From Phaeotremella fagi (taxonomy: Eukaryota; Basidiomycota; Tremellomycetes; Tremellales; Phaeotremellaceae): DNA of 64,000 nucleotides. The notes under the pieces were generated by a model. That model worked only from the letters and a program-made list of their open reading frames with translations. It ran no database searches and was not told where the DNA came from. This document shows positions 1 to 64,000 of this stretch, piece by piece. A program made the position numbers and the translations under genes. The stretch is taken from NCBI GenBank assembly GCA_001599715.1, contig BCHU01000004.1:1-64000 (forward strand), in the 5' to 3' direction. Each line of letters begins with the position of its first letter. Within the stretch, counting starts at the first letter, position 1.

Positions 1-31
1 CTAACCCCCTAACCCCCTAACCCCCTAACCC
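1..31. repeat. Telomeric repeat, chromosome end
   Basis: Four consecutive units of CTAACCCC (the last one losing its final C) open the window, i.e. TTAGGGGG on the opposite strand. This 8-mer is the telomere repeat known from Cryptococcus. The array passes directly into unique sequence after base 31, so the window begins at, or within one short array of, a chromosome end. Confidence 0.93.
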
Positions 32-1181
32 TTTGGATATTCGACTTGTTTGTAGCAATCGAAGATGTGATGGTCGCAATGTCGGCTTGATGGAAAAACC
101 AGTCTTGTTGGTACGAATATCTATGAATCTGAAAACATCAGTTTGGAATCTAAGTGTTGAGCTTACAGCATCAAGCATAACCTCAAAGTCAGCGGTTTGG
201 ACAGCTTGAATGGCTTGTCACTACGATCGTGTCAGTGACGATCAAAAGGCTATGCTCTACTCACATCCTAACCTGTCCATCATCTTGGCGCACACTTCGT
301 TATCATCATTAGATCACTCTGCAAACACTGGTCAGTGTTCTGGATGAACGCTCTTCTGTTTGACAAGACGATGCCCTCCTAATCACTGGTGTATCAGAGC
401 AGGTTATTTGTCACTGGGAATGTTTTGATAGAATAGATCTGTTTCGTTTCTTTTCGAACCACTTGGGTTTGTTGTAAAGATGATGAGATATGATCGTTAC
501 ATTTGGCGAAATCGTGAGTGTATTGCTTCTCAGGAATACACCTGATTCGTTAGGTAAGATTCAATATGGTGACACAAGGATTGGTTCACTGGAGGAAGAG
601 ATAAATGGCTTTGATGGATAGTTGAAAGGGGGTTTGATGGCGTTGACGACGATGTGCAGGTCGATGGAAATGTATTGTAGAAAGACATGGAGACTACCAA
701 GGAGATCTAGACGTGTTTAGGGAGCTTTGGTATGAGATATAGAGTGATAGCGTTGATATTAGATAAGTATGATGTTTAGAAGATGGATGTAAGATAGATA
801 GATGTTTAGATGTTGACGACGAGAATAAGTATGAGAGCAATTGTGGCACTCAAGTCTAACACTTGGATTCTTCGACTGCTGTACTAATTCTTAGCCTGCA
901 CGGCGCATAAAGACATCAATAGAGAGCTGATGGTAGGAGTATAGATCGATACGGGAAAGATCAATAGTGTACGCTATCACTCGAGAGCAACTTCAAATGA
1001 TGTGAATACAAACCTTTTGTCTTGTATCGATCTTTGCGATTTTTAGAATTGCGATTCAGTCAATTTGCTAAAATACTATATTGCTGGATTTCTCAATCAT
1101 TGTGCATGACTCCCTGGGTCCAGATCTAAAAGGTTGAAGTCTCAGGATGTTATGGTTTATAGACATAAAGCTTCTACCTCG
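32..1181. other. Subtelomeric non-coding stretch
   Basis: About 1.15 kb with no convincing coding frame on either strand. It is AT-rich with short GATAGATA/TAGATG-like runs around 740-830. I see no transposon ends, RecQ-helicase-like telomere-linked coding sequence or tandem array. The first gene ends immediately to its right. Confidence 0.6.
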
Positions 1182-4100
1182 CTAATCTAACAAAAAAATC
1201 CCGTTCTTCCGCCTCTGACGTCGACGTTGCTTCGTCAACAACATCGCTTGATGAAACTGCTCAACGATACGCTGTTTCTCCTCTTCAGCGACCAGTCTAC
1301 CTTCAGCGACACTACAATCCCGTCGTGAGTTGTAAATCTGGGTTTGGGGAAGAGATGTACGTGTTTTTACACTGCGATAAGCGCCTTGAAAAGGCAAGAC
1401 ACACAAACCAAGTGCACCTGTTGTCAGAATTTATATACATGTGATTGACTTACCGGCTGCTGGTTTACTCACAAGACCAACGTAGCTTCTACCGATACCT
1501 TTGAATACGCCATCCAGCCCCTGCTTACTTAGTCGAAGAGAGTAAACAAACTTACCTCTTGACGCCCTCCTCGAATGGGTTCGGTTACTAATCCAGTCAA
1601 AGCGTCGCTTATACCAAATACAAACCCCTTTCCAGCTTCTTTCATACCGCTTTCGAAGTCCACAACCCTGTCTCGCTGACGAACATTCGAACCAACGAGA
1701 CGAGGGAGATTCTCACAGCCTTCCCAGACTGAGGTCACAATGTCCAGCATGCCTAGATGTTAATTCGTAGGTGTACCTATAACTTACCCACTGGGATCGC
1801 GGCGACGTTGTTGACTAAGCCTTTGGTCTAGAGATCAGTTTTGTCGCAATTGGACTCACCGGTCGGGTGATCATATCGGGGAAGGACTGGAGGTAGTTTG
1901 TCACAAGAGTAAGAGCAGCAACAGCTCCTCCTGAAATTGGATCTGTGATTTGGCGAGTCGAGTCGTATTCCTTTGCACCTGAATGTCAATTACAATACAA
2001 ATAGTCTACTCACGATGCGGCTCCCATGATTTGAAATCGATCAAATTTGCCTCTACCAATACCCCAGCGACGGCGGAGGAGAGTTTAAGACACAACTCGG
2101 GAGACCACCAAGTAGCGACTCGGTTAAGATCAATGTCACAGCTAAAGTGTCTCAGTCCTAGACATGTAAACAACCCACCGCATGTTCTGTAAAGGTAGAT
2201 GACGATGGAAAGACTCGACTCCCTCTTGACAGCCGTTTTCCGATCTGATCTGCTGCCCTATTAGACTTGCGGCGAGTCGAACAGAAGCTGTTTGAGTCAT
2301 TTGAATAGCCAAGGCTAAGTTCTCCACTGTGAGGAGTTTGTGAGGAATGGGTGCTGGTCCTGCACCTGCTCGATAGATCATGTCTCCCCAGAATCTCCAA
2401 TGTCAGTTTAGCAACGTCATTCACCCACTTTTGATCGCCAAAGAAAGGTACAACGATGGTTGGTAGCCCGTTTCGAAGTCCTATCGCTGTGGTTCCCGCT
2501 CCTAAAGAGTCAGCGCTCTATTGGGTTGTCTTGACTCACCACCATGATGGCATACAGCACTCACACGTCCTTCGGCAAACAACCAATCATGTGGAATTTC
2601 ATCTAACCAGTCAGTGAGAACAAGCCTTAAACCTACCAGCTAGCATAAGAATATTCGCAGGAACAATCTCAGCACAAAGCCCACTCCAGCCGGTACTAAT
2701 AATCGCTCTCACACCAGCAGCTTCGATTGCGGACAAGATGATAGCTAAAGTTAGTCAGAGAGACCTACCGAACCTACCTGTCTTTTCTGATGGATTTTCG
2801 AGTACGATAGAGCCGAATCTGTATAATCAATATGTTGTCTGACACGACAACCCACCCTATATAGATTGGAGCACTGCCGCGACTCAGAAACTCTTTCAAC
2901 TTGGGATTCGGGGTGAAATTGGTCTTCTGGTCTAGAAAATAGAATCCAGAGACGTCTAAGATCAGTTAAATCCTTGTTCCCACTTACCTAAATTACTCTT
3001 CCAATCCACTGGCTTGGGAATCAAGCTTTTACTCCAACAATACGTCCAGGGTACTCGAACCCTTTCCAGAACAGACGGTCCTGTCCGCATAGACAGCTCG
3101 TCGAGACCCAGTTTACTTCGAAACGAGTTGATGATATCCCCCAGTCCTTGCCATGTCCTTGGTGTAAGTTTGGGTCAGAGTTCTACTTACATTATATCAG
3201 CCATTGAATAACTAAGATAGTTGGATAGCGCTGGTTCCGCATTACTCTTCTCGATCCGAACTAATGGATGTGGAAATGTTCTCGTAGGCGTCCAAGGCAT
3301 AGCTACCGATCAGCTGTGCATCATATAGACTTACTAAACGACATCAACAAAGGTAAACCAAACGTCTCTGCAACGTGAACATGAGCAAACGCTGGAGGGT
3401 TACTGATGATAGCGTCCGCAGCGAACGGTCGATTGGAAACTTGATCTGGCCAAAAGCAAGAATCATAAAAACGGAACAGCATCTTTTTGATCATCTTGCG
3501 TTTTGACGAAATGTCTCCGTTCGTAAGCGATGATAATCCAGGCAAAAGACCGGGATCAGACTGTTAGTGACTGCTCCAAACTACACTCACTGTTCACCAT
3601 GTAAGACATCAATGCCCGAGGATCCCCTCCAATGTCAAAGAATTCTATACGTCCATCTAACTTCTGACCCCCTTGTTCATTTAACGACAGTACTAGTTCT
3701 TTAAAGGTGCTATGCGTTGCGATTCGGACACGATGATTATGCTGTAGGACAAGTTGCAAAGCTAAAGCGAGATACGGTTGAACATCACCTGTGGAGTCAG
3801 CGTAGCTCTTACGACGTACACACCTCTTGAGCCGACAATAAATATGACTATGTTTAGTGGAGGACAACCGAAACCAGATATCTCGACGTCCTCCTCAACC
3901 ACCGTATCAGCGTACTCTGGTAAACCAGGGAAGCTCTCCTTCAGATTCAAGGACATTTTGATCGTTCCGTCATTATCCAAAACGGCATTGGAATCAAGGC
4001 CAGTTCCTGTACTGTTGAACTTTGAATATTCTGGATGGTAAGTATTTGATTGTAGTGGTCCTGACTAACCTTTTTCTACTTGATCTTCGTGTTCATAACT

Positions 4101-4238
4101 GGGGAGTATCGATTCCCTCGAGCTCCCAGCTCTCCCAAGTTGAGGATCCTCATATTGAGGACTATGCGATTTGACACCTGCTGCATCCTTCGTCTCACGT
4201 TGAAGGTGCTGACCAGTGCTGATACGTTGATCTGACAT
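1182..4238 (-). CDS. UDP-glycosyltransferase, sterol 3-beta-glucosyltransferase-like
   Basis: Multi-exon GT1 glycosyltransferase. The N-terminal Rossmann half contains GDVQPYLALALQL, HRVRIATHSTFKELV and an F-F-D-I-G-G-D-P stretch, as in the Glyco_transf_28 domain of sterol glucosyltransferases. The C-terminal half contains the family motif GDQ-x-FWGDMIYRAGAGPAPIP, which forms only after removing a 34-nt intron near 2400. The tail (about 1180-1750) resembles the membrane-associated C-terminal segment of fungal SGT-like proteins (GISDALTGLVTEPIRGG). No PH or GRAM domain is visible, so this is the short UGT80-like form rather than the long Atg26 form. The start is chosen at MSDQRIST; residues 44-47 read LPSY. 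It is expected to move glucose from UDP-glucose to a sterol or similar lipid at membranes. It is the gene nearest the telomere. Internal splice sites are approximate. Confidence 0.82.
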
Positions 4239-4856
4239 CGTTGCAATATACAGTTAAGTACAGCAAATGATATGATTCAAGTTCAACATGTGACTCTAGT
4301 TCCAATTCATCGGGGCGAGTCCGAACGCTCCCCGTGAAGCTGTGAACGGTGAGTCACGTGTAAATTACCTTCTTGTTTTCGTACAACATGATGCTATTAC
4401 TTAATGAGAATAGGAATTGGGAAACGCATCAATTTGTCAGTCTATTTTCACCATTTCAATGTTAGTGACATATCATAGGCTCGTTCTTCAACTTCAAATC
4501 CTCAATACACGATTAACCAGTAAGAACAGGTTATAGATGCCTTGTCCCAACGAGAAAAGATGTTTGGATCTGCCCAGCGAATGACACTGTTGTCCATTTT
4601 CGGTTGTACTGCTTTTATCATGTAGGCATCTGCATTTGAAACCATTCAAGATCTTGCCTGATGTTAGCGGCTACAAAACCATGTAAGTCTTGCCTTTACG
4701 TGAGCTCCTGATACTAGCGGCGATTTATTTAGCATACTTGCGGTTACTTTAAACTCGGATACTAACGGTGGGGCCACAGTGACCTTTGTCTGGGGTCAAA
4801 TTCAAAGGTATATGAGCCCCGCGATGTACCACCACTTCCCACATTTAATCACAACA
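4239..4856. other. Intergenic, divergent promoter region
   Basis: A stretch of 618 bp between the glycosyltransferase (leftward) and the MFS permease (rightward). It contains a CACGTG E-box-like hexamer near 4355 and no supported gene. Confidence 0.45.
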
Positions 4857-6588
4857 ATGACAGAGCCATCATCGACCAACGACATAAAGGATGTGGAGCC
4901 AGCTTCCAATGATCTCAGAAATCGTGACTCTGACTATCGTAAAGCTGTTGAGAAGAGATTGAAACGCAAACTCGACCTTCGATGCTCGGTCTTCGTTTTG
5001 ATCTACATCATGAGTAAGGGGAGTTTAATGAACTTAGGCTGATTTCATAGACTATCTGGACCGAAACAATATCGGTGCTGCCAGACTCAAGGGACTTCAA
5101 GCGGATCTTAACCTGACCAACACTGAATACGCAACATGCCTGTCTATTCTTTATGCTGGTTATATCATCATGCAAGTTCCGTCAAACATGATTGTGAATC
5201 GTATTTCACGTCCATCAATTTACATCGGTTGTGCGGTAGGTCATGTATCTCGTTCTTACTCTGACAACAGATGATGCTTTGGGGCTTGATCTCTACCTTG
5301 ACCGGTGCTGTAACCAGCTACGGCGGTATGGTGACAGCAAGATTCTTCTTGGGTTTTGTAGAAGCTGCCTTCCTCCCTGGTGCTTTACTTTTGCTCAGTA
5401 AAGTGAGTGATGAAGTTCATAATAGACAGCTGATTGGACCAGTGGTACACAAGACGAGAATTGACCTTACGAAACGCTATTCTGTTCGGAGGCAATCTTA
5501 TTTCGAACGCCTTTTCCAGTCTCCTGGCTGCCGGGATTTTATCGAACATGGAAGGTGTCGGCGGCCATGCTGCTTGGTCATGGCTCTTTTACATCGAGGG
5601 AGCAATTACAATGTTCATCGCGTTGCTAGGTGCTGTTCTTCTACCTGACCTTCCTACCAACACTCGCTGGTTTACAGAGGAAGAGCTGCAAGTTGCTCAA
5701 ATTCGAATGAGTGAAGACGTCGGAGAAGCTGATGAAGATTCTGCGGAGCAAGGAGCATTCGGTGGTCTCATGATGGCGGTCAAAGATTATAAAGTATATG
5801 TTTTTACGCTTACCTTTATTGCATGGACTATCGGGTTGTCCTTCAACGCTTTCTTCGTACGTTGAATGCCACCGATACCTGCTGACACGACCACAGCCAA
5901 CCCTTACTGCAACTTTGGGATTTGACTACGTGCCAACACTGCTCATGTCAGCACCTCCATGGGTATTTGCCGTTATAGTCTCTATGTTGAACGCTTGGCA
6001 TGCAGACAAGACGCAAGAAAAGGTGAGGGAGAGGTTGGCGGTTGTTGACATTAGCTAACGACTCACTCAGTTCTGGCATGTCGTTACTCCAATCTTCTTT
6101 GGTATAGTCGGATTTGTCATCAGTATGAGTACCGACAATACCGCTGGACGATATGTCGCGTTGTTCCTTCAAGCACAATCTTACGCAGGCTATATTGTTT
6201 TGTAAGTGGTTTGCTTGCTATTCTGCTGACTTCCAGCTGGTCCTGGGTTGCTTCGTCATTCCCTCGTCCACCAGCTAAACGAGCTGTGGCTTTGGCCTTG
6301 ATCTCTGCTTTGTCCCAACTGGGAAACATTGCAGGGTCGTACGTCTGGAATCTTAGCAACAATGGTTTCAGAGGATCGTACGGCATCGTTACAGCAATGT
6401 TTGGAATCACCATCGTTGGGTGTTTCGCGGTTCGTGTTATCCTTGTAAACCTCAACAAGAAACTTGAAGCTGGCGAGATGGCCTGGGTGAGCTCTAAAGA
6501 TGTTACCGAGAAGACTCAAAAGGTTGAGCACATGGAGAGTCCTGACGAAGCCCTTGCTGTCAAGAGAGGATTCCGCTACCTCGTGTAG
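4857..6588 (+). CDS. MFS permease, DAL5/allantoate (anion:cation symporter) type
   Basis: About 12 predicted transmembrane segments spread over seven or so exons. Visible family marks are DLRCSVFVLIYIMNYLDRNNIGAARL in pieces (the NYLDRxNIGNA hallmark of the ACS/Dal5 family), then YAGYIIMQVPSNMI, and GFVEAAFLPGALLLLSKWYTRREL after splicing (G-x-x-E-x-x-x-x-P, WYxRxE). The start is the ATG giving MTEPSSTNDIKDVEP, followed by a charged cytosolic N-terminus. The C-terminus is a lysine-rich cytosolic tail. This family imports carboxylates, vitamins or ureides such as allantoate, nicotinate and pantothenate; the substrate cannot be told from sequence. The first intron interrupts the codons just before NYLDR. 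Confidence 0.88.
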
Positions 6589-6825
6589 GTGGATTTTGAG
6601 GGGGAGGGTCTGTGAGGTAACGGGGACTATGCCGTATTCGGAGTGATTTGATGCATATGATCTTTGACATCTGGTGACCAGACTCATAATCCACTATAAG
6701 ACAAGGTCAAGTTCTAAATGTATGGCTTTTTCATCATGCTTTCAAGCGACGTTAGCGAACATCGAGATTGTCCGATGCAAACTGTAAGTGCCACATAAAT
6801 TCATTTAGACTCCCTCTCACAACTC

Positions 6826-7708
6826 CTATTTAACACCCCATGAAGACGGGATGTCAAAACCCTCTATCAACACCTTGTACAGACCTGCACCCACCACTGC
6901 ACCACATGATGGGCCAAGTACACATCCATACAATGAATACCACTGTCTATCGGACCAGATAAGCGAAGGATAGCCGAAAATGGAGCCAGCTAATCTTGGT
7001 CCCAAGTCTCGAGCCGGGTTCAAAGCAAAAGACGTTTGAAAACCAACCGCACTGCTGATTCCGATCAGGACCCACATCATTATAAAAGCTTTGAGAGGCG
7101 TTGAGATTGCAGAACGCGAAGGATCAGAGAGTATCATCACGGCTACACTGAGAAGTGCTGTTCCGAGAAACTCATCAAAAAACGAACCTATCGTTAGCCT
7201 TGAAAGACATAATATCTTACCAACATTCGACATCCAAGGCTGTGGGACGGTGAAGAAAACCCCAGCGGAGGACGTGGCAGTTCCAAAAGTGCGCAAACCG
7301 TTTCCTCCCTCAAACACATTTGCCAGTTCGTAGTAATTGGCCTGGGTGATTACGCCTCCAAGAAATGCTCCTGCAATTTGCGCGACGATGTAACAGCAAG
7401 CCTTTGCTCTCGAGAAGCCGCGAAATAAAACCATTACAAGTGTTATGGCGGGATTCAAATGAGCCCCGGACAGATCACCAGCGAGTAGTATACCGAGTAA
7501 AAGACCGACGCCCCATCCCACACGGATGGCAGGAAAACCGCCTGCCGATTGTGATTGTGCTAGAATCGCTTGTCTACGAGGCAAATCAGTGAGGGATGAA
7601 CATCAGATACGAACCATCCTATTCTTACGCATTGGCTCCTGTACCGAAAATAATCAATATCGTTGTTCCGCAGAACTCAGCCGAGGTTGATTTGAGGATA
7701 TTTCTCAT
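6826..7708 (-). CDS. Aquaglyceroporin (major intrinsic protein)
   Basis: Six-helix MIP channel. Both pore motifs are present: SGAHLNPAIT in the first half and SFALNPARDLGPR in the second. The aspartate after the second NPA-R (NPARD) is typical of glycerol-conducting members. The true N-terminus lies in an upstream exon reading MRNILKSTSAEFCGTTILII, joined by an intron to the QAILAQSQSAGG exon. A 33-nt intron splits the protein just before FFDEFLGTALL. It likely passes glycerol and water across the plasma membrane. It starts 227 bp from the P450 gene on the other strand, so the two share a promoter region. Confidence 0.9.
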
Positions 7709-7935
7709 AACTCTGCTGGTCTAAACACGGAAAAGGTACGTAAATTTGTTGGTCACGGCGAATACTGTTTATGCAATCCTGCGGCGGGTACTTGCGGTGT
7801 GTTTTTGCCTCCACCAAAACTATCCGGTAATTAAGCAACGTCCAGCGGATAATCACGGTGTCTTCCTTGCCTAGAAGACTAATAGTCAATCCAATACTTT
7901 CATCTCGACAACCATCGCTACGTTCGCTGATCAAC
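7709..7935. promoter_or_regulatory. Divergent promoter, aquaglyceroporin / P450
   Basis: A gap of 227 bp between two divergent start codons. It contains AGCGGATAATCACGG around 7847; a related CGGATAAC lies in the reductase/regulator divergent promoter near 12380. With only two loose matches this is a weak motif. Confidence 0.4.
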
Positions 7936-9808
7936 ATGAACGATATTGTAGAATTACTCGATCTCCCAGATCTCATTCAACTGATCAAATACGCCGGAGT
8001 CCTAGCTGCACTGGCTGCTATTGGTAAGTAATTGGCATAACACAGGCTAACATCGCTCCAGGCTTCGCTTTCCAATACCGGAATAGAGGTATCTTGTCAT
8101 CATCTTCATCAAATAAATCTATACCGGGTCCTGTAGGAAAGTTTTTAAAAGGCAATGTTCACGAATTGAACACCAAGGGTGCAGCCAGTTGCAAAGCTTG
8201 GTGGTCCTTGTATCAACGCTACGGTCCGGCGTACGAGATGACGATCCCGTTCTTCAGACTTCACATCATCAACCATCCAACTTATCTCGAACACATTCAG
8301 AAAGAGAACAGTAAAAACTATGTCCGGGGTGCTTTCACTCGAAACGTGTTTGGAGCTCTCCACAGAACCGGCATTTTTGTCGCTGATGGGAAAAACTGGC
8401 AGAGTCAACGAAAAGCAGCGAGTCGAGCTTTCAGTAAGCAAAATTTCGAAACACACATCACTGCATCCTTGCACTATTGGCTGGAAATTTTGATGAAATT
8501 ACTGGATAATCTGGACAAGGAAGGACGTTCATTCGACTTTCAAGAATTGATGGGTAGATTCATGTTTTGTTTGTTCTTAAAGATAGCTTTCCATGAGGAC
8601 AAGCTGGCACTGGACGTCATGTCTGAAGATCCTAAAAGTTTAGACTCGATGCCAGAATGGATAGAGAGTTTCGATCGAGCTCAAATCCGTAAGTCAGAAC
8701 CAGTCTAAATCTGATACGGTTAGTCTTTGATCGTCGACGACGAGACCCACTTTGGAAGCTCACTGAATTCGTTTCCGGCGAAAATAAAACAACCAAACGA
8801 GCTGTTGACCTGTTCTATCAACAGATTGATGGGTTGATCAAACAACGACTGGACAAGATAGCCTCAGGATATAAGCCTGACCCCGATGCAGGAGTGGATC
8901 TACTCGATCTTTTCCTCCAGTCTACGACTGATACTTACCAGCTTGGTGGAATGATTTTCAGCTTTTTATCAGCAGGCCGTGAGTATAGACGTATAATGGT
9001 ATCTGACTCTCAGGTGATACCACTGCGTTTAGTACATCCTGGCTTATGAAAGAGCTGTTCCACAAGGATAACGCTCATCTTGATGCTGTCAGCAAGATAC
9101 GACAAGAGCTACAAGATTTAGGGCTGGCAGGAGACTATCTTACATATGGTGATGCTCCGGTAGGTTCAAGTTCTACAGATTCTATGTGATATCACTCATT
9201 CCGATTTAGAAACTGAAGTTTGCTAATGCTATGTGGGACGAGACTGCGCGTCTGAATACTGTCTCTCCTGCAGGTCAGATGGAAGCTGCTGCAGACGATA
9301 TCCTTCCAGCTATCCCTGAAATAAACATGCCCCCACGCCATGTCAAGAAGTAAGTTTTTTGTGCTCTGCAGAGTTTCGGCTGATCTATTAGAGGTGATAT
9401 TGTAAGCTACCAGAATTATGTTCTTTCGAGAATGCCAGAGGTATGGGGAGATGATTGTGCAATTTTCAATCCATATCGGTGGTTCAAAGACAACGGTGAA
9501 AGTGTTTCGTTCAGTCCGTTCAGTAAGTCATACGTGTGCTAAGCGGCATTGGACTCACTTCTACTCAGAGTACCATTCTTGGAACGCTGGTCCTCGTAGC
9601 TGTTTGGGTAGAGCACTGGCTACCTACGAAGGAATTGCAATTGCATGCGCCGTGATCCAGCGTTTTGATGTCACTTTAGACGACTCCTCCAAGGTGTATG
9701 AACCTTTGGCTGCGTTAAATATGGTATGTGTTCAAGGTTTAGCTCTTTCTAACATTGGAACAGGGAATTAAAGACGGTATTTGGATGAAAGCAAGACCAC
9801 GCAGATGA
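7936..9808 (+). CDS. Cytochrome P450 monooxygenase
   Basis: Spliced from about eight exons. An N-terminal hydrophobic anchor (LIKYAGVLAALAAIGFAF) is followed by the proline-rich hinge IPGPVG. The I-helix oxygen motif AGRDTTA is created by splicing at about 8978. The ExxR motif appears as DETARLN, and the PERF-like region as PEVWGDDCAIFNPYRW. The heme loop is WNAGPRSCLGR, with Trp in the usual Phe position and the Cys ligand intact. The protein ends GIWMKARPRR. The layout fits the fungal CYP52/CYP63-like alkane or fatty-acid hydroxylases, but the exact family is not assignable by eye. It would hydroxylate a hydrophobic substrate at the ER, fed by the reductase and cytochrome b5 encoded just downstream. 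Confidence 0.88.
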
Positions 9809-10137
9809 TAATCAGGCTATGTATCTTAGCCTAGCGTCGCCACTCACAGGGCGACAATGAACGTTCATGCATCTTGTTTTCCACAATCTACAGAAAAAGC
9901 AGCACACGGATGAGTGACGGGTCTTTGCAAGGTCTACCTTTTCTTGCGATCATCCACAGCTACCTGTCGATGATTTTGAACAATGCACTTGGACGTGCCA
10001 ATCACAATTGAATCTCTGCAGGTCATCACAAAGGTGCATCTGAAAACATTGACGACAAAACAATATATCACTTGATCTAATTCATGGAATTCGTATATCG
10101 TACATAGTGGTTGTAATTATGGAGCTTATAAATCATC

Positions 10138-12326
10138 CTACCAGACATCCAAATGCAACCGGTTCGACCTTTTCAAGGTTTCAATGTCCATCACTTCTCC
10201 CTTAACACGGATCGAACCTTGTTTAATGATTTCATCAAGCCTTTCCGTCACCTGTTTCGCCATACTCTGCGCATCCCCACAGATGTAAACACATCCCCTT
10301 CGATAGCACAAAGCATCCACTATTGACTCTTTCTGTTCGGTAAGAAGATGTTGGACATATCGCTTGGGTTGGGCCGGAATTCGACTGAAGGCCACAAACA
10401 TCTTCAATTTCCCGCCTAGCTCCCTTGCGTAACTGTCCCATTCTTCAGAGTACAAAAAGTCCACATCTGGAGAGCGACAGCCGTAAAATAGCATTAGGTC
10501 ACCCCAGGTTTCAACCGCTTTAGGATCAGTAGTCCGTAATTTTCGAGCCAAAGCAACACGATCTTGAATGAAACCGCGGAATGGTGCAACCCCAGTGCCC
10601 GGTCCAATCATTATGACAGGTACTGTTGGATCCTGAGGTAGACGGAAATTGCTTCTTCGAACCGTGATTGGAACGCGAGGTGGGATACAGACCGAAGAAT
10701 CCCTTGGACTAGGTAGCTTGTATCGTGACGGTACACTAGGTGTTGACTGTCGAATTTGGAGATCGAGAAGATAATTCGATGCCGTCCCATAAATTGTTGT
10801 AGAAAGTTTGTAACTCTCTCGACTCTGGATTTCATATTTCAAAACAACCACCGTCAAGTGAACGGATGTTGGGTGTAAACCTGGGGAAGAAGATATCGAG
10901 TAGAATCTTGGTTGAAGACGAGGTAGCATTGTGATGAGTCGGTCGAATGGTATATTCCAGGTTGAACAGTTAGGATCCACGACAGTGAGCATCTCTCCAA
11001 GTGTCAAGTTTCTACTACCGATTTCATGAGCAAAGGCAGCCTTGTCTGAACCCCAGTATGTCAAGCGTGACCTAGATGTTGCGGCTGGAGCCCAACCAGC
11101 TAGCAGCGCACAAATAGTGCGGGAGACTGGAGAATTGATATCCAGATAATGTCTGAGGGCAGTACCATATGTTGTTGGAGTCGGAAACGGAACCTTTGCA
11201 AGGGTCGAGTCAAGAGATGTTACGTCTATCACAGTGTTTTCTTTGTGAGATAAACCAAGAATTTTCAGCAACAGCTGTACATCGGCTTCTGGATTGATTG
11301 GCCATATACCAAGATGATCACCAGCTTGGTAAGTGAGATTTGATCCGGTCAACTCTAGTTCTGCAAACACGCAATTTCGATCGCCACCCATGCACAGATT
11401 TCTGGAACTGATCAATGGCGCTGAAAACGGACTTTTGGCGTCGTAGCTTTGGCGACTAAAATTCGAGATTGAGCTGGTTGACAACTCCCCATGAAATACC
11501 TGACAATCGACCGGATTCAAAATTTCGTCCACTCGAAAATCCGGTTGATTTCCCCCTTCATCCTTGTGCATACCGAGATCCTTCTCAAACCTGGACAAAA
11601 CATCTCGTTGCCATGCTAAGAAATCTTCTTCCAGAGTGGCGGTGTCACCCTCACCACAATGTCCAATCCTCTTAGCACCCAATCCGGTGAGTAGTCGATC
11701 AATCTCTTTACCAGCGGCGCAGAAGTGTTCATAGGAGCGGTTACCAAGCGCGAAAATGGCATAGTGAAGGTTTTCCAGCGAAATAGCACCGCTTGAGAAC
11801 ACAGGCGCCTTTAAGAAATCGAGCAGCTCCACGGCGTTCAATGTTGGTTCCCCTTCACCGTAAGTGGCACACTGAAGGAATGTCAGTTAATTTACACCCT
11901 ACTTTTAGATCCTACCACAAAAACAACGACTTTGCCTTCCCCCACTTGGTCGAGGTTATCAAAATCATAATCATCGGGGTCTACGACCAGACTTGAATAG
12001 CCAAACTGATTTTTACATTCTTTAGCGAAGCGAATTGATAATTCTTCTGCGGTACCGGTTTGCGAGCCATATACGCAAGCCAATCGTTTTTCCTTGCACG
12101 TGGTCAGTTTAAGCTATTCTTGCAATCGTTCACTTACAGATTTTGTGAACACGTTTGCAAAATCGCGACTATCTCCCACCGCTACAACATTTTCTGTCAT
12201 TTTCTTCCCCGTCAATACAGCAACCATCTGACGCGAGACTGGATGTTTGAATATCTGTCTAAACCCTAATACCCATAAGAAACCAAGGGCTATAGATCCA
12301 ATTAACAGTAACGGGTTGGAAAGCAT
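10138..12326 (-). CDS. NADPH-cytochrome P450 reductase
   Basis: Diflavin reductase. An N-terminal membrane anchor (MLSNPLLLIGSIALGFLWVL) sets the chosen start. The FMN/flavodoxin domain shows YGSQTGTAEELS, CATYGEGEPTLNAVE (the ATYGEG loop forms over an intron near 11880) and HYAIFALGNRSYEHFC. The FAD domain shows RFYSISSS. The NADPH domain shows MIGPGTGVAPFRGF and VYICGDAQSMA. The protein ends in the aromatic C-terminus LDVW. It passes electrons from NADPH through FAD and FMN to P450s at the ER. The single long C-terminal exon covers the last 567 residues. It lies next to a P450 and a cytochrome b5, so it may be a dedicated copy; whether a second reductase gene exists elsewhere cannot be seen here. 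Confidence 0.95.
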
Positions 12327-12517
12327 GGCTATGACAGTGTTGAGAACAGGATTCGAAACAATAATACGTATAAATATCTTATCTCGGATAACGACGGAGC
12401 CTTCTGTACACCAAGCTCTTTGTGCCACTCAGATTTGATGACAGATACTCCCGGCTATTTGCGGTGCTTATCTACCTTTGGAGACTTTCAACTCTGCTTT
12501 CAACATTCACACTCATC
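12327..12517. promoter_or_regulatory. Divergent promoter, P450 reductase / Zn2Cys6 regulator
   Basis: A gap of 191 bp between divergent start codons. It contains TATAAATA near 12368, oriented for either gene, and several CTTATC (GATA-type) sites. CGGATAACGACGG lies near 12380. Confidence 0.45.
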
Positions 12518-15146
12518 ATGCCTTCATCACCCACGATACGTAGCGGGGGGACTCCAACCTCAGCCACGCCTTCACTCTACAAAAGAGCCTATCAAGCTTG
12601 CGAGAATTGTCGTCAAAAAAAACACAAATGCGATCTAGGAAACTCTTCAGACCCTAAACCTCCTTGTTTGACATGCCGCAGGGCTAATGTTCCATGTGGT
12701 AGGTCCTATATCTGAGCATTACGAATCTAATCCATCCTGTTAGTTATGCCTGATAGAAAGAGAAAAGGTAGACCACCAAAGACATCCAAAGTCATTTTCG
12801 CCAGTCCGTCTGATAACATGGAAAACGCTGCAAATCCAGGCGGTTCCCAGCATCCTCAACCATCTAGTTGGACCGTTCCATTTGAGGTCTCCAGTTCAAT
12901 TGACAACTCTGCACCGACATCGTCATTCATAGGATCGTCTGGAACGACACAACAACCTCAACGGCCCCAAATACCACTACCAGCCAATTATGATCAGCAT
13001 GTTGCTAGTGAGAGACTCGCATCTCTTCCGTTGCGAAATACGTCCGACGCTATACGTTTCTTGGACAACGACCCCAGTGTGACTGGCCAACGAGAGATTG
13101 ATGTCAGTATGGGATTTCCGTCCAACATTGAAACCGGCGAAAGTAACAAACAATTTTGTCTTTTGTCGGAAGGGTATATCGATGAGAAAAACCTTATAAG
13201 GCTGTTCCATTATTATTTGGGGTCAATCCATCCTATCATGCCGGTTATCCCTTATGTCAGGATGCCCACTTCTCCGAGTCAAGTAGTCGCTCTAGCTGCT
13301 CGGGAACCTTTTCTTATGGGAGCTATTCTGGTAGTTACTTCTGCCATTACTGGGGACATGGCTTTGCATCGTGCAATGTGGTCGAGAGTTCAATCTCTGT
13401 TCGGTGAGGTTTCGTTTCAAGGTGTGAGACCAACAATCGATTCCGTCGAGGGACTTCTTCTTCTTTCAGGTAGGTGATGCAAGGTGGATCACGCTGATCA
13501 ATGTAGAATACCCTCCTAGTTTGAGTCAACAAACGGAGCATGGTTTCACGGATAGATTGTGCTGGATGACTGTTGGAACAGTAAGTCAAGTCAAGTTAGA
13601 GTCTAACAACCAGGCGGTCAGGATAGGGTATCTACTTGGTTTGGAACAGCTAGTCATGGAAGCGGACGACGTCGAGGACCTGTTGATCGCAGATCGGGAT
13701 CGTGGGCGGGTTGCTTGGACATGTAGGTGATCATTGCCTCAGCTTCTGCTTACCTAATCAGATTGTTATTGCCTTGACCGACAGATATCGATACGTGCTG
13801 GAAAGGTTTTCTGGCATCGTAGTGAGTGGAAAGACCAAGTTTGATCTGTATTCCAGGCTGAACTGTGGCCTCAGGCCCAGGACTAACTCACCAACATCAA
13901 CACGCGAACGCAGCTGAAGACTTTCCTGGATTGGCAGAGGTACCTGGGATTCAAGAGGATTATGCTTCCTATATTCAATGTCAAATGCATATTACGCAAC
14001 TTCTCACCAACGCCCACGATCTGTTGTACCCCTCCAAATCTCGATCCATTGCGCTAGCCAAGGCTGAGCACTACTACAAACACATTGAGGATTTCTCTGA
14101 AGGTGTGTATTCGTTTTCTCCGTGAATCGAGTTTAACACTGTACAGCCTTGACTGCTTTCAGAAATCGTTGGCAGAAGAAATCTTGGCGAACTCATCCAC
14201 TGAACGAATGTATTTGGATCTCGTTCGTGAGTAAAAGTCACAGCCAGCGCTGACTGTTGTAGCATCACCTGAGATTATACATCTATGCGTTCTCCTTTCA
14301 AGCGTACATGCAACGAGTTCGTAACTCTAGTCTCATAGGTCAACAGGCAAATTACTTTCCAACTGGATTGATGGGTTGTTCAGACGCACGATTTATTTTG
14401 GAAGCAATAGACGCCGCGGTAAGCTTTCCAATCTTGACTAAGAAACATCCCTAACGATTGTTAGGCGGACGTGATACGTCTTGCTGTTGGAAGACTGCAG
14501 TCGACAGGGGTAGGTCTTGGGATAGATTCGTGTGCTGACTCGACAGGCATTGTCTCAACTTCCGTTGCGATATTTTCTCTATCAAAGCCACGCAGGAGTA
14601 TTCTTATTGAAAGCTGCGGTGGTAGTTCCACTACCTCACTCTCAGAAACGTGCGATTCTTCGACTAATTCGTGCTCTGACAAAAGGTATGGCGGATGCTT
14701 CTACAGATCAATATCATCCTGCAGCGATATACGCTGCATCCCTGGGAGGTCTTCTCGAACGTATTTACCGGGATCAAGACCTACAAACTCCGGGAAACAC
14801 TCGCCCGTCGTCTCCTCGTAATTTTTCGCTCTCAGACGAAACTCAAGATCATCTGTCCACTCTTGAATTACCCAACATCGATAACGACCTTGCAGCTCTT
14901 TTGGAAAACACGGAAACGCCGTTTGTGGCCGAACGACCTTTACAAGATCTTGCGGCTGATATCGATGCCCTCTTTGGCAACAACTTGCCCACAGTCGACT
15001 TTCAGTTTGCCCAAATGGATCAACCAGCTCAGACTACCACCTTCCCTTCAACAGATCCTTTTGCACCGTTACTGAACAGCGAAGATCGACAATTCTGGGA
15101 GCTATTCAGCTCTACTCCTTTTGATTGGCATTCCAGTGGAGTTTGA
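12518..15146 (+). CDS. Zn2Cys6 fungal transcription factor
   Basis: The N-terminal binuclear zinc cluster reads CENCRQKKHKCD followed by CLTCRRANVPC, i.e. the C-x2-C-x6-C...C-x2-C-x6-C pattern, completed across the first intron. A basic linker (PDRKRKGRPPK) follows. The middle part matches the fungal-specific transcription factor domain: after splicing it reads WTYCYCLDRQISIRAGKVFW, the classic region of that domain. The C-terminus is acidic and rich in Phe, Leu and Asp (DIDALFGNN, FWELFSSTPFDW), as in activation domains. The start is the ATG giving MPSSPTIRSGG. It is divergent from the P450 reductase, so it may control the surrounding oxidative cassette; that link is inferred from position only. 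Confidence 0.88.
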
Positions 15147-15324
15147 ATTGGGCGTTATCGAAGTGGAAATACCATTTTGTTGAAATACATATGCATGAAG
15201 ATGATTTGAACAATGAAAAACAACTCCAATGGACGTCTACAAACAGGAATACACCGCGAGAACTATGCTTAGAAGTATCACAGGCAATCCTAACTTTATC
15301 AAAGCGGGTATGAGACTTGGAATG

Positions 15325-15793
15325 TTAGTTTTGGTAACTATAGTCTACCCACTGGTTGGTTTCTTTGACGGAGGGCTTGGACGTAACGGACGGTGTATTC
15401 AGTTGTAGCTGAAAGCCTACTTAGTCGACTTTCTGGTTACTCGTCGTGACTCACCTCGGGACATTCACCAACCAAGTAATCTGACATCATCGCCTTTGCC
15501 TCGTCTGAATGTTCTACACTTTCCCAAGACTTTGTAGCGTCTTTCCCTCCTTCACCTAAGAGTACTAGGTCTCCGCCAGGATGCTGTCAGATCAGAAAGA
15601 TGCACCAAGACCTATGCTCTAAGATCACTCACCTCGTTGACGAATTCATGGACGTCATATACTTGAAAGAAATGAGAATTAACAACATCGCATAGAGACG
15701 TTTCTCACCTTTTCCATAGATTGTCAGGTGCAAATTTCGTTTGTCTGTCAGTGCCGACAGCTCGTGCTTGGTGAAAATTCGGTGTGGAGACAT
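15325..15793 (-). CDS. Cytochrome b5, apparently soluble
   Basis: Small gene of four exons, about 105 residues. It was recovered by splicing, as no single long frame reveals it. The heme-binding core reads YDVHEFVNE then [17 protein letters not shown] (first heme His in HPGG) and [12 protein letters not shown] (second heme His). It starts [12 protein letters not shown] and ends [13 protein letters not shown]. Unlike microsomal cytochrome b5 it shows no C-terminal transmembrane tail. It may donate an electron to the nearby P450 or to a desaturase. Its neighbours are the regulator on one side and a divergent TIM-barrel enzyme on the other. Confidence 0.85.
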
Positions 15794-15971
15794 TTGGAGT
15801 CAATAGAGTAAAACCTAAGACTAATTGGGCAAACAATATAACACATAAGTGGCCGCTCGTACCCGTCACATTCCGCATACAATCGATATTTAGCTGCCGG
15901 GTATCAACGGTATTTTAGTGTTATTTACTTCTATCGTGCTCAATTCTCAATGTCAGTCTTATACAATCAGA

Positions 15972-17033
15972 ATGAAACCTTTATACTTCAAGTCTACATG
16001 GGGTTTTGATAGGTCAAAATTTCCAGACTTGTTTCCTCGAGTTGCAGCACTTGGGTATGGTGAGTTGCAGGCTACCACAGTACGCTGATCGGTATCCAGA
16101 CGGCGTTGATATCAAGATTTTCCCCGAAGACACTCTCGATGATATTCTACTATTGAAAGCAGTTATCGAAAAGAATGGTTTGCAAGTTGTATGTGGGTAA
16201 GTGTAAAGGCTAAAATGGTCGACTGAATATCTCATCTCAGTATAAAGTCCATGCCCAATCTTCCGGTCAATTTCACGATCATCCACAACTCGACCATGGT
16301 AGATCATCTGGAGTACTACCGAAAAAGTGTCCAAAAGGCGCTAGAAATGGATCCAATTATAATAAATGTTCAGAGTGGGTGGTGAGTCATTCTCTTTGAC
16401 ACCCTATTTACCCCCAGTGATCACTGGACCGAGGAGGAAGCAGTGGTATTCTACCAGGAAACTTTGAAGATTGATCGAGATCTCGGCTGCCTCGGAAGAG
16501 TGTGTCAAGAGACTCACCGTAATCGAGCTCTGTTCCATCCTTACCGTACTGCAAGAATATTGAAACAAGTACCAGAACTCATCCTGACTGCTGATGTTTC
16601 TCACTGGACCTGTGTTTCTGAACGTCTTTTAAATGTAGCACCAGAGGACATTGCTGTTATGGCAGCTATACTGCCACATGTGGGTGTATGCTCGATGACA
16701 GGTGCTGATGGCAGTTTCAAAATATCCACGCAAGGGTCGGAACCCCTCATTCACCTCAATCGCCTGTCCCAGCGGATCCTATCTACACACTTGAACGTGA
16801 ATATTTTGAAGAATTGTGGAAGTCGATTCTTGTCTCGGTAAAACAGCAAGGGAAGCGTAGGGTGTTGACGATAACGCTTGAATACGGGTAAGATACGAAG
16901 AAGTAATTTGTCTCACTTGCATAGTCCCTATCCTTACATGTCTCCTCACGTTCCTATTAACTTTGGAGATCTGGGCGATGGAGAATTCCTCAGGTTAAAA
17001 AAGATTTTAGATCCATTTGCCGAAGGTTTGTAG
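15972..17033 (+). CDS. Sugar-phosphate isomerase/epimerase-like TIM-barrel protein
   Basis: Belongs to the xylose-isomerase/AP-endonuclease-2 type TIM-barrel group by its pattern. After splicing it reads LFPRVAALGYDGVDIKIFPED, then CQETHRNRALFHPY, LILTADVSHWTCVSERLL and IHARVGTPHSPQSP. These are metal-site segments (E-T-H-R, D-x-S-H-W, H-A-R) common to uncharacterised fungal hydroxypyruvate-isomerase-like enzymes. It starts MKPLYFKSTWGFD and ends DPFAEGL. Five short introns are visible. It probably isomerises a small sugar or keto acid with a divalent metal. It is divergent from the cytochrome b5 gene (178 bp apart). The exact reaction is unknown. Confidence 0.75.
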
Positions 17034-17495
17034 AAGATGAATGGGAAGCAATAAATAGGGGCTCGGACATACTGTACATGGTTTTGAGTTGGTCGAGAAC
17101 CGGTCTTGCCATTGCAGCCTTTGTATTGAGCGACAATGCAATCTTTTTACATGCACCTGTCGTTTTATTAATGATAAGCAAGATTATTTGCACCACGACA
17201 ATGGAATGTTATGATAAAGCTACAGTATATTGAGCTATGTTGGTGTGGTGGTGGTATGTAGGTTTTGACGGATTTTCAGATACCTCCATAGTCGATATCG
17301 TTTCTGATTAATATCGCTATGCAATTCATAACCGATGCCTATATCATTTGTAGCATCGGTTTATCAAACAACACTCCACCAACGCTCAGATGTAAAGACT
17401 AATAACTATCAATCACCCAAATCCATTTCCCTCTTCCTTCCATCAACTACGTCCCTCCCGCGCCTTCTTTTCTTTCCTCTCCTTATTCTTACGCT
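17034..17495. other. Intergenic, convergent 3' regions
   Basis: No supported gene. The strand downstream of the 17496 stop contains a 23-residue basic stretch (QLKRKNKERKEKKAREGRS) in a shifted frame, discussed as a possible continuation of the next gene. Confidence 0.4.
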
Positions 17496-18242
17496 TCAAT
17501 TGCCCAACCTCTGCTTTAACTTGAAACGTTTATCGTTGAGTTCATCTGTCATTTGGATCCATTTATCCAATCTGGCTTTGTGGAGGGCATCGATATCGGC
17601 GAGTTCCGCTTTGACATGTTCCTTTGATGGCATCGCCCTGAGTTTGATTTCTTCCTCACCAACTTCCCTCTTCAATGTAGCCAACTGCTCCTGCAACCGT
17701 TCGTATTCCGCCTCTTTAGCTTCGACATCAGCCACCAAAGCCGCCTCTCCTTCGAAGTTTTCACCGTTGGCAATGAATTGTTGTAACGCGATGATACCTT
17801 CACTGGTGGAATCTATACCGACCTCGAGGAGAGTGTTTAACAAAGTTTGAGCAACCACCAGTTTGTCGGTTTCAGCTAATCGATCAAGAAGGATCTTTTG
17901 CAAAGATGATTTGGGGGATAACGGAGGAGAGAGTGAGGGTGAGGTGGATCCTTGACGTGGAACCGTTTCGCCATGAGTAAGAGGTGAACCATGACCAGAA
18001 TCAATATTCATGCTGTGATCTGAGCCAGTTTTGTTCGTATCTTGCATGTCGGTAACACCTGAACGATTGAGCGCTGTGTAACCAGCTGGTGTAGCTGGTG
18101 AAATGCTTCGAGCGGTGGGGGAAGTCAAAGTAGCATCAGAATCTTGAGCTGTGATTGAACTTTGGTCTGTACCAAAAGGGGAGCTAGGAATCAAAGGTTG
18201 AAATGATTCTGAAGGTAAGGTTGATGATGGTGAGGACGACAT
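17496..18242 (-). CDS. Hypothetical coiled-coil protein with Ser/Pro-rich N-terminus
   Basis: Intronless frame of 248 residues starting MSSSPSSTLPSES. The first 110 residues are Ser/Pro/Thr-rich and look disordered. Residues from about 110 on form a charged helical region with heptad character (QKILLDRLAETDKLV; EAEYERLQEQLATLKREVGEEEIKL; ALHKARLDKWIQMTDELNDKR), typical of a coiled coil. No enzyme domain is recognised. An in-frame upstream ATG adds a leucine-rich stretch (MLLLLHFLFILFLIL) that I regard as 5' UTR. The stop follows RLGN; a highly charged reading frame continues just past it in another phase, so the true C-terminus may be longer. Confidence 0.65.
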   Translation of the reverse strand: MSSSPSSTLPSESFQPLIPSSPFGTDQSSITAQDSDATLTSPTARSISPATPAGYTALNRSGVTDMQDTNKTGSDHSMNIDSGHGSPLTHGETVPRQGSTSPSLSPPLSPKSSLQKILLDRLAETDKLVVAQTLLNTLLEVGIDSTSEGIIALQQFIANGENFEGEAALVADVEAKEAEYERLQEQLATLKREVGEEEIKLRAMPSKEHVKAELADIDALHKARLDKWIQMTDELNDKRFKLKQRLGN

Positions 18243-18675
18243 TTCAGAGATGTTGCGATATTGATACGATGATGGGGTTTTGATGTTGAGGATAAGAAAG
18301 AGGATAAAAAGAAAATGAAGTAGAAGTAGCAAGACTTATTGACCGTTGCCAGGATACCGCCTCAATTTCGCACCACCATCACCAACACACACAATTTCCT
18401 TTTCAACCTCTAACTTCTTAACTTCTTTTTCCTCATTCAGTAGTCTACATCCCATCCCCAAAATCACAGTAATCCGATATCGTCGGCCATGACATCAAAA
18501 CATAGTAGAGACACGACTCGTCAGCGTTACTCAATCCACTTCTACTTTTTTTGGCTGGACGTTTTTTGGTTGTTGTTTTTCAGTTCAACAAATACGTTTA
18601 CTCGATTGAAGTCCATCTTCCCACTGACTCTTTCACTCATCAAATCTCCTACCTCACTCAACTTGACTCGCCATC
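18243..18675. promoter_or_regulatory. Divergent promoter region
   Basis: A gap of 433 bp between the coiled-coil protein gene (leftward) and the next gene (rightward). It is rich in CT-tracts near 18370-18460 and 18630-18680, typical of fungal promoters. No specific site was recognised. Confidence 0.4.
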
Positions 18676-20119
18676 ATGCTCCCTACCCATCCACCATCAC
18701 CTGCTATCGGTGGCAAATATGGATCAGAATGGAACGAAACGATGAGACTGCGGGATCCATTGTGGAAACTTACGCCGGTTGCACGAAACAAGATCGCCAG
18801 ACAGGGAAACGTTCATTTTCAACCTCTGGATCATGTTTCGGACGAGAACCGTCCCACCTTTGCTAAAGAATTTGGTTTAGAGGTCAAACTCCCTATTGGT
18901 AACATGATGAGGGCGCTTGGACCGATTGGACCAGATTATTATGTTGATGGTGTAAAGAAAGATTGCCATAGAACGTCTGTCGATGGCAAGGCGTGCGTCT
19001 CTGCACACTGGTACAGGTGAGTTTCATTCTCAACTACCGCTGATCCATCAGACATAGCAAGATCATCTGTCCCACTGCTGCCAAGGCTGGTCACTATACA
19101 ATCTTTCCTTCCTACAGAGTCCACTCTCGTACGAAAATTACAATAGATGACTGTCTCTGGTGCCATTCTCACGGTTTGATTTGTCCGGCGAGAGGGAAAG
19201 TTTTGACAAAAGGAGGGGAGATTGAGGAGGCAGATATTGGAATGGACATCGAATCCACTTCATGGTTACGAACTAAAACCGAACTCAGGGGTGCCGCCAA
19301 GTTGTTATGGAACCGTTTAGACGTTGGTGAAGATCATTCGGCCAAATATCTTCCATTTCGCCTTCTGCGTGGTTTAGACAGATTTATCGATTTGATCATT
19401 GATTCCGGAGATCGAGAGGTGGTTGATTTTATCCGAAGATTGTACCTCGATCACAATGCCATTGTCAAAGATTGCTTGGATCATTTAGGTAAGTTATCGT
19501 ACCCAATGTGTTACGAAATTAACCCTGGACAGATTTCACACCATCCGAACACCCATTAGACACATGCAGTTCTTTTCTCAAATCCATCCTCCCAAAAGAA
19601 CTCTATCCTCGATTCCAAGTCGACTTGCATCGAATCATTTCATGTGCTTGCAAGATTGTTGAAAGAGAAGCGCTCCCTAGCATCACAATCACACCAAACG
19701 ACGACGAAACTTTGGATAAGGGTTTGGAGAAACTGTTCAAGTCCAGGTTGCAACACTATCCAACTTGTAAAGATTGTCTAGAAAGTGTTTTTGTTGAAGA
19801 ACTCGCTTGGATGTCCAACCCACCGCCGATTATGATGATCAAGGTTATGAAACCTACTCGTGTTTGCGATATCGTTCCGTCTTTCGAAAACTATTACTAC
19901 GAATACGGCAAATCAAAGGATATCTACGTCATCAACCGCTACGAAATAAAGTCGATTCTGTTTGTTGACGATGGGTTTGTTACAGCTCATCGATTTGGGG
20001 AACAATGGTTGTTAGATGGGGAGCGGTACCACATCATGGTTGATGATCCGTTTGTCGATGAGGGAGGTGACAGGCGCCCGATCTGGGGCGTGATTTACCA
20101 AGCTTACAATATACAATAA
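18676..20119 (+). CDS. Hypothetical protein with Cys/His-rich N-terminal half
   Basis: Three exons join cleanly: MLPTHPPSPAIGG.. to AHWYS, then KIICPTAAKAGHY.. to LDHL, then DFTPSEHPLD.. to YQAYNIQ. The N-terminal half carries spaced cysteines (DCHRTSVDGKAC, IICP, then DDCLWCHSHGLICPARG) that could bind zinc; the pattern C-x2-C-x6-C is seen once. The C-terminal half is compact and aromatic (FENYYYEYGKSKDIYVINRY; HRFGEQWLLDGERYHIMVDD). I do not recognise the family. It lacks a signal peptide or membrane segment, so it is likely intracellular and possibly a nuclear or regulatory protein. Confidence 0.7.
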
Positions 20120-20457
20120 GTAGTGGTTGAATGAAATCTGGATGAGAATAGTTTGCTATAAATCATGATCTGTTTTTCGTGTACATTTGCATGTATGTTA
20201 TGGTAGGAAATGTTCGTTCACCTGTGGTTTGATTATTGGTTCGAAGTGGATTGCTGGTACCTATTGATGTGGTGAATTTACAGACCTTATACATCTCATT
20301 CGTGCATGTTGGTTTGTATAATGTAATAGTCATCTTTAACCTCTCCTAATATTACCTAGCGATAGAAACGAGAATGGTACCATGAGCTATAGCTACTGTA
20401 TTGCTCTCCGAAACCATGGACGGAATGTTCACATGGGATCAGAAACCACCCCCAACT
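20120..20457. other. Intergenic, convergent 3' regions
   Basis: A stretch of 338 bp between two convergent stop codons. No coding or repeat structure seen. Confidence 0.4.
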
Positions 20458-22104
20458 TCACTCATCTGAACCCAACAGCGACAAAAAAGAGTCATCCTCC
20501 TCTTCGTATTCTTCCTCTCTAGCATTTCCATTTCCGACTGCCTCCTCCAACTCCAATTTTTCTCGTGCTACTTTCGAATAGGCGGTGTTTGCTTTACTGA
20601 CCATCTTTTTCACATTATCGGTAAATGTACTGTACTTTGGCAATGTCTTGTGTATGTCATCAAGTACCTTCCAGATGAGGTAGGGATAACAGGGTGTCGT
20701 GTTGACTAGAGTTGTGTAAACTGTGTTGAAAGCCTTGCTTGTGCGTGTGACGGCATTAAATTTTTTCTCGATGTCGAGGTAGATTTTCTGATCTTCATTT
20801 GATAATTGATCAAACGTTGGGCGGGGACCGAGTGGACGCCTCTTTTTCTTCAACTTTACAGCGTCTTGACCTTGGGGTACTGAATTCATTGGAAGACTTG
20901 TAGTACCGCTGCCCTCAGCATTCATAGGTAGACCATTGAACCTCATTGATCTTCTATGTTGGATTGTGTTGCCATTCACCTGTAAGGACGAGCGATGTAT
21001 TTCCGTTGATCCATCCAAATCGATATCTGCGTCACGAGTAGGACGTCGTAAAACTGCTTGTTCGGAACGTATTTGACGTATTTTAGATTCCATCTTTTGT
21101 TTACACGATTCCAAAAGTTTCAGTTCCGTGTCCTGCTTTTCTGAAAGGTGGATGATAACCGTTGAGCTACCTAGTTGAATCACTGAAGGAACCTCGGTAA
21201 TGTCTTGATTGACTATTGCGGTATTGACAAGGGTCATGAATGATGATAAGCCTGGAGAGGATGCGTTGGGGAGAGTGACAGAACTGTCTACGCTTGGACT
21301 ATTTTCTTGAAAGTTTACATTGCGGCGAGAACCATATTCAATAGTCGTACCACCTTCAGTTTCTACGTTGGGATTCGGAGAGGAAAGACCATTTAAGGTG
21401 GTGACGTTGTTAGGGGATGGCATATTGATAGGGGATAAGGTGTCGATTGGGGTGAAAGTTGAAGCTGTCGAAGGACCGATTGCGATATCTAGTAATCTTC
21501 TTTTCCTTCCACCCTTACCAAAGTCACGAACTTCAGTGATTTGCCCATAGAAACCTGGAACTTCAGACATTCTTCGACCTTCTCTTTCGTCACCACTGCT
21601 TGAAACATATTCCACCTCTGATTCGGTTTCTCCGTCAGCATCAACCTCCTTGACCTTCCTAGGCATTCTTCGTTTCAGTCTTCGACGTGTGAATACATTC
21701 TCCCGTGAATTTCTAGGAGTTGATTGAGAATCCGCAGGGTTTAGAGGGAGTGAGTTGAACCGATTTGTTAATGTGTCCATGTCGGTGTCGGAATCTGTAG
21801 CTGAAGCTGTGACCGGTCCAGACAATGTCGGAACAGGAGTATGAGCTTGTTGAGTAGCGTTGATTGAAGGTGACTCTTTGATTCGGTCTCCGTGTCCAGA
21901 TGGTGATCCAACGCTGTCGCCTAAAAACCTACCGAACCCTACGAAACAACTTAGTGACCATGAGCAATGAGAAAGTCTAAACCCACCCTTCTCATTACCA
22001 GAGCCAAAAGGTAATCCTGAATCGAATTTCATGCCCACACCATATCTTTCAACAATTTTGCGAGCACCAAGGTCAGCTTGTGACATGTTCGAGCGTTGTT
22101 CCAT
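20458..22104 (-). CDS. Hypothetical low-complexity protein, possibly nuclear
   Basis: An open frame of 548 residues. An in-frame stretch at about 21940-21988 begins GTGGGT and ends TAG after CTAAG, so it is probably a 48-nt intron and the protein about 532 residues. Most of it is Ser/Thr/Pro-rich and disordered, with basic clusters (RRRLKRRMPRKVK; KLKKKRRPLGPRP) that could be nuclear signals. A helical region (EDQKIYLDIEKKFNAVTRTSKAF) precedes a strongly acidic C-terminus (EEEYEEEDDSFLSLLGSDE). No domain is recognised. Confidence 0.65.
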   Translation of the reverse strand: MEQRSNMSQADLGARKIVERYGVGMKFDSGLPFGSGNEKGGFRLSHCSWSLSCFVGFGRFLGDSVGSPSGHGDRIKESPSINATQQAHTPVPTLSGPVTASATDSDTDMDTLTNRFNSLPLNPADSQSTPRNSRENVFTRRRLKRRMPRKVKEVDADGETESEVEYVSSSGDEREGRRMSEVPGFYGQITEVRDFGKGGRKRRLLDIAIGPSTASTFTPIDTLSPINMPSPNNVTTLNGLSSPNPNVETEGGTTIEYGSRRNVNFQENSPSVDSSVTLPNASSPGLSSFMTLVNTAIVNQDITEVPSVIQLGSSTVIIHLSEKQDTELKLLESCKQKMESKIRQIRSEQAVLRRPTRDADIDLDGSTEIHRSSLQVNGNTIQHRRSMRFNGLPMNAEGSGTTSLPMNSVPQGQDAVKLKKKRRPLGPRPTFDQLSNEDQKIYLDIEKKFNAVTRTSKAFNTVYTTLVNTTPCYPYLIWKVLDDIHKTLPKYSTFTDNVKKMVSKANTAYSKVAREKLELEEAVGNGNAREEEYEEEDDSFLSLLGSDE

Positions 22105-22261
22105 TTAGGGAGTGTTCGGAGTCGAACTGTGATGGTTTAGTCGTTTTTCGAATGAAGGGTGGAGGAAGTGTAGTAAACTGGAAATGTCCACGAGGGTCAG
22201 AATAAATCAATATCAAATATGAAGAGAAGTTAAGTTAGAAGAGTTTGATGGAAGTGAGTGA

Positions 22262-22280
22262 GTGTGTGTGTGTGTGTGTG
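22262..22280. repeat. (GT)n microsatellite
   Basis: An uninterrupted GT dinucleotide run of about 19 bases in the 5' region of the hypothetical gene to its left. Confidence 0.85.
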
Positions 22281-23161
22281 GTTGAACGCGTCTTGCACCA
22301 ACAACTCAACAACAGTAACAACCTCATCAATCACGTTTCTGTCAACATCAGTTAAGTTTAAATTCTCCATGCTGATGCTCTGGTATATTGAAGGTCTGTA
22401 TCGTCAGAACAAATGCTGAGTGTTAAAAATATCACTTTCGAAGATAGTATCTCTGTATTCAAGTATATGATAGCTACGTAGGAATTGGAAACGAACGCAG
22501 TTCGTTTCGTAGGGATGAGGCTGACATTAAACATTGAGAATTGTTAGGCACACCAGTCAACCCTAGAGTTACGTCAACATCTCGTTCCACACTTCACATC
22601 TATATCCTCCCTCTACGTTAGTGAATACCTGATGATCAGATTGGATAAGAGATTTTCCTTAGAAAGCCCTTCACATCCACAACATCTGGGCGAGAAACAG
22701 CAGTATCGTCATCGAGTAACCTCATTCCCCTTCAAACCCTCAGTTTGGCTTCGTATTTCGAGCGAAAGTCTGCCAAATCCTCCAATTGTAATGAGTTCGT
22801 CGCATACCACGGCCGAAGACATCGGGTCTGAGGATCTGTAACTCGCTTTTGACAGCCTACGGTACCTCACGTTAGCCACTATTCGGACGCTTGAGAGAAT
22901 GACATTCGGAAAGTGCATGGAGCCTTTTTCTAAAGTGTAGCCGGAATTCCTGGGCACCAAAGGGCGATCGATCGATGATGACGCTACTTCCCTGAGCTCA
23001 GAACCATGGCTTAGCAATTACGCATATTCAGTATGCACGTTTGTTTAAGAAAGCTCAAGTTGCTACATGATTCATTCCACGTTCGTGGTTCCTAGCCGTC
23101 TAACATTAAATTTCAAGGGCCTCGTTTTTCGGCACTAGAAATGTAGGAACACGGACCGACC

Positions 23162-23169
23162 TATATATA
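23162..23169 (+). promoter_or_regulatory. TATA box of the SurE-type gene
   Basis: TATATATA lies 52-59 bp before the start codon of the secreted SurE-type protein, a usual place for a strong TATA promoter. It is followed by CATCACATC and a short CA-rich leader before the ATG. Confidence 0.6.
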
Positions 23170-23220
23170 GATGCCAAGAGTGAATCTCGTTTTCATCACA
23201 TCCCCTCACAAAATCCAAAA

Positions 23221-24379
23221 ATGAAGTTCACTGCTTTCGTCGCCGCCCTCGCTACTGTATCCAGCGTCAACGCTATCAACATCAGTAAGTGACTCTGCAG
23301 ACTCGACTGACCCATAGTCCTTACCAACGATGATGGGTACGCTTCCGCTACCACTCGTGCCCTTTACACCTCTCTCAAAAACGCCGGCAACAACGTCATC
23401 CTTGCTGCTTCAGTCGAGAACGAATCAGGGCAATCATCTGCTGTTCTTTTCCCAACTGGTAACCTCACCGCTGCTGGTGAATTCGGTCTTTTACCAGTAG
23501 GCTCTGCTCCCCAAGGTGTCGATCTCCACGATGACAACATCTTCTAGTAGGTTCGAAATTGTTTAAAGCTAACTGTGTAGCTTCAACAGTACCCCATCAC
23601 TCATCGCTTCCTACGCCATCCGTTACCTCGCTCCACTCAAGTTCCCCAAGAACGGCTCTGCTGATCTTGTTGTTTCTGGACCAAACTTTGGAGGTAGGTG
23701 CAGCCTTTAAGCCAACTAACTCTGTAGCCAATCTTGGATCCCAAACTTTCTCCGTCTCTGGTACCGTAGGCGCTTCTATCGCCTCTGTCCATCTCGGTGT
23801 CGTGAGTAACTTAATCGAACTCGCTAACAATAGCCTGCTATTGCTCTTTCTGGAACTGAATCAGTCCAAAGATCATACACCACCTTGAACGCAACCAACG
23901 CCACTGACCCGTAAGTGATCTCTCGAGTCAAGCTTACACCAGTGCCAACATCCTTGCTGCTCTTTCCCTCAAAATCGTCAACTCCGTCATCCACGCTTCC
24001 CAAAGACCTCTCCTCCCTTACAACACCGGTCTCACCGTCAACTTCCCAGCAGTGTAAGTTTAATCCACCTTCCCAGCTGACAAACAGAACCTGCAAACCA
24101 GGTGGTCCAACTGAATTCGTCAAGACCCGTATCACTGGTTCCTCATCTGGATTCGGTCTTGGCAAGAACATCACTGGTGCTGAAGCTGTCTACAACCTTA
24201 CTGGTGGTGATGTCTGCTTGAACGGTGACTGTTCTCTTCCAGGAGAATCCACCGTCGCCATCGCCAGTGAATGCAAGATCTCCGTTTCAGTGTTCTCTGG
24301 TGATTTCGACGCCGCCACTGTTCCTCAAAAGAAAGCTTTGGACTCTGCTTTCTTCGAGATCCCAGTTGGAAAGTATTAG
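23221..24379 (+). CDS. Secreted SurE-type 5'/3'-nucleotidase or acid phosphatase
   Basis: The N-terminal signal peptide MKFTAFVAALATVSSVNA is followed at once by the SurE signature ILTNDDGYAS, whose two Asp bind the metal; the exon junction falls inside this block. Further SurE marks are ASVENESGQSSA and VVSGPNFGANLGS. At least five short introns interrupt the gene. The C-terminus (CKISVSVFSGDFDAATVPQKKALDSAFFEIPVGKY) is the usual end of fungal SurE-like secreted proteins. The enzyme likely releases phosphate from nucleotides or other monoesters outside the cell or in the wall. Several N-x-S/T sites suggest glycosylation. Confidence 0.9.
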
Positions 24380-24492
24380 GGTGGGGAGAGTAGGAAGACA
24401 GAGATGTGGAAATTACTATTTAGTATAATAGAATATATATAATATGCAGATCGTGCCGTCATCTAAACTTCAAAGAATTCTGGAGTGGCAAT

Positions 24493-24543
24493 CCGCTTGT
24501 ACCGCTTGTACCGCTTAACCCGATCCTTAAGCGCAGTCCGCTT
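24493..24543. promoter_or_regulatory. Four CCGCTT elements before the cyclase gene
   Basis: CCGCTT occurs at 24493, 24502, 24511 and 24538, the first three as 9-bp direct repeats (CCGCTTGTA, CCGCTTGTA, CCGCTTAAC). They lie 65-115 bp before the cyclase start codon. The reverse complement AAGCGG contains the CGG triplet bound by Zn2Cys6 regulators. The same hexamer recurs in the other promoters of this cluster. Confidence 0.65.
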
Positions 24544-24607
24544 AACTTAAGCTAAACTTTCCCTTATATAAACAAGTCGTAGACAACAACTGTCCCACAG
24601 GCCAACG

Positions 24608-25812
24608 ATGGTATCCCCTGCTATTCCTTACCCTACGTTCGACCAACTTCCTGTCAAAAAAGATGGCCCCAAGTACAACGCCTGGGGATTGTACGGCGAA
24701 GGAGATCAGCTTGGAAGACTTGTATGTAATCTGACCCAAGTCATGTCCACTGACTACGCTGAAGAACATGCTCACCCCCGATGTTGTCCTTCGGGCAGCT
24801 CAAACACAGATCAAGACCGGTGAAAGGGTATCGCTGAATTGGTCCATGTTCGAGCCGAGCTATCCCAGCTATGGTCGTAAGAAGATGACGGTCAATCTGA
24901 TCAGAAAGTATCCGAGACACAATCACGACGACGAATGGTCTTTCAACACTCAATCGTCCAGTCAGTGGGACGGTTTCCGACATTATGCTTATCAGATGCA
25001 TGGGGTGAGTGCTGGAAAAGATTCGACCTAATGTTAGTTGTACTACGACGGTGTCACGAATGAACAGATCAAAGATGGACCTGAGCCAAACGGTATTCAT
25101 CGTAGGTCTCACACAATGTCAATCTGATGATAGACGTATCGAAGGAAGGTATTGTTGGACGGGGAGTCCTGATCGACTATGCTGCTTACTGTAAAGCGCA
25201 CAATTTGCATCCCAAGATATTCGAAAAGACTGGGGTTACGGTCGAGGATCTGGTCAAAACTTATGAATGGCAGGGTATGAAGAAAGAGGATTTCTGGGAG
25301 GGCGATATCCTCTTCATCCGCTTCGGTTATACAGAAGGCTATTACAATCTCACTGATGAAGAGAGAGAATGGTAAGTTTGACTGTATGCTCAAGCTAATT
25401 CTCAGGATGGAGGTGGAGCACGTCGGTCCTAAAAGCAGACAGATTGGAATGATTGCTACCGAAGAAAGTCTTCGATGGCTTTGGGAGATGAAGTTTTCAG
25501 CTGCAGCAGGAGATACACGGTGGGTCAGAATTCGAACATTTGCTGATTTAAAAGTGCTTTTGAAGCTGGATCATTCTTCCCCACCGAGCACGAATCGTAT
25601 CACATCCATCCGGTTTGCTTAGCTGGATGGGGAATGCCGCTAGGGGAGTTGTTTGATCTCGAAGAGTTGTCAAAACGATGCACATCTTACAACAGATTCA
25701 CTTTCTTTCTAACAAGCGAGGTGTTGAACGTGAGTTTTCTGTTCGGGATCGACTGACGATTCAGGTTCCTGGTGGGGTAGCGAGTCCACCAAACGCTTTA
25801 GCGATTTTCTGA
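24608..25812 (+). CDS. Cyclase-family (kynurenine-formamidase-fold) hydrolase
   Basis: Matches the fungal cyclase-like metal hydrolase family. After splicing it reads WGLYGEGDQLGRLNMLTPD, SQWDGFRHYAYQMHG then LYYDGVT (the HxGTH-like metal region is degenerate, as in the fungal subfamily), and near the end HPVCLAGWGMPLGELFDLEEL, RFTFFLTSEVLNVPGGVASPPNA and AIF as the final residues. At least five introns. No signal peptide. Relatives hydrolyse ring or amide bonds of small acids such as N-formylkynurenine; the substrate here is unknown. It sits at the left edge of the putative catabolic cluster and has the densest set of CCGCTT elements. Confidence 0.87.
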
Positions 25813-26214
25813 GAGTGCACTGCTTACTATGTACTTACTCCTATGCACTCTTTGTCGAGACATCTCTATTCCTGGTAGCCCAGAGCCTGTTTTAAGGATC
25901 ATGGCCCATGCGTAATCGCGCATTTCAGAGCTGACTGTGAGGAAACGGTAACGTTTGGCTTTCAATTCAAGCGCTCCTTGGCTACTCCCACGTCTTGTAT
26001 GTATACTGTAGAGACAAGACCATCCTGCAGCACATGTATCTCCACTAAGTAAACAAGAGAAAATCCATACTCCTTGGATACAAAAAACGACACCAACCTC
26101 AATCCTTTGGTAGGGGAACCTCGATACGGGCAATTGGCATATACTCCTGTGCAGCGTGCATGTCCGTTTCACCGAAGCCTCTGTAATCGTCAACTTTGCC
26201 CTTCTCCCCAAAAC
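25813..26214. other. Intergenic, convergent 3' regions
   Basis: A stretch of 402 bp between the convergent cyclase and AtuA-DUF4387 stops. Nothing recognised. Confidence 0.4.
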
Positions 26215-28300
26215 TCACCCTTGAACCCGTGGACGGGGGATCGTAAACTTGAAAGCCCTGGCTGGGTCAAAGAACATGCAAGTTTGAACATCACCAGGTG
26301 AGGTGTTGTAAAGCTTAGCCAAAGATTTGGCGTTCAAGACACCAGTTTGTTGGACCCAACGGTACTCTTCCTCGCCAGTGAACATGACATCGAATGTCAC
26401 CTCAAACGGACCTGCCTACGAGGCTCAGTATTTCATAAATCAGGGACTCACATTTTTGCTTCGACAGATACGAGCAATCTCTGATATCGGTGCACTCTCT
26501 CGACCTGAGGCCTTGAGTTCCTGAAAGTTTGGTTTCGCCGGAGCTTCTGTTACCCAAGCTGCGATTTCACGCGATACCTTGACGTATGGATCCTCGACGG
26601 TCTTGGCGGGAGCTGCACCGTTGGATGTACCGTTGGTGCCGTTGGTGTGGCCGTTGGCGCGATTTACACTGACAGAGTCTGATTTGATATCAAAGTACTC
26701 TATTGGGAAGGGTGACAAAGCGTCATCGATCGGAATAATGTGATACACGTTGAACTCGCAGAATTCTCCAAGAGCTATTTCGAAGGGTGCATAGGGGAAC
26801 GCAACGTTACCAGAATTTGCCATCTAACGTCAGTCAGGCAAACGTTCCACTCACCTGACCAGGATATGGAGTATGGAGCAAGGCAACTCTCATCCTGTTC
26901 CCAATCCAGTTGGCCCTTTTCTGTGAAGGAGAGAGGATCTCAGCCATTACCATCAACTCGTGAGAAAGCTTGTCGGCATCAGGCTCGAGAGCACCCATAA
27001 CCTTGCGTCAGTCAATTCCAGTCTCTACAACTTACTCCGTTCTTTCCATAGATATGCCATGCGACCTTGTCGCTCTTGGGATCGTAGTTGTCCATCATTG
27101 ATAGAACCGTCTTTTCAACGAATGACAGCCATTTCTTATATCAGCAGTGATTCATTAGACAAACTCACATCAATCTGTTTCATCAGGATTGGATCTTTGA
27201 TACCTGCCTGAACTATACAACGGAACCCAACAGGGCGAGCACCTTCAAGCTTGATCGTATACGGCTGCTGATTGAAGATAGCACCAGAGATACGAGTTGT
27301 GCGATGAGAGATTGCTTCAAATTTACTCTTCGTAACGTCAAGGATCCCTCCTGGGCCAGGTAGAAGATCTGGTCTGGACTTTTCGTACAGAGTGTGTGCT
27401 GCCACTGACAAAGGTATGCAACGTTCGAGGGAGTTGACAGGCTAAAAGGTCAGCTCCGTATGACGTGGTGTGCTTACGGTCAAATCAAAGCTATGTTTGC
27501 GAACCGTGGCTCTAATGGATTTCCCTCGAGGTAACGCACAGAGTGCACCACATTCACAGATCTCAAGGTCAGTTCCCTACTTCTTTCCAAACTTACCTTT
27601 CCCATATGCCATGCAACTCCAGGGTCTACTCCGGCCATTTGGCAAACCGCGGCATAAGGAGCTGGATCGTATGCTCTTCCTGTGATATGTCAGGCGGACG
27701 CGGAGAAGCATACTCACCACCTAGTACGATATCGGCACCCCCTTTCAAAGCTTCAATGAATGGCTCAGAACCCATCTGAGCGACCACTCGAGGTGTCAGA
27801 TCGATTTCTTCACAAGTGAGTTCAGGAACTGGTCCACATGGTGTAACCGTACCCGCTGCAATGTGTTGTTTGATAACGTCCAATGGAATTTCCGAATAAA
27901 TTTTTGCAACCTTGAAGCTGTATCCATTTTCGCGCGAGATGGTGTCGACAACATCTGCGAACAGGTCAACGTGGGAATTACTTCCATGTCCACCAGATGA
28001 TCCAAACAGGACTTTGAAGCCACGTTCATGTGCCATCTGCAAAACGGGTCGAATATCACGCAAGTAAGCATCTCGTGGAGCAGTGGTGATTCCGAAGCAG
28101 AGCTTCTGTGGCCCACTGAGACTGTCAGGCGGGTACTAAGCTGGTACTCACGAGTCGGTACTCCCAGCGTCTGCGATAATGAAAGACCCGCTAGGCATTC
28201 GACGACATTCGTCGACAAATGGGGTGATGGGATATCCGTACCCGATTTGCCCAACTGGGGTAATGATTTCAACTAGTATTTGATCGTCACTGGAGGTCAT
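26215..28300 (-). CDS. AtuA (acyclic terpene utilisation)-DUF4387 fusion protein
   Basis: The N-terminal two-thirds is the AtuA/DUF1446 domain: ILVEIITPVGQIGYGYPITP, FIIADAGSTDSGPQKL, VLFGSSGGHGSNSHVDLF, GGADIVLGG followed after an intron by GRAYDPAPYA (partly at the 27600-27690 exon), then LLPGPGGILDVTKSKF and FRCIVQAGIKDP. A Thr/Asn/Gly-rich linker (NGHTNGTNGTSNGAAPAK) joins it to a DUF4387 domain at the C-terminus (ISEIARICRSKN, TFDVMFTGEEEYRW, VLNAKSLAKLYNTSP). In bacteria these two are usually separate neighbouring genes beside CoA-linked terpenoid catabolism. It starts MTSSDDQIL. Probably an intracellular catabolic enzyme. Two AAGCGG elements lie about 105-125 bp upstream. Confidence 0.85.
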
Positions 28301-28402
28301 GTTGGGAATATGATGTTTGTCATGCTATTGGTCATCGGTGTATATACTTTATAGCTCATAGTGTCGAGCGACAGCTAGCGAAAGTAAGCGAGAGTAGGCA
28401 AT

Positions 28403-28423
28403 AAGCGGATTCAAATTAAGCGG
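28403..28423. promoter_or_regulatory. Two AAGCGG elements before the AtuA-DUF4387 gene
   Basis: Direct copies of TAAGCGG-type sites at 28403-28408 and 28418-28423, spaced by 15 bp, followed by a degenerate inverted TTCGCTT. They lie on the promoter side of the AtuA-DUF4387 start at 28300. Confidence 0.6.
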
Positions 28424-28557
28424 AAGTTCGCTTGAAGGTCATACTAAATGCATACATCTACCCTGAATACCAAGGAATATCGCCCACAGCATGTTCATTG
28501 GCGCCAAACTCCCCCAAGTCCAACCTCATCTGTTAGTCCGCATAAACATAGCTCAAC

Positions 28558-30619
28558 TCACATATTGTCTCCCTGTAGCCATGATGGTTCGAAATCGAAC
28601 AGCGGCAATTCCATTAACCCAGAGTGTGGAACGTGTTCTAGAGCTGCAAGGTGAGGCAATATCCAAATCAACACTTACAATTATCTTGCGTTTCTACTTG
28701 CCTGCCGTCCTGAGGAATTATGGCGCTGTAATCAGAAACATGAGATCCACGAGCACGTTTTGCAGATGCCAAACAGTCGTGGTAAAAGTTCCCTAAACCT
28801 GATCCCAATCAGACAAATAGCCCAATGACTCACCCATTCTTGATCTAATCTCTCCAAGGTCGCCCGTTTTCTTGGAATTTCCATACAGATTGCCATCAGC
28901 CCGTCTTTTCAGTGTGTCTAATAGCGTGAAGTTGATCAATTTCGCCGATCTAGAGTATTTATCGTTGCCAAAAATACTCATACACTCGGTCAGATTTACT
29001 GCCGAGTTGATCACGGGGATGACTGGTTCCATGTCGAGGTACTTGCCTTCCACTGAGGCCATGACCCTCAAAAGCCCAAGCTTTTGTCGTTAGCTTCATT
29101 TGGCATAAGACGTACCGATGCCAACTTCAATCCATGGACAGCCGACCGTGGCCAGTAGAGTAAATGATGCTGGGGCTGCTCCACAGCCAGACGGATCGCT
29201 CTCAACGCCGTTTCCACAGTTTGTGCAGCTAGATGAGCTCTTAGAGAGCCTGTGACACTGTTGAGCTGTAGACCAAAACACGAGAGACGTATGCGTGCCA
29301 CTAGATTGACGAACTGCAGATGTATTGGCTGTTCCCCGACCCGTAGCTCGATATCCATCCATTCCCGATCCAGCGATTGCCACACTGAAACGGCTGTTGG
29401 ACCATCCATCTGCCCTGTTGGTGATAATGGTGAGTTACCCAACATCATGGCGACCTTGTTGATATGCTGCGCAGTGGTCAACCCTCGAAGGACCACGTCG
29501 GGAATGTCCACCAGCCAATCAGGTCTGTTTGGTTTACCAGCAGCGGCTGAAGCTTGAAGAGAGACCCAGTCGTCCTGCAGCAGTGATGGCATGCCGCTGT
29601 CACTCGCAAGCCTAGCATAAGCATGAAAATACCCCAGACAACCTACATGTAAGACAGGTAATGGCATGTAACCCAAGCTAGTGTTCTTTCTCGCCCATTC
29701 ATCGACTCTGCTAGCGCCTGAAAAGATCGACGTGAAGTGAATTCAAACGAGTGGAAAGGACGATGGAGACCCATTTGCATTCCGGTCTGCACCGCCTGGG
29801 AAACTTAGCCTGAGAAACAGATTGATACTCACGACGTTGATGAAATGCCACGAACGATCATCTTTCTGGCGCACAAAAGGAAAGCCCCATTCGCAAAGCA
29901 GGATCAAACCTTGCACAGCGCAAAGCGAACGTCCTGCCCAGGTGCTAAGAGCAAAAGCCATAAGCCTTACCTGCTCCATGATTTCTAAAGCTTGTTTTTT
30001 GCTGAGCATCATCTCCGCCAAGGGTTCAAACATTACTGTACGGGCAGCAACACAAATTATAGTCCAAAATAGGAAACGTTCTCCAATGTACACTTCCACT
30101 GGCCCACGACGACGTAGTAGTACAGGGCAAAAATTGTGATATTTATCGAAAAATATGTCAAAGAAGAACTGAGCTTGAGCTGTTGTTAACACTATTTCAC
30201 CAATGGTGAATTGATCCAGCAGCGTGTCAATGATACCGTTACCAAGGGATTCGTCCGGCTCGTCAGGTATCTGGTTCTGAGGTAGAGAACCTGGTTGTGA
30301 GGTCGACAGTGTAGAGATGACTTGCGTTGCCTTTTCAGTACGACTAGGTGTCAACCAGCGCGCTCTCGCTGCTACTCACCGACGAACTCTCGTGAAAGTG
30401 GGATCAACATGACATGGCAAAGCCTTGCTCAAGCAGTTGGTACAACTCGCCAAGGATCCTGGAATGGCGTCACTGAAGTAATCAGTCCACATACAATCAA
30501 GCCCGCATACCACTTTGCTTTCGCTTGTCGACAGGAGGTGCAAACGAAGCGCGACCCTAATGATTCAGTAAAACTCTAAAACTCACACAGGGTGACTAAC
30601 TCTTCCGCTTATTGCCCAT
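28558..30619 (-). CDS. Zn2Cys6 transcription factor, likely cluster-specific regulator
   Basis: The zinc cluster appears only after removing two short introns: a first exon reading MGNKRKR joins SRFVCTSCRQAKAKC, which joins DAIPGSLASCTNCLSKALPC. That gives C-x2-C-x6-C-x9-C-x2-C-x6-C after an arginine-rich start. The rest matches the fungal-specific transcription factor middle domain (FFFDIFFDKYHNFCPVL, FLFWTIICVAAR, QALEIMEQVRLMAF, VQGLILLCEWGF). The C-terminus, again spliced, ends FDFEPSWLQGDNM, an acidic-aromatic activation-type tail. It is divergent from a sugar-type transporter and surrounded by catabolic genes whose promoters carry AAGCGG/CCGCTT, so it is the natural candidate to bind those sites. 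Confidence 0.87.
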
Positions 30620-30922
30620 GGGGCTTCCTTCAGTAGTTTCTGATCCTTCTAGCGGTATTGAAAGCGAGTTGAACATTGTTGTAGACAATGAATCAAATCA
30701 AGTCGCAACAAGCTATTTTGTGGGTCATAAGCGGCGAACCGCTTACGTTTTACGGGCACATGACTTTCCGTAAGCGATTTGTTGCGCTTCTTAGCTAAAG
30801 TCTGAGGTGAATAAGCGATTGGTTACAACTCCATTTCAAAGACTATCATATAAAACGGGAATGGACTGTCGATAAACATACCTCAAGTTCGCCGGATAGA
30901 GTGGTATATTCAAACCCCTCTA
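30605..30922. promoter_or_regulatory. Divergent promoter, regulator / MFS transporter
   Basis: About 300 bp between two start codons. It contains the perfect palindrome described separately, and TAAGCGA half-site-like copies near 30772 and 30812. One further CCGCTT at 30605 lies in the first codons of the regulator. A TATA-like ATATAAAA lies near 30850 for the transporter. Confidence 0.6.
30728..30745. promoter_or_regulatory. Perfect palindrome TAAGCGG-N4-CCGCTTA
   Basis: An 18-bp inverted repeat, seven perfect bases on each side of CGAA. It contains CGG and CCG triplets separated by four bases, the arrangement bound by dimeric Zn2Cys6 factors. It lies between the divergent regulator and transporter genes. 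Confidence 0.7.
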
Positions 30923-32936
30923 ATGACAAGCACAATGGAACGTTCCCGTTGGTCATACACTACCAAAGCTCTTTGGTTCACGTGTATAGTCTACGCTTCA
31001 GCGGATATCTTTTTCGGATAGTGAGTAGATATGAAAACCACCAATTAACTCTCCAAGTGATTCTGGCATGTTTGGCTCCTTACAAGTCCTTCCTGGATTT
31101 TTGAATCAGTTCGGAGAGTTGATATCTGGGAAAATGGCGTTGTCACCGCAGAGATCGTCGATCATGAATTCAGGTAAACGTCATGTTCCACCTACAACTA
31201 ACAACACACAGTCGTCTGGATTGGTAAACTCGCTGGAACGCTTTCGTTTGAGCCACTCGCTGAACGTATTGGTTTTAAATGGTGCTTGGTTATCACTTGT
31301 GTCGTTCAGGTGGTCGCAACAATAGGTAAGTCATGATATGCAGTCCAACGCTGACAAAATTAGTTGAAATCACTGCCAGGTGGGTACAAGCATTAAACTC
31401 TCTGACCCTTGTAGTGGATGGATACAGTTCACCGTTGGTAGAACTCTGTCATACACTGCCAGTGGGCTTGTGGAGACAACAGTGCCCTCTTTCCTAAGTG
31501 AGATTGCACCTGCTCCCGTGAGATCAATGTTGTCTGGATCCATCGTTTTTGTTTTGGTGATTGGGCAACTATGGGCTCAACTCATGGGGAGGGCGTTTGC
31601 TACCGACACAACAAATACAGGCTGGAGAGTGGTTGTTGGAATGCAAATTGTCCCGGTTCTGTTCATTGTCATCTTTTTACCTTTCACTTGTGGTAAGTGC
31701 ACGAAAGGTCTTCTTTAACAAACCCAGACTCGCCTCGTTGGTTGGTAACTCATCGAAACAGAGAGGCAGCTCAATACGCTCTAGACCGTGTTCGACCTAA
31801 AAGAGATATCGATGACGGTTCGACGACTGTGGAAATGGAAATTACCATTCAGGCCATAGAGGAAGCAACGGTTCAAGGGAAGGGATCTTGGTTCGAACTG
31901 TAAGTAAAGTCGCAATGTAAGCGGGTGCTGATTATCCTAAGCTTCAAAGGCAATTACAGACGCAGATCTTGTGTGAGTAAGCAGAACCACCGTCGTCTAA
32001 CGTTAGATTGCAATGTGGATGTTCATTTTCCAGCAAATTAACGGAACACAATTTATCCAGAGTTTTGGAGCTACGTAAGTCTCAAGCTGTATTGTACTGA
32101 TTAGGTAGCTTTTACAAAAACATGGGTCTCGGTGACCTCGCGTTTGACTACACTTGCATCACTTCAGGCTGTATCGTCGTCGCTCTTGGAATCGCACTGT
32201 ACCTCTACGACAAATTCGGTCGCCGACCTCTTATGATAGTCGGGGCTGTACTTGAGGTTCCCTTAATGTGCGTCGTTGCTGGTGTTGGAGGGGGAAGCAA
32301 TCCCAGTCCCAGTGCGATCAATGGTGTTGTAGCTTGTAACATTCTGTTTACGTGCTTCGCAAGGATTGCTACGGATCCACCTTCTTACATTATCTGCTCG
32401 GAGATAGGAGGAATCCGGATGAGGAAGAAGAGTAGGTAGAGTCAAGTACTTGCTAATAACGCGTTAGTTATGACCTGGGCTACTAGTTGGCAGGTCGTCG
32501 GAGCGTTTGTCGTTAGCTACTCGAGTCCGTATCTGTTGGCTTCTCCTGGTGCAAACCTTGGAGCAAAGGTTGGCTGGATTTACGCAGGAACGTCTTTGTG
32601 CTGTCTGATTTTCATCATCTTCTTTGTACCTGAGCTCAAGAGTCGTAGTTTGGAAGAGATCGATGAGCTTTTCGAACGGTGAGTGGTCGTTGAAATTCAC
32701 AGTACTTATTGAACAGAAACCTCTGGGCTTGGCAATTCGCCAATGCAGACACCAGCGGTCTGGGAGCTCGCATTGCCGAGCTCCAGGGATCTACAAAACA
32801 TCATCATTTTGAAGCTAAAGACGTCAACAACGTTGGAACAGAGGAAAAAGCAGTAGGTTCAGGAGGCCAGTTGACTTTTGGCGAAACCATGCCAACTTTG
32901 TATCAGGCGAGCGTCACTCACATCGAGGAAATATGA
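30923..32936 (+). CDS. MFS sugar-type transporter
   Basis: Sugar-porter family of about 12 helices built from about eight exons. Marks: DIFFGYDSGMFGSLQVLPGF at helix 1, VGRTLSYTASGLVETTVPSFLSEIAP (the PxYxxEIAP-like motif, altered to SFLSEIAP), SPRWLVTHRNREAAQ after helix 6, FQQINGTQFIQSFGATFY at helix 7, DKFGRRPLM and PELKSRSLEEIDELFER near the end. These are hallmarks of hexose, quinate and related uptake carriers. It starts MTSTMERSRW and ends in a cytosolic tail. Within the cluster it is a good candidate for uptake of the pathway substrate or a conjugate. It is divergent from the regulator and shares its palindrome-bearing promoter. Confidence 0.87.
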
Positions 32937-33150
32937 GGCGACGCCGGGGATAATTGGAGATTGAAAAGTTGGTTTCTGGGGATATGTGCTTGATGGCTGT
33001 CATTGGATGACGCATGTGTATGATTTTGATGAATGACGATGTGAGAGATAGAAACAGTAGACATCGTTGCGTTTGTGCACAGCAAATGATAGCTCAACTT
33101 GTGAGACATCATCACTTTACCGTGTAGAAGGTGGTACAAATTTGAAAGTC

Positions 33151-34516
33151 TTACAACCGTCCCAATACACTCCTACTGTCATACGTATAAAGCTCCCTTC
33201 GAAGTTCACTCGTCCCTCCAAACATGAAATACACCCGCATGGCAGCTACCTTGAACAGATATCCTAGCCTCGAACCTGATCCAGTTTTACGCGAGTCTCC
33301 ACTGGTTTTGGTGAGAGCTGTGACCAACTTGAGACGTTTTCGCCGTTCCTCTTCGTAGGTTGTTAGAGGCGCGCCGTCCAGCAAAGTACGGGCAAGAAGC
33401 TAGGTTAAGTATGGTCCAGATGCTAACTCACCTCGGCATCCTCGAATGCTTGTGCAGCTCCTTGGCCTCCAGAAGGAGGAATAGCTAATGTCAGTAGAGC
33501 TTGATTACGACTTACCGTGTGCAGCGTCCCCAATGATGATGAGTCGGTGGTCGTGCCATTTGGGAATATCCCCAACGCTATATCTAGGGTAAGCTTGAAC
33601 AGTACGTAACCTACTGAGGCCAGAATCTGCAGTCCTCCACTTTGGCTTCTCTCACTATAGATTCCATTGGATCTCCCCAGTTGACAAGTTTGGCTTTAGC
33701 CATGTTGAGAGCTTCACCAGATTGCAACATCTGCGCCCACCCATCACGATCTCGTTCTTGTTCCACTTCCAGGGTCACGAACCAAGATGCGATATTTTGA
33801 TTCTTGGTTGGATCACCAAAAGGCCTATGGTCAGTGTGCTCGTGCTTTCACTCACATTAATCCAACAGTTCCGGTAGGACCAAACAACATTGCTGGAAGT
33901 GACAAGGAGCCTAGAGTGTCGACCTGCACAACCCCACCTATGGATGCCACTCCCTCGTATCGTGGTGTGGGAGAGTCGTCACCCAAAAGAGACTTTCGCA
34001 CAGCGGAATGCAATCCGTCACATCCTACAACGTAATCTGCAGACGATTCGTCGCCATTGGCGAACTTCACCGTTGCCGAGGTGTCGTTTTGACTAACTGA
34101 CACAACCTGATACCCGTAATGGACAGCAGCGTTAAACTTGTCCAACTGCTTGAGTATAGTTTGGTGAACAATTGACCTTTTGACTCGGATCGAAGGGTAG
34201 CCAAACTGCTCCACATTCCCCATTGAAAAACCACCCAACCTATAACCCGTCGATGTAACCATGTGGAGAGTGTCAAACACTGCACCATGTTGTTTCACCT
34301 CCTCCCATACACCAAGATGATCCAGTACTCTGACAGCGTTTGGTGCGAGAGTGATTGCACCTCCAATATCTCCAGCTTCAGTCCTGAGTTCGTAGATATC
34401 GACTTGGGCTCCGCTTTTGGCCAGAAACAGACCTAAAGAGGATCCAGCTGGTGTCAGTGGGGTCATTAAGAGTACCTACCCAAACCACCACCACATATGA
34501 TAACTTTTATAGGCAT
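33151..34516 (-). CDS. FAD-dependent monooxygenase, salicylate hydroxylase-like
   Basis: Class A flavoprotein monooxygenase. The first exon gives MPIKVIICGGGL, the GxGxxG FAD-binding start, completed across an intron into GLFLAKSGAQVDIYELR. Then come NAVRVLDHLGVW, ADYVVGCDGLHSAVRK (the DG motif), and HRLIIIGDAAHAIPPSGGQGAAQAFEDAE over two junctions (the GD motif and active-site segment). The length of about 400 residues is normal. Such enzymes hydroxylate aromatic acids using NAD(P)H and oxygen. It is divergent from the FMO-like gene. A CCGCTT site lies in the shared promoter. Confidence 0.88.
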
Positions 34517-34576
34517 TGTTGGTTGTTGAGATGAAAGGTGTGTGAGAGGATGTTATTATCCCGTGGTGATTCGGTT

Positions 34577-34582
34577 CCGCTT
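34577..34582. promoter_or_regulatory. CCGCTT element in monooxygenase divergent promoter
   Basis: A single CCGCTT in the 263-bp gap between the two divergent monooxygenase genes, the same hexamer seen before the other cluster genes. One six-base match is weak alone; its value is the recurrence. Confidence 0.4.
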
Positions 34583-34779
34583 CGCTACCTACGTCGCGCC
34601 TTCGTCAATGGCGTTGGGAGGTGTTGCTGTGCAGTCGTCTGACCTGAGACCATAGATTAGATTAAGCTTACAGTACCTGACGTAATCCACTTATGCATAA
34701 CCATCGGTCAAAGCCAGAATGGCGTGATATTGAGCCATAAAGAAGATCGAAATTCAGCAACCATCCACAGTCATCCACA

Positions 34780-36386
34780 ATGACTATAGATCCACTGCCT
34801 GTGACTAGAATCGCTGTGATTGGCATAGGTTCTGCTGGACTGTCTCAACTGAAACAGGCCAAAGATGCGTTCAACCGAGTGACTAATCGAACAAGTCTCG
34901 AATTGGTTGGTTTCGAGAGTAGAGACGAGGTTGGGGGTTTATGGTAGGTAAATAAATAGCTGAACTGATGCCAGGAATTACGACGGTGACATTGAGCCAT
35001 TTGCTGAAGGTACAAAATCTTCCGGTGGATACGTAAGATACCCTGTTGATGGTCAAGATCCTACACCGTTTTACGACAATCTAAGAGCTACGCTACCTGG
35101 GGTGAGTCGAGATTTGGCTAAGCTGATGATAGGACCTCATGGCTTTCAGAGATTTGAAGTTTGCAGAAGATGTACCAGAGATTCCCTGGGGAAGTGAGTT
35201 CAATTAGGGCGCTGCTGATTCTAGGGCAAATCTTGGAATATCTCCAAACCTACGCCAACATCTTTGACCTGAGGCGGTATATTCGATTCAACACTAGGGT
35301 TCAGAGACTCTATCTGAATCCTAGGGAAGGGCGCGGTTGGGTTATCGAATCGAACGGTCCAGCAGGCTCTGCTATCGAAGCGTTCGACTTTGTCTCTGTT
35401 AGTAATGGCCATTACAGTGATACATATTTTCCAAATCACCCCGGTCTAAGGTAGGCAAGAAGTCAATTCCACTGACGATAGTTCATTTCCCGGAGAAATC
35501 ATCCATTCCCGCGAATATCGACGTCCTGGGACGTACACTGGTCGTACAATTCTAGTCGTTGGCTCTGGCAACAGTGGTTCAGATATCGTTCGTCAAGTGG
35601 CGTCTCTAAACCTAGGTCATTACGAGAATGAGGGTACCGACACCACTCCCTTTACCACGGTCTACCATTCCATCACAGGTGCGAATCGAAACGGTTACAA
35701 TACGGAAACAGACCCATGGAGTAGCTACATTCGTCAAGTCCCTGTTATTGACAGGTATGAAGGAGGAAACATCCATCTCCAAGGGGGCGACGTGTTGAGT
35801 AACATCGACACGGTGATCTACGCCACGGGATACAACAACAGCTTACCATTTTGCAAGTCAACCGACGCTCCGTGGAACTCACTCCAAGTTCTTGAAGATG
35901 AAATTCGACCGGAAGAGCGTGTCCACGGGGCTAGATGGGAGATTGGTGGTGTAAAGGGATTGCACATGAAGGGGTTAGACGAGTTGTTACTGTTTCTAAG
36001 AGGAGATCGAAGTTTAGCCTTCCTGGGGTTGAGTAGGTTACACAATGGCCCCACTGACGTTAGCGTATCAAATCGTTCCTTTCCCGTTTGGTGAGATCCA
36101 AGCAAGACTGGCGTCGATGTTATGGGCGGGGCTACTGCCAAGTTTCCCGAAACATCCAAAACTTCCACCTAACCAAGCAGGAACGATACAACGTATCAGC
36201 GAGAGTGTAAGAGGCGAATTGATATTTAAAAACCCTTACGAATTCACTTATGAGGCGTATTTACATACTCTTCTCAAGGAAGCGGACGATATACCTGAAG
36301 TTGAGCAGTATTGGAAAGAGGTTGAACCATGGAGAATCGCGAGAAGAGCAGATACAGGGTTGAGGAAGCGGTTGTTGGGATTTTGA
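34780..36386 (+). CDS. Flavin-containing monooxygenase / Baeyer-Villiger-like
   Basis: Class B flavoprotein. The first Rossmann motif is IAVIGIGSAGLSQ. The FMO fingerprint F-x-G-x-x-x-H-x-x-x-Y-R is present as FPGEIIHSREYRRPG. The NADPH Rossmann motif is ILVVGSGNSGSDI. The C-terminal ATGY motif is VIYATGYNNSLPF. Several introns are in the N-terminal half, and the ending is TGLRKRLLGF. It would oxygenate soft nucleophiles (N or S) or convert ketones to esters. Placement beside the FAD monooxygenase suggests both act on the same substrate line. Confidence 0.88.
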
Positions 36387-36451
36387 TGCATGATTGCCGG
36401 TTGCCACCGATGACGTTTTGTAAACGATTGTGTTCATTTACAATCAACAAC

Positions 36452-37283
36452 ATGCAATGTAAGTATACCCCAAGTACACCCTAACGTCCAGTCGCAGAAC
36501 CCCCTCCAGCCTACTCAGCAACTCCCAGTTCGCAATCACCAATATCCTCCCTACCCCTTCATCTACTCTCTCGGATCGTGTCGTTCACCTTGGATCCATA
36601 CGCAACACCGAGTCGTTACTCTGGCCATGTAGAGGAAGAAAGAGTTAGGCGACTATGGGCAATGTTTAGAGCGTTACGCTGGGTCGATCGACGGTTCTAT
36701 CTAGGTAGGAGTGGTTTAGTTCTGCACTGAATATAGTCTCCACTTCGATACTGCGAACTCATTACCTACCGATTTATAACCAAAATCTTATCCCACCTAT
36801 TTCATCAGACCTCCCCACTGACATCAGCGATGACAACCAATCCATCTTCCGTCGTACCAGGGAAACAGCAGTGTTTGATCGATTCATCGCTATACGTGTT
36901 GGAGAAGACCTTAGATCGGTGGAGAGTGAATTGTGTGAACCTTCCGAGGGAGAGCGTGAGGTGTTTCTCAGGTTACAAGTGGGTGAATGCTATGACCACA
37001 CTGACTCCAGCCCCAAGCACGGCATGAGGATTTGCTACGAAGGCTGTCGCCGTTGGTCACCTCTGGAGCAGGGGGGTTGCAATTCCCACTCCCTTTTGAC
37101 AACCTCGTTATCAGTCTGAGCCCGTTGTATGCAAGTCTACAATATATCAACAGTAGTCGTTCTAAAACAACTATCATCGAAGTGAAACGACAGTCCAGTG
37201 CTGAGACGACTGTTGAAAGGCTAGAAGAAGGGTTGTGGGATGTACGTGGGGGGTTGGTGGAGCTAGGGTCGAGAATAAGATAA
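36452..37283 (+). CDS. Hypothetical F-box-like protein with N-terminal PPPAY
   Basis: Four exons joined by hand: MQ|FAEPPPAYSATPSSQSP, a segment PISSLPLHLLSRIVSFTLDP resembling an F-box helix start, then FYLVSTSILRTHYLPIY, the exon ending EVFLRLQ, and the last exon PQARHEDLLRRLSPLV to LVELGSRIR. The L-P-x-x-L-L-x-x-I pattern resembles an F-box-like domain, so it may be a substrate adaptor; similarity is weak. Residues 6-9 read PPAY, a PPxY motif for WW domains. No other domain is recognised. Confidence 0.65.
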
Positions 37284-37314
37284 TCTAACGCGCTTCACTT
37301 CACTCTTGTACATA

Positions 37315-38361
37315 ATGCATTTACCTATAATCTCAATATCTCCTTACCTCACCACCTCCACACCTCGAGACAGATCAGCAACAGCAAAGAGCTTACACCA
37401 AGCATGTCGAGATATAGGCTTTTTTTATCTCAAAGTCGACGACTACCTGTCGTCTGATGAGATGATTCAGGTGTTGGCTTCTGGGAGAGAGTTCTTTGCT
37501 CGACCTCAGGAAGAAAAGGACTTTATTGGGTTAGAACACAGTGATGGGGTCAGAGGTGAGTCAGAGTCATACCCCGCTTACAATAGGATACCAAAGATTG
37601 CACCAAAACGTCACCCAAGGCAAGGCAGATCATCACGAAGGGTTGGATCTCTACGCACCGTCACCGTTTCCATTGGGAAACACACCACTCTCCGGTGTGA
37701 ATCAATGGCCAAAAGAACCAACCCACCTCCAACCTAGACTAGAAACATGGATAGACAAGATGAAAGTCCTGGGGATGGCTGTTATGCGAGGAATGGCTGA
37801 TGGCTTGGGAATGGACGAGGGGGAGTGGGAGCTTTTAAGGTCTCTGGTGGATAACAGCTTTTGGGTAATGCGTGTGATTGGTAGGTCGTGCATTGACCCC
37901 ACTGATCCTAGGATATCCACCGCTACCAGACGGAGCAGATGGAATAAGTTGCGGTAGTCACAAAGATTATGGTTGCTTAACGTAGGTCAAAACTAAACCT
38001 CTCTTACGCCAGATTCCTCCACGCCGACCCATGTCCATCCGCACTTCAAGTCCTTACCAAAACAAACGAATGGTTAAACGCAGACCCCATCGCTGGCTGT
38101 GTCGTTGTGAATATTGGGGAGATGTGGGAAATCTGGTCGGGAGGGTTATACCAAGCAACACTTCATCGTGTCATCCATCGATCCCCTGTTTATCGAGTTT
38201 CCATCCCTTTCTTTTTCGAACCGAATTTTGATGCTAGAGTGGAAGTGTTGGAAAGTGCTAGAAGGATTGGGAAAAAGGAGGGCAGGGAGATTGTGGACAG
38301 TCAAGGGGTGATTTACGGAGACTTTTTGTTAAACAAAGTCAGTGGGAATTTCAAATACTAG
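37315..38361 (+). CDS. 2-oxoglutarate/Fe(II)-dependent dioxygenase, isopenicillin-N-synthase-like
   Basis: The N-terminal DIOX_N region reads LPIISISPYL and CRDIGFFYLKVD. The C-terminal double-stranded helix domain carries the iron ligands: after splicing, DGISCGSHKDYGCLTFLHAD (H-x-D), and later LYQATLHRVIHR (distal His) with YRVSIPFF (R-x-S for 2-oxoglutarate). Introns of about 31 nt flank the iron-ligand exon. The start MHLPIIS is preferred over an ATG nine bases upstream. The substrate is unknown. It follows the putative catabolic cluster but its promoter has no clear AAGCGG element, so membership is uncertain. Confidence 0.87.
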
Positions 38362-38510
38362 GTGGGTTATAGTCGTAGCACTCGCTGACTGTCAGATGTT
38401 ACGTTGTATACTGAATGCTACACACGATGTGAGACTACACTATCCATTACCTACACAACTGGATCTCCTACCCACTTCGATATCGTCGTCAAATCTCTCC
38501 TTTATCCCTC

Positions 38511-38530
38511 AACTTTGTCGTCTCGCCTTC
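38511..38530 (+). promoter_or_regulatory. Shared upstream element, family A copy 1
   Basis: CTTTGTCGTCTCGCCTTC at about 38513-38530, roughly 100-115 bp before the start codon. It aligns without gaps to CTTTGTTACTTCGCCTTC before other family A members. Confidence 0.5.
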
Positions 38531-38628
38531 CAAACTTGGGGTCCTCAAACAAACGTTTTACAATCCCTTTTCTCTTTCATCATTCCCCTCACAACTCACC
38601 AAGAACTGACCAATCAACCAACACAGTA

Positions 38629-39225
38629 ATGAGCGAATACGCAGCTACCCACACCAACTTACCCGTGGACTTCTCGGACGGGCAAGACAAAACTTTCTTC
38701 CGGTTCTGCCCTTCAGTCATTTGGATGGTAAACACGGATGGAACAGTTCAAACGAATCATAATTACGGTACTTTCTTGGCAAACACCGCTGAATGCACCT
38801 CCGAAGATTATCGTAGACAGTTCCATGTTGATCAACGAATCAACTTGATGATCGCCGACGGCTCAATCAGAGAATTCAAACGACCGGTTTCAGACGACTT
38901 GTCCGATTGGACCCCGATTCTTAGAACCCAGCTACTCGATACAGTCAAAAGCTACAGAAAGGTGTTCACCAATTCAGCGGTTCAAAAGACCTGTAAAACA
39001 GACGGTATAATTTATGGGGCTCATCCTACAAACCGAGCTTGGTACTTCAAGCCTCCCTCATCAAGCCTCGACGCTCCAACACAAGGTAGTATTTTCACGT
39101 ACAAAATCGATGTTGAGGATCAGGGGCTCAAATGTTATTTCGGGGCGTGTGTCGTTTTTCCAGACCATGCTGAGGTGAAGGAGAGTCAAGAAATACGTGA
39201 CGATGAGAGATGGATGTTGGAGTAA
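38629..39225 (+). CDS. Family A member 1, unrecognised protein
   Basis: Intronless, 198 residues, start MSEYAATHTNL. I do not recognise the family. It shares with four other genes in this window a core of spaced motifs: FFRFCPSVIWM near residue 22, DWTPILRTQLL near residue 90, K-T-D-G-I-I-Y near residue 122, and a late Y-F-G-A-C-V segment. No signal peptide or membrane segment, so likely cytosolic or nuclear. It differs from the others by lacking the C-terminal PPxY-like tail, ending DDERWMLE. Confidence 0.75.
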   Translation: MSEYAATHTNLPVDFSDGQDKTFFRFCPSVIWMVNTDGTVQTNHNYGTFLANTAECTSEDYRRQFHVDQRINLMIADGSIREFKRPVSDDLSDWTPILRTQLLDTVKSYRKVFTNSAVQKTCKTDGIIYGAHPTNRAWYFKPPSSSLDAPTQGSIFTYKIDVEDQGLKCYFGACVVFPDHAEVKESQEIRDDERWMLE

Positions 39226-39560
39226 GCCAGAGACTTGGGTGAATTGGTCTGTTGTACCTGAGTTAGATGATGTATGAATTGTTTTCCGTCCAACCATAAG
39301 ACACCAGTGAGTGACTCTGGGTGACTCTGGGTGTCTAGATGAAGGTTAGTTTGGTTTCCTTGAGTATAATCCATCATCTGGACGCACTGCTTAAATTCAA
39401 AATATGATCTACTGGAAACAGCGACATTCATCATCAAACATTATAAACTATACATAAAAGTCTCATTCTTCTGAACCTTGCTCCGTGAGAATCAGTCTCA
39501 GCGGTGCTTAAACTCCCCCCCTCTCCCTTTGATTGTCAGCTCCATCAACTAAAAAGAGAC
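39226..39560. other. Intergenic, convergent 3' regions
   Basis: No gene seen. A tandem duplicated 10-mer GTGACTCTGG lies near 39311-39330. Confidence 0.4.
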
Positions 39561-40137
39561 TCACTCGTTTTGGAGGAGAGCTGTAGCAGTGCGAAGAAGC
39601 TCCCGAGCAAGTTCTATTGTGGTACCATCACCTTGAGCAGTTGAGTGTGATCCCAAAGCGATAGAGATATCCTGCAAAGATTCTAATTCTGACTTTTGTG
39701 GCGGTGTGATTGTTTGAATGTTGGACATGTTTGTTTCGAGCTTCTCAATTCTGGAAGATAAATTCAGTAATTGTATCATAGATTTAGGACGTATCTTTCT
39801 GTGACTGTTTTCGTAATGAAACCCAATTCAACAGCTTGCAAGCTGAAAGCCAATCCAAGAATCTTTGGAACTTCTTCAGGAAGGATGAAGTCCGCCTTGC
39901 TCAATTCAACGAGGTTTTGCATACAGTCGAGATTGGCCTGTACTGAGTAGAGTTGTATAACCGTATGATATCCGTGATACGAGCTCTGGTGTACGAGGTG
40001 AGGGACCCTGAAAGGCTTTGTAGATGAGATTGAAAGATGTCGTCTAACGAAACTGTAGCCCATTCGTTGACGTAGCGATGCTGGTAGTTGAAATGATCTA
40101 ACTTGTAGTGAAGGTTATATTTGGTTTCTGTATCCAT
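39561..40137 (-). CDS. Small hypothetical helical protein
   Basis: Three exons: MDTETKYNLHYKLDHFNYQHRY.. to TRA, then LQANLDCMQNLVELSKADFILPEEVPKILGLAFSLQAVELGFI.. to ERY, then KLETNMSNIQTITPPQKSEL.. to ALLQNE. About 160 residues, mostly helical with amphipathic stretches. No domain is recognised; the size and all-helix make-up resemble small complex subunits. The intron joins (38 and about 46 nt) are my best fit. Confidence 0.55.
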
Positions 40138-40529
40138 GCTGGGATGGGAGTGTAGTGTAGCGGGAAACAGTCTTGGGTGATGTTGAATGTCAACGGTGGC
40201 GAAGAAAGAAGGGTGGCCAGAGGATGAAATCCTGAAGCTGTAAGCCTTCGTGCGCTTTTCCTCCTTGGTTGCACCAAGATGAAAGGTGTAGCTTTGAGAG
40301 ATACTTGCTATGACATAATGGACACCAGTATGCAACGTACATTTGTCAAACAACGCAGCGTATCGTCGTCATTGAACCTTTCATCGAACAAAGTGTAAAG
40401 CGCTCAGTATTTCGGGAAAAAGTGCACTTTTGCCCACCTTTGTGTGATTCCCCTTTCATCAGTTCTATATATCAACCTCTGAGTAATTCCCTCTTGTCTT
40501 CTTGACAACCAATTCATCCAATTGCCGCC
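40138..40529 (+). promoter_or_regulatory. Promoter of family B gene 1, duplicated with that of gene 2
   Basis: From about 40385 this region is closely similar to 41328-41460 before gene 2: both carry GTGTAAAG, GTATTT-GGGAAAA, CACCTTTGTGTGATTCCCC, TTTCATCAG and a TATA-like CTATAT. CACCTTTGT begins at 40435, 95 bp before the ATG. Confidence 0.65.
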
Positions 40530-41048
40530 ATGCCAGAATCAACTTATAAAAAAACCAGGTTCACCCTTATCCACCCAAGTTTCGCCAAAAGATGGTTCCC
40601 GGAATCAGGTGCAGATTTCTGGACCGATTACACAAATTACTGGACCGATTCCAAGACTGGTAGTGTACACAGCTCTGCTATTCTTAAACATAGTGCTATT
40701 GTAAGTCAGTCCGGGGAGGAGTCTGTTTGGAGTAATGGCGATGTAGTTCGACGTGAAGCGGTAATTGACAGGTCCCACCAATATCCTAATCCTTACTACT
40801 ACCAATATTCTTTCTTCTCCAAAACAAAATCTCAACATACAAAGCCGTGGTGTGATAACAAATATTCTTATCTGTACGATCCTCAACAGGTCTCGGTTAT
40901 CGCTTTTCTCCTGGATGAAGAGTGTGATCCAGATGAGATCAAGAAGCAGCTCACAGCTTATGATGAGAGTTTAGAGAAAGAGGTTAAGGAGGAAGAGGGG
41001 GAGACATCGACCGCTGGAGAAGGCATTTGTAGATACTGTGGTAAATAA
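40530..41048 (+). CDS. Family B member 1, unrecognised protein with CxxC tail
   Basis: Intronless, 172 residues, start MPESTYKKTRF in a GCCGCC-ATG context. I do not recognise the family. It has aromatic-rich repeated beta-like segments (FWTDYTNYWTDS, YPNPYYYQYSFF), then Q-H-T-K-P-W, D-E-E-C-D-P-D-E-I-K-K-Q-L-T-A-Y-D and an acidic linker. The last residues are CRYCGK, a C-x2-C pair exposed at the very C-terminus. No signal peptide. Closely related to the next gene and distantly to the third. Confidence 0.75.
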   Translation: MPESTYKKTRFTLIHPSFAKRWFPESGADFWTDYTNYWTDSKTGSVHSSAILKHSAIVSQSGEESVWSNGDVVRREAVIDRSHQYPNPYYYQYSFFSKTKSQHTKPWCDNKYSYLYDPQQVSVIAFLLDEECDPDEIKKQLTAYDESLEKEVKEEEGETSTAGEGICRYCGK

Positions 41049-41464
41049 TTGAATTGGTAATACAAGAGGTTCTTTGTAGTCTGTAGCTCATGCAGTGTGT
41101 TTGAGAAGAACTGGGTTGATCAGACCAGGACCGCCCAAAAGGGGACAATCAGCATCATTGTGTCACAAAGAAAATGGAGCATAGCTTCGACGTCCTTCAG
41201 CATGTTGTGTGTCACTCACTGGGACCAGCTGGGATGAGAGACCGTTGACTTCCAAGCCTCGGCGGCGATATCTAACTGTACAGAATGTTGCCACAGTGAG
41301 TGACCTGTTACCGAACATAGTGTAAAGTACTCCAGAGTATTTGGGGAAAATGAGCCTTTGTTACTCACCTTTGTGTGATTCCCCTTTCATCAGTTGTCTA
41401 TATGAACCTGTGAAGTAACTCCCCTCTTCTCTTCTTAACATCCACTTTCTCCCAATTTGCCACC
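41049..41464 (+). promoter_or_regulatory. Intergenic and promoter of family B gene 2
   Basis: The first part contains TTGTAGTCTGTAGCTCATGC, which recurs after gene 2 near 42031. The later part repeats the gene 1 promoter, with CACCTTTGT at 41366 (99 bp before the ATG). Next to it lies GCCTTTGTTACTCAC near 41354. Confidence 0.6.
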
Positions 41465-42004
41465 ATGTCAGAATCCACCACATCAGAATCCACCACATCA
41501 GAATCAACTTTTTATAAAGAAACCAAATTCAAAGTCGTTGACCCTCGGCTTCGCTTCGAATGGTATCCAGGCTCAGATGCTAAGCCTGAATTCTGGTCCG
41601 ATTATTCAGGTGGTAGTACGTACAGTTCTGCTGTTCATAAACAGAGTGCTATCGTTTATCAATTGGGGGAGGAGTATGTTTGGAACAAGGGAGACTCAGT
41701 TTACCGTAAAAAGGTCACCAACAAGTATCCAGAATATGCTGGTCCTTTCCACTACGAATATACCTTCGACTCAAAAACAAATTCTCAACATACCAAGCCA
41801 TGGTGGATTAACGGCTATAAGGGTCTGTGGCGTCCTCAGAAGTTCTCGGTTATCGCCACTCTCGACGAAGAATGTGATCCAGACGAGATCAAGAAGCAGC
41901 TCACCGCTTATGATGAGCGTGTAAAGAAGGAGAAAGAGCTCAAGGAGGAAGAGGGGGAGACCACATCTGCTGGAGAAGGTACTTGTAAACACTGCGGTAA
42001 ATAG
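41465..42004 (+). CDS. Family B member 2, unrecognised protein with CxxC tail
   Basis: Intronless, 179 residues. The N-terminus carries a short in-frame repeat (SESTT three times, with a last SEST). The body parallels member 1 throughout: FWSDYSGGS, SAIVYQLGEEYVWNKGDSVYR, SQHTKPW, EECDPDEIKKQLTAYDE. It ends GTCKHCGK, keeping the C-x2-C-G-K tail while the residues between differ. Tandem duplicate of the previous gene at about 935 bp spacing. Function unknown. Confidence 0.75.
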   Translation: MSESTTSESTTSESTFYKETKFKVVDPRLRFEWYPGSDAKPEFWSDYSGGSTYSSAVHKQSAIVYQLGEEYVWNKGDSVYRKKVTNKYPEYAGPFHYEYTFDSKTNSQHTKPWWINGYKGLWRPQKFSVIATLDEECDPDEIKKQLTAYDERVKKEKELKEEEGETTSAGEGTCKHCGK

Positions 42005-42280
42005 GTTGGATTAGTAATGTGAGGTAGTAGTTTGTAGTCTGTAGCTCATGCAGTGTGTTTGCGAGAATTACCAGGTCGTCTGAATCTCGGTGGCGACCTC
42101 TAACTGTACAGTATGTTTTCACGGTGTGTGACTTCCAGTATCAATCCTAGGACGACTTCCCTTCTAATCGAAGAATTCAACATATTTAGAAGAGAATAAA
42201 CCGATGATAAATGACGAAATACTCCATATAAAGCCCATGAAAGGATTTCCAAATCATGACTTCGAATAGAAGCACCGCTT

Positions 42281-42290
42281 CACCCTTTGT
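42281..42290 (+). promoter_or_regulatory. CACCCTTTGT element before family B gene 3
   Basis: CACCCTTTGT, 75-84 bp before the ATG. It is the family A/B element with one extra C. The rest of the 360-bp spacer is not obviously duplicated. Confidence 0.4.
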
Positions 42291-42364
42291 CCGCACAGTT
42301 TTATGCAGATAATTATTCCCCATCCCCTTTTCTTCTTGAACATACAGTATTCCTCTTCGCCACC

Positions 42365-42808
42365 ATGTCAGGTTATAAAAAGACCAATTTCGTCCCAATC
42401 TCACAATACAGCTTCGGATGTGGTCCAGAGTCCAACATATTCGGCGAATGGCAACTATTAAGTGGTCTGTCGACCACCACATACGAAGCATGGTTGAACA
42501 AAAGTATTATTGGCTCATATCAGGGGGAAGAGTTTGTTTTCAGCAAAGGTGATTCACTCCACCGAGATTCGAAAAACCAACCTTTCAGACATCACCGTTA
42601 TGGATTTTACAGCAGTCAACACTCAAAGCATACCAAAGGTATTCAATTTTATGAACCTGGATGTAGTTTCGATCGAGAGGGTTTCACAGTTAAAGCGGTT
42701 CTGGACGGTTATTGTGATGCCGACGAGATCAAGAGTTTATTAACAGCTTTTGATTTAGAACAAGCGGGTGGCGATGGTAGCGGTGCTGGTGTTCAGCAGA
42801 ACCTTTAG
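42365..42808 (+). CDS. Family B member 3, diverged
   Basis: Intronless, 147 residues, start MSGYKKTNFVPI in a GCCACC-ATG context. Shares with the two previous genes the opening (YKKT-x-F), S-I-I-G-S-Y-Q-G-E-E-F-V-F-S-K-G-D-S as in SAIVYQLGEEYVW-KGDS, S-K-H-T-K-G, and Y-C-D-A-D-E-I-K-x-L-L-T-A-F-D. It lacks the acidic linker and the CxxC tail, ending GAGVQQNL. A diverged third member of the tandem array. Confidence 0.7.
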   Translation: MSGYKKTNFVPISQYSFGCGPESNIFGEWQLLSGLSTTTYEAWLNKSIIGSYQGEEFVFSKGDSLHRDSKNQPFRHHRYGFYSSQHSKHTKGIQFYEPGCSFDREGFTVKAVLDGYCDADEIKSLLTAFDLEQAGGDGSGAGVQQNL

Positions 42809-43537
42809 GGAAATTTAACGATATAAAGCGGTATTCGAAGTAGAGTTCTTGTAGTGAAATTACGTATGCAGAAAGGTTCTTGATCCATCCATGATTGTAG
42901 GACGTATTGCAGTAGTTCTACCGACACTTCGACGTACTGACCAAGCCTAACACGACGTTGACTGAAGTCGGAGTTAGAACTTGCAAGTCTCCAACAATCC
43001 TCAATTGTAGACGAGGTATGATTCGAAAGGATGAACAGTTGAGATCTTGGGTGGAACGGGATGAACAAGGGTTCCACACAATTGAGGCCAACTTTCGATG
43101 GAATTGATTGGATGGTGAAATCGAACATCCATAAGTTGAACAAAAATGCGAAAAAATAGAGGGGATGGTTTGGGTTTGCTGGGCTTTGTTTGAAGGATGG
43201 GAATGGTGAGGTCATGACGAGGGTCGAGTCATACGAGACGGCTTGAGGTGTGGGTTCTAGGTGGGAGAGTTGTGGATGTCAACATACCGCCGTTGTAGTT
43301 AAACAGCCTCCCGTTGACCGTGAGATATCGAGACACCTATGAAGTCAGTGGAACGGGAATCATTGTCAATTGCTAACAAAGATAGTTGTCAGTAAGGATG
43401 ATCGTCAGAGTCAGTTCAAGTATTATCAGTAGTGTATACACCGTATACGGTCGCACGCTGTCCTCAGAATCAATTTATATTCGAATAATATCATCACATG
43501 GTACAACCAAAACACAACACGAAACCTATGCAAACTA
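42809..43537. other. Intergenic or 3' part of the ARPC4 gene
   Basis: A leftward open frame of 136 residues (42805-43215, no domain, no family match) fills much of this stretch; I do not support it as a gene. A leftward coding-like segment around 43229-43340 (VNGRLFNYNGGM) could be a last exon of the ARPC4 gene. Confidence 0.35.
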
Positions 43538-44317
43538 TCACATCAGCAATGAGCCGCCAGATCTACTCACGGTTGATAGATAACTTTCAGCAACGATACG
43601 AGCTCTAGCGTTGAGACTCAATTTCATTTCAGAGATTTCTTTATCGACGTCTTCCATGAATTGGATGATGAAGTCTACTAGTTTATGTTTGAGCATTGAT
43701 TCGGAATGGAAATTTGTTATTAGGAAGGAGATGTCGTAGCCCTGGATTTGTTAGTGGGTAGTTCTTGTGGAAGGAAGCGGTGGTGGAAGGGAGGGAATCG
43801 ACTCCCATGCCCACCATAAATGGTGAACAATCAAGATCGATATCAAGGATACCGTTCCCAACCCCACCCAACCCCTCACCCCCATCGCACTCACCGGTAA
43901 CGCCTTTCTTCTCAAAATAACGAAACCCTCAGCTCTCATCGTCATGAACCTGGTGAACTTGTGACAAAGAATCTTCTCAATCTCATCGGCCTGTTTGATA
44001 GCTATGCTGAGACGTATAGAGTTGACTGAAGGTTCGATAAGGACTCTTTCTTGTTCGTTACGACTGATGACTAGTGGGTTGAGAAGGACTTCGGGGGATG
44101 TCCTGGGTGGTGGGTGTGAGTAATTAGACTAAAGAGTTTAGATGAGACGTACCTAGCTTCGACTTCTGGTTTGTTGTGTCTTTCAACGACTTGGGAAGAG
44201 AAGTTCTCCAAGGTCATTGCAGCTGTGAGAGTGGATCTGACAGCGTTGAGATAAGGTCTAAGAGTGTTCGACTGGGGAGTGTCAGTGTATTTCTATGAGT
44301 AATTGGATACATACCAT
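43538..44317 (-). CDS. ARC19: Actin-related protein 2/3 complex subunit 4
   Basis: After splicing, the sequence runs [117 protein letters not shown] and [16 protein letters not shown], a near-continuous match to ARPC4. It is one of seven subunits of the Arp2/3 complex, which nucleates branched actin filaments. The first coding exon holds only the ATG. About 178 residues if the last exon is read through to the stop at 43538; a GTGAGT donor after YLST could instead splice to a further exon ending near 43229. Family length is about 168 residues. Confidence 0.9.
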
Positions 44318-44556
44318 GTTGGATGGAGAGGATGTAGATAGATAGATGCTATTTATGTATGGTGTAACTGTGACTGTGACTGCTGCTCAACGTCACCGCT
44401 TATCTACCCCGCCACACGACCAATACCCGATTCCCCGCCACGTTCTCATCACGTGACCCCAGAATTTCAGATTTTATTTTGAACGTTCTTCATCCAATGT
44501 CAATCTCTTACTTCCCTCTACATCTTTTCTTGTTCTCCCCCAAACATCTTCTCAAA

Positions 44557-46161
44557 ATGTCTATCAAAATGAACCTCTGGGTAAGTAACTATGCATAACA
44601 TCCACTAACCCCCAGTCCCTCACCCTTCTCCCGGGAGAAAAGTACCCCCTCTACGTCAGACGTGATTTCACAATCACCAACGCTGCTCTCGGTGAAGAAC
44701 TCAGAGACAAAGATGGAAGATCAGTTGTCAAGGTCACCCACAACCCAATCAACCCAACTGCTTTCGATTCAGACTCTGACTCTGAGTTTGATTCTGAGTT
44801 AGACGACGAGCTGAACGACGAGTTCGAGATTGATGAGGATGAGGAGGATGTTATCGAGGCCGGTGTCAAAGTCAACGGTGACGCCGAGGAGGACGAAGAG
44901 GATGACGAGGAGGATGACGATGAAGACGACGATGAAGACGACGACGATGAATTCGATTCAGACGATGAAATCGAAGAAACCTCCGTCATCTGTGCATTAA
45001 CCGCTGGAAAGGTAGGTCAAACCAATGTCCCGAACTCACACTAGATCGAACAAGCCGGTCTTAACCTCACATTCGTCGAAGGTGAAGTAGTCATGTTCGA
45101 GGTCACCGGTGAAAAGTGGGTTCAACGTGTATAACACACTAACGTCAGCGCCGTTCATCTCCTCGGTAACTACATCAACCAATTCCCAGAAGAGGACGAT
45201 TCAGACTACGACTCTGACGAGGATGATTACGATTTCGACTCAGACGTTGATTCCGATATCGAACTTGACTCTGAGGAGGAGGAAGCTATCACTGCCATCG
45301 CCGCCAAGCCAAAGGCGTAAGTCCATTTCTACCGATCAAAGCTGACACCCAGTAAAATCACCGCTATCGAATCCGAATCCCCAGCTGTCAAACCTGCTCA
45401 AAAGAGAAAAGCCGAAGCTATCGAATCACCAGCTGCCAAACCAGCCGCTGCTACTGAGGAATTGACCAAAACCCAAAAGAAGAAATTAGCGAAGAAACAA
45501 AAGACTGAAGAGGTCGCTGCCCCTGCCCCAGTCAAAGCTGAAGTTAAAAAGGATGTTAAGAAAGAGGCCAAACCTTCAAAGGTGAGGAAATAAATGAATG
45601 CGGTGTACATTTGATTTCATCGATATGTACATGTCATGCATTGAATATTTGTCTTGATTCGTTGCAAAATGTACTAACACTTTTCAGAGAACCCTTCCAT
45701 CCGGTCTCGTCATTGAAGATGTCAAAGTTGGAGATGGACCAGTAGCCAAGACAGGAAAGAGATTGGGTATGAGGTGGGTGGTGGGAGGGAATGCTCAATT
45801 AACGACTTCAGATACATTGGTAAACTAACCAACGGGAAACAATTCGATGCCAACACTTCAGGTAAACCTTTCAGTTTCGTTCTTGGACGTGGAGAGGTTA
45901 TCTCTGGTAGGTTAATTTGAGAGGCTTTGATCTAACCCTCAGGTTGGGATCAAGGATTGGCTGGAATGGCTGTCGGTGGTGAAAGACGATTAACTGTGGG
46001 TACGCTGTAAGACCTTTACTGATACGTAGATCCCCCCTCAAATGGCTTACGGTAATCAAAAGATTCCAGGAATCCCAAAGAAGTAGGTTAATGTCATTGG
46101 ATAGTACTAATGATTCAGCTCCACCCTCTCATTCGAAGTTAAACTCGTTTCCGTCAACTAG
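44557..46161 (+). CDS. FPR4: Nuclear FK506-binding protein, nucleoplasmin-like (FPR3/FPR4 type)
   Basis: Three parts. An N-terminal nucleoplasmin-like domain ([17 protein letters not shown].. FTITNAALG) contains and is followed by long Asp/Glu tracts with DSDSD repeats. A Lys/Ala-rich middle ([12 protein letters not shown]) follows. The C-terminal FKBP peptidyl-prolyl isomerase domain reads [67 protein letters not shown] and [13 protein letters not shown]. Relatives are nucleolar histone chaperones that isomerise histone prolines. The splice at 45591 joins the Lys-rich part to [12 protein letters not shown]. At least seven introns. The choice between FPR3 and FPR4 cannot be made by eye. Confidence 0.93.
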
Positions 46162-46225
46162 ACTGGAGGTGATTAAAAGGTAAAATGTAGATACAGTTGA
46201 AGACTCTTGATGCATACCATGTCTA

Positions 46226-47000
46226 TTACACTAACCAACCTTTGTATACCAAGTTTTTGTTAAACTTGGAATCTGATTTATTGCCTACCCCTGGCCATTG
46301 AACCACGAATCTGTCGACGAACGGCCGTAGAAGCTTCGCAGAGAGGGATAGGGAGTTGACACGAGCGAACGATTCGACGTAGATGATGGTGGTGTGAGGT
46401 AGACCGAGGAACTAAAGTGGATCAGGTTGAGCACAAGAGTTGAGACGACTCAGACGTACCCGTCTAATCCAAGAAACCAATACCAGAATCACACAAGTCC
46501 CAGGTCCGTTGATAACCAAAACATCCACCCAAGGTCCATCCCACTTCCAAATCGGTAGGAAGAAACAATATCCCAAAGCAAAGTACAATGTTTTAATGGA
46601 CGAAACTATAGTTGAGAGTTTACCCTCCCCAACAGCTCTAGCGCGGGGGAGATAGATCATCTGGAAGTCGTTCGTGTCTGCGGTGGGGTGTTCGATATCA
46701 CCAATAGCTCTGAGTGAGAGGTTATCCCCATGACATAGAACATAAGTTCTTGGGGTGTACCGTTGGAAATCGAGTGCAGAGAGTAAAGATTTCATTTCGG
46801 AGGTATGACCACCTGGTTTATCAGTCGGTTGTCGTATAGAGTGACCTACCTGAACCAAGGAATACTCCTACGGATACTGTTGATCCATGTTTACGGGGTT
46901 TGGGGGTGGTTTTTTGATGTGATGGGAGAAGTAGGTATATTCTTAAACAGATTAACGAAATGGTTGTGAAGATTATGGTGAGGATTAGAATCATCTCCAT
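46226..47000 (-). CDS. ALG14: UDP-GlcNAc transferase membrane subunit ALG14
   Basis: An N-terminal membrane anchor (MEMILILTIIFTTISLICL) is followed by GVFLGSGGHTSEMKSLLSAL, whose SGGH motif forms across the first intron. Then RYTPRTYVLCHGDNLS, IPRAR-like LPRARAVGEG, DVLVINGPGTCVILVLV, and after the last intron TTIIYVESFARVNSLSLSAKLL, PFVDRFVVQWPG and NLVYKGWLV. ALG14 anchors the catalytic ALG13 to the ER and together they add the second GlcNAc to dolichol-linked oligosaccharide. Full length of about 235 residues. Confidence 0.93.
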
Positions 47001-47207
47001 CGTCTTTGTTTGATTCTGCTGGTTGGTCGATTTGTTATAGCGATAGCATTGTAGATTTATTCCTCTTATCTGTCTAGAAGTGATGTATAAGAATCAGTAA
47101 AAAAGTATCGATTGACAAAAGTCGAAATCCAACTTAATCAACCACGTGAAATCGTCATTGCTTGAACAGCTTCTTCCAATCGTTATCTTCTGTATTACAA
47201 CACACCC

Positions 47208-48600
47208 ATGGCTTTAATACTACGTAACAAAAGTGATCTAGTGTATCTCCCAGATCACGGCTTTGTGGGTGACGATGGGGGTGAGTCAACCTCCCTTCCC
47301 CACTAACATCCAGCGCTCCGAGCCTTGTCCCATGTAACCCACACCACTCGTCGGATCGAAGTCTCACACAATCTACTTGGTACAGAAGGAGTGGTCACCC
47401 TCTTCAAAGGATTGTCTACAATGAGGAAACGATGGAACTCGCCGTTCTACGGGTATGGCTATTCGACAGAGGGCAGTGAAGACGTCTGGGGGTTGAAGGA
47501 GATCAATCTTGGAAGTAACGGGATTACTGATGAGGCTTTGGAGGTTATTTTGAGTTATGCCAAGAAGGATCTGTTCTTGAGTAAAGTGTTTGTTCAGGCT
47601 AATGAGATCAAGGTGAGTAATTCGAAGGCTCCACTGACGACAGCTTGAAAATAATCTTTTGGGAATGATCAATTCCATCAATCAATCTAGGATAACAGAT
47701 TTTTCATTGACGTCAAACCCACTCGACGCTGGAGCGGTATCTACCCTGTTCAAAAAGATGAATAACCCATATCTGCAACATTTACATTTATCGAATTGTA
47801 ACCTAACATCATCGGTTTGCGTAGACATCATCAACTACCTCTGCTCGTCTCGGAGTAGATCGTTAGAATATCTTGAACTCAACGGCAACAACCTTGGACT
47901 GGATGGTATAAGGGATATCATCGACACGATCGAAAACCGAAATTTCACTCTACTTCGATTAGGCGTTTTCGCCAACACCTCCGTAGTGGACGAAGAGACC
48001 CAACCAGAGATTCAAGAAAACGAACGTAAGAGGTTAGAGGAAGAAGGTAGACAAATTGGGTATCAGGTTTCGAGGAGACTCCCGATGTTGGGTGTTAGGA
48101 ATCGAATCCTCACTGATAGAGTCAAGACGTCGAGTGCGAGAATGATTGCACCAGCGAGAATCATACTTCACGCCAGACGACCTACGGAACTGGAAATCGC
48201 CAAAAGTGTCATCCAAGATCTCCCTGATTCGTATACATCCACCAAAACATTCCCCTCCACTCCTCGCTCAACACCATTCCCAATCCTCGACCTCCCATTG
48301 GAGATCATCTACCAAATCCTAAAACATACCTCTGGCGACGCCCTCGCCCTATCAACGAATCAATATACGAAACTCATAAAAGAGATAGAAGACGTCAACA
48401 GTTTAAAGAAACTCTCACGAGTGATGAAATCGAGGCTATCTAGGGTGGAGGGATTTGGAAGAGGGACCGCAGCGAGGGATGAGGTGATTGATGGGATACG
48501 AGAAGTTAGGGATGGGTTTTTGGGTAAACTGGGGTTGGACAAGTGGGAGTCGGATTTGGTGTGGGATGAACCTCAGGAGGAGGAGGGCGATGGGGTGTGA
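47208..48600 (+). CDS. Leucine-rich-repeat protein, RNI/RanGAP-like
   Basis: Three exons. The first reads MALILRNKSDLVYLPDHGFV. Repeats follow of the ribonuclease-inhibitor type: RRIEVSHNLLGTEGVVTLFKGL, LKEINLGSNGITDEALEVIL, FSLTSNPLDAGAVSTLFKKM, LQHLHLSNCNLTSSVCVDII and LEYLELNGNNLGLDGIRDII. The C-terminal half is charged and helical with a segment FPILDLPLEIIYQILKHTSG that looks F-box-like, and ends in an acidic tail. It may be an adaptor or scaffold; the specific role is unknown. Confidence 0.82.
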
Positions 48601-48780
48601 GATCTTGCGTACTGTCTGTATTTTTTGGATAAGATTGTAGCAATGCCATAAATTGTAAAGCCGAAGTTCATTCTGCCGCGCAATCGGACGTCACTAATAG
48701 ATCTATTTTTTGTTTACATTGTACAACTATTCATCCCAGTCAATACCATCCTTCTGAAGCTGTACCATTACAACACCACC

Positions 48781-51274
48781 ATGCCAGTGAGGTTGGGTCT
48801 GACGACAGATTTGATCCTAGGGCTTCGATACAGTCCAATCCGAAGTAAACGTTTTCTGGGGCGACCATGGACATCACTTCCAACTAGAATTCCTCTAACC
48901 ATCAGGCTCAACTCGACAAAACCCACTGTCATCAAAGATGAATCGAAAACACCATCCATGTTTTCAAGAATATCCTCCAATCTCTCACTTACACCAGTTC
49001 AATCGGCGACACCAGGTGAACAGGGTACGAGTAATATTGGGAAATTGATAGATCTAGCTAGACCAGAGAAGAAAAGTTTGGGTATAGCAATCAGTTTGGT
49101 AAGTAGGCTATGGTTCGACACTGATATCCAGTTGGTACTGTCTAGCTCAGTGTCGATGTTGGTTCCATTGACTATTGGGAAACTGATCGATTTCTTTTCG
49201 ACCAATTCTGTAAGTCACCCTTAGACGCAACTGACATCCAGTCAACGTTTCTCGGATTATCGTTCCCAGTAGCAGCGACACTACTAGCATTGACGTTTTG
49301 CGTAGGAGCAGCGGCTAATGCTGGTAGGTCATAATCATATCATTACTAATCTCAGGACGTGCTATCCTTATCCGACTCTCTGGTCAAAGAATCATCGCAA
49401 GGATACGAAACCAAGCTTATTTATCCACACTCAAACAAGAACCTGAATTCGCTGACAGGTCTGCTGGGGATATCGTCAGTCGTCTCAGTGTCGACACGAA
49501 TATATTGGGTGATTCAGTCACGAGTAACCTGAGTGATGGGCTGAGGTGGGTTACAAATAGAATCCGACTAACGTCAGAGCTCTGATTTCAGCTACAGTTG
49601 GAGGTAAGTGTTTATACGACAACGCTGATATCAGTCGGTGCAATGTTCTGGATCTCTGCGAAACTCACCCTCGTCATGCTATGCGTCGTCCCACCTGTAT
49701 CACTAGCGGCAGTGTTCTACGGGCGATATCTACGTAAACTTTCCAACCTCACCCAAGAAGCCATGGGGGAAATGTCAAAGGTAACCAATTATTCAGGTCT
49801 GTACTGACGCCAGACCGCCGAGGAAAAGCTCAACGCTTTCAAAACCGTATCAGCCTACAATTCCCAAGATCTAGAATCTAATCTCTTTTCACAAAAGGTC
49901 GACCAAGTGTTTCAATTGGCTAAACGAGAAGCGTACGCTTCTGGGATCTTTTGGGGTGGAAGTGGGTTGACGGGAAATTTGGCCATGCTGTGTTTGTTAG
50001 GTTATGGTGGTCACCTAGTTTCCAGATCTGAGATCACGGTTGGCGATTTGACGTCTTTGTTGATTTATAGCGGGTAGGTGTCTTGTCAAACTACCGCTGA
50101 ATTTAGATATGTCGGAGGATCAGTTTCTGGCTTGACAGGATTCTTCACAGGACTCATGAAAGGTGAGTAAGACCTCGACCCCACTGACAACAGGTGTCGG
50201 CGCTGGAGCAAGAGTCTTTTGGTTACTTGATCGACCGTCCGCTATCCCTCTGGGCGTGGGTACTCCACTCCCAGCATCCCGTAACGGTCCAATAAAATTC
50301 GAAAACGTTAGATTCACCTACCCCAGTCGAAAAGAGGTCGAAGTGTTGAAAGGCGTCAACATGACTATTGGAATGGGAACCAGTGTAGCCTTGGTGTAAG
50401 TCTAATTATAGACCACGCTGACAGTCAGTGGCTCAAGTGGTAGCGGCAAAAGTTCTATCCAACAACTCATCAGTCGATTCTACGATCCCAACGAGGGAGT
50501 GATCACGTTCGACGGAATGGGTAGGTCAAGTTAAACCAGTTCTGACACTAGATATCAAATCGTTCACGCCCGAATCATGGAGAGATAGAATCGGAGTAGT
50601 GTTCCAAGATCCAATCTTGTTTGCTGGGAGCGTACATGACAACATTGCGTATGGTTCCCCCAACGTCACAAGGGAAGATGTGGAGGAAGCTGCTAAAGCT
50701 GCAAACTGTGATTTCATCTGGGACCTGCCTTTAGGATTTGATACGTTAAGTGGGTAAACTTTCAAACTCAACTGACGACAGTTGGGAAAGCGAGTTTGTC
50801 TGGTGGACAGAGACAGAGGATCTCGATCGCTAGGGCGTTAGTGAGACGACCTTCCATACTGCTATTAGACGAGGGTAGGTTGTGGCGAGGACACCACTGA
50901 CGTTAGCTACGTCCGCTCTCGATTCGACCTCTGAAAACGCTGTAAGTGTAGACCAAAGTCATTCCTAACAGTTACAGGTGAACCAAGCGATCGACACTAT
51001 CATACGAGACCAAAACATAACAGTTGTAATGGCAGCCCACAGATTATCCTCCATAGCCAGAGCCGAACGCGTGGTGGTATTAGAACAAGGAGTAGTGTCG
51101 GAAGAAGGGAGATATGACGTTTTGGTATGTCCCACTTCTGCCTGTACTGACATCCAGTCACGTCGCCAGGGGTCTAGGTTCAGGACATTGATGGCCGCTC
51201 AATTACTTGAGAAGAGCGCTGCTGCGAATGAAACTCGGGTGACTGAAGAGGATAGGATAGAGGTTCAGAAGTAA
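48781..51274 (+). CDS. MDL1: Mitochondrial ABC half-transporter (ABCB10/MDL1-like)
   Basis: A basic N-terminus rich in Arg/Ser ([25 protein letters not shown]) looks like a mitochondrial presequence. One transmembrane domain of six helices follows, with [19 protein letters not shown] and [21 protein letters not shown] in the first cytosolic loop as in MDL1/ABCB10. The nucleotide-binding domain has Walker [11 protein letters not shown]-loop [20 protein letters not shown], signature [15 protein letters not shown], Walker B SILLLDEATSALDS (split by an intron) and the H-loop [17 protein letters not shown]. About ten introns of 30-50 nt. It acts as a homodimer in the inner mitochondrial membrane, exporting peptides or a related solute. 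Whether it is MDL1 or MDL2 is not certain. Confidence 0.9.
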
Positions 51275-51508
51275 ACACAATTCACATTACGGTATTATCA
51301 TTCTGCATTGCATTGCTACCTGCAGATACGTCCGACTGACCTTACTGACTGTACCAAATGCAATGACGTACTGACTTAACCTAGGCTCACAAATCCCCTT
51401 TGATCGGTTTATTCCAAATCAACTCAATCGGGATGAAAATCGAAAACAATTACCTTCGACCCACCAAGGTCTTCGATTCTTTTTCGGGATTTCGTCTTAA
51501 TGGATTTC

Positions 51509-51529
51509 CACCTTTGATACTGTGCCTTC
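51509..51529 (+). promoter_or_regulatory. Shared upstream element, family A copy 2
   Basis: CACCTTTGATACTGTGCCTT plus C at 51509-51529, 124 bp before the ATG of family A member 2. It matches CACCTTTGTTACTTCGCCTT of members 4 and 5 at all but three positions. Confidence 0.6.
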
Positions 51530-51632
51530 TGAACGTTTTTGGACATTTCACATACTATCCTAAATGCACAGACGCACCCTTCTTTCCTCTTCCTCTTTTA
51601 CTTCACTTTTCGAAACAATAAACGACCTAGCT

Positions 51633-52307
51633 ATGGGTCAAGACGAAAACAGCACCACTGTCGGCGGTAGCCAATCCACCACTCAGAACATTCAAAACAG
51701 CAACCTCTCTGCATCAAATGCAACATCGGAATCGGGTTGGTTTCGGTTCTGTCCCACGATCAAGCGGATTCAAATGCCAAACGGGCAAAAGAAAACTATG
51801 TGGATGTATGGTGATTACAAATCACCAATAACCGACGGTACCAAAACGACGTTCGACAGCAAGATGAAAGGTTTCGACCCGAAATTGTCCATCCCCAATT
51901 CGAACGAGTTCACAGCATGGGAGCCAGTACTTAAAAGCGCAATGGTGAGATTGATCAACGCAGTCAAGGATGCTTTCGATGAGGATGAAGAGATCAAGAC
52001 CTACTTCAAGACCAATGGTAAGATATACGCAGCTGATCCAAAGACCTATGAAAAATACTACAGTCAACCTCTTCCCTGTTTCGAAGATCGCAACCCATGG
52101 TCCGATACAAACAATATCTCTGTTTACGAGGGTAAATATTCAATCAAACAAGGTAAAGAACTTTGTAAAGTACTTTGGTGTGCTTCGGTCAGAATCCAAC
52201 CGAACGATCACGAGTTGCGGGAAAGAAAGACGATGACTGAGGACGACATAAGTTTGTGGAAAGGGCTGGGCGAACAACCGCCAAGTTACGAAGAGTCTTG
52301 TGAATGA
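51633..52307 (+). CDS. Family A member 2, unrecognised protein with PPSY tail
   Basis: Intronless, 224 residues from MGQDENSTT; a longer in-frame start exists 69 bases upstream, but MGQDEN follows the same distance rule as the other members. A Ser/Thr/Asn-rich N-terminus of about 35 residues precedes the core: WFRFCPTIKRI, AWEPVLKSAMVRLINAVKDAF, KTNGKIYAADPKTYEKYY, DRNPWSDTNNISVYEG and LWCASVRI. It ends GEQPPSYEESCE, a PPxY motif recognised by WW domains such as Rsp5/Nedd4 ubiquitin ligases. Function unknown. Confidence 0.75.
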   Translation: MGQDENSTTVGGSQSTTQNIQNSNLSASNATSESGWFRFCPTIKRIQMPNGQKKTMWMYGDYKSPITDGTKTTFDSKMKGFDPKLSIPNSNEFTAWEPVLKSAMVRLINAVKDAFDEDEEIKTYFKTNGKIYAADPKTYEKYYSQPLPCFEDRNPWSDTNNISVYEGKYSIKQGKELCKVLWCASVRIQPNDHELRERKTMTEDDISLWKGLGEQPPSYEESCE

Positions 52308-53452
52308 ATGGAAGGTGGTGTGATTGATGTTCTCATACTGTATATATCGAATATGAAAGGTTGAAAGGATTATCCAGATGTACGTTTGAATGCGTTGAAC
52401 GTGACGGGACAGGAAATCTGAGAAAGGAAATTGCCTTGGGTACTGTGATGCCATTCCATGTGTCTGCTTTCTCATCCAGAATACATGTCCAATTTGAAGT
52501 CTGTAATGTTTGCTGGGAAGAGTTCTAGCCACATTCCATTTTGATCATCTTCGTCATCGCTTCTGATTATGGTAGCCTTTCAACTTTGCTCCATACAGCG
52601 AATGTCGATCAAAGCCAACCGCGTGACAATCCGGCCAAATAGTCTGCATTCGTTTTATTGATCCTGTACTTAATCATCTACAGGTTTGACCCAAGATTGA
52701 TACCTGTTACTCAAAGTCTTTGATAAAATGACATGCGGTCTGTTTGAAACACTTCCCAAACTGACTTTACATCCACACAAGCAGCTTGCCTTTATTCGAG
52801 TCGCTGAAGACAAAATGGAAGCCCTTTGCAGGGTATATTCTTCTCATTAATTTCTTTCCCAGAATTGACGTCCAATCAGAACAAAAGCAATCAGTACATA
52901 TCCATGGCTAGGAACTCATCTCAAAGCGAAAATCTGATTGTAAAGGAATCGATGTATCAGAGTATGAAAGATATCAATCCAGTCTAGAGTTGCAGGGTCG
53001 TGCCTATCCCTGATAGGCTTAACCTTGATGTGCAGGAACAAGGGCAGCCGATTCCGAGTACGTGGGACAGTGATTTCCGGGTTCAACGTCCTCACCTGAA
53101 CTTGATATAGCGAAACCAATGAGTTACTCTTGACCACGACCAACTCGAACGGCGATCTCGACAATCTCTTGGCGCGGCTCAACCATGTCAACAATAGAAT
53201 AGGAAGCAACAGGGACGTGGTAACAATAAGCGACATGTTGAAAATTTCTCGGCACTCCAAAGATGTAAACAATGAAAACCAGGGACGTGGTATTTATACT
53301 TAACACCCAATTGGTTCTTGCAGTCTTTTCTCCAAAAAAGGCGTCGTTCGCAGTCGAAAGTTGTTGATTATCACGATATTCGCAGCAGAATAGTGTCACA
53401 TCGGTGAGTGGCTCTGGTGTGCTCAACTAACGTCGCAGAGCAAAAATCCATC
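52308..53452. other. Intergenic region, weak leftward frame only
   Basis: A stretch of 1.1 kb. A leftward frame at 52916-53272 could encode about 106 residues from MSLIVTTSLLLPILLLTWLS with one hydrophobic N-terminal segment and a basic body; no domain and no conserved partner seen, so I do not list it as a gene. The right end carries the promoter of the large secreted protein. Confidence 0.35.
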
Positions 53453-56400
53453 ATGAGGTTCAACACGTTGGCCACGCTTCTGCCGCTACTCGTTATTCCT
53501 CTAAGTAATGCAAACCATCTTCACAATCGCGACACTACCACCACTACCACCACGACCACAGCAATAACGACAACGACCGATCACGTTATCGTGACAGATC
53601 GTGTTGTCGTGACCGACCACGTTACAGTGACAGACCATGTGACAGAGACTGCCTTCATTATTGCTGATCTGTGTGGTGGCAGCGCTTTACCTCCTTTCAC
53701 CACAATCGTAGGTGCATCCGACCCAGGATCTACTCCAATTCCAGGCGGTTCTACAGGATCTACTCCAGTTCCAGGAGGTTCTGCACCAGCTTCAGTCTCT
53801 GGTAGTGGCACCAATTCAGATTCACCCAAAGCAAACGGCTCAAGCGGAAACACTCCAAACTCAGGTCCTGGAAACAATTCCAATGGCTCAAAAGGATCAA
53901 ATGGGTCTCCATCTTCGCCTTCAGTATCCAATGGATCCAATGGATCAAATGGATCCACTGGGCTCAACCCAACCCCATCTTCTGGCTCAGGATCGAGTGC
54001 CAATCTAACCCCCTCTAGCTCAGGATCGAGTCCCAATCCAACACCCTCCAGCTCGAGCCCCATCTCCATCTCTTCTAGCTCTTCTAGCACCCCCTCTCCA
54101 CTCACAACCAGTGATATCCCTCTCACATCAACCAACAGCCCCAACGTCACCAACGACGCTATCAAAACTGCGGGCGACGGTGCTACCCAGCTCTACCCCG
54201 TTGTCCCACTGTCCATGGACACTGGCAGCATTGGTCGACTAACCCCAGTTTTCAATGGAACACTAATTTTCACCGAGAACGCTACGACCGATACCACAAT
54301 CGAACATATTTTTGCTGAAGTAAACGCCAACTATCAGTACCCTACCGTCGTTCTCCCTCACAGTTCAGCCGTGTCCAATGTCGAGTGCGCGGCCAACGGT
54401 CTATTACTTTCCATCAACGACACTGCTGCTTATCAATACGTCAGGGCGCGCTGGTCACTCTTCAAGGGCTCAGATTTTATGCTCATCAGCGACACCCTCC
54501 ACTGTTCAATGGCAGACGAGGGTTTACATGGCTACTGGCTCGTCACGGGGCTGGTATTCAACGACGCCGCTGGGACGGTCCTGGTCGCGGCTCAAGAGCT
54601 GGCTATCGAAGACGCTGTCCAGGAGATACGCGTCATCTGGGGGACGTATATCCCTACAGCGAACTCTTCGATGAACTCCACTTCAACTACCAACTCTTCG
54701 TCACTTAACTCCACCAACTCCACCCTGCCATACGAAGCCAGTCTCTACGACAGCAGCATCTACGACACCAACAGCACCCTCGCTTGTCTGTCACCTCCGA
54801 GCTCCTACATGGGTCTTCCTACCGCCCCCTGTGGGCAAAACTTTGATTACGCTCTCGATTCCCTAATAGGTTTCCGTGACACTCTCAACAGCTCCGACTT
54901 CGATACTTTCATGCCCGACCCTGTCGCTATCGACCGACGGGACAACGGCAAAAGAAACTTTTTTGGCTCTGCTATCAGTGGTTTGGCATCCGTGGGCAGC
55001 GCCATCGGTAACGCCGCCACGTCTGCAGGTAACGCCATAGGGAACGCTGCCACTTCAGTAGGGAACAGCATCTCCAACGCTGCCAGTGCGGCGTACAAGA
55101 CAGCAGTTTCAGGTATCAAAACAGCAGCCAACTATGTCACTGGCGCTGCCGACAAAGCCGCCCATTCCATCCTCAACGCTGCAAACAGCGCGATCAATAC
55201 GGTTGGTCCCCTCGCCAAGAAAGCTCTATCGGCAACCGTAGACGCGTTAGACAAGCTATTCTCTTCCACGGCGCCCCCGCCGCACACTAACCAACCTCTC
55301 GCTATTACCATTCCCATCTCTGCTTATCCAGGTCCCGTGGTCAGCACCATGTTTGGTAAATACAACTCTTACTCAATTTACTCCAAGCAGGGAGACGGTA
55401 CGCAAAAGGTAACCATACCAGGAATCGACAACAGCTTCAGCGATGAACCTAATGACGATTCGGTTTCGTACTATGACCCAATAGGCTTGTTGAAGAGAAA
55501 AGAAGAAGTAAAAGACTTTGAAGCAAGAGGCTTCACCGACGAGATCGCGACCTCTTTCAACGGCAACCTCGACGTGTACTGTGTCAACTGCTCTCTCTCG
55601 GGGACAGTGAATCTCAACGGGGAAATTCATTACACCGTCTTCCCCAAAAAACTCACCATGGCTGCCTTTTCGATGAACGGCCAGCTTTCTGGCACGTTCG
55701 GGTTAGGTGTTGTCACTGATTTTGCTTACGAGTACAACGTCAAGAGACAAATTCTACAGATTCCTATCCCGGACGCAAGTCTCAAGATTGGAAGTTTAGT
55801 TACCATTGGTGCTGCAGTGTCGCTCAGTGCGACTGCCGATATCAGGATCCAGTCGCAAGGATACATGTACGCTGGGACAGCAATCAACATTCCCAACTTT
55901 TCAGCTTCTTTCGACGCTGCACTCCCTGGTGGCAACGTTCACACAATTGCCCCGGTCAAAGGTTCCTTCACCAAGCAGGTATTCGGAGCTGGGGGCTACA
56001 TCAGAGGCGAGCTCATTGTTGGACTCCCGATTGAATTGGGGATTGGTATCTGGGTCCCTCCTATCAAGTACGAACAACAGTTTGGCATCATTGTCACACC
56101 AACAATCGACACTGTCGCAACACTGACAGGATCAACTTCGAGTTCGGGAGCGGGAGCGGTAGCCGGTATGGATTGCTTCAATGGAGTAAGTTGGTCCGTC
56201 AGTGCGTACAACACTTTCGATGTGGAAGACTTTTTCGGTGGCATCACGAGAACAGGTGTCACACCAGGTCACAACATTGGTGGATGCCTTCCAATCGTGA
56301 GACCCAAAAAGAATGTTACCACCTCGGCAAATGCTACCACTTTGACCATTACCACTTCGACAAATGTTACCACTTTGATCTCAGCCACGGCAACAAACAG

Positions 56401-57775
56401 TTCTACAAGTGTGTCCACATCGGTAGGTAACGCAACGTCTGTCACATCAACGGGGAGTTCGACTGTGTCGTCTTCAGTGTCGTCTGCAGTGTCGTCATCA
56501 GTATCGTCTTCATCATTGTCTTCTGTGTCGTCTGCAACTGTGAGCTCATCATCATCTATCAGTTCGTCTACAATCGCGAGCTCGTCTTCACCTGCGAGTT
56601 TATCCTCAACCGTATCACCCCCAACCATATCCGCCTCCACATCATCCCCCACATCATCTGCCACATCGTCTCTCACATCTTCCACCACCACATCATCCAC
56701 CACCACATCATCCGTGGTTTCCACTCCACCCAATATTTGCTACAAGTTCACCTGCCCTCCGACTGTCAAAGCAGGCTTGTGGTTTGGCAGATACCTCTTT
56801 ATCTACACGTTTAGTTCAATCAACTACTGGGACACGTCGACGGTACAATGCAACTACCTCCTTCAAGATGCGAGTGGACCCAATCAATGGTGCGCATTCA
56901 ACACCGCCACCGGTGCTCTTGCCGTAAGTGGAACGAACTTCAATTGCGCAGCGGCCTTGTTCCCAGGTACCTGTGCTGTAGGAGGAAACCCAGCCGGTGT
57001 ACTTCAGATCTCTTCCAAAAGGTCGGTCAGAAGATCCGATAGGTCCGAACGATTCGCCGAAATTGCCATTCGAGACAGCTCAAGTACCCCTACGAGTTCA
57101 TCTGACACAGTGTCTTCTGGAACATCTTCAGCCATGGATTCAGCTGCGAGTGCTTCTATCGTCAGCTCCAACACCACCTCCACCACCGATCTCTCCAACA
57201 CCACTGACAGTTCCCTCGCTGATCTCCTCATGAACGTTACCCAAAATGTCCCAGACCCCACTGCACCTGCAGGCACGACTTTTATCAACATCACCGACGT
57301 CTCTGGGGACTTCCTTCTGGGTTATGACACGTATGGCAACTTTATGCTGGACGACGCCACTGCCCCTGCTGCATCGTATCCCTTCCAGTCCGCACAGGGG
57401 ATGGTCATGGGTGGAGGTGCCACGAACTACATGTTCTACTATCCAGACGAAATGAACGTCCTCGGTGTGTCTCGATTCCGTCAAGCCAGTGTCTCAGCGC
57501 TTCCAAAGGGAGCCGTCGACGTCGTTTTGGTCTCTTACGACCTTGGTACAGATCAAATCTACCTTGCAATGTCTCCATCAGACGGAAGTATCTTCCCAAT
57601 GGTGTACTGTCTGTTCCAGGGTAGTTTGGGTGGAAAGATCTTCTTGGTCAAGGACACCACGGACGGGCCTATCACCACACTGAAGTCTGATGCCATGCAG
57701 TACGTTGTCACTGGTGGGGTCGTGGAGGATTGCGCTGCAGTAGCCTTCCGCTCGACCATACCAAAGTTTACGTAG
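53453..57775 (+). CDS. Large secreted Ser/Thr-rich surface protein (DUF7029/DUF7223-like)
   Basis: Intronless, 1440 residues, unusual in this intron-dense region. The signal peptide is MRFNTLATLLPLLVIPLSNA. Order: a Thr run and a repeated V-T-D-H/R-V segment (residues 30-70), a Gly/Ser/Asn/Pro-rich linker to about 245, and a globular domain (about 255-420) containing a conserved beta pattern. Next is a Kex2-like site before NFFGSAISG, then Ala/Gly/Asn repeats (GNAATSAGNAIGNAATSVGN, about 505-600) that look like an amphipathic helix. A second domain (about 690-920) has DVYCVNCSLSGTVNLNG, the pattern I associate with DUF7223. A long Ser-rich stalk (about 945-1100), a cysteine-containing module and a C-terminal beta domain follow. 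No GPI signal. Probably wall-associated or secreted, adhesin-like. Confidence 0.82.
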   Translation: MRFNTLATLLPLLVIPLSNANHLHNRDTTTTTTTTTAITTTTDHVIVTDRVVVTDHVTVTDHVTETAFIIADLCGGSALPPFTTIVGASDPGSTPIPGGSTGSTPVPGGSAPASVSGSGTNSDSPKANGSSGNTPNSGPGNNSNGSKGSNGSPSSPSVSNGSNGSNGSTGLNPTPSSGSGSSANLTPSSSGSSPNPTPSSSSPISISSSSSSTPSPLTTSDIPLTSTNSPNVTNDAIKTAGDGATQLYPVVPLSMDTGSIGRLTPVFNGTLIFTENATTDTTIEHIFAEVNANYQYPTVVLPHSSAVSNVECAANGLLLSINDTAAYQYVRARWSLFKGSDFMLISDTLHCSMADEGLHGYWLVTGLVFNDAAGTVLVAAQELAIEDAVQEIRVIWGTYIPTANSSMNSTSTTNSSSLNSTNSTLPYEASLYDSSIYDTNSTLACLSPPSSYMGLPTAPCGQNFDYALDSLIGFRDTLNSSDFDTFMPDPVAIDRRDNGKRNFFGSAISGLASVGSAIGNAATSAGNAIGNAATSVGNSISNAASAAYKTAVSGIKTAANYVTGAADKAAHSILNAANSAINTVGPLAKKALSATVDALDKLFSSTAPPPHTNQPLAITIPISAYPGPVVSTMFGKYNSYSIYSKQGDGTQKVTIPGIDNSFSDEPNDDSVSYYDPIGLLKRKEEVKDFEARGFTDEIATSFNGNLDVYCVNCSLSGTVNLNGEIHYTVFPKKLTMAAFSMNGQLSGTFGLGVVTDFAYEYNVKRQILQIPIPDASLKIGSLVTIGAAVSLSATADIRIQSQGYMYAGTAINIPNFSASFDAALPGGNVHTIAPVKGSFTKQVFGAGGYIRGELIVGLPIELGIGIWVPPIKYEQQFGIIVTPTIDTVATLTGSTSSSGAGAVAGMDCFNGVSWSVSAYNTFDVEDFFGGITRTGVTPGHNIGGCLPIVRPKKNVTTSANATTLTITTSTNVTTLISATATNSSTSVSTSVGNATSVTSTGSSTVSSSVSSAVSSSVSSSSLSSVSSATVSSSSSISSSTIASSSSPASLSSTVSPPTISASTSSPTSSATSSLTSSTTTSSTTTSSVVSTPPNICYKFTCPPTVKAGLWFGRYLFIYTFSSINYWDTSTVQCNYLLQDASGPNQWCAFNTATGALAVSGTNFNCAAALFPGTCAVGGNPAGVLQISSKRSVRRSDRSERFAEIAIRDSSSTPTSSSDTVSSGTSSAMDSAASASIVSSNTTSTTDLSNTTDSSLADLLMNVTQNVPDPTAPAGTTFINITDVSGDFLLGYDTYGNFMLDDATAPAASYPFQSAQGMVMGGGATNYMFYYPDEMNVLGVSRFRQASVSALPKGAVDVVLVSYDLGTDQIYLAMSPSDGSIFPMVYCLFQGSLGGKIFLVKDTTDGPITTLKSDAMQYVVTGGVVEDCAAVAFRSTIPKFT

Positions 57776-58437
57776 TCGTCGTAGATTAGTAGAGAGTTGC
57801 CGTACTTTTTTCTTAAATTTCATTTTGGGCTATCTTGGCGGACTATGTTTTGATTCGTCATGCATAAGCATGTACCAACCTTGCAGGTGCGCGTTACAAG
57901 TTACTACACTTGGGTCCAATATCAACATCTTGTTGTTGCTTACCAGTGACGTAAGAAACACGAAGTTAGATACTGTACATTAAAAGACCATTTCCCTTTT
58001 AATTAGAACACTGCTGACCACTTGACGGTGTTGTTCTGAACTGCTGTTAACTTGTGGAGATAAATCTGCGTACTACGTCACAGCTCCATGTGCAAACATG
58101 ATCCAAGACTAACCACTATCGACACATCCATTACACCAAATGCTCGCTCTCTCTTCAAATTGCTTCTAGGTCTTCTTGTCCGATATTGAGAAGTGCTGCC
58201 CCTTTTCCCCTACACTACTAGCGAAAGAGAAGCTCATCACCCCTTTCATCGGGATATTCAAACTTACCTCGGTGCAAATCGGATTTATCTTCATTTGCTT
58301 ATCTTCTACTTCTTCGCCTTCGAAGTGCCTTCTAAAGTTTTCTTGGAGACCACTACTTGACGTTGTCTCAACCTTTCTCTCTTTCTTCAATTACCATTTC
58401 AATATTAGGATCTTAGCTCACCAAACCACCTCTTATT
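57776..58437. other. Intergenic, promoter of family A member 3
   Basis: 662 bp without a supported gene. TTCTTCGCCTTCGAAG at about 58310-58325, around 115-125 bp before the ATG, is the right half of the family A element; the CACCTTTG left half is not clear here. Confidence 0.45.
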
Positions 58438-59061
58438 ATGTCCAGCAGCAGAGAATCCAACAATACAGCTCCCTACTTTCATCGATTCTGTCCCACGGTT
58501 CATGTTTTGATTCGAAACGACGGGACTCCCACCTGGATGATTGGGGACGGTGTCTCATTCAAAAAGACAGAAGATGGTAGCTACACAAAAACCAGCGTCG
58601 ACGACAGCCAATCTCTACGAAGCCGAATTGCAGAGATCTGCGATGATACTTTGTTTTCTTTTGGTGAGTCAGATGTTCCAAAGACTCTCGAAGGTTGGAA
58701 GCCACTCCTTCGAAACAAGATGGCTCAATGCATCAACAACTACAAACGGGTGTTCAAGGATCAAGAAATCGAATCGCTGGTAAAAACAGACGGTATGATG
58801 TACGCTACTTCTCAAGGCAAGCTCGCCCTCAAAACGTATTTCACCAAGCCCACTCCATACCTCGACGATCCAAACAACTGGTCAGACTTTGATTCTGTCG
58901 CTGTCTATGAATGTGACGAGATCTTTGAGGGTTATGGTAAGGTCATCTGTGGAGCTTCGATTGCTATAAAGTACGGGGCAAAGAGAAGAGATGAGAATGT
59001 TGCCAGTGAAGAAGAAGTCAGCTACTTTAATGATCCGCCCCCGGCATACGAGGCGGTATGA
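58438..59061 (+). CDS. Family A member 3, unrecognised protein with PPAY tail
   Basis: Intronless, 207 residues, start MSSSRESNNT. Core motifs in order: YFHRFCPTVHVLIRNDGTP, GWKPLLRNKMAQCINNYKRV, KTDGMMYATSQGKLALKTYF, DDPNNWSDFDSVAVYECDE, and V-I-C-G-A-S-I-A-I. It ends DPPPAYEAV, a PPxY motif. No signal peptide or membrane segment. It is the first of three consecutive copies in this stretch. Confidence 0.75.
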   Translation: MSSSRESNNTAPYFHRFCPTVHVLIRNDGTPTWMIGDGVSFKKTEDGSYTKTSVDDSQSLRSRIAEICDDTLFSFGESDVPKTLEGWKPLLRNKMAQCINNYKRVFKDQEIESLVKTDGMMYATSQGKLALKTYFTKPTPYLDDPNNWSDFDSVAVYECDEIFEGYGKVICGASIAIKYGAKRRDENVASEEEVSYFNDPPPAYEAV

Positions 59062-59285
59062 TAGTATGTGTTCTAGGTGTCGTCGATGATGTATGATATT
59101 GGAGATCACTGGCATTTTTCATCTCTCAGATTGCCACTCTGGCCATGCGAAATGTACAGTATGTTCTGTTTTATTGCCAAAAATCACATTAGAACCTTTG
59201 TCTCTCCTTGTTTGTGACTGCTCCATGAGTTCATTTGCAAGCACAAAGGTGGTCAGTCGGGGAAAGTACTTGCCATTCGAGTACT

Positions 59286-59316
59286 CACCTTTGTTACTTC
59301 GCCTTCGAGTTGTTGG
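59286..59316 (+). promoter_or_regulatory. Shared upstream element, family A copy 4
   Basis: A 31-base block beginning CACCTTTGTTACTTCGCCTT and continuing CGAGTTGTTGG, 92-122 bp before the ATG. It is identical in all 31 bases to the block at 60361-60391. Confidence 0.8.
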
Positions 59317-59407
59317 AGCGAGATTTCGTACGACATTGGATTGATCAGGTTTTCTCTTTGTATTCTCTCTCACCTGTTCTCAATCACACTCGTATCAACA
59401 GACCATC

Positions 59408-60025
59408 ATGAGCGACCATGAAGATCCCAGTCTTCCGCAAAACACAACCTCGACCGAACCCTCCCACTCAGCTGCCCCATTCTATCGATTCGTCCCGGCT
59501 GTCTACGTATACAGAAAACCTGATGGCGGGTACGCATTTATCAGCCAATGCGGTACGGGTTTTGATATGGGAATTTCAGAGAAGATATGGTATCGATCCA
59601 TGTTGAGTAGCATTGGCGACATATCCAAGACATATAATGTTTCTTCAGATACATATACAGGTTGGAAACCAGTTTTAACAGACTTTCTAATTACAGTTAT
59701 CAACGAGGTCAAGAAACACATCAAAACCAACAACCAACAACTCCAGGCTCCGCTCACCGATGGTATGGCTTACGCTGCTTCAAACACCAACGACACCCAG
59801 TATCACACAACATCATACCCATATCTCTCAGATCCAAACAAATGGTGTGATACGGACAGTGTGGCGGTCTATGATTGCAGAAACGAAGACTTCACTACAC
59901 CCGAAGGAAAGGTTTGCTGGGCGGCGTCTTTACGAATCAAATCACCAAATGAGGTTAGGGAGAAGTCTTCTTGGTACGAGGATGAGTATCAAGCTTGTTT
60001 GGGCCCTCCACCGTATCAAGAGTGA
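59408..60025 (+). CDS. Family A member 4, unrecognised protein with PPPY tail
   Basis: Intronless, 205 residues, start MSDHEDPSLPQNT with a Ser/Thr/Pro-rich opening. Core: FYRFVPAVYVYRKPDGGY, GWKPVLTDFLITVINEVKKH, LTDGMAYAASNTNDTQYH, TTSYPYLSDPNKWCDTDSV, VCWAASLRI. It ends CLGPPPYQE, a PPxY motif. Closest to member 5, with which it also shares the upstream element exactly. Confidence 0.75.
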   Translation: MSDHEDPSLPQNTTSTEPSHSAAPFYRFVPAVYVYRKPDGGYAFISQCGTGFDMGISEKIWYRSMLSSIGDISKTYNVSSDTYTGWKPVLTDFLITVINEVKKHIKTNNQQLQAPLTDGMAYAASNTNDTQYHTTSYPYLSDPNKWCDTDSVAVYDCRNEDFTTPEGKVCWAASLRIKSPNEVREKSSWYEDEYQACLGPPPYQE

Positions 60026-60360
60026 GCGTGGTGGTGTTAGAGGAGGTACAAGTGTATACAGACCGTATGAAGATGAATTAGTGTTTGGCTTATTTACATT
60101 GTGCATTCCAGGTTTGGGAATGATACCGTACGAGTACACTCGTCCAGTTGCCACTTAGTTTCTTGAACTCATTTCCATTCCACTCGAATCCCGATGAAAG
60201 GCTCTGCGTTACCTTTGAAGTCCTGTAGTATTTTACCCGTTCAAGATGTCACAGCCTTTGTTACTCACTGTCTTTCTCGATGACGTGAAATGACCGACAA
60301 TCAACAAGTCTACAGAAAGGAGGTTTGACGGGGTCAAAAAGCAGATAATATCCATCTGGT

Positions 60361-60391
60361 CACCTTTGTTACTTCGCCTTCGAGTTGTTGG
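60361..60391 (+). promoter_or_regulatory. Shared upstream element, family A copy 5
   Basis: The same 31-base block as at 59286-59316, 87-117 bp before the ATG; similarity continues as GGGCGATATTTCGTAC versus GAGCGAGATTTCGTAC. A second, separate CCTTTGTTACTCAC lies near 60255. Confidence 0.8.
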
Positions 60392-60477
60392 GGCGATATT
60401 TCGTACTATTTCTGGGGTAAAACGTTTGCTCTTTGCATTTCCTTTTCTCTTGCCCATTTACCATCCTCATCAACATC

Positions 60478-61089
60478 ATGAGTGACGATACAAGCCCACA
60501 ACAAGACACAGCCTCGAGCTCGACCCGACCTTCCAACTTCTCAGAACCTTACTTTAGATTCATCCCCACCGTCTGGGCTTTCAAGAAATCGGGTGCCCAG
60601 TATATGATTGTTCATCGTTTCGGTAAACTTTTCAACCTTTCAGAAAGTGAGACGATGGAAATCTCTGAAGTACTCGTGGCTGGTGGTCCAACCGTCTCTC
60701 TCTCGATCCCATCAGATACCATAGATGACTGGAAACCTGTTCTCAGAAACATGCTAGTCAAGCAAATCAACAGGGTCAAAGACGCCTACGCAAAGGACTC
60801 ACGAAGTCAACTACCAAAGACCGATGGTACAGCTTATGCTGCTGATCAAAAAGACACCACGAGATACTATACTACAACGTACCCTTGTCTCTCCGACCCC
60901 AACGTTTGGGATGATACCTCGAAAATCGAAGTCTATAATTTAAAAGCCAAAGATATTTACTTTGATGAAAAACAACTGTGCTGGGCGGCATCGTTGAAAA
61001 TGGATACAGACGGTATGCCTAGAGTAATAGACGTCTTACATGAGGATGAGGTCCAAGCTTGTTCCGCTCATCCGCCGTATCAAGAGTGA
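60478..61089 (+). CDS. Family A member 5, unrecognised protein
   Basis: Intronless, 203 residues, start MSDDTSPQQDT. Core: YFRFIPTVWAFKKSGAQY, DWKPVLRNMLVKQINRVKDA, KTDGTAYAADQKDTTRYY, TTYPCLSDPNVWDDTSKIEV, LCWAASLKM. The tail ends CSAHPPYQE; compared with GPPPYQE of member 4 the first proline is His, so the PPxY motif is damaged here. No signal peptide. Function unknown. Confidence 0.75.
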   Translation: MSDDTSPQQDTASSSTRPSNFSEPYFRFIPTVWAFKKSGAQYMIVHRFGKLFNLSESETMEISEVLVAGGPTVSLSIPSDTIDDWKPVLRNMLVKQINRVKDAYAKDSRSQLPKTDGTAYAADQKDTTRYYTTTYPCLSDPNVWDDTSKIEVYNLKAKDIYFDEKQLCWAASLKMDTDGMPRVIDVLHEDEVQACSAHPPYQE

Positions 61090-61470
61090 ACTTAGTAGTT
61101 TAATAGTAAAGTGTATGTAGACCGAATTGTGATGGATAAATGTAGTCAGCTTTGCGTACATGCACACGAATCGTCCTCACCCCGTTTCAGCAAGAGTTTC
61201 ACGGTGAAACCTGACAACCATGTGGATTTCGGTCATACCCAGAGTTTAACAGTTTAACGCTTTTTGTTCGGTCTGCGAGAGGAACGATAGGAGATAGCAA
61301 AGGGGAACAAACTTTTTGATCTGACCCTTTTTGATCTGACCCCTTTTGGAAAAATTGTATAAGCCTGCAGAGAATTCCAAGGTTAATCACGTCGTCTTTC
61401 CTTGAAAACGTATCTGGCATACAGTACTCTGAATATATTCATTACCCATTCTTACAATTTAAATCCCATC
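61090..61470. other. Intergenic with short direct repeat
   Basis: Contains CTTTTTGATCTGACC twice in tandem at about 61312-61341. No gene seen. The right end is the promoter of the thaumatin-like gene. Confidence 0.45.
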
Positions 61471-62819
61471 ATGACTCTACCCCTGCTCTTCACCATCCTC
61501 CTCTCCCTCACCCCCTCATCCGCTCGAACCATCACAGTTCTGAACTCCTGTTCCACGACCATTTGGCCAGGGATGGATCCAGGACAAGGAACCGCTCCGG
61601 ACCACCCCACAGGATGGGAAATGGCTAGTGGAGCCACCGAAGTCATAACCGTTCCCGACAATTGGACAGCGGGTAGGATCTGGGCTCGAACAGGTTGTCA
61701 AACTGTCGCAGGCGGGTTCAGTTGTTTGACTGGTGGTTGTGGATTGGGTGGTGGCGGTGTTGGTTTGAACGGTGATATCACTTGGTAGGTTGTACGTTGA
61801 TTGAGCTGATAAAAGTCCTGCTGGCGGTCAAGCTCCTGTTTCGTTAGGTGTGTTGGAGTAGTGGCATCACTGACGACAGCCGAGTTCACTCTAGTCCCAG
61901 GTGGGGCTGATAACTACGATGTATCGTTGGTTGATGGTAGGTTCGAAACACTCCCATCCTGACCATAGGCTTCAACATCCCCGTAAACATCAACCCAAGC
62001 GACACCTCCTGTCCATCAGGTCAATGTACAGGTAACATCAACGCCTTATGTCCAGACTCTCTCCGTACAGCTCTCGATTCGACCGGTGTGAATTTCGCAT
62101 GTCGAAGTGCTTGTAACGCAGGTTGGGGAGATGAAGAATTCGGTAACAGGGATTGTTGCACTGGTGGGTTGGGGTTTGATGGAGCTGATGATAGGTGCAT
62201 ACACTGATCCAAATCTTTGTGTCGCTTGTGGTGTGGATTTCTATGACCTGTTCAAAGGCCAATGTAACACGAGCTATGCTGTGAGTAAGATTTGAGATGC
62301 TAGACCTAATTCATTAGTACGCGTACGAGTAGGTCAACCCTTGGACAACAACTTACGCAGTGAAAAATCCGGAACTGCCTCGTGGACCTGTTCCTCAGCC
62401 CCCGATTACACCATTGAATTCTGTCCATCAGGTTCGGATTACGTTGGAGTCTCTACACCTTCCGAAGAGTTTTCAACCGACACCGCGACGTGTACTAGTC
62501 AAGCGACGACGTTTAGTGCGACGTTTTCCGTTGTGCCAACACCCAGTGCCGTTACTGGTACGGGGACATTGACTTTTGCTGCAGTGACATCGACTTCAGC
62601 TGCAGCGGAGGTCACCTCCAGTGTCGCAAGTTTGGCTAATACTTTGGTCGATCTCGCTGCTACCTCTGGGACCTCTTCAATCTCGTCATCGTCGACATTG
62701 TCCTCGCCATCAGCCGCATCTGCCACAGCTTGTTCTCTTCCGAAGAAAAGGGTACGTGAATGGAGGAAATTGCTGACAGCAGGACCATCCCCGTCGTCAG
62801 AACAAACACTAATTCGTAG
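61471..62819 (+). CDS. Secreted thaumatin-like protein
   Basis: The signal peptide (MTLPLLFTILLSLTPSSAR) is followed by the thaumatin domain: TITVLNSCSTTIWPGMDP, GWEMASGATEVITVPDNWTA, GRIWARTGC, PVNINPSDTSCPSGQC, and CRSACNAGWGDEEFGNRDCC. After splicing come GAYTDPNLCVACGVDFYDLF and SYAYAYDEKSGTASWTCSSA. The many cysteines fit the eight-disulfide fold. Unlike plant proteins it has a Ser/Thr-rich C-terminal stalk (about 100 residues). The last intron is likely real (GTACGT..CTGACAGCAG), giving an end ..RTIPVVRTNTNS; unspliced, the stop would be at 62823. Fungal relatives bind or cleave beta-glucan. Seven or so short introns. Confidence 0.88.
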
Positions 62820-62909
62820 TTGATCTAGTTTCAGTTTCATTCATTCCATTGTACATACATTCATACGAACATTTTCATGTCATTTTTATCTCCACTGGTG
62901 ATCCACACA

Positions 62910-64000
62910 CTAGGTGCTGGCCAAAATCCCATCCATTATGATATCCACCTCTTCCTTTTGTCTTCTAGCAATCTTGGCCGACTTGTGCTCTCCATCCCTA
63001 GCCGAACCTTTGATTAACCACATGATCTCCCCCCTCTCATCTCGATAAGTGACGCGATGCTTCACACAAGCGCTAAACACCGCTTGAACATTCTCTGGCG
63101 TCGCGTACAAGTCACTGGTTTCGCCTTCACCTTCACTAGCCAAGGACCTGATATCAGGTTTTTCACCTGCGATAAACCCCCAAAGATCTACACCACCTGC
63201 TCCACCCCCTAGACCAAATTTTGAACTGTCGTTGGAATCGAGAGAGGCAGATTTGATCCTCTCTTCCCAGTCGTTGGCCAAGTAGAATGGTTGAGATAGT
63301 ATCCTATGAGCACTGACGTATGTGGGAAACGCTTTGATGGCGTTTCCGCTGATACATGATGTCAGATGTTGGTGGGTTGAGACTTTGGACAGGAGGGTTG
63401 AGATGGTTGTCAAAAGAGGTGGATGGAGGTGGGTATAGGGGATCAAAGCGGAGAGAGTTTTTATGTACTGTCATTAGTTTGGTCATGTAGCTGCTTACAT
63501 TACGAGGTACAATTTCTTCGCGTGACAAACCCACTGGGGGGTCATCAAGATCATCAGAGTATACACCGATGGAGCAGGAGAAAAGGTCGATCTGGAGTCA
63601 GTGCTGAAACTATGTCCACTCACCACCCACGACGGAACTCTCTCTGAATCTTCATCCCGCACCCAAACCACTACAAAATCAGTCAACTTTCCTCCTACCT
63701 CTCTTTTGACCATAATCTCCCCAAGCTTGATCCTGAGTGGAGAATCGACATTTTCCAAACCTCGAACAACCAATACCTGAGGTAATTCAACCCCACTCTT
63801 TTCCTTCTCCGACTGAAGTGATGAAACCGACTGCTGCAGGACATCACCACTAGGTGAAGGCGTCAAATGATTCTCATTACTCTCCTCCAGAACCTCTTTC
63901 GCAGAAACATAACTTGAACTAGCGATGGATGAATTCCTGCTGAATCTCGGTTGACCGATAAAAGAGGTGAGTGGACTGGGAAGAGGACTTCTTCGATGGG
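62910..64000 (-). CDS. Partial protein, possibly AAA/Mg-chelatase-like
   Basis: 3' part of a gene entering from the right edge; at least three exons. Upstream exon: LPQVLVVRGLENVDSPLRIK then KLTDFVVVWVRDEDSERVPSW, which resembles the Walker B to sensor-1 stretch of an AAA-type ATPase. Next IDLFSCSIGVYSDDL with PVGLSREEIVPRN. The last exon runs PYTHLHPPLLTTISTLL to EEVDIIMDGILAST and includes SAHRILSQPFYLANDWEERI, a lid-like helix region. The match to Mg-chelatase subunit I-like fungal proteins is by pattern only. The N-terminus and Walker A lie outside the window. Confidence 0.5.

Follow-up and report, generated by a model that had tools for sequence, protein, structure and literature searches.

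Gene Content of the Locus

Could six adjacent genes of Phaeotremella fagi form a single catabolic pathway under a regulator of their own, and on what substrate would such a pathway act? The window analyzed here (the whole stretch of 64,000 nucleotides) corresponded to the initial 64 kb of contig 4 in a genome of 24 contigs and 22.6 Mb. It opened with telomere-like CTAACCCC repeats, and the cluster, located approximately 24 kb from the apparent chromosome end, looks subtelomeric. Earlier gene models with introns of 36–140 nt had given poor proteins, and allowing shorter introns (mostly 31–44 nt, the MFS model having a single longer one of 66 nt) gave seven clean ones. For the AtuA-DUF4387, regulator and FAD monooxygenase models, one of two penalty settings was picked by eye, and the cyclase intron 25093–25133 was chosen by hand. 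Pfam assigned the domains Cyclase (PF04199), AtuA (PF07287) with DUF4387 (PF14330), Zn_clus with Fungal_trans, Sugar_tr, FAD_binding_3 and FMO-like. All six gene types named in a previous sequence-only reading of this DNA were recovered by the gene models and Pfam:

24608..25812, + strand: cyclase-fold hydrolase (PF04199), 327 aa, seven exons (24608–24721, 24765–25004, 25038–25092, 25134–25371, 25406–25519, 25555–25729 and 25765–25812), introns of 33–43 nt; gene model, Pfam
26099..28300, − strand: AtuA-DUF4387 fusion, citramalate-lyase-like (CmlA-CmlB type), 627 aa; gene model, Pfam, PDB matches
28458..30676, − strand: Zn2Cys6 transcription factor, 628 aa; gene model, Pfam (Zn_clus and Fungal_trans)
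30923..32936, + strand: MFS transporter of the Sugar_tr family, 540 aa; gene model, Pfam
33151..34516, − strand: class A FAD monooxygenase, 402 aa; gene model, Pfam, PDB matches, homologues
34780..36386, + strand: FMO-like flavoprotein of 483 aa, its gene divergent from that of the FAD monooxygenase; gene model, Pfam, PDB matches

The transcription factor carried a six-Cys cluster from residue 31 and a Fungal_trans domain, as is characteristic of Zn2Cys6 regulators. The MFS protein scored 204.5 bits against the NCBIfam sugar porter model TIGR00879, below the cut-off of 237.8. A gene for a 2OG-Fe(II) oxygenase (Pfam) adjoined the six genes.

Shared Promoter Motif

The sequence-only reading had reported nine promoter copies of the hexamer AAGCGG, and each of them was found in its place. 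The promoter regions, given without strand, were as follows:

24380..24607: cyclase promoter; AAGCGG at 24493, 24502, 24511 and 24538; TAAGCG at 24512, 24528 and 24539
28301..28457: AtuA-DUF4387 promoter; TAAGCG at 28385, 28402 and 28417, two of the three being TAAGCGG; AAGCGG at 28403 and 28418
30677..30922: divergent regulator/MFS promoter; palindrome TAAGCGG-N4-CCGCTTA at 30728–30745; TAAGCGA at 30771 and 30812
34517..34779: promoter between the two monooxygenase genes; AAGCGG once (34577), TAAGCG absent

The first three AAGCGG copies of the cyclase promoter followed each other in 9-bp steps, and the copies at 30729 and 30739, between the regulator and the transporter, formed AAGCGG-N4-CCGCTT, the single occurrence of this arrangement found in the genome. 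The promoters of the cyclase and AtuA-DUF4387 genes and the one shared by the regulator and MFS genes, 631 bp in all (0.003% of the genome), were taken as the three core promoters, and the remainder of the window, including coding sequence, served as the hexamer background. TAAGCG ranked first among the 461 hexamer classes occurring in the core promoters (2080 possible), with 10 sites against 0.12 expected (P = 1.8e-16), spread 3/3/4 over the three promoters, and AAGCGG ranked second (8 against 0.27 expected, P = 5e-10). It should be noted that AAGCGG had been named beforehand, whereas TAAGCG was chosen as the top core-promoter hexamer and then counted genome-wide.

Genome-wide counts of site pairs (two sites within 30 bp; 22.6 Mb) are lower bounds. 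Direct TAAGCG pairs were found at no fewer than 16 places, three of them in the core promoters (50 places for the reversed control pattern), and inverted pairs at no fewer than four places, two of them in the core promoters (control, 14). Five of these 20 places, a total that is itself a lower bound, fell in this cluster; overlapping places are not independent, as in the array 24493–24544 and at 28385–28422, whose two pairs have one site in common. For AAGCGG, direct pairs occurred at a minimum of 39 places (four here; control, 58) and inverted pairs at a minimum of 12 (one here; control, 12), while none of the at least 11 everted pairs within 30 bp lay here (control, 10). The hexamer had been open to the objection that it might be equally common elsewhere, and for site pairs these counts answer that it is not. 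AAGCGG also occurred within exons, for example, at 25318 and 30605, and three further copies lay at 42693–42831, two of them within an open frame.

Thus, the promoter-motif observation holds for four genes, far above chance and more strongly than was claimed at first, but the proposed shared promoter code did not extend to the monooxygenase pair, whose promoter had no TAAGCG. The 10 TAAGCG copies would represent repeated candidate sites of the regulator in its own and neighboring promoters, if this factor is the one that binds them. TAAGCGR is not known to be a site of any named factor.

Monooxygenase Pair

The single AAGCGG at 34577 was not regarded as evidence, because one copy was found against 0.11 expected and it lacked the leading T present in six of the eight other copies. 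The best PDB matches of the FAD monooxygenase were tropone 2-monooxygenase and 6-hydroxynicotinate 3-monooxygenase. The second protein had been labeled FMO/Baeyer–Villiger-like; flavin-containing monooxygenases were indeed nearest (2gv8, E = 1e-39), but Baeyer–Villiger enzymes matched far more weakly. Among the matches listed for the FAD monooxygenase (at least 111, many without an organism label), none was labeled Tremella; the best-scoring was a protein of Kockovaella (42%), another member of Tremellales, and a partial relative without an organism label, P0242, was 50% identical over 80% of the length. Both monooxygenases probably lie outside the regulon, and the earlier proposal of six genes under one regulator is not supported at this pair, on the promoter and on the Tremella matches alike.

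AtuA-DUF4387 Protein and Bacterial Lyase Loci

In a PDB sequence search, residues 11–452 of the fusion protein matched 9erq_A (E = 1.7e-96) and residues 525–622 matched 9erq_B (E = 9e-20). Entries 9erq and 9evf are titled as a citramalate lyase–ADP–pyruvate complex, and their identity as CmlAB was taken from the PDB entry and molecule names. A structure model of the Tremella protein, 72% identical to that of the window and used as its stand-in, showed the fold of the solved citramalate lyase (TM 0.93 and 0.84, by target length). The stand-in was 39–41% identical to the solved enzyme, and the substrate may therefore differ. In bacteria, a DUF4387 gene followed AtuA in all 48 loci analyzed, within 60 bp in 47 of them; the fungal protein is thus a two-subunit enzyme fused into one chain. 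Judged by these matches, AtuA and DUF4387 together make up citramalate lyase, as one subunit each. Both the AtuA-type subunit A and the DUF4387 subunit B are represented in the fungal chain, whereas the solved enzyme consists of two subunits; approximately 70 residues separate the matched parts of the single fungal chain.

The family comprised at least 4204 relatives, bacteria included, in a protein-collection search in which the best 120 were listed. Its fungal members are currently annotated as DUF1446, hypothetical protein, 3-methylaspartate ammonia-lyase or CaiB/BaiF enzyme. A literature search, which covered few of the subscription journals, returned no paper naming DUF4387, none joining AtuA with citramalate lyase and, from 2018 on, none joining citramalate lyase, fungi and a gene cluster.

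The gene neighbors of the lyase in bacteria were unlike those in the fungal cluster. Predicted frames were clustered and, for each of ten clusters, a single representative was scanned; the resulting counts are rough, as in 7 of the 48 loci the lyase was not among the frames picked and the clusters were possibly mixed. On this basis, LysR was found in 17/48 loci, an NtaA/DmoA-type FMN monooxygenase in 10/48, MmgE/PrpD in 9/48, MFS in 7/48 and a flavin reductase in 6/48. Clusters of no obvious link also appeared, e.g., an IMS-family DNA polymerase (19/48). The window cyclase had no match at E = 1e-3 in the flanking DNA covered for the 48 loci, and a bacterial operon pairing the lyase with such a cyclase was accordingly discarded as a candidate. 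A weak match to the window MFS protein occurred at one of these loci; neither monooxygenase matched at any of the 48, nor did the 2OG oxygenase.

Cyclase-Fold Hydrolase

Residues 101–111 of the cyclase, QSSSQWDGFRH, form the motif Gln-x3-Gln-x-Asp-x3-His. Motif definitions for the cyclase family were taken from PMC5341072 and PMC6117287. The motif HxG[T/A]HxDxPxH of isatin hydrolase and kynurenine formamidase was absent from the window protein, in which the first two His were Gln. The likeness was instead to MGS0169, a PF04199 metal-dependent esterase (PMC5341072), whose active-site residues were matched by Q101, Q105, D107, H111, R76, H272 and E285. The four motif positions, together with these Arg, His and Glu residues, were invariant in all 27 aligned relatives. 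MGS0169 was taken to be PDB entry 5ibz because its residue numbers fit with one offset; the proteins differ, the window cyclase matching 5ibz at E = 5e-23 and the Tremella cyclase being approximately 30% identical to it.

Counterparts in Other Fungi

In Tremella mesenterica, counterparts of the cyclase (M231_05386, 67%) and of AtuA-DUF4387 (M231_05389, 72%) were three locus tags apart. In the ascomycete Zasmidium cellare, the protein P0002, 65% identical to AtuA-DUF4387, was annotated as a single protein of 895 aa, of which residues 1–260 matched residues 281–562 of the window regulator (34% identity, E = 2e-43); Pfam found no regulator domain in this model. P0002 is either a genuine fusion or an annotation that runs two neighboring genes together. 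No Zasmidium protein was present among the best 120 of the 2888 cyclase matches. Conserved synteny, on which the sequence-only reading had staked its six-gene cluster, was thus found in part: the cyclase and AtuA-DUF4387 lay close to each other in Tremella and a regulator-like stretch accompanied AtuA in Zasmidium.

A tree of 34 sequences placed the AtuA-DUF4387 proteins of the window and Tremella and Zasmidium P0002 in one clade (support 100/100), next to which stood the basidiomycete Phenoliferia (99/95). Two other Zasmidium copies were located far away, among ascomycetes. This grouping suggests that at least the regulator and the enzyme may have been transferred between fungal phyla. The branch uniting the window and Tremella sequences to the exclusion of Zasmidium was weakly supported (85/67), and such a transfer may have gone in either direction.

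Related Loci in the Same Genome

A second cyclase locus, L008, was identified on another contig:

C7:1206001-1216000: MFS, cyclase relative, D-2-hydroxyacid dehydrogenase, HpcH_HpaI aldolase, Zn2Cys6 factor

The cyclase relative was 31% and more identical by segment (E = 2e-43), and its first exon was not called by Pfam. As in the window cluster, an MFS protein, a cyclase relative, a C-C lyase/aldolase type and a Zn2Cys6 factor occurred together, whereas the D-2-hydroxyacid dehydrogenase had no counterpart in the window cluster. L008 contained no match to AtuA-DUF4387, and its regulator did not match the window regulator at E = 1e-6. The sequence AAGCGGTTAAGCGG lay approximately 75 bp upstream of the first Met in the L008 regulator frame, which may indicate cross-talk, the motif then not being private to the window regulator. 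Near the second AtuA-DUF4387 gene of the genome (C4, L009), a single AAGCGG was found in 9 kb, approximately 3 kb past the gene. Two of the 15 other places with TAAGCG pairs, C9:34908 and C21:36999, were considered as marks of the regulon and set aside, being beside no recognized cluster-related gene (frames read by eye).

Proposed Pathway and Alternative Explanations

The balance of evidence tips slightly towards a subtelomeric four-gene catabolic cluster, putatively controlled by the adjacent Zn2Cys6 regulator, for a citramalate-type acid that probably enters as an ester or lactone. The factor would bind the repeated TAAGCGR in the promoter that it shares with the transporter and in the two promoters before the cyclase and AtuA-DUF4387. 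The MFS protein would bring in a hydroxy-acid ester or lactone, and the cyclase-fold protein, of the metal-dependent esterase type with Gln-x3-Gln-x-Asp-x3-His, would hydrolyze it. The citramalate set free in this way, or a closely related 2-hydroxy-acid, would then be cleaved by the fused CmlA-CmlB-type enzyme to pyruvate and acetate or a homologue, in a step that possibly uses ATP. Both the window locus and L008 pair a cyclase with a C-C lyase/aldolase type, which supports the order of hydrolase and then lyase.

A single pathway of all six genes appears unlikely. In it, an aromatic or alicyclic compound would be oxidized and ring-opened or lactonized by the monooxygenases; the cyclase would open a lactone or cleave a C-C bond, and AtuA-DUF4387 would cleave the product. 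The adjacency of the genes, the two nearest PDB relatives of the FAD monooxygenase and its Kockovaella relative are in favor of such a pathway, as are two reports on the cyclase family: a Gln-type member is a trans-dienelactone hydrolase (PMC5341072), and another member, active in the degradation of phloroglucinol, opens a ring by hydrolyzing a C-C bond (PMC10470551). The FMN monooxygenase and flavin reductase at bacterial loci (rough counts, above) point the same way, but that monooxygenase belongs to a different family; moreover, the promoter of the pair lacks TAAGCG and has AAGCGG at the level of chance, and the missing Tremella label among the listed FAD monooxygenase matches stands against 67% and 72% for the cyclase and AtuA. 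It is improbable, too, that the four genes share a regulator but do not form a linear pathway, so that the substrates of the cyclase-fold protein and of the lyase would be separate compounds from a single nutrient source. Such an arrangement would agree with the lack of this cyclase beside the bacterial lyase (0/48) and with the different aldolase that accompanies the cyclase relative in the same genome, but the Tremella genes lie within three tags of each other, and L008 again joins the cyclase, a C-C lyase type, an MFS protein and a Zn2Cys6 factor.

The degradation of acyclic terpenoids is a very improbable function of the locus. The Pfam name and the FMO-like neighbor are all that speak for it, and the terpenoid substrate suggested previously was left unsupported, because the solved structure of the AtuA/DUF4387 pair is that of a citramalate lyase with ADP and pyruvate (9erq/9evf). 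An aromatic substrate, the other one suggested there, is conceivable, though no observation showed it. The seven genes scanned with Pfam included no acyl-CoA ligase or carboxylase. Genes for geranyl-CoA carboxylase, citronellyl-CoA dehydrogenase and a ligase accompany the Atu pathway, and no such companion was among these seven.

The four-gene reading, with its hydrolase and lyase, gives concrete, testable chemistry to a large family whose fungal members now bear the names given above, corrects the terpenoid guess invited by the name AtuA, and provides a regulator whose candidate site is very distinctive as well as a possible transfer of a regulator–enzyme pair between fungal phyla. Taken to its full extent, it would be a eukaryotic citramalate-lyase pathway, in which a fused ADP/ATP-linked CmlAB and a Gln-type esterase/lactonase form a self-regulated cassette with a near-private binding code that moved with its regulator between Basidiomycota and the ascomycete Zasmidium; this is advanced tentatively, at somewhat less than even confidence. 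Fungal catabolic clusters with a local regulator are known, e.g., of the quinate and nicotinate type. These likewise have an adjacent regulator, transporter and enzymes with repeated promoter sites, whereas the enzymes are different.

The second AtuA-DUF4387 gene of the genome (contig C4, 1399763-1401511) had an identity of 32-60%, depending on the segment, and the promoter hexamer AAGCGG was absent near its start. Among the matches listed for the AtuA-DUF4387 protein (120 of at least 4204), the CaiB/BaiF (PF02515) CoA-transferase domain was found fused to AtuA-DUF4387 in many ascomycetes (relatives P0011, P0015, P0024, P0037, and others), which suggests that the lyase reaction has a CoA-linked form.

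A second cluster, located on contig C7 (1206001-1216000), contained genes encoding an MFS transporter, a cyclase relative, a D-2-hydroxyacid dehydrogenase, an HpcH/HpaI aldolase, and a Zn2Cys6 factor, with AAGCGGTTAAGCGG found upstream of the latter. Two additional cyclase relatives were detected near one end of contig C12 (4823-5842 and 8656-9728), on opposite strands and facing apart.

In the window, the FMO gene is adjoined by one further gene:

37315-38361, 2OG-Fe(II) oxygenase gene (DIOX_N)

The hexamer TAAGCG was absent between these two genes. The introns of the genes modelled at 24608-38361 were very short, mostly 31-44 nt according to the gene models. Telomere-like repeats CTAACCCC were found at the contig start (window positions 1-40), and the window therefore looks like a chromosome end.
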